A stretch of 44,075 nt of DNA, taken from NCBI GenBank assembly GCA_001825665.1, contig MHXZ01000105.1, forward strand, positions 1 through 44,075, given 5' to 3'. This document shows positions 1 to 44,075 of this stretch, piece by piece. The stretch comes from Planctomycetes bacterium GWF2_41_51 (GTDB taxonomy: Bacteria > Planctomycetota > Phycisphaerae > Sedimentisphaerales > UBA12454). The notes beneath the pieces are model-generated. The model made no database searches. It saw only the letters and a program-made list of their open reading frames with translations, and had not been told where the DNA came from. The number at the start of each line of letters is the position of its first letter. The stretch's first letter is position 1. The position numbers and the translations under genes were made by a program.

Positions 1-68
1 AATTCAAATCTGTCAATAGCCATAAGCCCTTTAGTATAGCAATTTTATTGGTTTTCTAAAGGAAAATT

Positions 69-593
69 TTACTGATTTGCCCCTACCGGAGGATACGTGA
101 TTTCTTTACCCTCTACCTTCGCAAAACCCGTAAGTTTATGAGGTTTGGAGTTTGTAAGACTGTAAATATCCACAACTTCATATCCGCGAATAAGTAACGC
201 ATCGCCGATAAGCGAGCGATGGCAACGAAATGGAACCGCTTCAGCGCACATTATCGCAACCTGCTTTTTGCCGGCATAATCAAGCAGTTTTTCAAGATTT
301 TTCTCAAATGCCTCCGTTTGCATATAATCAGCGTAACCGCGGAATGAAGCATTTTTCCAGCCGGTATTAGGCGAATCTTTACTGGTATGCCGCAGGCCGC
401 CCAGACCCGGCAAATGTATATATCTTCTGCGGAGCTTTTGCTGGAGATTTTCCTTATTAAATTGCGGATTATGCCTTGATTTGGGTATTGTTCTGACGTC
501 CACAAGCTTGGTAATCTCGTATTGGTCTAAAATTGCGACAAATTCATCAAATGTACGTGTGGAATGCCCAATTGTGAAAATTCTTTTTTTCAT
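69..593 (-). CDS. DUF488 family protein
   Basis: A 174-residue protein with the DUF488 hallmarks: an N-terminal 'TIGHSTR' strand, 'LVDVRTIPKSRHNPQF' near residue 32, and the Cys-containing block 'CAEAVPFRCHRSLIGD' near residues 116-131. DUF488 proteins are small, widespread and mostly uncharacterised. The CAE...CHR block resembles an oxyanion- or metal-binding active site, but no reaction is established. The length is normal for the family and the start gives the canonical N-terminus. It is divergent from the greA-type gene, about 200 bases away. Family assignment is confident; function is unknown. Confidence 0.9.
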   Translation of the reverse strand: MKKRIFTIGHSTRTFDEFVAILDQYEITKLVDVRTIPKSRHNPQFNKENLQQKLRRRYIHLPGLGGLRHTSKDSPNTGWKNASFRGYADYMQTEAFEKNLEKLLDYAGKKQVAIMCAEAVPFRCHRSLIGDALLIRGYEVVDIYSLTNSKPHKLTGFAKVEGKEITYPPVGANQ

Positions 594-792
594 ATTAATA
601 ATACGTCATTCAAAGGAAATCGGCGAACAAGGATTAACAAACAGGACTAAACTATAATATATTCAAAAGTTAAAGACTTGAACCATTCAGGCTGATTTGG
701 TATTTTATCCGAAAAGCAGACTTAGCGGCGTAGCTGAACTGAAATGTAAAATACTATATTATATGAAAAAATTTATAGGTGGAGATATCAGG

Positions 793-1275
793 ATGTTAGA
801 CCTTGTGCCAATATCATTAACCGGTTTCAATAAACTGATGGAGGAACTGAGCCAACTCGAGAAAGAAGCGGCTGAAGTGCGGAAAAGAGTCAGTGAAGCT
901 CGTGAAATGGGCGATTTAAAGGAAAACGGCGAGTATATTTACGGCAGGCAGCAATTAGGCTTTATCGAGGGGAGTCTCGGCGAATTGAGGGCGAAAATAA
1001 ACCGCTCAGAAAAAATTGACTGCACGAAAGTTCAATGTGATCGTGCCGTGTTTGGCACTGTAGTAACTTTGCTGAATCTTAATACCCAGGAGAAGGTAAC
1101 GTATCAATTGCTCGGCCCTAATGATGCTGACCTTGATACAGGAAGCATTTCAATCCATTCACCAGTAGGAGATGCCATTCACGGGCTTGCGCCCGGAGAA
1201 AAGGCATTAGTTAAAAACCCTCGCGGCGAGTTTCATTTTGAAGTGATTGATATTGCAAAGTCACAAATTGAATAG
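793..1275 (+). CDS. greA: GreA/GreB-family transcript cleavage factor
   Basis: A 160-residue cytoplasmic protein, the usual GreA length. The N-terminal coiled-coil hairpin (about residues 8-75) has the tip motif 'SEAREMGDLKENGEY', where the acidic residues project into the RNA polymerase secondary channel to stimulate cleavage of backtracked transcripts. The C-terminal FKBP-like domain ends in 'SPVGDAIHGLAPGEKALVKNP'. The start at 793 was chosen over an in-frame ATG at 697 because a GGTGGAG ribosome site lies just upstream and the protein then begins where GreA proteins begin. It could be a GreA-like paralog, since another copy may exist elsewhere in the genome. Confidence 0.9.
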   Translation: MLDLVPISLTGFNKLMEELSQLEKEAAEVRKRVSEAREMGDLKENGEYIYGRQQLGFIEGSLGELRAKINRSEKIDCTKVQCDRAVFGTVVTLLNLNTQEKVTYQLLGPNDADLDTGSISIHSPVGDAIHGLAPGEKALVKNPRGEFHFEVIDIAKSQIE

Positions 1276-1299
1276 AAGTTTTGCGCGCCACAGGGACTC

Positions 1300-1338
1300 C
1301 GTCTTGTGCCACAAGGGCACAAGACGACGCAAGTTTTT
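1300..1338 (+). terminator. Hairpin terminator after greA
   Basis: A perfect 11-base-pair stem (CGTCTTGTGCC at 1300-1310, complement at 1316-1326) with a 5-base loop starts 25 bases after the greA stop, followed by a T-run at 1334-1338. The T-run lies a few bases after the stem, so termination could be imperfect. Confidence 0.6.
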
Positions 1339-1565
1339 ACCTTTGTTTTTGAGCTGAAAACGAGGTTTTTGTCTCAAAAAATACCACTTCTTTCTGCGTC
1401 CATTTTCTACGTAAATAAAGGACTTATGAACGAGTTTAAAATGATAACTATCGATATATAAAAGAGTTGAGACGAATTTGCTAAAAATCGAAAAAATAAC
1501 CACGAATTGCGCGGATTGGCGCGGAATTTTACAAAAAAAGTGTGCAAAAAGCGGAAAAAAGTGAA

Positions 1566-1650
1566 TGAAAATGAAGCGTTTTCTATAGAGGTTCAGGGTC
1601 TTTAATAGGCTGCTTTTGACGCAATCTGGTGATTTTTGACGCAGATTGCG
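1566..1650 (+). repeat. Outer 85-bp inverted repeat, left copy
   Basis: Matches the reverse complement of 43859-43943 at 80 of 85 positions with no gaps. Its right half contains GCAATCTG and CAGATTGC (1621-1628 and 1642-1649), which can fold into an 8-bp hairpin, and two TTTTGACGCA direct repeats. It lies between greA and the RloC-like gene. It may be a REP-like dispersed element or one arm of a larger inverted structure. Confidence 0.9.
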
Positions 1651-1860
1651 AATAGATTTAGACCGCTGATTTCGCCACTAAAATATTCACCACAGAGCCG
1701 CCGAGAGTACAGAGATAAAATGCTTTAAGTCGATGTTCTGCGAATTTAATTAACCGCGAATTAACCCCCTCTGATTTTGTTTTTCAAGGCAACAAAATCC
1801 AAAAGAACCGGGGATCTCCGCTTCGCTCCGACACGAATTTTCACGAATTATTTTTAGCCA

Positions 1861-1900
1861 CCCCGATGAGATAGCTGAAGCAGCATCTCACGGGGCAGGC
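1861..1900. repeat. CCCCG/CGGGG hairpin element
   Basis: Imperfect palindrome CCCCGATGAGAT...ATCTCACGGGG followed by CAGGC. Related arrangements occur at 43798-43840 and, on the opposite strand with the same flanking TTAGCCAC and CAGGC words, at about 43497-43550. The element at 5179-5280 also ends in ACGGGGCAGG. This suggests a small dispersed hairpin family. Confidence 0.5.
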
Positions 1901-2421
1901 TCCGGAACGAAAGACCACGAAGGAAAATATTGAAAATTGCTTTAAGACATCCCGCTGCTAAAAGGCGGGATTAAATAATTTCAAAAATAATCATTCCCTA
2001 AGCGACCCATTCGGCTGCGCTCAGGGCATGGCTTCGTCCGTGATTATATTTTGAAATTATTGCCCTTACAGGGCTTTGTCTAAAAGCAATAATGAAACCG
2101 CGTGGGCTGAAGCCCACCCTACAACTTTGTCTCAAAGCAAAAAAGAATTTGAACGTCGAACACGGCATCCCTTATTAGAACGTTCAACGTCGAATGAGGA
2201 ACCGCTGCGCGGGAAGTTTTATTATAAAAAAATAGAAATTTGTTATCGCTGATTACACTGATTATCAGATTTTATTTTAAAATAGGTGGCTGTCCCTAGT
2301 TAAATCAAATCTAGTGAAAGTGAAAACTGATTTAATATTTAAAATTTAATATTTAATAAAACACGCCGTCGTACCGACAACGGCTAAACTAGAATTGATT
2401 TTTAAATTTTAGCTCTGATTT

Positions 2422-4719
2422 CTATATGGTGCCATGTTTAACAAAATTCAACACACGCTTGACGAATCCTAAGAGTTCGCTATCACTTATTTGCTCTGTT
2501 TCCCAGGCTGGGTTTGTGTCATGATGAAATTTATTAGCATAATCTGTAATGGCTTTTAATTCCCCCATGCTAACAGCATCCATAATTTCTTTACCCGATT
2601 TAGAAAGATTTTCTGCTTGATTATAGAAGTTTCCAAGAAGAGTTCCAGGTATACAATATTCAGGAAAAGTAATTCGCAAATATTTCTCCATTACCGGTCT
2701 TAATGATTGGGCTACGATTTGTTTCTCTTGAGTATCCGCCACAACATAATCTCTTAAAATCTTATGACGTTTATCATATTCTGTAAATGCATCAGAAGAC
2801 ACATCCCATGTCGCAATATTTGAAGTATTATTGGTATCTCGAAATATTTTAAGCGCAGTTGTGTTGTTTTTGTACGAATGCTCCCAAATATCACACAAAA
2901 ACTTCCTAAAATGGCACAAAATAATTACTTGTTTGGTGGTAGATAATAGATTTCTAATTTTTTGAATTGTTGTAGTCGTACGTCCTTCATCTAGGCTTGA
3001 AATGGGATCATCAAGGACGATAATTGAATTATTTAAATTTGGTTCATTTTCGAGAGAAGAAAAAAAGAAAGCTAGCCCCAAAGTATTTCTATCGCCCGCA
3101 CTAAGTGCATTTTTAAAACATGGAGCAGCTTTATTTTCTAACGATACCTGATGTTGATTGATTTCAATATGATATATTGTACTTGGTCGCCCCGCAGCAT
3201 TGGACGATTCCAAATTCCCAATTCTAAAGCTTGCTCCAAAAGATTCCAAATGATTATTTATAGCAGTATGGTATTTAGAAAATACAGCTTGCCTATGAGC
3301 ATCTAAAGATATTCGAGCAGTATCTTTTTGTGTTTCCAAAGATTTTTTTCTTTCAATTTCTCTTTGATATTGGTCACATAAATCCTTTAATTCATCGGAA
3401 TACCTTGATTGTGTTGCTTTTAGAAGATTTAATTCATTAGCAACATTTTTTAAATTACCGGAATCTGCTTGTTGTTTCAAAATAGTTATTTGTTGATTAA
3501 AGTCCATCAAAGTTTTAATACTTCTTGTGAGATCAACAAGTAGAGTAAGGTATCTTTCAATCTTTGTTTTGATTTCATCTACTAAAGCAACTGGATTGAG
3601 AGGAGATAACCTTTTAGTTTGCAGCAAAGCCAAAACTCCTTCTCTAGCCTCTTGCCAAGCAATTGACAAACTTCCCCAATTTATCTCTATTGCTGGTAGT
3701 TTAATAAAATTTTTCCAAAATTCATAAAGATTTTTTAAATTGTTAATTTCGACTTGTTTAGAAGAAAGAATGTCACCACTAAAATTACTCGAAAAATAAT
3801 TTATTTGCCCAGAAATCTGCCGAATCAATTTATTATATGATTCTCCAAAATAAGCTTTATATTTTGATAGCAAATCAACTCGATTAATATTTTGAGTGCA
3901 GAAAGGACATTTTTCTTCCTGATTATTAGGGTTTTTTATAATTCTTCTCATTCCATCTGATACCCATTTTTCTGCATTCTCGCCAATTAAGGTAAAATGC
4001 TCGTTAATAAATTTTACAGATGAGCTATCTAAATCTGATAATTCCGCCAATAGAATTCCATCAAGAACACTCATGTCTATTGAAGGAAAAGTTATTTGCG
4101 AAAATAAATTTTTTTTGGAAATATCTGCGTTTAACATAGCATCATATAAAACTTGCTTATCCGTTATCAGTTGTTCAATATTATCAATCTCTTTGAGACT
4201 GCAAAAAACATCAAGTTCTATTCCAAATCGTGAATGGACAGGAATTTGATTTGATATTTCCCTTATATTATTGTTACTATCCGCTATCAGTTGAGATAAT
4301 ATTTGGACTTTTCGCGCTAATGAAACTCCTGCACGCCCCAAGATTACTTCATGCAGTTTTTGTCGATGAGAAGCATTTATTTCTAAGCCAGAAAATACGT
4401 TTTGATTTATAAATTCATCATCATATACAAAGATGTGGCTATTATGGATATTCCAGTTGCCGGACTGAAATATTGTATTATCGCTTTCACCGTCAATAGT
4501 AAGAACTATATGGGGATCGTTAGCAGACCCTAATCTTTTTCTGCCATTAATTACGATGGCATCATTATAAGCTAATGACGAAAATATTGAGGAAATGGTT
4601 GTTTTGCCTCGACCATTTTCAGCATAAATAAGAACTAATTGCTTAAATTCATCTAAATGAGAATTGCTATAAGAATCGAAACAACCTATATTTCTAATTA
4701 AATTAATTTTTTTTAACAT
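2422..4719 (-). CDS. RloC/PrrC-like AAA_13 ATPase, candidate tRNA nuclease
   Basis: A 765-residue ABC/SMC-type ATPase. The Walker A is 'AENGRGKTT' (33-41). Long charged coiled-coil stretches flank a zinc-hook motif C271-P-F-C274, as in Rad50 and RloC. The signature-like 'SAGDRNT' is at 540-546 and Walker B 'IIVLDDPISSLD' follows, with D570-D571. The C-terminus has R674-x3-E678 and H732-H733, resembling the R-x3-E...H catalytic set of the PrrC/RloC anticodon nuclease (HEPN-type) domain. RloC proteins cleave tRNA anticodons during DNA stress or phage attack. The ATPase family is clear; nuclease activity is inferred from the triad-like residues only. The gene appears solitary, with no adjacent restriction genes, and sits between repeat elements. 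It could instead be an AAA_13 protein without nuclease activity. Confidence 0.75.
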   Translation of the reverse strand: MLKKINLIRNIGCFDSYSNSHLDEFKQLVLIYAENGRGKTTISSIFSSLAYNDAIVINGRKRLGSANDPHIVLTIDGESDNTIFQSGNWNIHNSHIFVYDDEFINQNVFSGLEINASHRQKLHEVILGRAGVSLARKVQILSQLIADSNNNIREISNQIPVHSRFGIELDVFCSLKEIDNIEQLITDKQVLYDAMLNADISKKNLFSQITFPSIDMSVLDGILLAELSDLDSSSVKFINEHFTLIGENAEKWVSDGMRRIIKNPNNQEEKCPFCTQNINRVDLLSKYKAYFGESYNKLIRQISGQINYFSSNFSGDILSSKQVEINNLKNLYEFWKNFIKLPAIEINWGSLSIAWQEAREGVLALLQTKRLSPLNPVALVDEIKTKIERYLTLLVDLTRSIKTLMDFNQQITILKQQADSGNLKNVANELNLLKATQSRYSDELKDLCDQYQREIERKKSLETQKDTARISLDAHRQAVFSKYHTAINNHLESFGASFRIGNLESSNAAGRPSTIYHIEINQHQVSLENKAAPCFKNALSAGDRNTLGLAFFFSSLENEPNLNNSIIVLDDPISSLDEGRTTTTIQKIRNLLSTTKQVIILCHFRKFLCDIWEHSYKNNTTALKIFRDTNNTSNIATWDVSSDAFTEYDKRHKILRDYVVADTQEKQIVAQSLRPVMEKYLRITFPEYCIPGTLLGNFYNQAENLSKSGKEIMDAVSMGELKAITDYANKFHHDTNPAWETEQISDSELLGFVKRVLNFVKHGTI

Positions 4720-4839
4720 AACATTTTTATAAGATTTTTGTTTTTATTTTTTTCAAAATTGAACTTTTTCGGTTTTGACGAATTAATTTACCCGCTCGCT
4801 AACAAAGATTGAAGAATGACGCTCCCTCTCGATTTATCT

Positions 4840-4891
4840 CAAGGAATAAAATCGCTGATAAATCGGGAGCGATTTTTACACAGTAAAAATC
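4840..4891 (+). repeat. Inner 52-bp inverted repeat, left copy
   Basis: Matches the reverse complement of 40272-40323 at 51 of 52 positions. The right end, 4871-4891, is a perfect 9-bp hairpin (GATTTTTAC / GTAAAAATC) with a 3-base loop. Weaker similarity extends further on the left side. Confidence 0.9.
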
Positions 4892-4999
4892 ATCGCGGCT
4901 CTGAACCCCCAACCCCCGACTACTCGAGGGCAGGCGCCAGTTGGGGGCTTTCGGATTATTCGGAATTTGTTTCATTCGGCACAAGAAATTTGAAAGGTT

Positions 5000-5044
5000 G
5001 AGATTGCTTTGTCGGCCTGCTTCGCAGGACTCCGCGCAATGACA
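5000..5044. repeat. AGATTGC...GCAATGAC dispersed spacer repeat
   Basis: The segment starts GAGATTGCTTTGTCGG, has an internal GCCTGCTTCGCAGG hairpin, and ends CGCGCAATGACAG. Repeats of this style (ATTGC...GCAAT arms around a C/T-rich centre) are common in spacers of many bacterial genomes. Only one clear copy is in this window; a weaker relative (ATTGCGAGG) lies at 40501-40509. Confidence 0.4.
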
Positions 5045-5178
5045 GTTTGGTACGGTTTTGAAAAATCAGTTTTTTCATTGCAACACTCCTTGTTAAAGAA
5101 TTGAATTGGATACATTATACTATGATTTAAGGGAAAAACAAGGGAGAAAATTTGGCCCATTAGGCAAAGCTAAAATGA

Positions 5179-5276
5179 CCCCATAAGATTTCTTCAGGAA
5201 TCACAATCATATATGATGGCAAATTTTACCAAAATCATACTGGTAATCTTCAACCCTTTAAAGAAATCTTACGGGG
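5179..5276. repeat. Long-armed imperfect palindrome
   Basis: Arms at 5179-5194 (CCCCATAAGATTTCTT) and 5261-5276 are complementary at 15 of 16 positions around a 66-base centre. The arm word AAGAAATCTTAC recurs at 40341-40352 beside the other inner repeat, so the two inner-repeat regions share more than the 52-bp element. Confidence 0.6.
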
Positions 5277-5296
5277 CAGGCCACGATATTTGAAAT

Positions 5297-5372
5297 TTTT
5301 TATTAACCCCCAATATAAAATGGGGGTACGACTTTTTTATTAACCCCCAACATGAAGTTGGGGGCTTTCGGA
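5297..5372. repeat. Tandem CCCCCAA hairpin units
   Basis: Two adjacent units each begin TTTTTATTAACCCCCAA and fold on themselves: CCCCCA...TGGGGG around 5308-5325 and CCCCCAAC...GTTGGGGG around 5344-5364. The second is followed by CTTTCGG, a word also seen after GTTGGGGG at 4939-4953. Non-coding; possibly a terminator-like or mobile hairpin element at the edge of the insertion sequence. Confidence 0.5.
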
Positions 5373-5375
5373 GGT

Positions 5376-6724
5376 ACAAACTGATAACATAGGTTACAAA
5401 GTATGCCAGGGACATAGGTGACACTATTCGGATATAATGGTCCTCAAAAAAGGAGGACACAATATGCCTTGGAGTGTAACCTGTGTTATGGAACAAAAAG
5501 TTAAATTTATAATTGATTTACTGGAAAACAATTACAACATGACTGAGTTATGCGATCATTATGGCATCAGCCGCAAAACGGGATATAAATGGCTCGAACG
5601 CTACAACAGCAGCGGCATAGACGCATTGCATGATCTCAGCAGAAGACCTCACAATCATCCCAATGAAATTTCAGATGAAATCAAAGACCTGATTCTTTCA
5701 ATCAAACAGAGATTTCCAAAATGGGGTGCGCCAAAAATCAGAAATAAAATTCAGCGGAAACATCCGAACTGGCCGCATTATCCGGCGATTTCGACGATAG
5801 GATTATTTCTTCACAAGCAAGGTTTAACGATTCATCGCCGCCGAAGGCGCAAAGCAACTCCTACAGAATATCCTTTAACAAATGGCAGTTGCAGCAATCA
5901 GGTATGGTGCGCAGATTTTAAAGGACATTTTTTTACACAAGACCGCAGTCGCTGCAATCCATTGACCATCAGTGATCATGCCAGCCGTTATTTATTATGC
6001 TGCCGTCATCTTGAGCGGATGAGCTATGAGTTGGTTAAAATGCAATTTGAACGTACATTTCGCGAATATGGTCTTCCGAAAGTAATTCGTACAGACAATG
6101 GCTCACCATTTGCGTCACGAGGTCTTGGCGGATTAAGCAGATTAAGTTACTGGTGGATACGTTTAGGAATTCATCCGGAGCGAATACAGCCGGGCCATCC
6201 GGAACAAAACGGCTGTCATGAGAGAATACATAAAACGTTGAAGTCTCACACAGCCAATCCATCTGCCAAGACGATAACATCACAGCAAAAGCGATTTGAT
6301 GAATTTTGCATAGAGTACAATCATCATCGTCCTCATGAAGCATTGGGAATGTGTACGCCGCAGGAATGTTATAGACCCCCATCGATAAGAGAAATTCCGT
6401 CACGCCTGCCGCCGATAAATTATCCGGAACATATTCAGGTTCGTCGGGTTCGGATGCATGGCGACATTTATTATTTGGGCAGACGATTATTTATGACGGA
6501 AAGTTTAAGTGATGAATATGTTGGTATAGAGCGGATTGATGAAGACAAAAGTCTGCTATGGTATTGCGATTATCCGCTTGGTGAAATAGACCATAGAAAT
6601 TGGCAGATAAAGGCGATAAAAAGCCGCCCGTTTATCTCCGCAGCTGCGGAGATAAACGAACATAACTCTATAAAAGTGTTACCTATGTCGTCGGTATAAA
6701 TTGTTACCTATGTTTTAGTTGACA
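5376..6724 (+). mobile_element. IS481-type insertion sequence
   Basis: One transposase gene is bounded by inverted terminal repeats, about 5376-5425 on the left and 6675-6724 on the right. The inner 40 bases match at 32 positions. Each end carries two ACATAGGT-type words 25 bases apart, likely transposase-binding sites. The outermost 10 bases match poorly, so the exact left end is uncertain: the right end starts TGTCAAC when read inward, and the left tip has decayed or differs. No target duplication could be assigned. Confidence 0.75.
5464..6699 (+). CDS. IS481-family transposase
   Basis: A 411-residue DDE transposase. The N-terminal helix-turn-helix region includes 'NMTELCDHYGISRKTGYKWLERY' (about residues 23-45). 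The rve integrase core has the catalytic residues in 'WCADFKGHF', 'IRTDNGSPF' and 'NGCHERIHKTL', and 'EYNHHRPHEALG' follows, as in IS481 members. The start at 5464 is set by a strong AGGAGG ribosome site just upstream; an in-frame ATG at 5437 precedes that site. The frame is intact, so the element may be active. A TATAAT box at 5433-5438 could drive it. Confidence 0.9.
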   Translation: MPWSVTCVMEQKVKFIIDLLENNYNMTELCDHYGISRKTGYKWLERYNSSGIDALHDLSRRPHNHPNEISDEIKDLILSIKQRFPKWGAPKIRNKIQRKHPNWPHYPAISTIGLFLHKQGLTIHRRRRRKATPTEYPLTNGSCSNQVWCADFKGHFFTQDRSRCNPLTISDHASRYLLCCRHLERMSYELVKMQFERTFREYGLPKVIRTDNGSPFASRGLGGLSRLSYWWIRLGIHPERIQPGHPEQNGCHERIHKTLKSHTANPSAKTITSQQKRFDEFCIEYNHHRPHEALGMCTPQECYRPPSIREIPSRLPPINYPEHIQVRRVRMHGDIYYLGRRLFMTESLSDEYVGIERIDEDKSLLWYCDYPLGEIDHRNWQIKAIKSRPFISAAAEINEHNSIKVLPMSSV

Positions 6725-6792
6725 CACGGAGATTTATTCCTCATTAAAAAAAGCAATATTAAGCAATAAATCGGTTATAATACACGTCTAAA

Positions 6793-8391
6793 ATGATAAT
6801 GTTATTAAAAATGAAACATCGTTCTCATATTTTACGTTTCGCAGTGATACTTTTATGTGTAATTGCCATAGATGCTGCAATCGGCGAAACTGAGATTGTA
6901 CGTCCATTTGAAAACAGCAGTAATTATACATCAAATAACGAGATAGATAACCTGGTCAGGATGGTATTGCTTAAACATAACATCACACCTGCAAATCTAT
7001 GTTCGGATGAAGTTTTTATTCGGAGGGTATATCTTGATGTAATCGGCAAATTGCCGCTGCCTAATGAAATAATTGCCTTCCTTGAAGACAATCGCCCTGA
7101 AAAACGAACCCTGCTAATTGACAAACTTCTTATACGCGATGAATTTGCAGATTACTGGTCGCTGAAATGGTGCGACCTGCTGCGGGTAAAGGCGGAATTC
7201 CCTATCAATCTATGGCCAAACGCGGTGCAGGCATATCATCGCTGGATTCATGACGCCATTCAAAATAAAATGCCTTATAATCAATTTGCCCGTGAACTAT
7301 TAACTTCCAGCGGCAGCAATTTTCGCGTTCCACAGGTAAATTTCTATCGCGCGGTTCAGGGGAAAAATCCATCTGCAATCGCAAATGCGGCGGCTCTCAC
7401 TTTTATGGGGGTGCGGCTGGAAAAATGGCCCCAGCAGCAGCGGACAAATATGGAAACCTTCTTTTCGCGAATAGCATACAAAGGCACAGCCGAATGGAAA
7501 GAAGAAATCGTTTATCTCAATCCAGCCTCAACTGAACCATTGAATGCTGTATTGCCGAATGGTTTCGAGATTCAGATACCTGCGACAAAAGACCCGCGGG
7601 AAGTTTTCGCGAAATGGCTGACTGCCGGCGATAATCCATATTTCGGCCGCAATATTGTTAATCGCATCTGGTATTGGCTGATGGGAAGAGGAATCATACA
7701 TGAGCCGGATGATATTCGGCCTGACAATGCTCCTGTCAATCCGCAGCTTCTGGTCTATCTTGAAAAGGAACTGCTGAAATCCAAATACGACCTGCGGCAA
7801 ATTTATCGGGTGATTCTTAATTCGAGAACTTATCAGCAATCTTCGCATTGCCGCAGCGATAATCCAAAGGCCGAAGCCTTATTTGCGTATTATCCTGTTC
7901 GCAGGCTCGATGCCGAAGTATTGGCAGATGCCCTGTGCAAAATTTCAGGAACGACTGAAATTTATTCAAGTCCTATCCCTGAACCATTCACTTTTATTCC
8001 GGAAGAGAACGAATCAATTGACTTAGCCGACGGCAGTATCTCCAGCGGGTTTCTTGAAATGTTCGGCAGGCCTGCTCGCGACACAGGTCTTGAATCTGAA
8101 CGCAGCAATCAAATATCTGACGCTCAAATGCGGCACCTGCTGAATTCAAGCCATATTCAAAAGAAAATCACAAACGGCCCGCGATTAAATAACCTGGTAC
8201 AAACATATAAACGTAACAGCCATAAATTAATTACAATGCTGTATCTCAATATCCTGTCACGTTATCCGATGCAGGAAGAATTAGACATAATTAATAAATA
8301 TTTTCAAACGGACGGCGTTAACCGGCAGGAAGCCATAAATGATTTGATTTGGGCATTGATTAATTCAAAAGAATTTTTATACCGGCATTAA
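6793..8391 (+). CDS. PSD1-type protein (DUF1549 + DUF1553), heme-less variant
   Basis: A 532-residue exported protein of the planctomycete PSCyt2/PSD1 class. After an N-terminal hydrophobic segment (about 10-30) comes the DUF1549 region ('IRRVYLDVIGKLPLPNEI', 'ARELLTSSGSNF') and then DUF1553 ('NIVNRIWYWLMGRGII', 'YPVRRLDAEVLADALCKISG', 'ILSRYPMQEEL'). The usual DUF1549 heme motif C-x-x-C-H after 'FLG' is absent: the site reads 'FMGVRLEKWPQQQ' (204-216). No N-terminal cytochrome domain is present either, so it is short for the family. The biochemical role of the family is unknown. It heads an operon with DUF1501 two bases downstream. ATGs at 6793, 6799 and 6811 are all possible starts, and none has a clear ribosome site. 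Confidence 0.85.
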   Translation: MIMLLKMKHRSHILRFAVILLCVIAIDAAIGETEIVRPFENSSNYTSNNEIDNLVRMVLLKHNITPANLCSDEVFIRRVYLDVIGKLPLPNEIIAFLEDNRPEKRTLLIDKLLIRDEFADYWSLKWCDLLRVKAEFPINLWPNAVQAYHRWIHDAIQNKMPYNQFARELLTSSGSNFRVPQVNFYRAVQGKNPSAIANAAALTFMGVRLEKWPQQQRTNMETFFSRIAYKGTAEWKEEIVYLNPASTEPLNAVLPNGFEIQIPATKDPREVFAKWLTAGDNPYFGRNIVNRIWYWLMGRGIIHEPDDIRPDNAPVNPQLLVYLEKELLKSKYDLRQIYRVILNSRTYQQSSHCRSDNPKAEALFAYYPVRRLDAEVLADALCKISGTTEIYSSPIPEPFTFIPEENESIDLADGSISSGFLEMFGRPARDTGLESERSNQISDAQMRHLLNSSHIQKKITNGPRLNNLVQTYKRNSHKLITMLYLNILSRYPMQEELDIINKYFQTDGVNRQEAINDLIWALINSKEFLYRH

Positions 8392-8393
8392 CT

Positions 8394-9701
8394 ATGAATA
8401 AAATACAAAAAAAATTAATAAACCGTCGTGATGCAATCAAATTAGGTATTGCCGGAACAACGGGACTGATTTTTACAAGCCCGCTGAAACTACTGGCACA
8501 GGAAGCACCTGCCAAAGCTAAAGCGAAAGCAGTTATACAGATTTGGCTTTGGGGCGGAGCTTCTCATCTGGATACATTCGACCCCAAACCGAACGCAGGT
8601 TACGATTATTGCGGGCCTTTTAACAAGGCGATTTCAACTAATGTGGACGGAATACAAATCAATCCGTTACTGCCGCTATTGGCAAAGCAGGCTGACAAAT
8701 ATTCGATTATCCGCAGTATGACTCACGGAAATAATTCGCACGAAACAGCGGCATATATGGTGCAGACCGGCCATGCACCGGACAGGCTTGTTTATCCCAG
8801 TGCCGGCGCAGTGGTCTCGATGTTCAAGGGATACGATAACGGATATAAAGGACTCGTTCCGCCGTACATTGTTATGACAGAACTTCAGGGTCGTTTTTCT
8901 GAATCAGGTTTTCTTGGTTCAAAATATAAACCATTCGCAACCGGCGGCGACCCGGCCAAGACGCCTTTTGCAGTAGAAGGAATAATAGCGGAAGGTATTT
9001 CCGACAAGAGGCAGCTGGGCCGAAGAGAACTTCTTCATTCGCTTGATTCGCTCGGCAAAGCGATGCCGGAAAATCCGCTGTTTAAAGAATACGGCCAAAG
9101 CGAGGAAAATGCTTATAATATGATTTTTGGAGATGCGAGAAAACTTTTCGATTTATCTTCTGAAAAAGATGAGACAAGGGAAAGTTATGGACGAAACACT
9201 TTCGGGCAATCGTGTCTTATGGCTCGTAAGCTGGTGGAAGCGGGCGTGCCTTATGTTACCATCAATTACAAAGGCTGGGACACACATAAACAACATTTTG
9301 AAACGATGAATCGGAAACTGCCTGAATTCGATAAAGGGCTTTCTTCGCTTTTGAATGACCTTAATGAGCGTGGACTGCTTGATAGCACAATCATCTGGTG
9401 CAGCGGCGAATTCGGACGCACTCCAAAAATTCAATGGGAGGCGCCATGGAACGGCGGACGCGGACATTACGGCAATTGCTTCTGTTCACTGGTCGCAGGC
9501 GGAGGATTCAGGGGCGGTAAAGTCGTGGGTGAATCCGATGGAACCGGAGCGGAAGCGGTTAAATGCCCAATATATCCGAAAGACCTGATTGCCAGTATGT
9601 ATGAACTGCTTGGCATCGACCCGGAAGGTCAATTGCCGAACCCAATGGGATTGAAAACACAGGTAATGCCCGAATCGAAACGGCTTAAAGAAATTATGTA
9701 A
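8394..9701 (+). CDS. DUF1501 (alkaline-phosphatase-fold) protein, Tat-exported
   Basis: A 435-residue protein with a twin-arginine leader ('INRRDAIKLG', residues 10-19, then a hydrophobic stretch). DUF1501 features follow: 'WLWGGASHLDTFDPKP', 'GNNSHETAAYMVQTGH', 'NYKGWDTHKQHFETMNRKLPEFDKGLSSLL', and 'WCSGEFGRTPKI...GRGHYG'. These conserved Asp, His and Gly-rich blocks fit a sulfatase/phosphatase-like metal-binding fold. DUF1501 genes nearly always pair with PSD1 genes in Planctomycetota, and here the two are separated by 2 bases. The substrate is unknown. Expected location is the periplasm or cell surface. Confidence 0.9.
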   Translation: MNKIQKKLINRRDAIKLGIAGTTGLIFTSPLKLLAQEAPAKAKAKAVIQIWLWGGASHLDTFDPKPNAGYDYCGPFNKAISTNVDGIQINPLLPLLAKQADKYSIIRSMTHGNNSHETAAYMVQTGHAPDRLVYPSAGAVVSMFKGYDNGYKGLVPPYIVMTELQGRFSESGFLGSKYKPFATGGDPAKTPFAVEGIIAEGISDKRQLGRRELLHSLDSLGKAMPENPLFKEYGQSEENAYNMIFGDARKLFDLSSEKDETRESYGRNTFGQSCLMARKLVEAGVPYVTINYKGWDTHKQHFETMNRKLPEFDKGLSSLLNDLNERGLLDSTIIWCSGEFGRTPKIQWEAPWNGGRGHYGNCFCSLVAGGGFRGGKVVGESDGTGAEAVKCPIYPKDLIASMYELLGIDPEGQLPNPMGLKTQVMPESKRLKEIM

Positions 9702-9716
9702 ATTACAGGAAGTTAA

Positions 9717-12077
9717 ATGTTATATATTAGACTGTCATTTTTTATTTTATGTTTTTGCGTTACGGCCGGATGGAGCCAGACGAATACGAATCAGCCGCAT
9801 ATCGGTTATTTGTATCCTGCGGGCGGACAGACAGGCACTACTATTCAAATTACGGCAGGCGGACAGTTTCTGAGAGGTGCAAATAAAGTTTATGTCTCCG
9901 GCAATGGCGTGCATGCTTCGGTCATTAAATATATAAGACCCAACACTAATTTTAATAAAGAAGAGCGTGATGAAATTGAAATGCGATTGTCTGAGGTATG
10001 GAACAAACGCATAGCGGAATTGAATATAGATGCGATTCCATTATTCAGGAATAATCGCAGCAAAAGAAACTTAAATAAAACAGCAGCAGACCCGAATAAT
10101 CAACAAGTTAAAGTGCCTGACCATCCGCTGCTGTATGACCTGGAAAATAAAAACATCAGGGAATTAATAAATATCAGGGAAGCTCTTTTCTTCCCGAGAG
10201 AAAAACGGCAGCAAAACCGCCAACTGGCCGAAACGGTGCTTATTAAAATAACCATCGACGCAAACGCCGCGGCAGGTAATCGTGAACTTCGAATCGAAAC
10301 GGGTCAGGGATTGACAAATCCAGTTGTTTTTCAGGTTGGCGAATTGCCGGAAGTATGCAATCTTGAAACCGGCAATCAAAAAATGTTAGCGAGATTTCCG
10401 GTTCTTGCGGAACTTTTAAAGGAAAAACCGCTAAATCTGCCAGTGCTGATTAACGGGCAAATAATGCCGGGAGATGCGGACAGTTTTCACTTTCGTGCAC
10501 AAGCCGGTCAAAAACTTGTAATTCAGACATACGCGCGAAGTTTAAATCCTTATCTTGCCGATGCGGTTCCGGGGTGGTTTCAGGCGATTACGACGCTCTA
10601 TGACGCAAACGGCAAAGAAATCGCATTTGATGATGATTACCGTTTCAATCCCGACCCTGTGATGTTTTATAAAATCCTGAAAAATGGGGAATATGAATTG
10701 CAAATCCGTGATTCAATTTATCGAGGGCGCGAAGATTTTGTCTATCGCATCGCAATTGGCGAACTGCCATTTGTTACACAAATGTTTCCTTTGGGCGGTT
10801 CTGAGGGGGTAAAAACAATTGCTGCCATTGACGGCTGGAATCTGGCTAAAACCCGATTAAGGCTCGATACTTCAAAAGGAAATGAAAGTGTAAGGCAGAC
10901 TTTTTGTCAAAAAAATACAATCCCCTACGCCGTTGATACTTTGCCTGAATGTAATGAATTTGAAACAAACAACACATTTAATAATTCACAGAAGATTGAT
11001 TTGCCGGTGATAATAAATGGCCGCATAGGGAAAAGCGGCGATATAGATATGTTTGGTTTTAAAGGTTTTGCGGGGCAAAAAATTGCTGCTGAAGTTTTTG
11101 CACGGCAGTTAAATTCGCCTCTCGATTCACTACTGCGATTGACTGACGAATCGGGAAAAATAATCGAATGGAACGATGATTTTTGTGCGATTGAAGAAAA
11201 TTATCTATATAAAGACCCGACCGGACTACTGACTCATCACGCCGATTCATACATGCAGGCAGAACTGCCCAGCGATGGAAATTTTTGCATTCAACTCAGC
11301 GATTCTCAGAACCATGGAGGTAAGCCGTATGGCTATCGTCTTCGCATATCCGCACCGCAGCCGGATTTCTCGCTTCGTATGACGCCATCCAGCCTTAATA
11401 TACGGCCCGGCAGCAGTGCTGCAATTTGTGTTTATGTTTTGCGAAAAGATGGATACGACGGTGAAATTACAATTACGCTGAAAGATGCTCCGGCAGGTTT
11501 TGAGATTAACGGCGGTGTCATTCCCGCAGGCAGAAGCAGCATTCGAATAACCCTGACAGCACCGCGCAGCGCATTAACAAAGCCTGTCAGTTTGCAATTG
11601 GCAGGCAGTGCTAAAATCGGCGATAAAATAATCACCCGTCCCATTGTGCCCTGTGAAGACATGATGCAGGCATTTTTGTATCGTCATCTTGTTCCATCAC
11701 AGCAGCTTTTAGCAGCATCGATAAATGCGAAATGGCCCGTACCGCCGATTGAACGGAACAGCAGCTTTCCTGTAAAAATGCTGCCTGACGGCGAAACGCA
11801 GATAACTTATAAAATACAAAACCGTCCAATATATAAGCAATTGAAGTTCGAGTTGAACCAACCGCCTGAAGGATTGACATTACAGGATGTTAATATTTCG
11901 CCCGAAGGTTTGGTTCTAAAACTTAAAGCAGATAAAAAAATGAAAAGCGGTTTTAAAGATAATCTTATCATTGAGGTGTCAACGGAAATTACGCCGCGTA
12001 ATAATCGTAAGTCAAAAAATCAGAAACAAATTGTATCGATGGGAGTTCTTCCCGCAGTTCCAATTGTAATTGAGTGA
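9717..12077 (+). CDS. Secreted protein with two PPC-type domains
   Basis: A 786-residue protein with a signal peptide (about 1-20). An IPT/TIG-like start ('GYLYPAGGQTGTTIQITAGGQFL') is followed by two bacterial pre-peptidase C-terminal (PPC)-like beta-sandwiches, each with the pattern 'GDADSFHFRAQAGQKLVIQTYAR' or 'GDIDMFGFKGFAGQKIAAEVFAR' and a following 'DDDY' or 'NDDF' acidic turn. The C-terminal part is another Ig-like beta region. No protease domain is present. This is the third member of the planctomycete PSD1-DUF1501-PPC trio, probably an adhesive or scaffold component at the cell surface. It starts 15 bases after DUF1501 with a CAGGA ribosome site. Confidence 0.8.
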   Translation: MLYIRLSFFILCFCVTAGWSQTNTNQPHIGYLYPAGGQTGTTIQITAGGQFLRGANKVYVSGNGVHASVIKYIRPNTNFNKEERDEIEMRLSEVWNKRIAELNIDAIPLFRNNRSKRNLNKTAADPNNQQVKVPDHPLLYDLENKNIRELINIREALFFPREKRQQNRQLAETVLIKITIDANAAAGNRELRIETGQGLTNPVVFQVGELPEVCNLETGNQKMLARFPVLAELLKEKPLNLPVLINGQIMPGDADSFHFRAQAGQKLVIQTYARSLNPYLADAVPGWFQAITTLYDANGKEIAFDDDYRFNPDPVMFYKILKNGEYELQIRDSIYRGREDFVYRIAIGELPFVTQMFPLGGSEGVKTIAAIDGWNLAKTRLRLDTSKGNESVRQTFCQKNTIPYAVDTLPECNEFETNNTFNNSQKIDLPVIINGRIGKSGDIDMFGFKGFAGQKIAAEVFARQLNSPLDSLLRLTDESGKIIEWNDDFCAIEENYLYKDPTGLLTHHADSYMQAELPSDGNFCIQLSDSQNHGGKPYGYRLRISAPQPDFSLRMTPSSLNIRPGSSAAICVYVLRKDGYDGEITITLKDAPAGFEINGGVIPAGRSSIRITLTAPRSALTKPVSLQLAGSAKIGDKIITRPIVPCEDMMQAFLYRHLVPSQQLLAASINAKWPVPPIERNSSFPVKMLPDGETQITYKIQNRPIYKQLKFELNQPPEGLTLQDVNISPEGLVLKLKADKKMKSGFKDNLIIEVSTEITPRNNRKSKNQKQIVSMGVLPAVPIVIE

Positions 12078-12086
12078 AAGTAAAAT

Positions 12087-13166
12087 ATGAAAACATTGTT
12101 TGAAACTCTTGATATTCATTTCTCGGAAAGAAAAAATTTTACAGAATGCTGGATTAACTGCTCTGAAAACTGTACACAGACAATTTCTGTGCTCCAAAAT
12201 GTTCTGGATTACCTTAACGCTCATGTTTTCCATGTCGTATCAATGCGTTTGTTCGCAAATCACGCTGTTATCTCGCAGGCTTGTGCTTTTCTTGAAACCA
12301 AGGCTGACGAAATTAACTGTAAACCGATTTTAATTTTGCAGGACGATTCAATAGAGACTTTTAGTCTTCAGGTGCACGCGTTATCCGGCAAAAAATTGAA
12401 AGCACTTTACTTTGAAGATGAATATGCGGGCTGTGAGTTTGACGATGATTATGCGAATTATTATATGCTCAGGATTCTGCCGGACAATAAGTCGATTAGT
12501 AAATTCGAGCAAACAAAGAACATCTTTGAAAAATCTCATAATATTCTTAAAAGCCGGGGCTGCAATTTTTCAGACACAATACGAACATGGCTCTTTGCCG
12601 ATGATATTCTTTCGTGGTACGGAGATTTGAACAAGGCGAGAAATATATTTTTCGAACATCACGATATTTACAACAAACTTGTGCCGGCAAGTACAGGAAT
12701 CGGGGTTAGAAATCATTATGATACGGCACTAGCTGTTCAGTTATTGGCAGTTAAGCCTAAAAACAATAATGTAATTGCGCAAATTGTGAATTCTCCGCTT
12801 CAGTGCCCTGCTTTGAATTACAAAAGTTCTTTCAGCCGGGCAATAAAAATTAATGTGCCGGACCACAGAAGACTTTATGTTTCCGGAACGGCAAGCATCG
12901 ATATGAACGGCAAAACAATTTATTTAAATGACACAAAGGCACAACTTGAATTTACGATGCAGGTTGTGAAAGCAATCATGGACGAAGCCGGGATGGACTG
13001 GTCGAATGCCGTAAGTTCGATGGCGTATTTTAAGTATAAAGAAGATTTCGGATTATTTGACGATTATTGCAACCGGCAAAATATCAAACTGCCGCATATT
13101 AAGGTTCAGGCCGATGTTTGCAGAGACGACCTTTTGTTTGAATTGGAACTTGACGCGATAAGTTGA
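12087..13166 (+). CDS. Rid-family / chorismatase-fold protein
   Basis: A 359-residue cytoplasmic protein with no signal peptide. The middle block 'RTWLFADDILSWYGDLNKARNIFFEHHDIYNKLVPASTGIG' (about 190-230) and the C-terminal 'YVSGTASIDMNGKTIYLNDTKAQLEFTMQVVKAIMDEAGMDWSNAV' resemble FkbO/Hyg5-type chorismatases and the related YjgF/YER057c (Rid) fold. Rid proteins typically deaminate reactive enamines or imines; chorismatases hydrolyse chorismate. Which applies is not clear from sequence. It follows the PPC gene by 9 bases, so it is probably the last gene of that operon. A cytoplasmic enzyme-like protein ending a surface-protein operon is odd. Confidence 0.7.
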   Translation: MKTLFETLDIHFSERKNFTECWINCSENCTQTISVLQNVLDYLNAHVFHVVSMRLFANHAVISQACAFLETKADEINCKPILILQDDSIETFSLQVHALSGKKLKALYFEDEYAGCEFDDDYANYYMLRILPDNKSISKFEQTKNIFEKSHNILKSRGCNFSDTIRTWLFADDILSWYGDLNKARNIFFEHHDIYNKLVPASTGIGVRNHYDTALAVQLLAVKPKNNNVIAQIVNSPLQCPALNYKSSFSRAIKINVPDHRRLYVSGTASIDMNGKTIYLNDTKAQLEFTMQVVKAIMDEAGMDWSNAVSSMAYFKYKEDFGLFDDYCNRQNIKLPHIKVQADVCRDDLLFELELDAIS

Positions 13167-13238
13167 AGTTGAATAAAAATTAATGGACGAAACTTGCGAC
13201 CTCTTGCCTGCCATGGTTACATTTTAGTTACTTGCCGG

Positions 13239-14303
13239 CTATCTGGAATATTTTTCCCATATTCTTCTTGCTTCTTCAATGGAATCAACAGCGACATTTA
13301 CCGCGAGACCCTGATGCGGCAATTTGCTGAATATCCAGTCCAAATCCTTATCCGATATCTGTCCCCAAATAATTAAAGGCTTCTTTTTCAAAATTTCTGT
13401 ATGCACAGAATACAATTTTTCGGCATCCGGGCCGCCCTGGTCAATATGAAGTTCGAGGCAGGTCATTGGAGCATCAAGCATCTGCTTATACGGATAAAAA
13501 CCTGTGGGGTGCATGTGCATAAAACAGCCGCCGAAAGATTCCGCTATTCTAATATCACAAGGCAAAATAAACTGCTCATAAATATCCGGACTTAATAATG
13601 CCGCCGCATCTTCCTGATGCCAGACAGAACCGGCTGGTGCCCACATGTGGTAATAAAAGGAGCCAACACCATCGTGAAATAACGGTATCTCGCTGAGAAT
13701 GGCTTTTGCAAACTTAATCCAGAAATCAGTAAGTTTGTTACATATTTGTTTCATTAACTCTGGAGTTTCAAAGAAATTGTATATAAAGGCTTCATTGCCA
13801 TATAACGCAGCAAGCAAGTCCGCGATTCCCCTCAAGCGAGGTGTTGCAATGGGGTATCTGCCTTTGGAATGTTCGGCAATTAATTTTGTGAATTCGACTG
13901 ACTTTTTAACCCATTCATTATTAGGCTCAAAATCCGGAACATATTGCTGTTGTTTAAATGTCTGGTGAATATGTGCATGCAAAGATAAAGTTTTGCTGCA
14001 TTTGTAAATTTCACACCCTAACGCGGCCTCAAGCCATGGTATGCCCCAAAATGCAGAGGCTGACCATATAAAATCCCCACCCGCCTTTTCGTGAACTTCA
14101 AAAAGTCTGTCATAGTCAGCTAAATAATCTTCGCATACAAAATCTTCGGCATTTAACGGCCGATTATCAGGAAGTTTTTGTGAAGCGAAATATCTTGCAA
14201 CCGGATACTCGGATTCCATAAAAAAGCCGAGTAATGGTCGTTCATTTTCATGCTTATAAAACTTTTTAAAATTTTCAACTCGCTGCCGAACACTTTTAAA
14301 CAT
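13239..14303 (-). CDS. UroD-superfamily protein, divergent (no HxC motif)
   Basis: A 354-residue TIM-barrel protein of the uroporphyrinogen decarboxylase / MtaA-CmuA superfamily, recognised by 'PRLRGIADLLAALYGNEAFIYNFFETPELMKQICNKLTDFWIKF' and 'LLSPDIYEQFILPCDIRIAESFGGCFMHMHPTGFYPYKQML'. At the position where methylcobamide methyltransferases carry H-x-C it has 'FMHMHPTG', so the usual cysteine metal ligand is absent. It cannot be assigned as HemE, because the conserved N-terminal substrate residues of HemE are missing. It is the last gene of the minus-strand operon, 20 bases after the large glycosidase gene. Function unknown; probably a sugar- or methyl-group-related role, by context only. 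Confidence 0.8.
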   Translation of the reverse strand: MFKSVRQRVENFKKFYKHENERPLLGFFMESEYPVARYFASQKLPDNRPLNAEDFVCEDYLADYDRLFEVHEKAGGDFIWSASAFWGIPWLEAALGCEIYKCSKTLSLHAHIHQTFKQQQYVPDFEPNNEWVKKSVEFTKLIAEHSKGRYPIATPRLRGIADLLAALYGNEAFIYNFFETPELMKQICNKLTDFWIKFAKAILSEIPLFHDGVGSFYYHMWAPAGSVWHQEDAAALLSPDIYEQFILPCDIRIAESFGGCFMHMHPTGFYPYKQMLDAPMTCLELHIDQGGPDAEKLYSVHTEILKKKPLIIWGQISDKDLDWIFSKLPHQGLAVNVAVDSIEEARRIWEKYSR

Positions 14304-14323
14304 ACACTAAACCTAAATCAAAG

Positions 14324-17300
14324 CTATTTAACCCAATTTTCAGCAATCTCAGCAAAATCCTGAAAATTAATATATCCATCGCCATTAAGGTCAGCGGTCA
14401 GGTTACTTGCCGAACATGCCTGATCCAGCGGATTATTGCATTGCAGCCACTCATCGGCAAAAACCCGAATGTCCGAAAAATCTACGGTATCATCAAAATT
14501 TAAATCACCCACAGGTTTAACATTTACTTTAAGAATCGACCAGACAGGAGTTTTCGGCAGAACAACTTTTATTGACTGTGCGTTATCTACAAACGGCAGA
14601 ATAGTTTCCGGAGTTTCCGGTCCGAGCCAGCTTACTGAAAAGACTTTCATATTATCAAAAATTTTCTTGTGCAGCTCTATCTCAAATCCTGTGGTATTGA
14701 CAGCATCCGTTGAAGAAGAATAGCTTCTGTTGACAATATGAATTATGCGGTCAGAAGAAGCTTGGGAATTATTTATTCTCGGCAAAACCCATACTGCCGG
14801 ATAACCAGTCCCCAGCGTACCAACCCAGTCATCGGTCAAAGATAATGCGGCAGCGGAATTAACAACTGCTGCTTTCGTAGACAACTCATCGATAATATTT
14901 CGATTTGCAGCCGGCCAAGAATTATAATTACTTGCAAGCACAAACTGGTCATATTTTGCAACAACTTCATTTACATCGAATCTGCTGTATGGATAGCGGT
15001 CGCCAAGCATTATTACATCAAATGGTATATTCAGCGAAAAGAGTTCCGCAGCTTTTGCGTTCAATTCTGTTATCTCATTGTCGCAGTTCCAGACAAGACC
15101 AACCTGGCTTTTAGGCTCATAGTTGTCAAAACATACCGCATTATCTCTTACAAAATGGAAGAACGCTCCATAAATATCAGCAGAACCATAATAGCGATCT
15201 TCACCTCCAGACCATATATTCCATGGTGTCTGCATAACCTGACCGTTTGCATACATAGCGGCTATCAGGCATTTCATATAATTGGGTTTATTGTTATTTT
15301 TTGTAAATAAAGTAACATTAAAATTATTGACACCATATAAAGGTTTGCCATAAGATTCAGCCACTTTACTGCAAACCGCATCCTGTTCATCTAAAGTGCC
15401 GAGAACCTTTGCGCGGGGAAGTTCCAAATTATAAAAATCCAAAACCGGCATCAAAACACGATTGTACCATCTTAATCCTGCAAGATTACCGGATATCTTT
15501 GCCGGTCTTGCGGCTGAGGCACAGGTATTTCGTAAATTTGTAAAAAACTCAGCGATATTATCTTCGAGATAAAACTCAAATTCTTTTGTCAGCGATATAG
15601 TATCATACATGCTATCATAAGCAGAGTTGCTTGTTATGCCGTAATTGACCTGGAGCCAATTTTTATAGTTAAACGCTGAAATGTCTGAAATATTATAGAG
15701 GCTTAGCAACTGCTCATTAGTATATTTGTTATCAAGATATTGCCGAAAACCTTCGATTGTTGAAGAATCAAAACCGACTGGATAACCCAAATATGCGGCG
15801 TGCCTGTCACCAAGCGGCGTGTCGTATTGAACAGTGAAAGGTTTAAGAGGCAGGAGAAAATCATTTAATCGTCCAAGGGTATCATCTTCAAAGGCCTGTG
15901 ATGAAACAGAAGGATATATGTGGCCGAAAGTATCCTGCTTTTCCACAAGATTTCCTTCTATATCTCTTGTTCGACTCGGCATCGAGGAATCATTCGTATA
16001 ATATTTGCCATTTGTATAATCGGTATCGCCGTAATAAGCCGTTGCTTCAAAATTGTGCGTTTGTGAGGCTATTACTCCCAGCGTCTCGAAAGCCCCAATA
16101 ACTCCTTCATGCGTATCATAATTCCATACAATTCTGTTAGCTGCATATCCGGCAGTTGGGATTGCGGATGAAGTTCTCATTATCGCGACATCGGATTTTT
16201 TAAAATTATTATCCGCCGATATATTGTTTATCGCCGTTTCGTGATCATTTTTGAAATTTTGAATTTCGCTCTGTGTCAGGCTGCCTGCTCCATCATCCTT
16301 GCAGGCAAAAACTTTGAAACTATCGAGGAAGCCGTCAAAAGGATAAATTGTTCCGCGATTGCCTATGGTTATTGTTCCCAAATCTCCCAGCACCTGTGCC
16401 ATGGCTGTGGTGGTTGCGCTATCGAGATAAACAGCATCGCTGCCGTCATTTGTTCCATAATAAAATTTTATCCTGTTCGAAGAGGCTGTTCCATCGAAAG
16501 TTACAGCAAAAAATTTCCATTGTGAACAGGAATAATTTGCAGAAGCACTTGAAGTATAATTGTACGGCCCTATCATCAATGTCAATCGGTTCGCCTGATT
16601 GAAATATAACTCAAACCCCCGCACACTGCCGTCAATGTATGAAAAAATTCTGGCGTTGTTTGAAGGAGTCAAGGGCGACTTAATCCAACCCATCACAGTA
16701 AAACTTTTAGCCATATAAAGTTCATTCACAATTCCGCAAGTTTCACCGAATGAAAAATACGGTCCCCTGCCGCCGCTTCCCATCGCGGTCGCCATGGTCA
16801 TATCAAGGCATTTACCGCCATCAACACCGAGATCAGGAAATCCCTGTAATGAACCATTATAATCACGGAGAAAGCCTATATCGATATTTCGGCCTTCACT
16901 AATCACATTGCCTTGGAATTTTGTATCTAAAACACACAATCGCTTTTTATCGAGACTATTGCTGTTTTTCCAAATAGCGATTTCTTCTGAAGTCAACGCA
17001 CCTGAGCTTCCAAATTTACTTCCGAAGAATCTATTCGTATCCAAATAACCATCGAAAGCATCCGCTCCGGCAGTATTAACATTTCCAATATAAAAATATG
17101 CGCTATCCATAAAAATAGTACCGGCTGCGCAACTATGAGAGCTGTCAAGAAATATCTCTGTAGTGCCGTCATTGACACCGTAATAAAATTTTATATTGTC
17201 AGTCGATTTAGTGCCATCATAGCTGACAGCAAAAAATTTCCAGTCTGAGGCATCATAGTTCGCATTTGTACTCGAATAAAAATGTTCGGCTGAAATATCC

Positions 17301-17746
17301 GGACTGTCAACGGTAAGCCGCAGCCTGTCGGCCGGATAACATCTAAGATAAAACCCTGAATCAGCACTTGCATAAGCTGATAATCCCGCATAATTATTCG
17401 GTGCGGAAGCAGATTTCATCCAGCCCATTATTGTAAAGCTTCTTAAGTTAGTCATGTCTGATGACAGTTTGGAAGAGTTTGATAGTCTGACCATTCCGCC
17501 GGTGCCGCCCATGGAACTTGCCGATGTGTTATCGAGACATTTTGAATTGCCGATTCCGCCGGAGGAATATGCAGGCTGCATTCCGGAAACATTATAAATC
17601 TCTGCAACCCCGCCGCTCAAACCATAGTTGACAACATTATCTTCAAACAGGAATTCCGCAAGCGGTTCCGTCGCAGAAGACGTGCCGCAGAGACTAACTA
17701 AAGCGACAAATAAGATTATCGAATAAAGCTTTATCATACGTTTCAT
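14324..17746 (-). CDS. Large secreted LamG-LamG-glycosidase-like-dockerin protein
   Basis: A 1140-residue secreted protein. It has a signal peptide (about 1-25), then two LamG/concanavalin-type domains (roughly 70-265 and 310-510), each with 'SFTIMGWMKS' or 'SFTVMGWIKS' and 'DWKFFAVSYDGT'-type blocks. A region of about 550 residues resembling a TIM-barrel glycosidase with a GH42-like following domain comes next ('HIYPSVSSQAFEDDTLGRLNDF', 'GQVMQTPWNIWSGGEDRYYGSADIYGAFFHFVRDN'). It ends in a dockerin-like pair of calcium loops ('DLNFDDTVDFSDI' and 'DLNGDGYINFQDFAEIAENW'). No known GH family was recognised with certainty. Its ATG overlaps the TGA of the upstream UroD-like gene (ATGA), implying translational coupling. 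Confidence 0.75.
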   Translation of the reverse strand: MKRMIKLYSIILFVALVSLCGTSSATEPLAEFLFEDNVVNYGLSGGVAEIYNVSGMQPAYSSGGIGNSKCLDNTSASSMGGTGGMVRLSNSSKLSSDMTNLRSFTIMGWMKSASAPNNYAGLSAYASADSGFYLRCYPADRLRLTVDSPDISAEHFYSSTNANYDASDWKFFAVSYDGTKSTDNIKFYYGVNDGTTEIFLDSSHSCAAGTIFMDSAYFYIGNVNTAGADAFDGYLDTNRFFGSKFGSSGALTSEEIAIWKNSNSLDKKRLCVLDTKFQGNVISEGRNIDIGFLRDYNGSLQGFPDLGVDGGKCLDMTMATAMGSGGRGPYFSFGETCGIVNELYMAKSFTVMGWIKSPLTPSNNARIFSYIDGSVRGFELYFNQANRLTLMIGPYNYTSSASANYSCSQWKFFAVTFDGTASSNRIKFYYGTNDGSDAVYLDSATTTAMAQVLGDLGTITIGNRGTIYPFDGFLDSFKVFACKDDGAGSLTQSEIQNFKNDHETAINNISADNNFKKSDVAIMRTSSAIPTAGYAANRIVWNYDTHEGVIGAFETLGVIASQTHNFEATAYYGDTDYTNGKYYTNDSSMPSRTRDIEGNLVEKQDTFGHIYPSVSSQAFEDDTLGRLNDFLLPLKPFTVQYDTPLGDRHAAYLGYPVGFDSSTIEGFRQYLDNKYTNEQLLSLYNISDISAFNYKNWLQVNYGITSNSAYDSMYDTISLTKEFEFYLEDNIAEFFTNLRNTCASAARPAKISGNLAGLRWYNRVLMPVLDFYNLELPRAKVLGTLDEQDAVCSKVAESYGKPLYGVNNFNVTLFTKNNNKPNYMKCLIAAMYANGQVMQTPWNIWSGGEDRYYGSADIYGAFFHFVRDNAVCFDNYEPKSQVGLVWNCDNEITELNAKAAELFSLNIPFDVIMLGDRYPYSRFDVNEVVAKYDQFVLASNYNSWPAANRNIIDELSTKAAVVNSAAALSLTDDWVGTLGTGYPAVWVLPRINNSQASSDRIIHIVNRSYSSSTDAVNTTGFEIELHKKIFDNMKVFSVSWLGPETPETILPFVDNAQSIKVVLPKTPVWSILKVNVKPVGDLNFDDTVDFSDIRVFADEWLQCNNPLDQACSASNLTADLNGDGYINFQDFAEIAENWVK

Positions 17747-18819
17747 CTTGTTAAGTATCGGCCTTTTTCAAGAAAATATAATATTGTTTTATAATCTATT
17801 TCAGGCGGTTCCGAATGGTCTGTATGCAGAATATATCCGCCGCCGTTTTTAATTACATATTTAACTTTTTCGAATTCTAAATCAATTTGCTCATAGCTGT
17901 TATTTATTAATGCCCTGACATCAATGCCGCCAAAGAAAGAAATTTTGTCTCCAAACTTATCAAACAGCCTCGGCAAATCCATCCCTGCTTTTACTTCCAT
18001 CGCCTGCAGGCAATCCATACCCGCCTCAATAAGACCTCCGACCAGAGGCTCTACATAGCCGCAGGAATGAACAATTACTTTGCAGCCTATGCTGTGTGAA
18101 TAATCAAAAAGAAGTTTATGGCCGGGAAACATTATTTCTTTATACATTTGAGGCGACATAAAAGGCTTATGTTTAAAACCCATATCTTCAAAGAAAAACA
18201 TTCCGTCAGGCTTTCCACAGCGTTCGAATAAAACTTCAAGATGATTGATGGTAAATCTTGCATAAGTTAAAACCATATCCTGAACCCATTGGGGGTCAAG
18301 AGCCATACCCATCAGTAAATTTTCATGTCCGCAAAGCCTGTGCATCTGTTCGAAAGGAGCCATTGTCGCAAAATAAAAAAAACGATCATTCCGCTTTGCT
18401 ATCTCTTTTGCTTTTTGATATTCTTTAAAACATATTCTTTGCTCATTAACATTTATTAAATGAGGTTTTGTTAATTCATCCCAGCTCGCTCTGTTTTTGA
18501 CATTAAAATCAACATGTTCCGGCGTACTGTCATGAAGTTTGTGAAGTCTTAATTTTGCGCCGTTTCCGTCAAGAACAAGTTTTGTCTCTTCGCTTTCCTC
18601 GATTATTACTTCTTTGAAATCGATATCCGCAACACTGTTAATGCACTGCCCGCCTCTTCTCAAATCCAAATTGAAATGTTCGTTGACATCATCGAATTCA
18701 CCGATATGCCCCTGACTCTGCCATTTTTTTAATGCGGCAGGCCATGGAGTCAATGCCACTGCCACAGACTCTGTTCTTTTCCGGTCAAGCGCACAAATTA
18801 CTCTTTCTTTACTTGTCAT
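17743..18819 (-). CDS. UroD-superfamily protein with HxC...H metal site
   Basis: A 358-residue TIM-barrel protein of the UroD/MtaA-CmuA superfamily ('MTSKERVICALDRKRTESVAV' start; 'MFFFEDMGFKHKPFMSPQMYKEIMFPGHKLLFDYSHSIGCKVIVHSCG'). The motif H251-S-C253 matches the first two zinc ligands of methylcobamide:CoM-type methyltransferases. The third ligand, a cysteine about 80 residues later in those enzymes, is probably replaced by H335 in 'HTDHSEPP'. It may transfer a methyl group, but no corrinoid protein gene is nearby. Translationally coupled to the following LamG-glycosidase gene and 15 bases after the prepilin-type gene. Confidence 0.85.
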   Translation of the reverse strand: MTSKERVICALDRKRTESVAVALTPWPAALKKWQSQGHIGEFDDVNEHFNLDLRRGGQCINSVADIDFKEVIIEESEETKLVLDGNGAKLRLHKLHDSTPEHVDFNVKNRASWDELTKPHLINVNEQRICFKEYQKAKEIAKRNDRFFYFATMAPFEQMHRLCGHENLLMGMALDPQWVQDMVLTYARFTINHLEVLFERCGKPDGMFFFEDMGFKHKPFMSPQMYKEIMFPGHKLLFDYSHSIGCKVIVHSCGYVEPLVGGLIEAGMDCLQAMEVKAGMDLPRLFDKFGDKISFFGGIDVRALINNSYEQIDLEFEKVKYVIKNGGGYILHTDHSEPPEIDYKTILYFLEKGRYLTR

Positions 18820-18834
18820 TTTTATATACTGATT

Positions 18835-19698
18835 TTACCAATAATAGTCTCTGACAGCAGTTGGTGCATGGTCAAATTTACCTTCAGATTCACTTAAAGG
18901 CTTATCATCGTAGCCCATATTAGTGGGCTGTATCCATTCGGCATGACCATCGAGATAAAGCCTATCGCCTCCGGCAGGAGCTCCCCCCTTGCCCCTGTGA
19001 CATACAACCGAATGAGCCTGATGCCAGACATTTTCACCCGGCCTCAAGGTTGCAGTTGCCGGCCATTTCAAATTCAAATCCGCCAATAAATGTTTATTGC
19101 CGCGTTCAGTAGATTTTCTTGGAGATTCTTTAACATCCCCCGGTGTCGAAGCTGTCATATCATGGAGCTTCATCAGATTTGCATAGCCGATGAAATAACC
19201 ATCCGGTACACTGCCATTGCTGGGCCAAAACCAAAAACCGCCTTTTGCATTTTGATTAATATATGTCCTTATTCCATAAGGAAGATTTGCTTTTTGCAGA
19301 TTAAGAGAGGGACATACCCATGATGAAGCCTGTATGCCATAATGCTTCAGCATATAATCTCCGGTCCAAACCCTGAGCAAGAACGGCAACTTTGTTTGAA
19401 ATTTGCTCGTATCACTATCTTCTGTATGCCATCTTGCGGGGTCTTTATACCTTGTTGGATTTTTGAACAAACTTGTAAAAGGTTGAATTAACTGATTGTC
19501 AAACTCGTTTGCGTAAACAAGAATACCCTTACCAACATCTTGTAATTGGGCTTTACATACTGTCCTTTTGGCAAGCTCTCTTGCTTTGTTCAGGGCCGGC
19601 AACAACACAGCCAGTAACATTGCGATAATCGATATCACAACCAGAAGTTCAACAAGGGTAAATCCGTTTTCAAGATTTTTTTTGCGGAAGATGATCAT
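18835..19698 (-). CDS. Prepilin-type secreted protein (DUF1559-like)
   Basis: A 287-residue protein with a type IV prepilin N-terminus: after a charged leader, '[34 protein letters not shown]' gives the G|F cleavage site, the +5 Glu and the hydrophobic helix. The C-terminus '[19 protein letters not shown]' resembles the H-x9-DG tail common in planctomycete pseudopilin-like proteins. Such proteins occur in large families in this phylum and their assembly partners are usually elsewhere. Here it lies inside a carbohydrate operon, between a LamG/PEP-CTERM gene and a UroD-like gene. A GGAG ribosome site supports the start. Confidence 0.9.
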
Positions 19699-19770
19699 TC
19701 CAAAATCTCCAATCTAAATAAAAATATTATAAGGGTCAGACATCTATCTGACCCGTTTCTCAAATCAGAG

Positions 19771-20607
19771 TTATTTTTTCTTTATTAATGCTAAAGAGCC
19801 GATTGCAAGAAGAGCAACAGTAAACGGTTCGGGCACTGAAACTGAACCATTAAGGAAATTCTCAGGAGCAAGCACCACATCGCTGAACCTTATTTCATCT
19901 ATTGCACCGGTATAATACTCGTATGTCGTCTCAGCAGTTTTGCGAGCGCCTATCATAAGAGAACCGCCGCGGTGCAATGTCCAATTGGCAGATCCTGCAA
20001 CTTCATTTTTCAAAATGCCATCTACATACAGCATCGCCTTATAGGCTGTTGCATCCCAGACAGCAGCAAAGTGATGAATGTCATTTGTTATAGCGCCTGA
20101 AGTTACTGAAATGCCATTACCTGCTCCGGCAGCTCCATCAAGGTAAAAAGTTAATCCGGATGTATTACCCGCAACCGACCAGCCTTTATAATTACCGCCA
20201 TATACGGAACTGTCAGCCTGGCGTACACCAACTATATATCTTGAACTTGCCTGACTTGGCTTAAACCATCCCTCTACTGTGAAGGATTTGTCCAGAGCTA
20301 AATCAAATGTTGAATCATGCAAAGCTCCATCGCCGCTATTTGGAAGATAATAAGCTGTGCTCGAGAAAAATGTAGCCTTGGGATTAGTCAGAGAATCATT
20401 TGCACCATCCCATAGCGAAAGATCCGGCGCGGTAATTGTGCCCCTCGATGTGCTGTCAATTCCATTGCCCACTTCCGTCAAATTGTAGCTGCCGACAGAA
20501 TCCAGACCGTTCCATGCGGTACCGTCAAGTTCCCAATAAGCAATTGTGGCTGCATCAACACTCATTACTGCACTCAAAATAATTATCAAAAAATATACTT
20601 TCTTCAT
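19771..20607 (-). CDS. LamG-domain protein with PEP-CTERM anchor
   Basis: A 278-residue secreted protein: signal peptide (about 1-20), one LamG/laminin-G-like domain ('FDLALDKSFTVEGWFKPS', 'HHFAAVWDATAYKAMLYVDGILKNEVAG', 'GAIDEIRFSD'), and a C-terminal PEP-CTERM sorting signal ('VPEPFTVALLAIGSLALIKKK'), which implies processing by an exosortase not seen in this window. The start at 20607 is set by a GGAGG ribosome site 8 bases upstream; an in-frame ATG at 20622 lies ahead of it. It is a close paralog of the first half of the next gene upstream in the operon. Probably binds glycan at the cell surface. Confidence 0.85.
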   Translation of the reverse strand: MKKVYFLIIILSAVMSVDAATIAYWELDGTAWNGLDSVGSYNLTEVGNGIDSTSRGTITAPDLSLWDGANDSLTNPKATFFSSTAYYLPNSGDGALHDSTFDLALDKSFTVEGWFKPSQASSRYIVGVRQADSSVYGGNYKGWSVAGNTSGLTFYLDGAAGAGNGISVTSGAITNDIHHFAAVWDATAYKAMLYVDGILKNEVAGSANWTLHRGGSLMIGARKTAETTYEYYTGAIDEIRFSDVVLAPENFLNGSVSVPEPFTVALLAIGSLALIKKK

Positions 20608-20630
20608 TTCCACTTCCTCCAAAAAAATTA

Positions 20631-22250
20631 TTAATTACAATTTGTTACATTTGCATCACATTCAAGCCAGTTTTCAGCAATAAACGCGAAATCTAAAAAA
20701 TCAACAGAGCAATCTTTATTCAAGTCGCCCTTTAAATAGCCCCAGGCACCGCAAGGCGGATATTTGTTCAAAAAATTATCCGGTGTAAGAACTGCCTTGC
20801 TGTAACGAATTTCATCAATCCTGCCGCTGGCCATCCAGTCATTATAGCCGGTCCCTGCATCCCTGCCGCCAATTGATATTTGTCCGCCCCTGTTGAAAGT
20901 CCAGTTTGCATCGCCTGCACCACTGGAGATAAGTTCGCCATTAACATACAATCGCATTTGATACGCTGCGGCATCCCAGACAGCAGCAAAGTGAACAAGC
21001 TGCTCTGGTGTTATGCCGGCTGATATTTGTTTGGAATATCCAGTGCCTGCAACGCCATCAATAAGAAATACGAGTTCTGTTCCATTTGTTTGAACCTGAA
21101 CAGACCAGCCTTTCCACAAACCGTTCACTCCATGAGCGATATTACCTGTTCTATTACCAACTATCCAGGCAGTAGACGAGTAGATACTAAACCATCCTTC
21201 TACAGTAAAAGATTTAGCCGGGTCAAAATCAAAAGTGCTGTCATGTGTTTCAGCAGGATTCAAATAATAATATGCCAGTGTGCCATCAAACCATGTGCTG
21301 CGAAGATTTTGAGTCGAACTATTAAATCCGTGCCAACCGGCATAGTCATCCGGATTCGGAATTGGATCTATACGTAAACCGCTGTCAATAGCTGTTCCTG
21401 TTTTTGAAAGATTGTAGCTGCCGATTGCATCATTGCCCTGCCACTGCTGGCCATCCAGCTCCCAATAAGCGGCGGTATAGTTTAAGAAATCCTTTGGAGC
21501 AAGAGCCTCATCGCTGAACCTTATTTCATCTATCGCGCCGGAATAATAGTCGTATACCGTCTCAGCAGTCTTGCGAGCGCCTATCATAAGCGAACCGCCG
21601 CGATGCAGTGTCCATTGAGTAGATCCGGCAACTTCACTTTTCAAAATACCATCAACGTATAAACGAGCCTTATAGGCTTGGGCATCCCAGACAGCGGCGA
21701 AATGATGAATGTCGTTCGATATAGCGCCTGAAGTTAAGCTGATACCTGTTCCTGAAGTTGAAGCACCATCAAGGTAAAAAGTTAATCCGGATGTATTACC
21801 GGCCAGTGACCAGCCTTTGTAAGCATTACCGAACATTGAACTGTCAGCGTGGCGCACACCCACTATATATTTAGTGCTTGAACTGCTGGGTTTGAACCAT
21901 CCTTCCACTGTAAATGACTTGTTCACATCTAAATCAAATGTAGCATCGTGCTCAGCTCCGCCGCTATTAGGCAGATAATAAGCAGTGCCGGTGAAAAATG
22001 TAGCGCGAGGATTTGTCGCAGAATCGTTTGCACCATTCCATGGCGAAAGATCAGGAGAAGTAATCGTACCCTTGGATGTACTATCGACTCCATCGCCTAC
22101 TTCCGTCAGGTTGTAACCGCCGACAGAATCCAGACCATTCCATTCCGCTCCGTCCAGTTCCCAGTAAGCGACTGTTGCCGCGTCTGCCGAGAAAATAAAA
22201 AACGAACAAACCAGAATACAAACATAACTAACGTTAAAATTCTTTGACAT
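20631..22250 (-). CDS. Secreted protein with two LamG domains and a dockerin-like tail
   Basis: A 539-residue protein: signal peptide (1-24), LamG 1 (about 25-260) that is nearly the same as the LamG of the downstream PEP-CTERM protein, LamG 2 (about 262-490, more diverged: 'FDFDPAKSFTVEGWFSIYS', 'LVHFAAVWDAAAYQMRLYVNGELI'), and a short single-loop dockerin-like end ('GDLNKDCSVDFLDFAFIAENW'). The two LamG parts share 'AYWELDG...G.D..GSYNL' starts, showing internal duplication. No catalytic domain is visible. A GGAGA ribosome site supports the start. Probably a glycan-binding surface protein. Confidence 0.85.
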   Translation of the reverse strand: MSKNFNVSYVCILVCSFFIFSADAATVAYWELDGAEWNGLDSVGGYNLTEVGDGVDSTSKGTITSPDLSPWNGANDSATNPRATFFTGTAYYLPNSGGAEHDATFDLDVNKSFTVEGWFKPSSSSTKYIVGVRHADSSMFGNAYKGWSLAGNTSGLTFYLDGASTSGTGISLTSGAISNDIHHFAAVWDAQAYKARLYVDGILKSEVAGSTQWTLHRGGSLMIGARKTAETVYDYYSGAIDEIRFSDEALAPKDFLNYTAAYWELDGQQWQGNDAIGSYNLSKTGTAIDSGLRIDPIPNPDDYAGWHGFNSSTQNLRSTWFDGTLAYYYLNPAETHDSTFDFDPAKSFTVEGWFSIYSSTAWIVGNRTGNIAHGVNGLWKGWSVQVQTNGTELVFLIDGVAGTGYSKQISAGITPEQLVHFAAVWDAAAYQMRLYVNGELISSGAGDANWTFNRGGQISIGGRDAGTGYNDWMASGRIDEIRYSKAVLTPDNFLNKYPPCGAWGYLKGDLNKDCSVDFLDFAFIAENWLECDANVTNCN

Positions 22251-22292
22251 ATTAAATCTCCGCCGGATTCAATTTCGATATTCTTATAAAAT

Positions 22293-23330
22293 TTATTGTT
22301 GGACGCAGCCTGGCTTGCCAGGGTCTGTACAATTCAACCAGTCTTCAACCATGATTTGGATGTCTTCGTAGTCAACCTTGCAGTCTGTATTCAAATCTCC
22401 AACAACATTTACGCCTTCACCGCATAAAACATAAGGCATTGTGCCATTAAGGAAATATTGCGGCGATAAAGCTTCGTCAACGAAACGTGCCTCATCAATC
22501 TGTCCGCGCATTCCGTAATCCCAGAAAAAGCCGTATTCCGGAAAATCTTCAAAAAACCAGACACTGCGAAGACCAATAAGCAATGGCCCGCCGCTTACAC
22601 CCGACCAGTTTGAATCACCAGAGCCGCTCGCAGCCAAAACACCGTTCAGATAAAGTTTGGCCGTTCCATTGGGACCTTCGTCGTGATCCCATACGGCCGC
22701 GACATGATACCATTCATTGGGTATAATTGCTGTCGTAAGATCAAGCTGATGAACGGTCTCATCCTGACCGCCGTCAATATACAGCATAAGCGTATTGCCT
22801 CCCGATATTACCCAAAGCTGCCAGCCTCTATAAGGCACTGGATAGCTCATTGCACTTCTATTGCCCATAATAAAACCGGCATTGGTTGGCCTGATAAAGC
22901 ACTCGGCTGTAAAAGATTTATTTCTATCGAACATGAACTCCGAATCGATTGTACCGGTATGTGTTGTGCCGTTGCCTTCATCCCAATAAATATATTCGAA
23001 GTCTCCGTTACCGGCTTCTATATCACGCCACCACCCATCCGGTGTGCCTGAGAAACCTTGTGCCACTGAATTTGTAGTCGAATTGCCATCACCAGCGTTA
23101 GAACGCCAAGGAGCTTTGCTCGGATTAGGAACCGGATTGGCGAGACTGCCTGCTGCCGCATCTTTGGCATCATTAATCTGGGTTAAATCGAAGTAAAGTT
23201 CATCATCTGCAATTGAATCGCGGCCGTCCTCACCATTATCCAATTGCCAGTAAGCCACTGTCTTAGCATAAGAACCCCCTGCCATGAATGCCATCAAACA
23301 AAACAAAGTAACTAAGTATGTTTTTGTCAT
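22293..23330 (-). CDS. LamG-domain protein with dockerin-like tail
   Basis: A 345-residue secreted protein and first gene of the minus-strand operon. It has a signal peptide (about 1-22), one LamG domain ('FDRNKSFTAECFIRPTNAGFIMGNRS', 'EWYHVAAVWDHDEGPNGTAKLYLNGVLAASG', 'GQIDEARFVDEAL') and a dockerin-like end ('VGDLNTDCKVDYEDIQIMVEDWLNC'). It is more diverged from the two downstream LamG proteins than they are from each other. The promoter at 23375-23403 lies just upstream, and a GAGAGG ribosome site supports the start. A sugar-binding role is inferred from the fold. Confidence 0.85.
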   Translation of the reverse strand: MTKTYLVTLFCLMAFMAGGSYAKTVAYWQLDNGEDGRDSIADDELYFDLTQINDAKDAAAGSLANPVPNPSKAPWRSNAGDGNSTTNSVAQGFSGTPDGWWRDIEAGNGDFEYIYWDEGNGTTHTGTIDSEFMFDRNKSFTAECFIRPTNAGFIMGNRSAMSYPVPYRGWQLWVISGGNTLMLYIDGGQDETVHQLDLTTAIIPNEWYHVAAVWDHDEGPNGTAKLYLNGVLAASGSGDSNWSGVSGGPLLIGLRSVWFFEDFPEYGFFWDYGMRGQIDEARFVDEALSPQYFLNGTMPYVLCGEGVNVVGDLNTDCKVDYEDIQIMVEDWLNCTDPGKPGCVQQ

Positions 23331-23374
23331 AAATACCTCTCTAATGTTTTTGCTATACAGTTTTCATTGCCTGT

Positions 23375-23403
23375 ATTATAGAAAATATAACAATAAGAGT
23401 CAA
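23375..23403 (-). promoter_or_regulatory. Sigma-70 type promoter for the LamG/UroD operon
   Basis: Reading the minus strand: TTGACT (23403-23398), a 17-base spacer, then TATAAT (23380-23375). This is near-consensus with optimal spacing, about 45 bases ahead of the first LamG start codon. Confidence 0.75.
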
Positions 23404-23434
23404 TACTTTTTTTATACTTTTTGGTAAATTTTAC

Positions 23435-23458
23435 AAATATCAATAGTATATCGATATA
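23435..23458. promoter_or_regulatory. Candidate operator for the GntR/LacI regulator
   Basis: AAATATCAATA followed at once by the 12-base palindrome TATATCGATATA, about 32 bases upstream of the -35 box of the minus-strand operon. It resembles the two TATTGATATT words ahead of the regulator gene at 31306. The region is AT-rich, so chance similarity is possible. Confidence 0.4.
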
Positions 23459-23639
23459 TATATTCGATTCTTCGGCTTATTCTTACTGATTATTTCTAGT
23501 TTTTTCTATAACTAAATAGCATTTAAGATATTGTTTATAAAGTGTTTAACGTTTTTTTAATAAAAAAAATTATACAAAGCCGCTAACAAGCACACATTTT
23601 TTCGATAATTGATTTTAAAAATATTTATCAATTTATCTA

Positions 23640-23669
23640 TTGATTTTTATATAGCTTTCATATTATACT
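23640..23669 (+). promoter_or_regulatory. Candidate promoter for the plus-strand sugar cluster
   Basis: TTGATT (23640-23645), 18-base spacer, TATACT (23664-23669), 42 bases before the ATG at 23712. Plausible but AT-rich surroundings lower confidence. Confidence 0.4.
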
Positions 23670-23711
23670 TATTTAAACTTAAGATTAACTATTATTGTAG
23701 GAGCAATAAAG

Positions 23712-25811
23712 ATGTCAAAAAATGCTTTTTATGTTTTGGTATTATCATTCCTATTTGCGGTGAACAATCTAAACGCCGGAGCAAACAATTGCCAATGGTA
23801 TGATGATTCCTATATACATTCACATATATCCTTAAATTTACCTGCTTCTGATATCGACTTTGTAATAAAACAAATCCAGGATGCCAAAGTTGACGCTGTT
23901 CAGTTCCATACCCATGACAATGAATTGTGGCAATTAATAGATAAAAGAAACTTAGCCGAGAAAATTGGCTTTAAAAAGGTAGCGACAATCAACCATGCGG
24001 GTGTATGGTACGAAGGAGAAGCAAATTTTTTGCGTAAGAGTTACAATGGCCGCGCCGGATATCAATATAGAATAAATCCGGATGGGTCATTTGCCGGCAG
24101 ATGGACGAGAAAGCATATATGTTTTAATTCTCCGGCGGTCTATTCTGAAATAATCCCAACTTTTTATTATGACTTAGTTAAGCAATTGCAGCCTGACCAG
24201 GTTTGGATCGATGAGGCTATAATCACGGTTAATTTATGTTATTGTAAGTATTGCACAGACCTATTTAAACAACAATACAAAATGGAACCGCCAACAAAAT
24301 TGACTGATAAAAACCATAATAAGTGGGTGAAGTGGGTCGATTTCCATCGAGACACATTCAGAAAATGGATGGAAACCGTATATGAGTCCATACAAAAAGC
24401 CAAACCTGATACTTTAGTAACATTCAATCATTCATATTATATTGAACAGCCGGAAGAACCGCCTTATTTCGTTAAAAATCTTTCCGGCGATATTCACAAG
24501 GATACGCTTGAATTGGGACTTTATGCACGATACGGTGGATCCAGCGATTTGCCTTTTGATCTGATGCCAGGCCTTGGCGACGATACTTGGGCAGGAGTGA
24601 AGCCTAAAACGGCAGAGCAGATTTATAATGATATATCTATCATAATTGCCCACGGCGGCAGATGGAATATCGGCGAATATCCGACCAACTTTACGGCACT
24701 CAGGTCTGAACCGAAATTTCAGGGGCCGGGTTACAGACGGGCTGATTTGTATTTGGATTTAGCAGTCAAAGGTTCGAAGTTTGCTTACGACCGAAAAGAG
24801 TTTTGTGTTAATACGAAATCCGTTCCTTATGCGGCAATGCTGCATAGCGCAAAAACGCATTATTCGCATGTGATTGTTAATGCCAATAAGATTACCGAAG
24901 ACAATGAACTTCGTAAGACAACCGATGGCGATTTTCAGAAAAACGAAAAAGGCAAAGTAAACAGCAGAATTTATTGGCCCGACCACAAGTTTATTTATGA
25001 TGATTTACTTGGCGCATACCAGTCACTGCTGGAAAACCATATTCAATTTGACATCATTGCCGAATACCAATTGCAAAAGAAACTTGAAGATTATAAATTG
25101 CTGGTTTTAGCCGAGCAGACTTACCTCGAAGAAGCCACTATTGCAAAAATAAAATCTTTTGTTGCCGATGGCGGACATATTATCGCAAGCGGTTCAACTA
25201 TAGCGGCAGGCATGGAAGATGTTCTGGGTTTGAACGCAAATTGGACTAAAGCTGCCCCTGAGCAAATTGATTTAAGTAAACAAAAGCTCATCCTCGATAA
25301 TGTGTGGCAGGTAAATACTGCAAATGCGGAAGTTGTGAAGAAATATCAGGATTCCAATTTGCCTTTTGTTACCAAAAACGTTTATGGTAAAGGTACTGCG
25401 ATATATATTTCGGGCGATATATTCAAGCAATATTTCAAAAGCAGCGGATACTCACATGAGATAAAGGGTGAAGATGATAACCTTCGCTATTTTATAGGAG
25501 AGCTGCTTGATAGTTGTTTGGCTAAAGGCGATATAAAATTCAAAGCCGATCCCTGGATTGAAATTGCATTGCGTGAAAATAACGGCAATGTTTATTTGCA
25601 TATTATTAACAGAGATATAAACTGGAGACAAAGAAAGGAATCTTCACTTGGCAAAATAGAAGCTGAAATTAGATTAAACTTTACACCAAAACAAATACGT
25701 CTGCAGCCGGGAAATGAAAACATCGATTATTCTATTGATGATAAAACAATAAAATTATCTTTGGAACAGGAAAAAATTGATTTTCATAAAATTGTGCAAA
25801 TCAGCAAATAA
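23712..25811 (+). CDS. Secreted GHL6-like TIM-barrel glycosidase with trimerisation-like domain
   Basis: A 699-residue exported protein. It has a signal peptide (about 1-23) and an N-terminal barrel beginning 'SYIHSHISLNLPASDIDFVIKQIQDAKVDAVQFHTHDN'. The block 'PDQVWIDEAIITVNLCYCKYCTDLFKQQY' shows the C-x-C-x2-C...F pattern of the hypothetical glycosyl hydrolase 6 (GHL6) and fucosidase-like barrels, and the 'WIDE' acid may be catalytic. The second half ('SLLENHIQFDIIAEYQLQKKLEDYKLLVLAEQTYLEEATIAKIKSFVADGGHIIASG') matches the beta-galactosidase trimerisation domain. An AGGAG ribosome site fixes the start. The sugar specificity cannot be read from sequence. It heads the plus-strand cluster, with a UroD-like gene 14 bases downstream. 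Confidence 0.75.
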   Translation: MSKNAFYVLVLSFLFAVNNLNAGANNCQWYDDSYIHSHISLNLPASDIDFVIKQIQDAKVDAVQFHTHDNELWQLIDKRNLAEKIGFKKVATINHAGVWYEGEANFLRKSYNGRAGYQYRINPDGSFAGRWTRKHICFNSPAVYSEIIPTFYYDLVKQLQPDQVWIDEAIITVNLCYCKYCTDLFKQQYKMEPPTKLTDKNHNKWVKWVDFHRDTFRKWMETVYESIQKAKPDTLVTFNHSYYIEQPEEPPYFVKNLSGDIHKDTLELGLYARYGGSSDLPFDLMPGLGDDTWAGVKPKTAEQIYNDISIIIAHGGRWNIGEYPTNFTALRSEPKFQGPGYRRADLYLDLAVKGSKFAYDRKEFCVNTKSVPYAAMLHSAKTHYSHVIVNANKITEDNELRKTTDGDFQKNEKGKVNSRIYWPDHKFIYDDLLGAYQSLLENHIQFDIIAEYQLQKKLEDYKLLVLAEQTYLEEATIAKIKSFVADGGHIIASGSTIAAGMEDVLGLNANWTKAAPEQIDLSKQKLILDNVWQVNTANAEVVKKYQDSNLPFVTKNVYGKGTAIYISGDIFKQYFKSSGYSHEIKGEDDNLRYFIGELLDSCLAKGDIKFKADPWIEIALRENNGNVYLHIINRDINWRQRKESSLGKIEAEIRLNFTPKQIRLQPGNENIDYSIDDKTIKLSLEQEKIDFHKIVQISK

Positions 25812-25825
25812 TCGGAGTATACGTT

Positions 25826-26932
25826 GTGCATCAAGATGTAATTAGCTGGTCTAAAGGAATAGTACCCGATAAAATCATATCGAAGGAAACCCTAAATCAT
25901 GCCGGTCTCATTGAGATGGTAAGCGGTCTGAATGTTTACCAAGAAACTCAGAAAGCATACTTGTCAGCTTATGAAGCACTTGGAATAGACATAATCAACA
26001 GGGTTCCTTCAGAAAATGCGCCTGCGCCGACTGCATCTGAAAAAAAATCGATTCATACTCAAAATAGTAATTATACTATGACCTCATTAGGGGTCTATGA
26101 TACAGCTTTCAGGCATTCTTTCGAATGTAAGAATATAGATGATGTATGGAATTTTGACATTGAAAATTTTTCTTATGAAGATTTGCTCGTCCCCGTTCCT
26201 CACAGTTGCAGACAGCAAGACATAAAGTTGAGGGAAGAAATATTAGGTAATATCGGATTGTATTATCCTATGCTTTATACTACCTTGTTTATGTGGCCTG
26301 TTGAAATTCTGGGTTGGGAAATATTTATGCTGGCTGCGACGCTGGAATCTGAAAAATTTTTCGAAAAATTTCTGCTGCCATGTGCAAAAAAATCAAAAAA
26401 AATTGTCAAAGAAATTGCAGAATCTTCGGATTCACCTTTTGTTTTTCTGCACGATGATTTGGCAAGTGCCCAGGGACCTGTTTTCCCGCCGCGATGGTAT
26501 GATGAATTTATTTTTCCGCTTTACCCGGACATTTTTGAACCTGCCAAAAAAATGGGAAAAAAAATAATATTTGTTGCTGATGGAAATATGTCAACATTCC
26601 TGCCGAGATTAATAAATGTCGGTGTGGATGGCATTATGTTCGAGAATCCCGCCACTCCGCTTGAAGCTGTTATCGAACATTTTGGTCAAACTGGAAATTA
26701 CTTCATAGGCGGCATAGAAACAGCAAAATTAACATTCGGCTCACCTGATGAAATTCAAAAGATGGTGCTTGATATTGGCAAAAAATGCTCGAAGTACAAA
26801 GGATTTGCAATAGCTTCATGCGGAGGATTGCATGGAAATATACCGTTGTCGAATCTTGAGGCTTATTTCGATGCCCGTGCAATAATCGGTGCTTCACCTG
26901 CGGATTGGCGCACAAAATTTGTAAAATTATGA
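25826..26932 (+). CDS. UroD-superfamily protein, divergent (no HxC motif)
   Basis: A 368-residue protein starting at GTG 25826, with GGAG 8 bases upstream. UroD/MtaA-superfamily blocks are visible: 'LFMWPVEILGWEIFMLAATLESEKFFEKFLLPCAKKSKKIVKEIAE', 'FLHDDLASAQGPVFPPRWYDEFIFPLYPDIFEPAKKMGKKIIFVADGNMSTFLPRLINVGVDGIMFENP' and 'CGGLHGNIPLSNLEAYFDA'. The H-x-C of methyltransferase members is replaced by 'FVADGN', while a Cys and a His occur later in 'SCGGLHG', so any metal site must differ. Directly downstream of the GHL6-like glycosidase and upstream of the sulfatase. Function unknown. Confidence 0.8.
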   Translation: MHQDVISWSKGIVPDKIISKETLNHAGLIEMVSGLNVYQETQKAYLSAYEALGIDIINRVPSENAPAPTASEKKSIHTQNSNYTMTSLGVYDTAFRHSFECKNIDDVWNFDIENFSYEDLLVPVPHSCRQQDIKLREEILGNIGLYYPMLYTTLFMWPVEILGWEIFMLAATLESEKFFEKFLLPCAKKSKKIVKEIAESSDSPFVFLHDDLASAQGPVFPPRWYDEFIFPLYPDIFEPAKKMGKKIIFVADGNMSTFLPRLINVGVDGIMFENPATPLEAVIEHFGQTGNYFIGGIETAKLTFGSPDEIQKMVLDIGKKCSKYKGFAIASCGGLHGNIPLSNLEAYFDARAIIGASPADWRTKFVKL

Positions 26933-26952
26933 CATTTATTTAGAGGTATGTT

Positions 26953-28389
26953 ATGCAAAACGAAAAGAACAAAAAAAAATGCAGCAATTTTACTAATAGA
27001 CGTGACTTTGTAAAAATGATGGCATCGTTCGGAGCATCAGCTGCAATAGCTCAAATTTACGGCTGCAAACAGCTTACAAAAAGCCGGATACAAATTTCAA
27101 AAAAAGATGATTGCGGCAAATACAATGTTCTTTTTATATCAGTGGACGATCTTCATGATTGGGTAAGTCCGCTAAATAATCAACACAGGCCAATTACCCC
27201 AAATTTTGAAAGATTGGCAAAGCGTGGAATGACATTTACAGAATCTTACTGCCCATCGCCTCTTTGCGGACCTTCACGTGCAGCGGTTTTGACAGGTATG
27301 CGAGCTTCCACGACAGGCCTTTATCAAAACACGGATGAGTTTTCAGAATTATTATCTGACGCCGAAAACCTTCCATTGTGTTTCAGACGCAATGGATATA
27401 AAGCAATGGGTGCAGGAAAAATCTTTCATGGTTATTTCCCTCAATATTGGGATGAGTCTTTAGAAAATGGCGCTCGCCTATACCAGGCTGGACAGCCCAA
27501 GAAAAACGGAACTGATCTTCCCGGTATTTTCGATTGGGGCCAACTCGATTGTGATGACAGCGATATGGATGATTACAAAATGGCTTCATGGACTATCGAT
27601 CGCCTGAAAAGAGATTATGGCAGTACACCGTTTTTCCTCGCATGCGGATTATATTTGCCTCATGTACCGTGGTATGCTCCTAAAAAATATTTTGATATGT
27701 ATCCTTTAGATAAGATTGTTATGCCTATAATAAAAGATAATGACATTGATGATATTCCGGCAATAGGCAAAAAAATTGCCCAAAAAGAATACTATGATGC
27801 GGTAGAAGCCACTGGAAAATCTCGCGAGGCTGTACAGGCTTTGATGGCTTCAATTACATTTGCAGATGCGCAAATCGGGCGCATTCTCGATGCACTCGAG
27901 TCAAGTCCTTATAACGATAATACAATCGTCGTTGTCTGGGGTGACAATGGTGTTCATCAGGGCCAAAAACAACATTGGCATAAAAATACACTTTGGAGAG
28001 AATCAACTCGTACTCCCCTGTTCATATCTGTTCCAAATAAAACGAAACCGGGAGCCAAATGCGATCAAATTGTGAGTCCTTTCGATCTCTATCCAACATT
28101 GGCAGAATTATGTGGAATCAAGGAACCAGAAGTTGTTGAAGGTCATAGTATAGTTCCCCTGCTGACAAATCCTGATTTGAAATGGTCTTACCCCGCTATT
28201 ATGAACAGGAAAAAAGGAGAGTTCGCGATTCGTTTTGATAATTGGAGATATATTCGCTATGCCAATGGTTCCGAAGAATTGTATGACGTTGCAGCAGACC
28301 CGCATGAATGGAATAATCTGGCAAATGTTCAGAAATATAGTTCAGTTAAAACTGAATTAGCAAAATTTATTCCTGCAACAGTGAAATAA
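26953..28389 (+). CDS. Sulfatase, iduronate-2-sulfatase-like (Tat-exported)
   Basis: A 478-residue type I sulfatase. The signature C105-G-P-S-R109...T114-G115 holds the cysteine that is converted to formylglycine. Metal ligands include D65-D66 ('FISVDDLHDW') and 'WGDNGVHQGQKQHWHKNTLWRES'. 'CGLYLPHVPWYAPKKYFDMYP' is typical of iduronate-2-sulfatase-like planctomycete enzymes. A twin-arginine leader 'NRRDFVKMM' (15-23) precedes C38 in 'QIYGC', a weak lipobox. Maturation would need a formylglycine-generating or anaerobic sulfatase-maturating enzyme, absent from the window. It probably removes sulfate from the glycan degraded by this locus. Starts 20 bases after the UroD-like gene. Confidence 0.92.
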   Translation: MQNEKNKKKCSNFTNRRDFVKMMASFGASAAIAQIYGCKQLTKSRIQISKKDDCGKYNVLFISVDDLHDWVSPLNNQHRPITPNFERLAKRGMTFTESYCPSPLCGPSRAAVLTGMRASTTGLYQNTDEFSELLSDAENLPLCFRRNGYKAMGAGKIFHGYFPQYWDESLENGARLYQAGQPKKNGTDLPGIFDWGQLDCDDSDMDDYKMASWTIDRLKRDYGSTPFFLACGLYLPHVPWYAPKKYFDMYPLDKIVMPIIKDNDIDDIPAIGKKIAQKEYYDAVEATGKSREAVQALMASITFADAQIGRILDALESSPYNDNTIVVVWGDNGVHQGQKQHWHKNTLWRESTRTPLFISVPNKTKPGAKCDQIVSPFDLYPTLAELCGIKEPEVVEGHSIVPLLTNPDLKWSYPAIMNRKKGEFAIRFDNWRYIRYANGSEELYDVAADPHEWNNLANVQKYSSVKTELAKFIPATVK

Positions 28390-28420
28390 ATAAACTATAA
28401 TAATCAGGAAACTTTAATAT

Positions 28421-29653
28421 ATGAGTAAGATTATAACTCACAAAGATAATGAACTAAAACCAACGATTGTCGAACATGCCGGGACAGATACAATACCCAA
28501 AATATATCTCGGTTCAGCAGCCGTAACAGAAGCCGGAACTTGGCTTGTAAGTTTTTCGAGAGCCGATGAAGACCGACATGGAAAAATTATTCCAGAACGT
28601 GTCTTTGTAACCAGAAGCACCGATCAGGGACAGACATGGCAGCCGAGACATTTAGTTTATGATGGCAAAGATAAAGGAGCGCGTCAGGCAGAGATGGGGC
28701 AATTAATACCTGTCCCGGGAAAATCGCGAATATACATGGTGAGCATTCGTCACACCGGATTTCGATTTGGCAGGCTTGTTTATACTTATAGCAATGATGA
28801 CGGCTGTACCTGGCTGGGACCAAATGGCCCAAATAGTGCATACGATATTAACGTTCCGCCATATACATACGCTCCCAAAGGGGATGGCAATCATTTGATG
28901 TCCAAAGGCATCTTTATGAGCAACGGTGAGTACATGTTGCCTTTTTCAATAGCAACCGACCCTGAACAACTGGACGAAATCGAATCAGAAGCTGTCTTTA
29001 TGATATGCGATAATCTATTAACCGAAGACAATCCGGCAAAGCTAAACTTCAAATTTTATCCCGCAGGCAAATCCGGAGTTAGAGTTCCGAAAGCAAATAA
29101 TGCAAACGCTTCTCTGGCTCAGGAACCGCACGTCGTCGAAATGTCAAACGGAACTCTGATGTGTACACTTCGCACCGGCCGGGGCTGCATTTACTATTGC
29201 ACTTCAAATGATTTCGGAAGAAATTGGACGGAAGCAAAACCTCTTGGATTTGCCGAAGGCGGAAACCAAATTCCTCATCCAAACGCTCCATGCCCGTTCT
29301 ATAGATTACGCAATGGAAAATACGTTTTATTTCATCATAACAATAATGGGTCTATTCACGGTGCGGATAATGTTTTTGATTTCAGGAAAAATCGCAGACC
29401 TCTGTTTATCTGTATTGGCCGAGAGCTGCCGCATTGCAAAACAGGCACTCAGCCAATTATGTTTACCTCCCCGCGATTTGTCAGAGATTCGGATGGTACA
29501 CCAGAGAGCATATTGCGAACAACTGAAATCAGCTGCTATGCGGGAATTATTGAAGATGAACGAGGCGTCTTTTTTATTCACAGTAATAAATGGGCACGGC
29601 TTGAGGCATTTAAAATTCCATATAATTTGTTAGACGATAGTTGTTTGTATTAA
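28421..29653 (+). CDS. Sialidase-fold (Asp-box, BNR) protein
   Basis: A 410-residue beta-propeller with at least three Asp-boxes: S66-TDQGQT-W73, S124-NDDGCT-W131 and S262-NDFGRN-W269. The block 'SLAQEPHVVEMSNGTLMCTLRTGRG' is typical of the exo-sialidase superfamily. No signal peptide is seen, so it probably acts in the cytoplasm, which is unusual for a true sialidase. The fold also serves other glycosidases and lyases, so sialic acid specificity should not be assumed. It lies between the sulfatase and the rhamnose mutarotase, and a second sialidase-fold protein is encoded at 32524. Confidence 0.8.
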   Translation: MSKIITHKDNELKPTIVEHAGTDTIPKIYLGSAAVTEAGTWLVSFSRADEDRHGKIIPERVFVTRSTDQGQTWQPRHLVYDGKDKGARQAEMGQLIPVPGKSRIYMVSIRHTGFRFGRLVYTYSNDDGCTWLGPNGPNSAYDINVPPYTYAPKGDGNHLMSKGIFMSNGEYMLPFSIATDPEQLDEIESEAVFMICDNLLTEDNPAKLNFKFYPAGKSGVRVPKANNANASLAQEPHVVEMSNGTLMCTLRTGRGCIYYCTSNDFGRNWTEAKPLGFAEGGNQIPHPNAPCPFYRLRNGKYVLFHHNNNGSIHGADNVFDFRKNRRPLFICIGRELPHCKTGTQPIMFTSPRFVRDSDGTPESILRTTEISCYAGIIEDERGVFFIHSNKWARLEAFKIPYNLLDDSCLY

Positions 29654-29690
29654 TGCAAAATATCTGAAATAAATTTACAGGAGAGATGCA

Positions 29691-30035
29691 ATGGCAATTA
29701 AACGATATGGCTGGGTAATCGGTCTTTTCCCGGAAAAAGTAGCTGAATATAAAAAGCTGCATATGTCAGTCTGGCCTGATGTGTTAAAAAGAATTAAGGA
29801 TTGCAATATTCAAAATTATTCGATTTATTTGCGTCAGCTTCAACCCGGACAGTTCTTTTTATTCAGTTACTTAGAATATACCGGAAGCAGCTTTGAAATG
29901 GATATGGCCAAAATGGCGGAAGACCCTGCAACCCAAAAATGGTGGGCGTTATGTAAACCGTGTCAGGAACCGATTTCAACAGCGAAACCAAATGAATGGT
30001 GGGCCGATATGGAAGAAGTCTTTCATATCGATTAG
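29691..30035 (+). CDS. rhaM: L-rhamnose mutarotase family protein
   Basis: A 114-residue cytoplasmic protein of the L-rhamnose mutarotase (DUF718) family, of normal length. Family landmarks: 'YGWVIGLFPEKVAEYKKLHMSVWPDVLKRIKDCNIQNYSIYL' with the conserved His of 'LHMSVWP', 'FSYLEYTG', and 'WWADMEEVFHID' at the end. It interconverts anomers of L-rhamnose or a related 6-deoxy sugar and is the best single clue to the sugar handled by this locus. A CAGGAG ribosome site supports the start. The next gene starts 20 bases later. Confidence 0.88.
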   Translation: MAIKRYGWVIGLFPEKVAEYKKLHMSVWPDVLKRIKDCNIQNYSIYLRQLQPGQFFLFSYLEYTGSSFEMDMAKMAEDPATQKWWALCKPCQEPISTAKPNEWWADMEEVFHID

Positions 30036-30054
30036 GTTTTTTAGGAAAAAAATT

Positions 30055-31095
30055 ATGAATTCGAGAGAACGAGTTTTGACAGTTTTTGAGCATGAAAAAC
30101 CTGACCGTGTACCGATGTGGTGCGGAGCATCAGACGAGTTTTGGCGAAAAGCAAAACAAAGTCTGTGTCTTGACGATGAATCTTTAAGAATCAGGTTTTA
30201 TGATGATTTCAGGCGAGTAACAGCACCTTACCGTGGAAAACAAAAACCTCTGATGCCAAATGCAGTTTATCAAACGCCATTCGGAATTGACAGGCATGGT
30301 TTAGGATACGGTCAGCCAATCAATCACCCGCTGGCCGACGCTTCACTTCAGGAAATCCATGATTATACCTGGCCCGATTCGCGAGATGTCGATATATCGA
30401 ATATAAAAGTTGATGCTCAAAAGTACAATAAACAATATGCCATCTTAGGCGGCGACTGGTCACCTTTTTGGCACGACGCTATAGATCTTCTCGGAATGGA
30501 AAATTTTTTGATTAAAATGCACACCGAACCTCAGATTGTTGATGCTGTTTTGGAGCATATAGTTGATTACTATTTTGAGTCCAGCAAACGAATTTTTGAT
30601 TCTGCTGCTGAGTACATCGATATATTTTTTATTGGCAATGATTTGGGCAGTCAAACCGGGCCTCTTGTCGGAGAAACACTTTTTAGACGATTTGTCCTCC
30701 CGCACATCCAACGCCTGGTTGATTTAGGCCACGCATATAAGTTAAAAGTAATGATGCATTGTTGCGGCGGAATTGCTCAGTTGATTCCTGCGTTGATAGA
30801 GGTCGGGCTGGATGGATTGCACGCTGTTCAAACATCATGCAGCGGAATGGATTTAAAAACTCTCAAGACAGAATTCGGCAGCAAGATTGTCTTCAATGGA
30901 GCAATTGATTCACACCATATTCTTATAGATGGCACACCGGACTACGTAAGACAAAAAACATGCGAAATTCTGGACATTATGAAACCCGGCAGCGGTTACA
31001 TTGCAGGAGCCAGCCACGATACAATTTTAGAGGAAACGCCGGTCGAGAATGTCTTAACTATGTTCGATACCATTTATGAATATGGAATTTATTAA
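30055..31095 (+). CDS. UroD-superfamily protein with HxC...H metal site
   Basis: A 346-residue protein of the UroD/MtaA-CmuA superfamily: 'MNSRERVLTVFEHEKPDRVPMW' start, 'IFFIGNDLGSQTGPLVGETLFRRFVLPHIQRLVDLGHAYKLKVMMHCCGGIAQLIPALIEVGLDGLHAVQ', and 'GSKIVFNGAIDSHHILIDGTPDYV'. H235-C-C237 matches the metal motif of methylcobamide methyltransferases. The third ligand is probably H321 in 'GASHDT', in place of the usual cysteine. The start at 30055 was chosen because a longer in-frame extension back to 29893 would overlap the mutarotase gene. Tight linkage to the mutarotase suggests a role on a 6-deoxy sugar, possibly demethylation, but this is untested. Confidence 0.85.
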   Translation: MNSRERVLTVFEHEKPDRVPMWCGASDEFWRKAKQSLCLDDESLRIRFYDDFRRVTAPYRGKQKPLMPNAVYQTPFGIDRHGLGYGQPINHPLADASLQEIHDYTWPDSRDVDISNIKVDAQKYNKQYAILGGDWSPFWHDAIDLLGMENFLIKMHTEPQIVDAVLEHIVDYYFESSKRIFDSAAEYIDIFFIGNDLGSQTGPLVGETLFRRFVLPHIQRLVDLGHAYKLKVMMHCCGGIAQLIPALIEVGLDGLHAVQTSCSGMDLKTLKTEFGSKIVFNGAIDSHHILIDGTPDYVRQKTCEILDIMKPGSGYIAGASHDTILEETPVENVLTMFDTIYEYGIY

Positions 31096-31191
31096 TAACA
31101 ATTTAAACAGATATACAATTTAGAATTATATATATAACCCTTTTCAAATAAAATAGTTACAACTTGAATATTTAATGTGTTTTAGCTACAA

Positions 31192-31240
31192 CTATATTGA
31201 TATTTTTATCTTTAAATCAAATTTTATATTGATATTTAAC
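31192..31240. promoter_or_regulatory. Two TATATTGATATTT operator-like direct repeats
   Basis: The word TATATTGATATTT occurs at about 31193-31205 and 31225-31237, 32 bases apart (three helical turns). The second copy overlaps the -35 box of the regulator promoter, a good position for autorepression. The reverse complement of the core appears at 23435-23445 in the divergent control region. Confidence 0.5.
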
Positions 31241-31257
31241 CTTTATTTGCTTATAAT
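31229..31257 (+). promoter_or_regulatory. Sigma-70 type promoter for the regulator gene
   Basis: TTGATA (31229-31234), 17-base spacer, TATAAT (31252-31257). Near-consensus, 48 bases before the ATG at 31306, within the longest gap (210 bases) of the plus-strand cluster. Confidence 0.7.
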
Positions 31258-31305
31258 AATGTTTGGAAAAAACATAACTTTTGAAATGAAGTTGGAGCAA
31301 ATACC

Positions 31306-32445
31306 ATGAAAGCAAATGAATCATCTTTGATAAATGGAACTTACAAAAAGATATCCGAAGATCTTAAAAACAACAATTATTCCATCGGCACAAAACTTCA
31401 GCCGATTAGGTCTTTGGCAAAAAAATTTAATGTTTCTTATTTAACAGCACAGAAAGCAATAAAGGCATTGCAGTTACAGGGAACTCTTGAAGCAAGGCCG
31501 GGAGACGGGTTGTATGTAGTTGGAAAACCGGTATCGCTTACAGATAATGTGTTGGAATTTATCAGCAAAAATGATTCTTCCAAAAATACTGTGGAACGTA
31601 AACGCAGGGATACGTACTGCATAGGCGTAGTAATGCCATTCTGGCTTTCAACTTACGGAAGTACGGCGATATACGAAATAGTAAATGGGTTGGTATCAGA
31701 AGGCGACAAGTTAAATTGGCCAATTGAGCTTATTCACAACTCCGGCAATGAATCAGAGCTGCCGGAATTTCTCGAAAAAATAAAACGTCGTAATTTTAGC
31801 GGGATAGTATGGCTTCAGCCGTTCCTTTCGCACAAAATGAATCTTATGAGGCTTGCCGATTTCGGATACGATGTTGTTATTACTGGACGCAATTTCAAAG
31901 ACCTCCCTATTAAATCTATTCTATTCGACCATCAGGATATGGCCAAAAAAATTGCAGACCATTTCGCTGAAATTAACGCAAAAAAAATTGTAATGTTCAC
32001 TGGCCCGATTGAAGGATTTATTACTGATCCCTATTCTGTTGAAATTGTAAACGCTCTAAAATCAGAATTTGAAAAAAGAGGCGGCACCCTTCCAAATGAG
32101 CATATTTGTCAGGCCTTTTTATCTAACAAACACGATTTGATAATTGAGGATTTTATAAAAAATAATTCCGATATGGAAGGCATGATATGCCTTCACGAAT
32201 ATTTAAAGCCGGACATCGAAAAAGCAGAACGAAAGGGATATTTAAAAACTAACCGCAAAATCTCAATGATAGACATATCCTACACCTTCTTTAGAGAGGT
32301 TCACAATATGGAAAAAGTTGAGATAATTGGAATGCGATGTCCGCTGGAGAACATGGGCAGGCTGGCGATTAAACACTTCGAAGAAAAATGGGTTGAAAAT
32401 AAAGTTTCAGAGCCGATAGATTTAAGTATTGAATTATTAAAATAA
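31306..32445 (+). CDS. GntR-type winged-helix regulator with LacI-like sugar-sensing domain
   Basis: A 379-residue transcription factor. Residues 1-75 form a GntR winged helix ('IGTKLQPIRSLAKKFNVSYLTAQKAIKALQLQGTLEARPGDGLYVV'). From about residue 102 a periplasmic-binding-protein-like LacI/GalR effector domain follows ('YCIGVVMPFWLSTYGSTAIYEIVNGL', 'FSGIVWLQPF', 'KKIVMFTGP', 'MEGMICLHEYLKP'). This is the AraR-type arrangement, typical of repressors released by a sugar. It has its own promoter with two operator-like repeats and probably controls itself and the divergent operons. A GGAG ribosome site supports the start. Confidence 0.88.
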   Translation: MKANESSLINGTYKKISEDLKNNNYSIGTKLQPIRSLAKKFNVSYLTAQKAIKALQLQGTLEARPGDGLYVVGKPVSLTDNVLEFISKNDSSKNTVERKRRDTYCIGVVMPFWLSTYGSTAIYEIVNGLVSEGDKLNWPIELIHNSGNESELPEFLEKIKRRNFSGIVWLQPFLSHKMNLMRLADFGYDVVITGRNFKDLPIKSILFDHQDMAKKIADHFAEINAKKIVMFTGPIEGFITDPYSVEIVNALKSEFEKRGGTLPNEHICQAFLSNKHDLIIEDFIKNNSDMEGMICLHEYLKPDIEKAERKGYLKTNRKISMIDISYTFFREVHNMEKVEIIGMRCPLENMGRLAIKHFEEKWVENKVSEPIDLSIELLK

Positions 32446-32523
32446 TTATTTCCCTTGGTTTATATTTCAATCTTTTTTTTATTTAAAGAGATTGTTCGTT
32501 TTTGTATTAAGGAAACAGTATCT

Positions 32524-34401
32524 ATGAGTTTGTCATCTGTAAGAACTGACCAGGAATTAGAATGGTATATCAGCATGGGGCTTAATGTTAATGAAGTTTT
32601 CAAACCTTTGGAAGATTGGAGACTGATAACAAACGGCAATCCCATTTCATCAAATCAATGTTATGCCGATCAGCCGTTTATTGTTCAAACAGACGATGAT
32701 TCGTGGTTGTGCACTGTTACAACCGGAAAGTCGCGTGAAGGCCAAAGCGGCCAGCATGTGATAAGCTTGAGAAGCAAAGACCACGGAATAACATGGACCG
32801 ATGCAGTCGAAATTGAACCCTCTGACGGCCCCGCAGCATCGTATTCTGTTACACTGAAAACTCCGACAGGAAGAATATACTGCTTTTATAATCATAACAC
32901 AGACAATCACGAGAAAATTATTGCAGATAAAGCCGCTTATCCCGACGGTTTTTGCAGGCGTGTTGATAGTCTCGGTTATTTCGTTTTCAAATATAGCGAC
33001 GATCATGGTAAATCTTGGTCGAAAAAACGCTACGTCATAAATGTTCGCGAAATGGAAATTGATCGGCAAAACGCATACGCCGGAAAAATTAGATTTTTCT
33101 GGAATGTCGGCAAACCGTTTAAATACGATGGCGCCGCTTATGTATCATTGCACAAAGTAGGAGGTTTTGGGCACGGATTTTTCACAAAAAGTGAAGGTGT
33201 ACTTCTCAAGAGCGATAATCTTTTGACTGAACTTGATCCTGAAAAAATTCATTGGGAAACTCTGCCGGAAGGCGAAACAGGTCTGCGAACTCCGCCGGGC
33301 GGCGGGCCTATATCGGAAGAACAAAGTTATTCGGTAATGAGCGATGGTTCTTTCTTCTGCGTTTACCGAACTGTGGACGGACATCCTGTCTGCACCTATA
33401 GCAGGGACAAAGGCAGAAACTGGTCGGTTCCCGAATATATGGCTTATACTCCGGATGGAAAGAAAATTAAACATCCCAGGGCTGCGAATTTTGCATGGAA
33501 ATGTTCAAATGGAAAATATCTCTATTGGTTTCATAATCATGGCGGAAAAGATTACAATGACCGCAATCCCGTCTGGCTTTGCTGTGGAAGCGAAATACAA
33601 ACTGCACAAGGCCTTAAAATCGAATGGTCTCAGCCGGAGATAGTCCTTTATTCAGATGACATTTTTAACAGGATGAGTTATCCCGACATGGTTGAATGCC
33701 GGGGAGCTTTTTATCTTACAGAAACACAAAAACAAACGGCAAGAATCCATAAAATCAACCCCAGGTTCATTAACAATCTTTTCAGTTTTAAAGAAAAATG
33801 TTCCATTACCGAAGCAGGGATAATTCTTGACATAACAAGCACAGGCAAAATGCCGGTACGAATTCCCGCCCCTCAACTTCCGGCTCTGACAGTTAGAAAT
33901 CCGCATTCACCTGATGGCTCCCTTTTAGATATGCGAAATGGCTTTACAATCGATATTTGGGTAAAATTTGATTCAATAGCCAAAGGACAGGTGATTTTAG
34001 AAAATATTAATGAAAATGGAAAAGGTTTTTGCGTTACAACGGATAATAATGGAACCGTTCAACTCATTTTAAATGATGGCAGAAGTGAATCTTGCTGGAA
34101 ATCCGACCCCAAGACAATCAAAGCAGGACATCTGCACCATATCGTAATAATCGTTGATGGCGGGCCTAAAATTATTTGCTTTGTCATAGATGGTATTCTT
34201 TGCGATGGCGACCGCTATCGCCAATTCGGCTGGGGAAGATATAACCCCAATATTACAGATTTAAATACAGGCGGTTATTTATATGTAGGCAAAAGCATCG
34301 AAGGCTATGTCAAATCTCTTAGACTTTATAACAGGGCGCTTATGATAAATGAAGCTGTCGGCAATTTTAGAGCTGAATTTATAAATTCAAAACCAATATA
34401 A
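32524..34401 (+). CDS. Sialidase-fold protein fused to a LamG-like domain
   Basis: A 625-residue protein with an N-terminal Asp-box propeller (boxes 'SKDHGITW', 'SDDHGKSW', 'SRDKGRNW'; 'SEEQSYSVMSDGSFFCVYRT' corresponds to the conserved block of the 28421 paralog). A C-terminal LamG/concanavalin domain covers about the last 180 residues ('FTIDIWVKFDSIAKGQVILENI', 'GHLHHIVIIVDGGPKIICFVIDGIL', 'GYVKSLRLYNRAL'). No signal peptide is visible from the chosen ATG at 32524, which has an AAGGA site upstream. An in-frame ATG at 32455 would add a hydrophobic-looking 23 residues, so export cannot be fully excluded. Substrate unknown. Confidence 0.75.
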   Translation: MSLSSVRTDQELEWYISMGLNVNEVFKPLEDWRLITNGNPISSNQCYADQPFIVQTDDDSWLCTVTTGKSREGQSGQHVISLRSKDHGITWTDAVEIEPSDGPAASYSVTLKTPTGRIYCFYNHNTDNHEKIIADKAAYPDGFCRRVDSLGYFVFKYSDDHGKSWSKKRYVINVREMEIDRQNAYAGKIRFFWNVGKPFKYDGAAYVSLHKVGGFGHGFFTKSEGVLLKSDNLLTELDPEKIHWETLPEGETGLRTPPGGGPISEEQSYSVMSDGSFFCVYRTVDGHPVCTYSRDKGRNWSVPEYMAYTPDGKKIKHPRAANFAWKCSNGKYLYWFHNHGGKDYNDRNPVWLCCGSEIQTAQGLKIEWSQPEIVLYSDDIFNRMSYPDMVECRGAFYLTETQKQTARIHKINPRFINNLFSFKEKCSITEAGIILDITSTGKMPVRIPAPQLPALTVRNPHSPDGSLLDMRNGFTIDIWVKFDSIAKGQVILENINENGKGFCVTTDNNGTVQLILNDGRSESCWKSDPKTIKAGHLHHIVIIVDGGPKIICFVIDGILCDGDRYRQFGWGRYNPNITDLNTGGYLYVGKSIEGYVKSLRLYNRALMINEAVGNFRAEFINSKPI

Positions 34402-34443
34402 TCCATACCATTTACAATAAGACTTTTATCTCAGGAAGAACAG

Positions 34444-35799
34444 ATGTCTAAATTAAAAGATTCGATGAATTCTACTATTTCTGAACAAATGCCGGTTCCC
34501 AACCGCGGTTCAGTAACAAGTTTTTTTTCAAGTCCATGGATTTACATCCCCGCAATCTATCTTCTCAGCGGTACAATTGAAGGCGGCCCTTTACAATATG
34601 GAACTGCCATAATGTATAAGGATATGGGATATGCAAATTCATTTATCGGATACCTTTCTTTGCTTAATATTCCCATACTATTGTCATTTTTATGGGCGCC
34701 CTACGTTGACAGTTGGGCGAGTAAAAGAAAGCTTTCCATTTTGTTTTTATTTTTAACCGGATTCATTACGGCTTTGATTGCGGTAACAATTCATTTTAGT
34801 ATTTTCTTTACCTTAACTTCTTTGACTGCATTTTTATTGCTGGCAGTTGTTTATTCCTTTTTTAAGATTGCAGCCGATGGATATTACATACGCATTCTCG
34901 ATCCAAAACAACAGGCCGCTTTTATCGGCATAAAAACATCTGCCATTCGTGTAGGTATTATCTGTGCCATTGCAATATTGATTAGAATGGCCGGTCAGAT
35001 AAACGTTTCTGCAGAGTCAAAAACTGCCGGTTGGGTATGGATGTATATCATTCTTTCGATTCTTCTTTTTGTCGGAGCAGTTTATAATTTCTTCTTTCTT
35101 CCCAAAACAGTAAATGACAAGGCAGTGAAAAATCCCCAAGGTTTCGCACTTTTTGCGGTATTAAAGGAATATCTCAAACAAAACAAAGCCGTTCTTTTAA
35201 TTATATATATTCTTTTGTGCCGTTTAGGTGAAGGTGTTCTGGTCAAAATGGCAGACCCCTTCTTTATGGACCCGTTTGAAAAGGGAGGTCTTAATATGGA
35301 CATCCCTTCGCTTACATTAGTCAAATCATTTGCCGGGTTTCCATGCACCATTATAGGCGGTATCGCGGGAGGCTGGATAATAAAAAAATTCGGCTTAAAA
35401 AAAACATTCTTAACTCTCGCATGCTGTATGAGTGTTCCGAACTTGGGATATTGGTATCTTGCAAAAACATTGCCGACTGCTGAAATCATTATTTTGGGCC
35501 AATCTTTAAACAGGGATATGTTTAGCGTCGTCTGTATCGAAAGTTTAGGTTACGGCATTGGCTTCAGTGCATTTTTCTACTATTTGCACGCTATGGCAAC
35601 GGGCTTGAACAAAACGTCTTTATTTGCAATATCGAGTGCCTTGATGGGATTCGGATTTTATATACCATGTGCAGTAAGCGGATTGCTTCAGGAAGCAATT
35701 GGATATCCGATGCTGTTTCTTTGTTCATTCCTGTTAGCTGTGCCGGGAATTGCCATGGTCAAATTTTTGCCGATGACAGTAAATAATACTGAATTATAA
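34444..35799 (+). CDS. MFS transporter (AmpG-like)
   Basis: A 451-residue polytopic inner-membrane protein with about 12 predicted hydrophobic helices. Blocks 'YLLSGTIEGGPLQYGTAIMYKDMGYANSFIGYLSLLNIPILLSFLWAPYVDSWASKRK' and 'GGIAGGWIIKKFGLKKTFL' match the major facilitator superfamily, closest in style to AmpG/PAT-type muropeptide or small-molecule importers. In this locus it is the only transporter and probably imports the released mono- or oligosaccharide. A CAGGAAG ribosome site precedes the ATG. The substrate is inferred only from context. Confidence 0.85.
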   Translation: MSKLKDSMNSTISEQMPVPNRGSVTSFFSSPWIYIPAIYLLSGTIEGGPLQYGTAIMYKDMGYANSFIGYLSLLNIPILLSFLWAPYVDSWASKRKLSILFLFLTGFITALIAVTIHFSIFFTLTSLTAFLLLAVVYSFFKIAADGYYIRILDPKQQAAFIGIKTSAIRVGIICAIAILIRMAGQINVSAESKTAGWVWMYIILSILLFVGAVYNFFFLPKTVNDKAVKNPQGFALFAVLKEYLKQNKAVLLIIYILLCRLGEGVLVKMADPFFMDPFEKGGLNMDIPSLTLVKSFAGFPCTIIGGIAGGWIIKKFGLKKTFLTLACCMSVPNLGYWYLAKTLPTAEIIILGQSLNRDMFSVVCIESLGYGIGFSAFFYYLHAMATGLNKTSLFAISSALMGFGFYIPCAVSGLLQEAIGYPMLFLCSFLLAVPGIAMVKFLPMTVNNTEL

Positions 35800-35821
35800 A
35801 CCAGAAAAAGGATTTTTAGCG

Positions 35822-37399
35822 ATGCGAAAAATATATATTTTTTCGATAGTTTTACTTACAAATTTTCTCCATTCATCAGTATTGTCTCAGGTAAAACTTC
35901 CCAAAATTATTTCTGACAATATGGTTCTTCAGCAAAACTCTCAGGCAACCCTCTGGGGCTGGGCACAAGGCAAAGTTATTGTAAAACCCCAATGGACTAC
36001 TGAACAATTTTCCACTTTGGCCGATAAAGACGGAAACTGGTCGATAAAGTTTAACACCTGTTCTGCCGGCGGCCCTTACGATATTCAAATATCAGATTCC
36101 AATAGTAAAGTAATTCTTAAAGATGTGATGCTTGGAGAAGTTTGGCTCTGTTCCGGTCAATCCAATATGCAGTTCCCTGTTTTAAGGGATGAGAACGCGA
36201 AAACCGAAATTGCGTTGGCAAAATATCCGAACATCAGATTGTTCACTGTGGAACCAGATTATTCTACCGAACCAAAAACTGACTGCAACGGCATCTGGCA
36301 AAAATGTGATTCTAACTCCGTTAAAGAATTCAGTGCTGTTGGATATTTTTTTGGAAAAGAACTTTACGCAAATCTTAATGTGCCAATAGGATTGATTGAC
36401 AGCAGTTGGGGCGGTACTCCTGCCGAATCATGGGTGAAAAGTTCACTGCTTGAAAAAGATGAAGATTTCAGGCCTATTCTCGACAGGGATATTGTAATAC
36501 TCAATAATCAGGAAACTTACAAAAAACAATATGAAGATATGTTGAAGGAATGGCAGGCCAAAGTAGAAGAAGCAAAAAAACTTGAAAAAAAGGCACCTGC
36601 TAAACCATTTCCACCCGCCGGTATGAGGCCGCAAAACAGGGCCGGTCGTTTGTATAATGCCATGATACATCCTTTAATTCCTTTAACAATAAAAGGTGTT
36701 ATCTGGTATCAGGGCGAATCCAACGTTGACAGAGCCTATCAATACAGAAAATTATTTGCAGCATTGATAGAAAACTGGCGAAATGATTGGGGACTGGGAA
36801 ACTTCCCGTTTTATTTCGTCCAGCTTACTAATTTTTATGAACAAACCCCAGATAATCATCCGCCGTATTGGCCGACAAAAAATTTGCCGACTGAAAGCGA
36901 TTGGGCAGAACTAAGAGAAGCCCAATTTGATACATTAAAAATTCCCAATACAGGCATGATTGTTTCAATTGATTTAGGCGAACCTTATGACATCCATCCT
37001 AAAAACAAACATGATATCGGTAAAAGGCTCGCTCTATGGGCGATGGCACAAACATACGGTTTCACAAACGTTGTATATTCAGGCCCATTGTATAAAAATA
37101 TGAAAATTGAGGATGATAAAATCAGGATATACTATAACAACACAGGCAGCGGTCTTTCAGCCCACGGCGAATCTCTTCTTGGCTTTGCCATTGCCGGAAA
37201 CGATAAAAAATTTGTGTGGGCAAACTCCAAGATAGAAAATGATACGGTTGTAGTCTGGTCAGATAATGTTAAAAAACCTGTTGCAGTTCGATATGCATGG
37301 TCTAATTGGGCGTACTGCAATCTCTTCAATAAAGAAGGATTGCCGGCGTCACCATTTAGAACTGATAATTGGGAACAAATAACACAAAACAAGAGATAA
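35822..37399 (+). CDS. Sialate O-acetylesterase-type SGNH esterase, secreted
   Basis: A 525-residue protein: signal peptide (1-22), an N-terminal beta domain ('LPKIISDNMVLQQNSQATLWGWA'), then the SGNH catalytic domain with nucleophile S114 in 'GEVWLCSGQSNMQFP', 'GVIWYQGESNVDRAYQY', 'DWGLGNFPFYFVQL' and the Asp/His region 'DLGEPYDIHPKNKHDIGKRLALWA'. Members of this family (sialate O-acetylesterase, CE6-like) also deacetylate plant and algal polysaccharides, so the name does not prove a sialic acid substrate. It follows the transporter by 22 bases and precedes a second SGNH esterase by 9 bases. Confidence 0.9.
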   Translation: MRKIYIFSIVLLTNFLHSSVLSQVKLPKIISDNMVLQQNSQATLWGWAQGKVIVKPQWTTEQFSTLADKDGNWSIKFNTCSAGGPYDIQISDSNSKVILKDVMLGEVWLCSGQSNMQFPVLRDENAKTEIALAKYPNIRLFTVEPDYSTEPKTDCNGIWQKCDSNSVKEFSAVGYFFGKELYANLNVPIGLIDSSWGGTPAESWVKSSLLEKDEDFRPILDRDIVILNNQETYKKQYEDMLKEWQAKVEEAKKLEKKAPAKPFPPAGMRPQNRAGRLYNAMIHPLIPLTIKGVIWYQGESNVDRAYQYRKLFAALIENWRNDWGLGNFPFYFVQLTNFYEQTPDNHPPYWPTKNLPTESDWAELREAQFDTLKIPNTGMIVSIDLGEPYDIHPKNKHDIGKRLALWAMAQTYGFTNVVYSGPLYKNMKIEDDKIRIYYNNTGSGLSAHGESLLGFAIAGNDKKFVWANSKIENDTVVVWSDNVKKPVAVRYAWSNWAYCNLFNKEGLPASPFRTDNWEQITQNKR

Positions 37400-37408
37400 A
37401 TAAAAAGT

Positions 37409-38491
37409 ATGTCAGGATATAAACAACTACAAACTGTTTCCTTTTTCATAATGATTGCAACTTTACCTGCAATTGGTCTTGCCGATAGTCAATCAATGCG
37501 CAAGCTTTCGATTGAAGAAATAAAAAAATTTACTTGCGGTGCTTTTCAGGTAATTAAAAAAGATAAGAATATCGAATTTCAACGCTTCTGTCCCAAACTG
37601 CAAGATTATTTCAAAACAAACCCGACTTTCGACATAAGAGCAAAGTGCACAACCGGCATAGTTATCAGATTTGCCTCCGATACGTCATTTTTAAAAATCA
37701 AGGCAAAGATAGTGCCCAAATCACCGGCAACCGGGCAGATTGATATTCTATCTAACAACAAACCCATCACCTCACTGCATACAAATTTGAAAAATGGTTT
37801 GCTTGACGCGGTAGTTCCTATAACATCCGAAAATAACGAGATGAACATAATTGAAATTTATCTGCCTCACTATAGCGTATGCTATATAAATGAAATTTTT
37901 ATAGAAAAAAAATCAGGGTTATCCGCTGCCCCGCTTCAGGATATTTTGTTAGCATTTGGAGATTCAATCACTCAGGGAGGCGGAGCTTATGGACCATCCC
38001 AGACCGCTGTCAGCATTGCTGCAAGACAAAATAATCTATCCATCTGCAACTTCGGTGTAGGCGGTTATTTTTTTGATGCCAACTCTCTTATTTGCGAACA
38101 AGCAATTGAACCTCGATATATTATCGTCGCATTCGGCACAAACGACTGGTCTTTGGGGAAAAGTCCCAATAACGCACGAGACTATCTCAATAAATTACGC
38201 GCCATCTTTCCGCATACAAAAATTATTATCCTTGAACCTCTTTTCCGTTTTCGACCGGATACCGATGGTGCAAATAATGCTGTTAATAAAAATAAAATTA
38301 CCCTTTCCGAATATCGCGCCCAATTAGCTCAATTAGTTAGTGAATTTGACAACATGATTTGTGTACCCCCCTCACGATTGTTAAAATTTGATAAGGATTT
38401 GCTCTCCGATGGAGTTCACCCAACCGGGGAGGGGTACATTCAGTTTGGCACAAATATTGGGCAAATATTAAAAACAATCTTTGACGAATAG
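37409..38491 (+). CDS. SGNH/GDSL hydrolase with N-terminal beta domain
   Basis: A 360-residue secreted esterase: signal peptide (about 1-25), an N-terminal beta-rich domain (about 40-168) like those in planctomycete and Bacteroidota SGNH esterases, and a GDSL-type domain with S186 in 'AFGDSITQGGG', 'VAFGTNDWSLG' (block III Asn) and D334-GV-H337 ('SDGVHPTGEGY'). It probably removes an acyl group such as acetate from a polysaccharide. The order after the sialate-type esterase suggests that the two act on different positions of the same glycan. Confidence 0.85.
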   Translation: MSGYKQLQTVSFFIMIATLPAIGLADSQSMRKLSIEEIKKFTCGAFQVIKKDKNIEFQRFCPKLQDYFKTNPTFDIRAKCTTGIVIRFASDTSFLKIKAKIVPKSPATGQIDILSNNKPITSLHTNLKNGLLDAVVPITSENNEMNIIEIYLPHYSVCYINEIFIEKKSGLSAAPLQDILLAFGDSITQGGGAYGPSQTAVSIAARQNNLSICNFGVGGYFFDANSLICEQAIEPRYIIVAFGTNDWSLGKSPNNARDYLNKLRAIFPHTKIIILEPLFRFRPDTDGANNAVNKNKITLSEYRAQLAQLVSEFDNMICVPPSRLLKFDKDLLSDGVHPTGEGYIQFGTNIGQILKTIFDE

Positions 38492-38516
38492 TGATTTAAG
38501 AAGGACATAAATTTAA

Positions 38517-39509
38517 ATGAAGCAGATAATTTTAGTTACCGAAAAAGAATATTATAAAGCTGAAGATATTTTTAAATCCAACCAGGATTTTGAATGTAAG
38601 CCTGTAAATTTAGATGAAACAATAATTGCAAATACTGCAAAGCAAACTTCTGCGTTTGGCGTCATATTGGGCGTCGATGTTTATAAAAATCAGCTTTATA
38701 ATTCTTTGCCCCTGGGAGGTATTATCGCCCGTTTTGGTGTGGGACACGATGGCGTGGACAAGCAAAAAGCAACTGAAAACGGCATCATTACAACCAACAC
38801 CCCCGGCGTACTCGACGATTCAGTTGCAGAGCATGCAATTTTGCTGATGGGAGCCTTTGCCAGAAATTTCTGCCGACACGACAGAGATATGAAAAATTCT
38901 AATTGGCAGCCTTCAATAGGAAATGAATTAAAGGGCAAAACTCTTTTAATTTGGGGTTGTGGCCCCATTGGCAGGAAAACAGCCAAAATTGCCTCACTTG
39001 GCTTTGGAATGAATGTTATCGGCTACGACATCGCCCAATGCAATGAGGAACAGTTAAAAAAGGATTTTGGCTTTAGCAAATTCGTTTCAAATCTTGACGA
39101 AGCCGCTGCCGTCGCTGATTACATAAGCATCCATATTCCATCAATACCCGCCACAAGGTATGTAGTCAATGAGAAGTTTCTTTCAAAGCTCAAATCAACC
39201 TGCGTTATAATTAATACCGCACGCGGCCCAATCATAGACGAAGCAGCGATTTATGATGCATTAAAAGCCCGCAGGCTGGCAGGTGCCGCACTGGATGTAT
39301 TTGAAAACGAACCCTTCATACCTGTAAATCATGACAAAGATTTGCGAACGCTCGAAAACGTTATATTAACTCCTCACATTGGCAGCAGTACCGTTGAGGC
39401 CTGCCGAAGAATGGCTCAAAGCTGCTTAAAAAACATTAGAGCCGCGTATGAAAAACGATATAATGAACTCGATATACTTAATCCCGTGGTTTTAGATAAA
39501 CTCCGATAA
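38517..39509 (+). CDS. D-2-hydroxyacid dehydrogenase (SerA-like)
   Basis: A 330-residue NAD(P)-dependent enzyme of the D-isomer 2-hydroxyacid dehydrogenase family. Rossmann motif G147-C-G-P-I-G152, catalytic R236 in 'INTARGPIIDE', the Glu of 'AALDVFENEPF', and H287 in 'LTPHIGSST'. It interconverts a 2-keto acid and a D-2-hydroxy acid. In this locus it could reduce or oxidise an intermediate of sugar-acid breakdown next to the aldolase. It lacks the ACT domain of many phosphoglycerate dehydrogenases, so serine synthesis is less likely. The next gene starts 11 bases later. Confidence 0.85.
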   Translation: MKQIILVTEKEYYKAEDIFKSNQDFECKPVNLDETIIANTAKQTSAFGVILGVDVYKNQLYNSLPLGGIIARFGVGHDGVDKQKATENGIITTNTPGVLDDSVAEHAILLMGAFARNFCRHDRDMKNSNWQPSIGNELKGKTLLIWGCGPIGRKTAKIASLGFGMNVIGYDIAQCNEEQLKKDFGFSKFVSNLDEAAAVADYISIHIPSIPATRYVVNEKFLSKLKSTCVIINTARGPIIDEAAIYDALKARRLAGAALDVFENEPFIPVNHDKDLRTLENVILTPHIGSSTVEACRRMAQSCLKNIRAAYEKRYNELDILNPVVLDKLR

Positions 39510-39520
39510 GGAATTAAACG

Positions 39521-40273
39521 ATGAAAAATAAATTTCGCAAGGCATTATTGGAAAAAAAACTTACACTTGGAGCATGGATGCAGATAGGCCATCCCGCAAT
39601 AGCAGAAATATTTGCCGGAAATGGTTTTGACTGGATATGTGTCGATCTTGAACATGGCGCTATTGATATCGAGACTATGACAAATATTTTCAGAACCATA
39701 GATGCTTTTGATTGTGTACCAATTGCCAGACTTCCTTTGAATGACCCGATTTGGATTCATAGAACCCTCGATGCCGGAGCAAAAGGCTTAATTATTCCAA
39801 TGGTCAATAATGCCCCCGAAGCAGAAGCCGCTATAAAACAAGCCAAGTATCCCCCCTTCGGCGTTCGCGGGTACGGTTACAGCAGAGCAAATTTGCATGG
39901 CATAAATTTTGAAGAATATATTAAAACAGCAAATGATGAGATTGCGATGGTAATGCAAATCGAGCACAAAGATGCTATAGCCAATCTTGATGATATTGTT
40001 AAAGTTGATGGAGTCGATGGCTTGTTTATTGGCCCGCTTGACCTGAGCGGTTCTATGGGTATTACCGGCCAAATGAATCATCCTGATATGATTTCATCGC
40101 TGGACAAATATCGAAAAATCGCTTCAAATGCCGGCAAAGCTTTTGGCATGCACATAGTCCGTCCAAACAAGGAGAACGTTAAAACCACCATAGAACAGGG
40201 TTATACAATGATAGCATTGGGACTTGATAATGTATTTATCGATGAAATGTCAAAAAATGTGCTAAACGCTTGA
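39521..40273 (+). CDS. HpcH/HpaI-type 2-keto-3-deoxy acid aldolase
   Basis: A 250-residue class II aldolase of the HpcH/HpaI family, which includes 2-keto-3-deoxy-L-rhamnonate aldolase. Landmarks: 'GAWMQIGHPAIAEIFAGNGFDWICVDLEHGAID' with E44-H45, 'IPIARLP'-type 'VPIARLPLND', 'GVRGYGYSRANLHG', and 'VMQIEHKDAIANLDDIVKVDGVDGLFIGPLDLSGSMG' with metal-binding Glu and Asp. It would cleave a 2-keto-3-deoxy acid to pyruvate plus an aldehyde (lactaldehyde if the sugar is L-rhamnose or L-fucose). Last gene of the plus-strand cluster; its stop codon lies inside the right inner inverted repeat. Confidence 0.85.
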   Translation: MKNKFRKALLEKKLTLGAWMQIGHPAIAEIFAGNGFDWICVDLEHGAIDIETMTNIFRTIDAFDCVPIARLPLNDPIWIHRTLDAGAKGLIIPMVNNAPEAEAAIKQAKYPPFGVRGYGYSRANLHGINFEEYIKTANDEIAMVMQIEHKDAIANLDDIVKVDGVDGLFIGPLDLSGSMGITGQMNHPDMISSLDKYRKIASNAGKAFGMHIVRPNKENVKTTIEQGYTMIALGLDNVFIDEMSKNVLNA

Positions 40274-40323
40274 TTTTTACTGTGTAAAAATCACTCCCGA
40301 TTTATCAGCGATTTTATTCCTTG
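40272..40323 (-). repeat. Inner 52-bp inverted repeat, right copy
   Basis: Reverse complement of 4840-4891 with one difference in 52 bases. Contains the perfect 9-bp hairpin GATTTTTAC/GTAAAAATC at 40272-40292, which overlaps the aldolase stop codon (TGA at 40271-40273). The hairpin lacks a following T-run, so it is not a standard terminator. Confidence 0.9.
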
Positions 40324-40382
40324 CAATAAAATCAAGTTTGAAGAAATCTTACCGGGGTCATCCCCGCAATCTTTTCGGTTAG

Positions 40383-40430
40383 CCCCGTCATCTTAGATTT
40401 GCCGATAGGCAAAGCTGATGACGGGGTTTT
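40383..40430 (+). terminator. Strong hairpin terminator of the sugar cluster
   Basis: Outer stem CCCCGTCATC (40383-40392) with GATGACGGGG (40417-40426), an inner near-perfect stem (AGATTTGCC / GGCAAAGCT) and a following TTTTGTTTT. The whole 44-base hairpin lies about 110 bases after the aldolase stop. Confidence 0.8.
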
Positions 40431-40479
40431 GTTTTACCGCCCAAATCTTTCGGGTAATTAAATCAGAAAACGGTTGAAA

Positions 40480-40500
40480 CCCCTTGTGGGGGAATTTTTT
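40480..40500 (+). terminator. Short back-up terminator
   Basis: CCCC-TTGT-GGGG hairpin (40480-40491) followed by GAATTTTTT. On the opposite strand the arms are followed by TTT only, so it works mainly rightward. Confidence 0.5.
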
Positions 40501-40540
40501 ATTGCGAGGTCGCAAGCCATATCAGGGCTTGCCCCAAAAG

Positions 40541-42241
40541 TTATTTAACTTTGAATAATTTATCTTTTTCAGATAAAGACAGTATCTCATATTGCTTAAT
40601 ATCAATATCTTTAGGTAATTTGTCTCTTAAAACCGGAACCACATACTGGCAATTGACACCATTTACAATTTCAGTCAAAAGACTAGATATTTGATTGTCA
40701 TGAACATTTTCGATTTGATCGTGTAAAATAAAATGCAAGCATTTAATGCTCAATGAATCTGCAAATTGAATATATGCCAAATCAAAAGCAGCTATTTGTC
40801 CCTTTTTTTTGCCCGTTCCTAAATTTCCGCTTATACTACTTATGTTTAATTCGTAGCCTTTTTCGTTTCTGTCCGCACTTACGACAAACCTTTCTCCATA
40901 TAAACGAAATGATATATCTGAGAAATACTTATTAAACTCGGCAACTCTCTGTTGAATTAAATCATCTTTGGACAAAATACCTTTATTTATCTCTTCAATT
41001 TGATCTCCTATGGCTTTCAGTTTATTTTGAGATTCTTCTATAAGTCTTTTTTGCTCTTCTAATTTACCTTTTTTTTCAAACGCTTCATTTAGTTCCAATA
41101 TTATTTGTTGCATTTCTTCTATTGCGCCAGATTTCTTAAGACTATCAGTTAGATTTTTTTCCTGCAATAAAAGTGCACTCATTTCCCTTTTTACACTAAT
41201 TAATTCGGCTTCAAGTTCTGGCAATTCTCGACTGATATATTTAATTTTTTCAGCGATCATTCGATTATGAAAATTCAATGTATCTTCAAATGTTTTTTGA
41301 ATTTGAGGAATTAAAACTTTAGCCTCTTCATACAGGTTCTTAATTTGTTTTGTATCTATTTGAGACAATTCTTTTTCTAAGTTAATTTTGCTGTCGTTAA
41401 TTAACTCTTTTCTCATTTCTAGTCTGCTGTATTCAGTCGATAGTTTGTTAACTTTCAATTTAATCAGATTCAATTTTGTAAGGTCAACTTCGTATTTTTC
41501 ATTAACATTAAAGCTATTTCGTTTCTTTTCTAATTCTTTTATATTCCTATCGATAATAAGGAGTGATTGGTTTATAAGAGACAGTGAGCTTTCTTCTTTT
41601 AATCTGTTTTCAAATTTTTGTTCTAATGCTTGTTCTTGCAATAACTTTTGCTTTCTAGCATTAGTATCTAATTCAATCCCCAACCAAAACAAATATAAAG
41701 CTTCATATTCATCCTGTCGTGTACACAAATGAAGAACTTTTACAGTATTAACAAGTTTACTTTTTTCGTCCCTTACATTTTTTGCAATAATTTGCCTGAA
41801 CTTTGGTTTTTCTGCATCTGAATTAAATATCAACTTTTTCAATCTCTGCGAAAATGTATCATCATTGTAACTTTCGTTATTAATTTCTTGAATTTTCTTT
41901 GAGTATTGAAGGAAGTTTCTTTTTATTACAATCTCACTCGAATTTGCATCTTCTAAATCTTCCTTTAAGATGAGAGTAATAATTACGTTGTTATTTTTTA
42001 AAAATTGTTCGATCTGAGTATTACTTTTATTTTTGAATTCTGGATCCTGATAAATATTTCTGCCATCGCTTCCAAGACAAAAGTCAATAAGTCTTAATAC
42101 CGTTGTTTTGCCAACATTATTACCTGACTCCTTTTTGTCTTGTGTTATAGATTCGTCAACTATAAGATTTATACCTTTGTGAAAAGGTAAATCTCTTATT
42201 AGTAACCCATTGTTTTCTATTTTAAGTGTTTTTAAAAACAT
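40541..42241 (-). CDS. ABC-3C system ATPase (DUF2326 family)
   Basis: A 566-residue SMC-like ABC ATPase. Walker A 'GNNVGKTT' (40-47) lies in an N-terminal half-domain, followed by about 300 residues of coiled coil (roughly 180-430) and a C-terminal half with DUF2326 character ('ISSISGNLGTGKKKGQIAAFDLAYIQFADSLSIKCLHFILHDQIENVHDNQISSLLTEIVNG'). H507-D508 stands at the Walker B-like position. DUF2326 ATPases form the first component of ABC-three-component conflict systems, thought to sense foreign or damaged DNA and activate an effector. Its start overlaps the small middle-component gene by 10 bases, so the three genes are one operon. Confident family call; defence role inferred from the family. 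Confidence 0.85.
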   Translation of the reverse strand: MFLKTLKIENNGLLIRDLPFHKGINLIVDESITQDKKESGNNVGKTTVLRLIDFCLGSDGRNIYQDPEFKNKSNTQIEQFLKNNNVIITLILKEDLEDANSSEIVIKRNFLQYSKKIQEINNESYNDDTFSQRLKKLIFNSDAEKPKFRQIIAKNVRDEKSKLVNTVKVLHLCTRQDEYEALYLFWLGIELDTNARKQKLLQEQALEQKFENRLKEESSLSLINQSLLIIDRNIKELEKKRNSFNVNEKYEVDLTKLNLIKLKVNKLSTEYSRLEMRKELINDSKINLEKELSQIDTKQIKNLYEEAKVLIPQIQKTFEDTLNFHNRMIAEKIKYISRELPELEAELISVKREMSALLLQEKNLTDSLKKSGAIEEMQQIILELNEAFEKKGKLEEQKRLIEESQNKLKAIGDQIEEINKGILSKDDLIQQRVAEFNKYFSDISFRLYGERFVVSADRNEKGYELNISSISGNLGTGKKKGQIAAFDLAYIQFADSLSIKCLHFILHDQIENVHDNQISSLLTEIVNGVNCQYVVPVLRDKLPKDIDIKQYEILSLSEKDKLFKVK

Positions 42242-42462
42242 TTCTTGATTTGACCATTATTATCGTTTATTGCACCTATTAGAAACAACCAATCCATTGT
42301 CAAAGCAAATAAGTTCATGGATATTTTTTCATAGTTATTTATTTTTTGAAAAATATCAAAAAAATCGAAATCTTTTTTTGGTGAGTTTCTCATTATATCT
42401 ATTGCTAGGCTACCTATATAGTATAATTTTCTTTCTGGTCTTGTATCCCTGCTAACTATCAT
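42232..42462 (-). CDS. ABC-3C middle component, small
   Basis: A 76-residue helical protein ('RKLYYIGSLAIDIMRNSPKKDFDFFDIFQKINNYEKISMNLFALTMDWLFLIGAI'). Its size, position and 'LxxDWLFLIGxI' end fit the middle component that links the ABC ATPase to the effector in ABC-3C systems (MC6/MC7-like); the subfamily is uncertain. Its ATG overlaps the TGA of the HNH gene (ATGA), and its end overlaps the ATPase start, a translationally coupled arrangement. Confidence 0.7.
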   Translation of the reverse strand: MIVSRDTRPERKLYYIGSLAIDIMRNSPKKDFDFFDIFQKINNYEKISMNLFALTMDWLFLIGAINDNNGQIKKCF

Positions 42463-43277
42463 TGCTTTTTAGGCTCCTCTAATATTTTGCATCGCATGAA
42501 AGCATCAACCATAATAACTGAAATACCAAAAGTAATATCTTCATAATATCTGCCGCCGTTATTATTGACCAATTTCAAAAGCGTGTTTTCAATGTCTTCA
42601 ATGATATTGTCTGCATTTTCGCGAATTATTTCAATTGGCTTTGATGAATCACCAACATAATTGCCTTTTATTTTCAAATATATTTTTTTAATGTTTCTTA
42701 AAAGTTTTTCTTTTTTAAATGAACCTTGCTTTTCCATTTCATCATATAAAGAATTCACTTTGTCATAAAAAACCATATATTCGTCAATTAAGGCTTTATT
42801 CCTTTTAATTGAATTGTAAGTTATTTTTTGTTCTATGCCAAACACTTTTATATTTTCTACATCTTTATCGCTGACCTCTTCAAAATCAATATTGGCTATT
42901 GCATTAATTGCAATGTTTAAAAGAGATGGATTCGAGTTAAATTTAGAATACAAGCTGCTTTCATGATTTCGTTTCCATTCTTTTAATAATTCAACCGGGT
43001 ATTGTGCCTCATTGGTCTTATTATCTATGATGCAATGGCATTCATCACAAAATAAAATTAGATTGTTAAAATGCCTTCTTTCGTTATCTGTCATATTAGG
43101 ATTATATCTTGCCCCATTTTTGTTTGCTGCTTCAATGTGGCAGATTTTACTGATAATAGTTTCTCCATCCCTTGCTATTAATTTTTTTTCGCAACCCGGG
43201 AATGCACATGTATTTCCTGAAAGGCCATATAACTTTTTGAGAGTAGTATCAGTGTAATCTCTTGCATTAGGTGACAT
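42459..43277 (-). CDS. HNH nuclease effector of ABC-3C system
   Basis: A 272-residue protein. The N-terminal HNH endonuclease domain (about 15-105) has the metal-binding pairs C24-x4-C29 and C77-x2-C80, with H47 in 'KICHIEAAN', the Asn of 'HFNNLILFCDECH' and H81. A helical C-terminal part (about 110-272) corresponds to the ABC-3C effector's C-terminal domain. The nuclease would cut DNA when released or activated by the ABC ATPase. The start at ATG 43277 is preferred over an in-frame TTG at 43280, with AGGGA upstream. First gene of the operon; the two downstream genes overlap end to end. Confidence 0.85.
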   Translation of the reverse strand: MSPNARDYTDTTLKKLYGLSGNTCAFPGCEKKLIARDGETIISKICHIEAANKNGARYNPNMTDNERRHFNNLILFCDECHCIIDNKTNEAQYPVELLKEWKRNHESSLYSKFNSNPSLLNIAINAIANIDFEEVSDKDVENIKVFGIEQKITYNSIKRNKALIDEYMVFYDKVNSLYDEMEKQGSFKKEKLLRNIKKIYLKIKGNYVGDSSKPIEIIRENADNIIEDIENTLLKLVNNNGGRYYEDITFGISVIMVDAFMRCKILEEPKKQ

Positions 43278-43797
43278 CAAAATATCCCTACAACGGTTTC
43301 AAGCTTATGAGCAACCACAATCATCCATAAAATCAAAATGCCAAAAATTATTTCTGTTCCATCTCCTATGTTGTCTTCAGCGGTGATTCTTTTTTTACTT
43401 TCTCCATTCTACCTCCTAAATCAGATTATTCAACCCAAAATAACATTTTTTTGTCCGCTTCTCCATTTTTCAATTAAATATATTTTAGTGTCTTTGTGCC
43501 GACGCCTGCCCTGTAGAATTGACTCGTCAATCGTATCGGTGTGGCTAAGTTTCCTTTTTTCCTGTAGCAAAGCGAAAATCTCGCCGCCGTTTTCCTTACT
43601 TCCTGATATTTATCCGCCATCCGGCGGCAATTTCGTTACCTAAAAACCTAACCCAAACGAGCTGCCTTTTAATCCCCGTACGGGGACACCGCAACCGTAT
43701 TACGTCTGTTTATATTATCACCAAACTTCATTTTTACAAACTTTAATTAACCGTCATTTTACATCTTCTAATCCTTTAAACCAGCGAAAGAAGTTTA

Positions 43798-43840
43798 CCC
43801 CGTAGATGCGCAAGTTGTTCATTCAGCCATCGTATCGGGG
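43798..43840. repeat. CCCCG/CGGGG hairpin element, right flank
   Basis: CCCCGTAGATGCG...CCATCGTATCGGGG; reversed it reads CCCCGATACGATGGCTGA...CATCTACGGGG, parallel to CCCCGATGAGATAGCTGA...CATCTCACGGGG at 1861-1895. Same relative orientation reversal as the outer repeat. Confidence 0.5.
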
Positions 43841-43858
43841 CGATAAAAAAATCTCATG

Positions 43859-43943
43859 CGCAATCTGCGTCAAAAATCACCAGATTGCGTCAATAGCAGC
43901 CTATTAAAGACCCCAAATCTCTATAGAAAACGCTTCATTTTGA
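43859..43943 (-). repeat. Outer 85-bp inverted repeat, right copy
   Basis: Reverse complement of 1566-1650 at 80 of 85 positions without gaps. The hairpin arms GCAATCTG and CAGATTGC are conserved. It lies downstream of all coding sequence, near the window end. Confidence 0.9.
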
Positions 43944-44075
43944 TATACTTTTCATACCAATTTTTTCAATTTTTCATCAAAATTCTATCAAATTTTCAAT
44001 TCTGTTCGGCACTATTTTTGCTTAAAAAAAATCTGAAAAAAACATTTTGTACTTGCGCCATCGAGATTTATTGTT

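Follow-up and report, generated by a model that had tools for sequence, protein, structure and literature searches.

The window, by which we mean the whole 44,075 nt stretch of DNA analysed, contains on its minus strand an ORF of 765 aa with an ATG start codon (2422–4719), located between the greA gene (697–1275) and an IS481-type insertion sequence 0.7 kb upstream, with long gene-free stretches on either side. The gene and its flanking elements are as follows:

2422–4719, minus strand: gene for the predicted RloC-like ABC-ATPase/HEPN protein (AAA_13 and PDC-S06 matches, model pLDDT 90.5)
5386–6714, plus strand: IS481-type insertion sequence with transposase gene (5437–6699) and 43 nt inverted ends (Pfam rve, rve_3 and LZ_Tnp_IS481; inverted repeats)
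1860–1900, plus strand: hairpin element with the left 16 nt repeat (1885–1900; DNA fold −13.6 kcal/mol, z −5.5)
5176–5281, plus strand: inverted-repeat element with the right 16 nt repeat (5266–5281; 16 nt arms at 5179–5194 and 5261–5276, fold z −2.5)

The 765 aa protein matched the Pfam family AAA_13 (E 5.1e-35, 121.8 bits with a cut-off of 36) and, over nearly its full length (residues 1–760), the PADLOC model PDC-S06 (E 5e-74), a single-gene candidate defence system of PADLOC, the term being used in PMC11514479. Further sequence matches were to RecF, Rad50 and SMC_N, and the PADLOC PrrC model aligned mostly with the ATPase region (E 6.7e-8, strongest over residues 560–619), while a sequence search of solved structures with the whole protein returned weak ABC matches and none better. 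On these profile matches, the protein belongs to the AAA_13/PDC-S06 candidate defence ATPases.

An earlier reading of the sequence alone (hereafter the sequence-only reading) had placed the gene in a repeat-bounded slot, and a pair of 16 nt direct repeats (15/16 identical, 1885–1900 and 5266–5281) indeed flanks it, the 14 nt core of which is expected by chance 0.16 times per window at up to 2 mismatches. The 16-mer has three copies genome-wide, with the third on G000:C44. The inverted-repeat elements on both sides of the gene end in ATCTYACGGGGCAGGC and may represent a small intergenic repeat family, and an exact 17 nt repeat, AGTTGGGGGCTTTCGGA, is present at 4939–4955 and 5356–5372, these being two of its three copies in the genome. 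A search for an empty site did not detect one, as the neighbourhoods of greA, fetched from 4/8 relatives in which greA was matched, have nothing but this gene in common with the window.

The GC content of the gene (0.322, GC3 0.226) is low when compared to the nearest other genes (0.42–0.47 and 0.39–0.43, respectively), which suggests that it was gained horizontally. The same compositional signature was seen for an ABC-3C pair at 40541–43280 (GC 0.29–0.30, well below its surroundings), and both therefore look acquired. This pair, consisting of a DUF2326 ATPase (40541–42241) and a CTD10 ABC-three-component partner (42459–43280), had been described as lying opposite to our gene; it does exist, but about 36 kb away and on the same strand. 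Between 12087 and 38491 the window contains a cluster with several uroporphyrinogen-decarboxylase-like, laminin-G-like, sulfatase, BNR-repeat and sialate-esterase-like genes, which may serve in the use of glycans. PSD1, PSCyt2 and DUF1501 genes were also recognised in the window using Pfam and, together with the nearest named relative of the protein (see below), make a planctomycete host probable.

Conserved residues and predicted fold

Conservation was assessed in an alignment of 84 rows, consisting of the 765 aa protein and the 83 homologues that passed full-length filters out of 141 fetched loci (the best 80 of 371 genome relatives, and 61 loci on viral contigs). The motifs, all encoded on the minus strand, and the number of rows in which their residues are identical are as follows:

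4597–4620, minus strand: Walker A/P-loop, residues 34–41 (ENGRGKTT); K39 in 84/84
3898–3909, minus strand: CPFC motif of the putative zinc hook, residues 271–274; C271 in 83/84, C274 in 84/84
3091–3102, minus strand: ABC signature, residues 540–543 (SAGD); S540 and D543 in 84/84, G542 in 83/84
2989–3024, minus strand: Walker B and D-loop region, residues 566–577; D570, D571 and D577 in 84/84
2911–2913, minus strand: switch histidine H603; 84/84
2425–2802, minus strand: predicted C-terminal HEPN-like domain, residues 640–765 (separate model pLDDT 92.3, pTM 0.86)
2686–2700, minus strand: R674-x3-E678, predicted catalytic, in helix 666–684; both in 84/84
2521–2526, minus strand: H732-H733, predicted catalytic, directly after helix 715–731; H733 in 84/84, H732 in 81/84

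The combination of an ABC ATPase, a CPFC motif and a C-terminal R-x3-E...HH set, which had been noticed in the sequence-only reading, was thus found at the residues named there and is conserved among the 84 rows. In the alignment of the C-terminal domain alone the mean column identity is 31%, and the only invariant columns are those of the R, E and H residues, which suggests a role in catalysis. Since H733 is invariant and H732 is not, H733 is the likelier catalytic histidine. The Rx4-6H motif of classical HEPN RNases was not detected, as positions 5 to 7 ahead of either histidine, H732 or H733, contain no arginine (TDYANKFHH); an arginine is supplied by the R-x3-E motif, as is the case in RloC. 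The glutamate is separated from the histidines by X53 (H732) and X54 (H733), and in 22/84 rows the spacing to the H733 column is 49–52.

The full-length AlphaFold2 model, based on the 84-row alignment, had a mean pLDDT of 90.5. Its first ~645 residues matched Rad50, SMC and RecF heads (Rad50 5da9_B with a VIA Z of 22.5, rmsd 4.0, 323 residues aligned), and the putative CPFC hook is located between the ATPase halves, with the lowest confidence at the apex (block-mean pLDDT about 55–72, residues 231–290). R674 and E678 share one helix of the model, and H732/H733 are found immediately behind another (666–684 and 715–731). When folded on their own, residues 640–765 (126 residues) gave five helices with a pLDDT of 92.3 and a pTM of 0.86. 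In a Foldseek search of the PDB with this C-terminal model, the top two of 222 matches were HEPN proteins, 2hsb (TM 0.60, E 0.069, probability 1.00) and 8xdj (E 0.44), with no HEPN match at E ≤ 0.001, and VIA ranked Csm6′, the 2hsb HEPN protein, sacsin HEPN and MntA-HpeT at positions 1–4 (Z 8.8–8.0, rmsd 3.1–3.9, 107–113 aligned residues), although Z values under 13 may arise by chance for helical bundles. Csm6 is a HEPN RNase, and 9/17 titles in the top 17 VIA rows name HEPN or MntA-HpeT. The HEPN assignment follows mostly from the way in which HEPN entries crowd the top ranks, as the Z values by themselves are no proof for a helical bundle. No match at E ≤ 0.001 was obtained in a viral fold library, and sequence searches of solved structures with the C-terminal profile, or with a profile of PrrC C-termini, gave nothing meaningful. 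The sequence-only reading would have been contradicted by a C-terminus lacking a HEPN fold; the prediction is instead a confident helical bundle with HEPN proteins as its best structural matches. With a predicted HEPN fold following the ABC ATPase, the protein is, on the model, of the ABC-HEPN class.

Distribution and neighbourhood of the homologues

Homologues of the protein are sporadically distributed. Within the phylum sample, 24/392 genomes gave a match at E ≤ 1e-3 and 8/392 at E ≤ 1e-40, own genome included, and the single positive genome of the 13 in the family sample is that of the window itself. With a 20-sequence profile as the query, 371 relatives were confirmed in species genomes and the top 80 retained; the same contigs gave no match when scanned with the single sequence. 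Among these best 80 of 371, the nearest named relative is a Planctomycetia MAG (39%), and relatives of the HH type are found in planctomycetes, proteobacteria, bacilli and one archaeal bin. Using tblastn, homologues were detected on 41 of 72,556 plasmid records, with 33/41 covering at least 80% of the query, and IMG/VR viral contigs contained 61 loci at E ≤ 1e-3, while no match was found in the INPHARED phages (50,697 records).

No R-M Pfam family was detected in the 26 window ORFs scanned, with small ORFs and two ORFs near 38.5–40.3 kb falling outside the scan. The gene had been thought to stand without type I restriction genes, which holds locally for these 26 ORFs but not for the genome, where two type I R-M operons are present on other contigs, one encoding HsdR, HsdS and HsdM (C59) and one an EcoEI-R-type helicase, HsdS and HsdM (C31). 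Silencing or partnership in trans with R-M systems is discussed for RloC in PMC2610378 and PMC3874168, and with two such operons in the genome a similar relationship is possible for the protein described here. R-M or DNA methylase genes were present within 5 kb of the plasmid homologues in 5/12 annotated loci, the thirteenth locus having no annotation.

The nearest neighbours were collected from 54 genome loci with a length of ≥12 kb, giving 107 proteins, with 1/108 omitted (L100, a 1,916-codon ORF). PADLOC models for type I methylase, specificity subunit and DUF3223 matched 3–4 of these proteins each, and the Pfam Resolvase family was found in 6. The number of PADLOC models with any match was 302 for the 107 nearest neighbours versus 89 for 93 genes located >5 kb away, where the models are redundant and the numbers do not count systems. 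No Pfam family was present in more than 6/107 nearest neighbours, a recurrence too low for an obligatory partner and in favour of a system made up of one protein. In three loci (L031 4421–5026, L103 6915–7514 and L104 7263–7862) a serine-resolvase gene (about 200 aa) and the beginning of the ATPase gene have some 23–26 nt in common, as if translationally coupled, and a resolvase gene is also close to the homologue in L032 and L034.

Proposed mode of action and alternatives

The sequence and the model present an intact Rad50/SMC-type ATPase head, interrupted by a helical stalk with a CPxC motif as its putative hook; behind it comes a HEPN-like domain in which R674, E678 and H733 are invariant. 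We propose that this is a stand-alone ABC-ATPase/HEPN defence protein working like RloC, with a probability of about two in three. By analogy with RloC, a dimer would sense abnormal DNA, either broken or from a phage, through its ATPase and hook, which would restrain the HEPN domains until such DNA is encountered. The freed HEPN domains would then cut RNA independently of metal, using the R, E and H residues, and the RNA cut would most likely be the anticodon loop of tRNA, thus halting translation and with it phage growth. The trigger would most likely be infection or DNA damage, and the outcome disabled translation. We consider some RNase activity to be quite probable, while cleavage of the anticodon itself, again argued from known relatives, falls slightly short of an even chance; the identity of the RNA is the weakest step of the proposed mechanism.

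The same ATPase switch may control an ABC-HEPN RNase that cuts mRNA, rRNA or tRNA elsewhere than in the anticodon loop, a possibility that we rate as the less likely one. HEPN RNases have many targets, with RNase LS and LsoA cleaving mRNA (PMC3710099), the HH-type clade is unlike RloC in its spacing and in the residue before the histidine, and the C-terminal match to PrrC C-termini fails (see below). Against this, the R, E and H residues, the putative hook and the ABC motifs are arranged as in RloC, and both characterised ABC-HEPN enzymes named in PMC3710099 cleave anticodon loops.

It is improbable that the HEPN domain lacks nuclease activity and binds RNA or protein instead, leaving a DNA-sensing ATPase that works with another effector such as a type I R-M system in trans. 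Some HEPN domains without the catalytic motif are thought to be non-catalytic (PMC3710099), the Rx4-6H arginine is absent here, and the genome does have its two type I R-M operons, but R, E and H are retained in 84/84 rows against an average domain identity of 31%, and the activity of RloC requires the R-x3-E...H set (PMC2610378). A role in DNA repair or maintenance, as an island-acquired ATPase of the RecF/RecN/Rad50 kind with no part in defence, would account for the RecF, Rad50 and SMC_N matches and the Rad50-like head, yet is very improbable given the sporadic presence (1/13 family genomes; 8/392 genomes of the phylum sample with E ≤ 1e-40), and since carriage on plasmids, R-M neighbours and fusion to a HEPN domain do not fit a housekeeping repair protein. 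Equally improbable is a decaying cargo gene that has lost its function, as might be suspected from the adjacent IS481-type element and the long gene-free flanks, because all 765 codons are open and every family-invariant residue is retained.

Comparison with known ABC-HEPN nucleases

A defence protein working like RloC remains our preferred reading, and for the candidate family PDC-S06 it offers an assignment to HEPN, a hypothesis down to single residues and an 84-member alignment. It also raises the question of whether the stand-alone AAA_13 proteins that are still uncharacterised act in abortive infection by cutting tRNA.

PrrC likewise has an ABC ATPase fused to a C-terminal R-x3-E domain, in its case R-x3-E...SH, but is half the size (about 341–416 aa, PMC2610378), has no hook and is located beside type I R-M genes, whereas our protein is 765 aa, has a putative hook and lacks R-M genes among the window ORFs scanned. 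PrrC proteins were fetched with the PADLOC PrrC model and tblastn, one of them being annotated as anticodon nuclease and located between hsdS and hsdM, and all 7/7 contain R-x3-E-K...SH. An alignment of the C-terminus with PrrC nuclease domains had been suggested as a check on the sequence-only reading, but the profiles do not align (probability 0.7, motifs out of register), and homology to PrrC in this domain was rejected as a candidate on that comparison. As the same comparison also fails for a clear SH-type AAA_13 group (5.9), it does not discriminate. One PrrC-model match (L188, G052:C35) has a single in-frame TGA in the matched stretch, while the PrrC-like ORF itself is open.

The fetched loci included two more AAA_13 groups with R-x3-E...SH (A4 and A5), from viral and genome contigs. 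Their architecture is the same as that of our protein, from which they differ by SH in place of HH, a shorter E-to-H spacing and only about 20–25% identity in partial alignments. In hhalign, the C-terminal profile of our family matched that of A5 (probability 89.6, E 1.9e-6, 106 columns) with R-x3-E and H in register, and the match to the other SH group was weak (probability 20.1), yet with R-x3-E in register; the A4 and A5 C-terminal profiles match each other at 92.4.

RloC is described in PMC2610378 as a protein of 658–897 aa with a CX2C hook and an Arg-X3-Glu-X36-52-His motif, often with a Ser before the His, that is rarely linked to R-M genes; its activity was lost when R692, E696 or H737 was mutated and increased with the hook mutation C291G. 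DNA breaks activate RloC (PMC3874168). Compared with these published descriptions of RloC from G. kaustophilus and A. baylyi, our protein has in common the Rad50-like ABC ATPase with Walker A and B, signature and switch histidine, and a predicted C-terminal HEPN domain with R-x3-E followed by a conserved histidine; a conserved CX2C motif is present where the model places a putative hook. Its 765 aa are within the RloC size range, and like most rloC genes it is not linked to type I R-M genes, as judged from the window ORFs scanned. It differs in the E-to-H spacing, which at X53/X54 is 1–2 residues beyond the published X36-52, and in having HH where SH is frequent in RloC (PMC2610378). The likeness to RloC anticodon nucleases pointed out in the sequence-only reading is partly supported, by the HEPN-like model, the R, E and H residues in 84/84 rows and the profile match to an AAA_13 R-x3-E...SH group, but not by the spacing. 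As the likeness is to a published description, which the protein fits save for that spacing, we refer to it as RloC-like, or as an AAA_13/PDC-S06 ABC-HEPN protein, rather than as RloC. The HH-type proteins may form a distinct, widespread and partner-free ABC-HEPN branch with an RNA target or trigger shifted from that of RloC, although we regard this as rather doubtful; no paper on the biochemistry of this clade was found in the literature searched. The fusion of a Rad50-like ATPase and a HEPN domain is an already known bacterial design, which probably halts viruses through damage to the RNA of the host cell itself, and the product of the 2422–4719 gene is a further member of it and not a new type of system.
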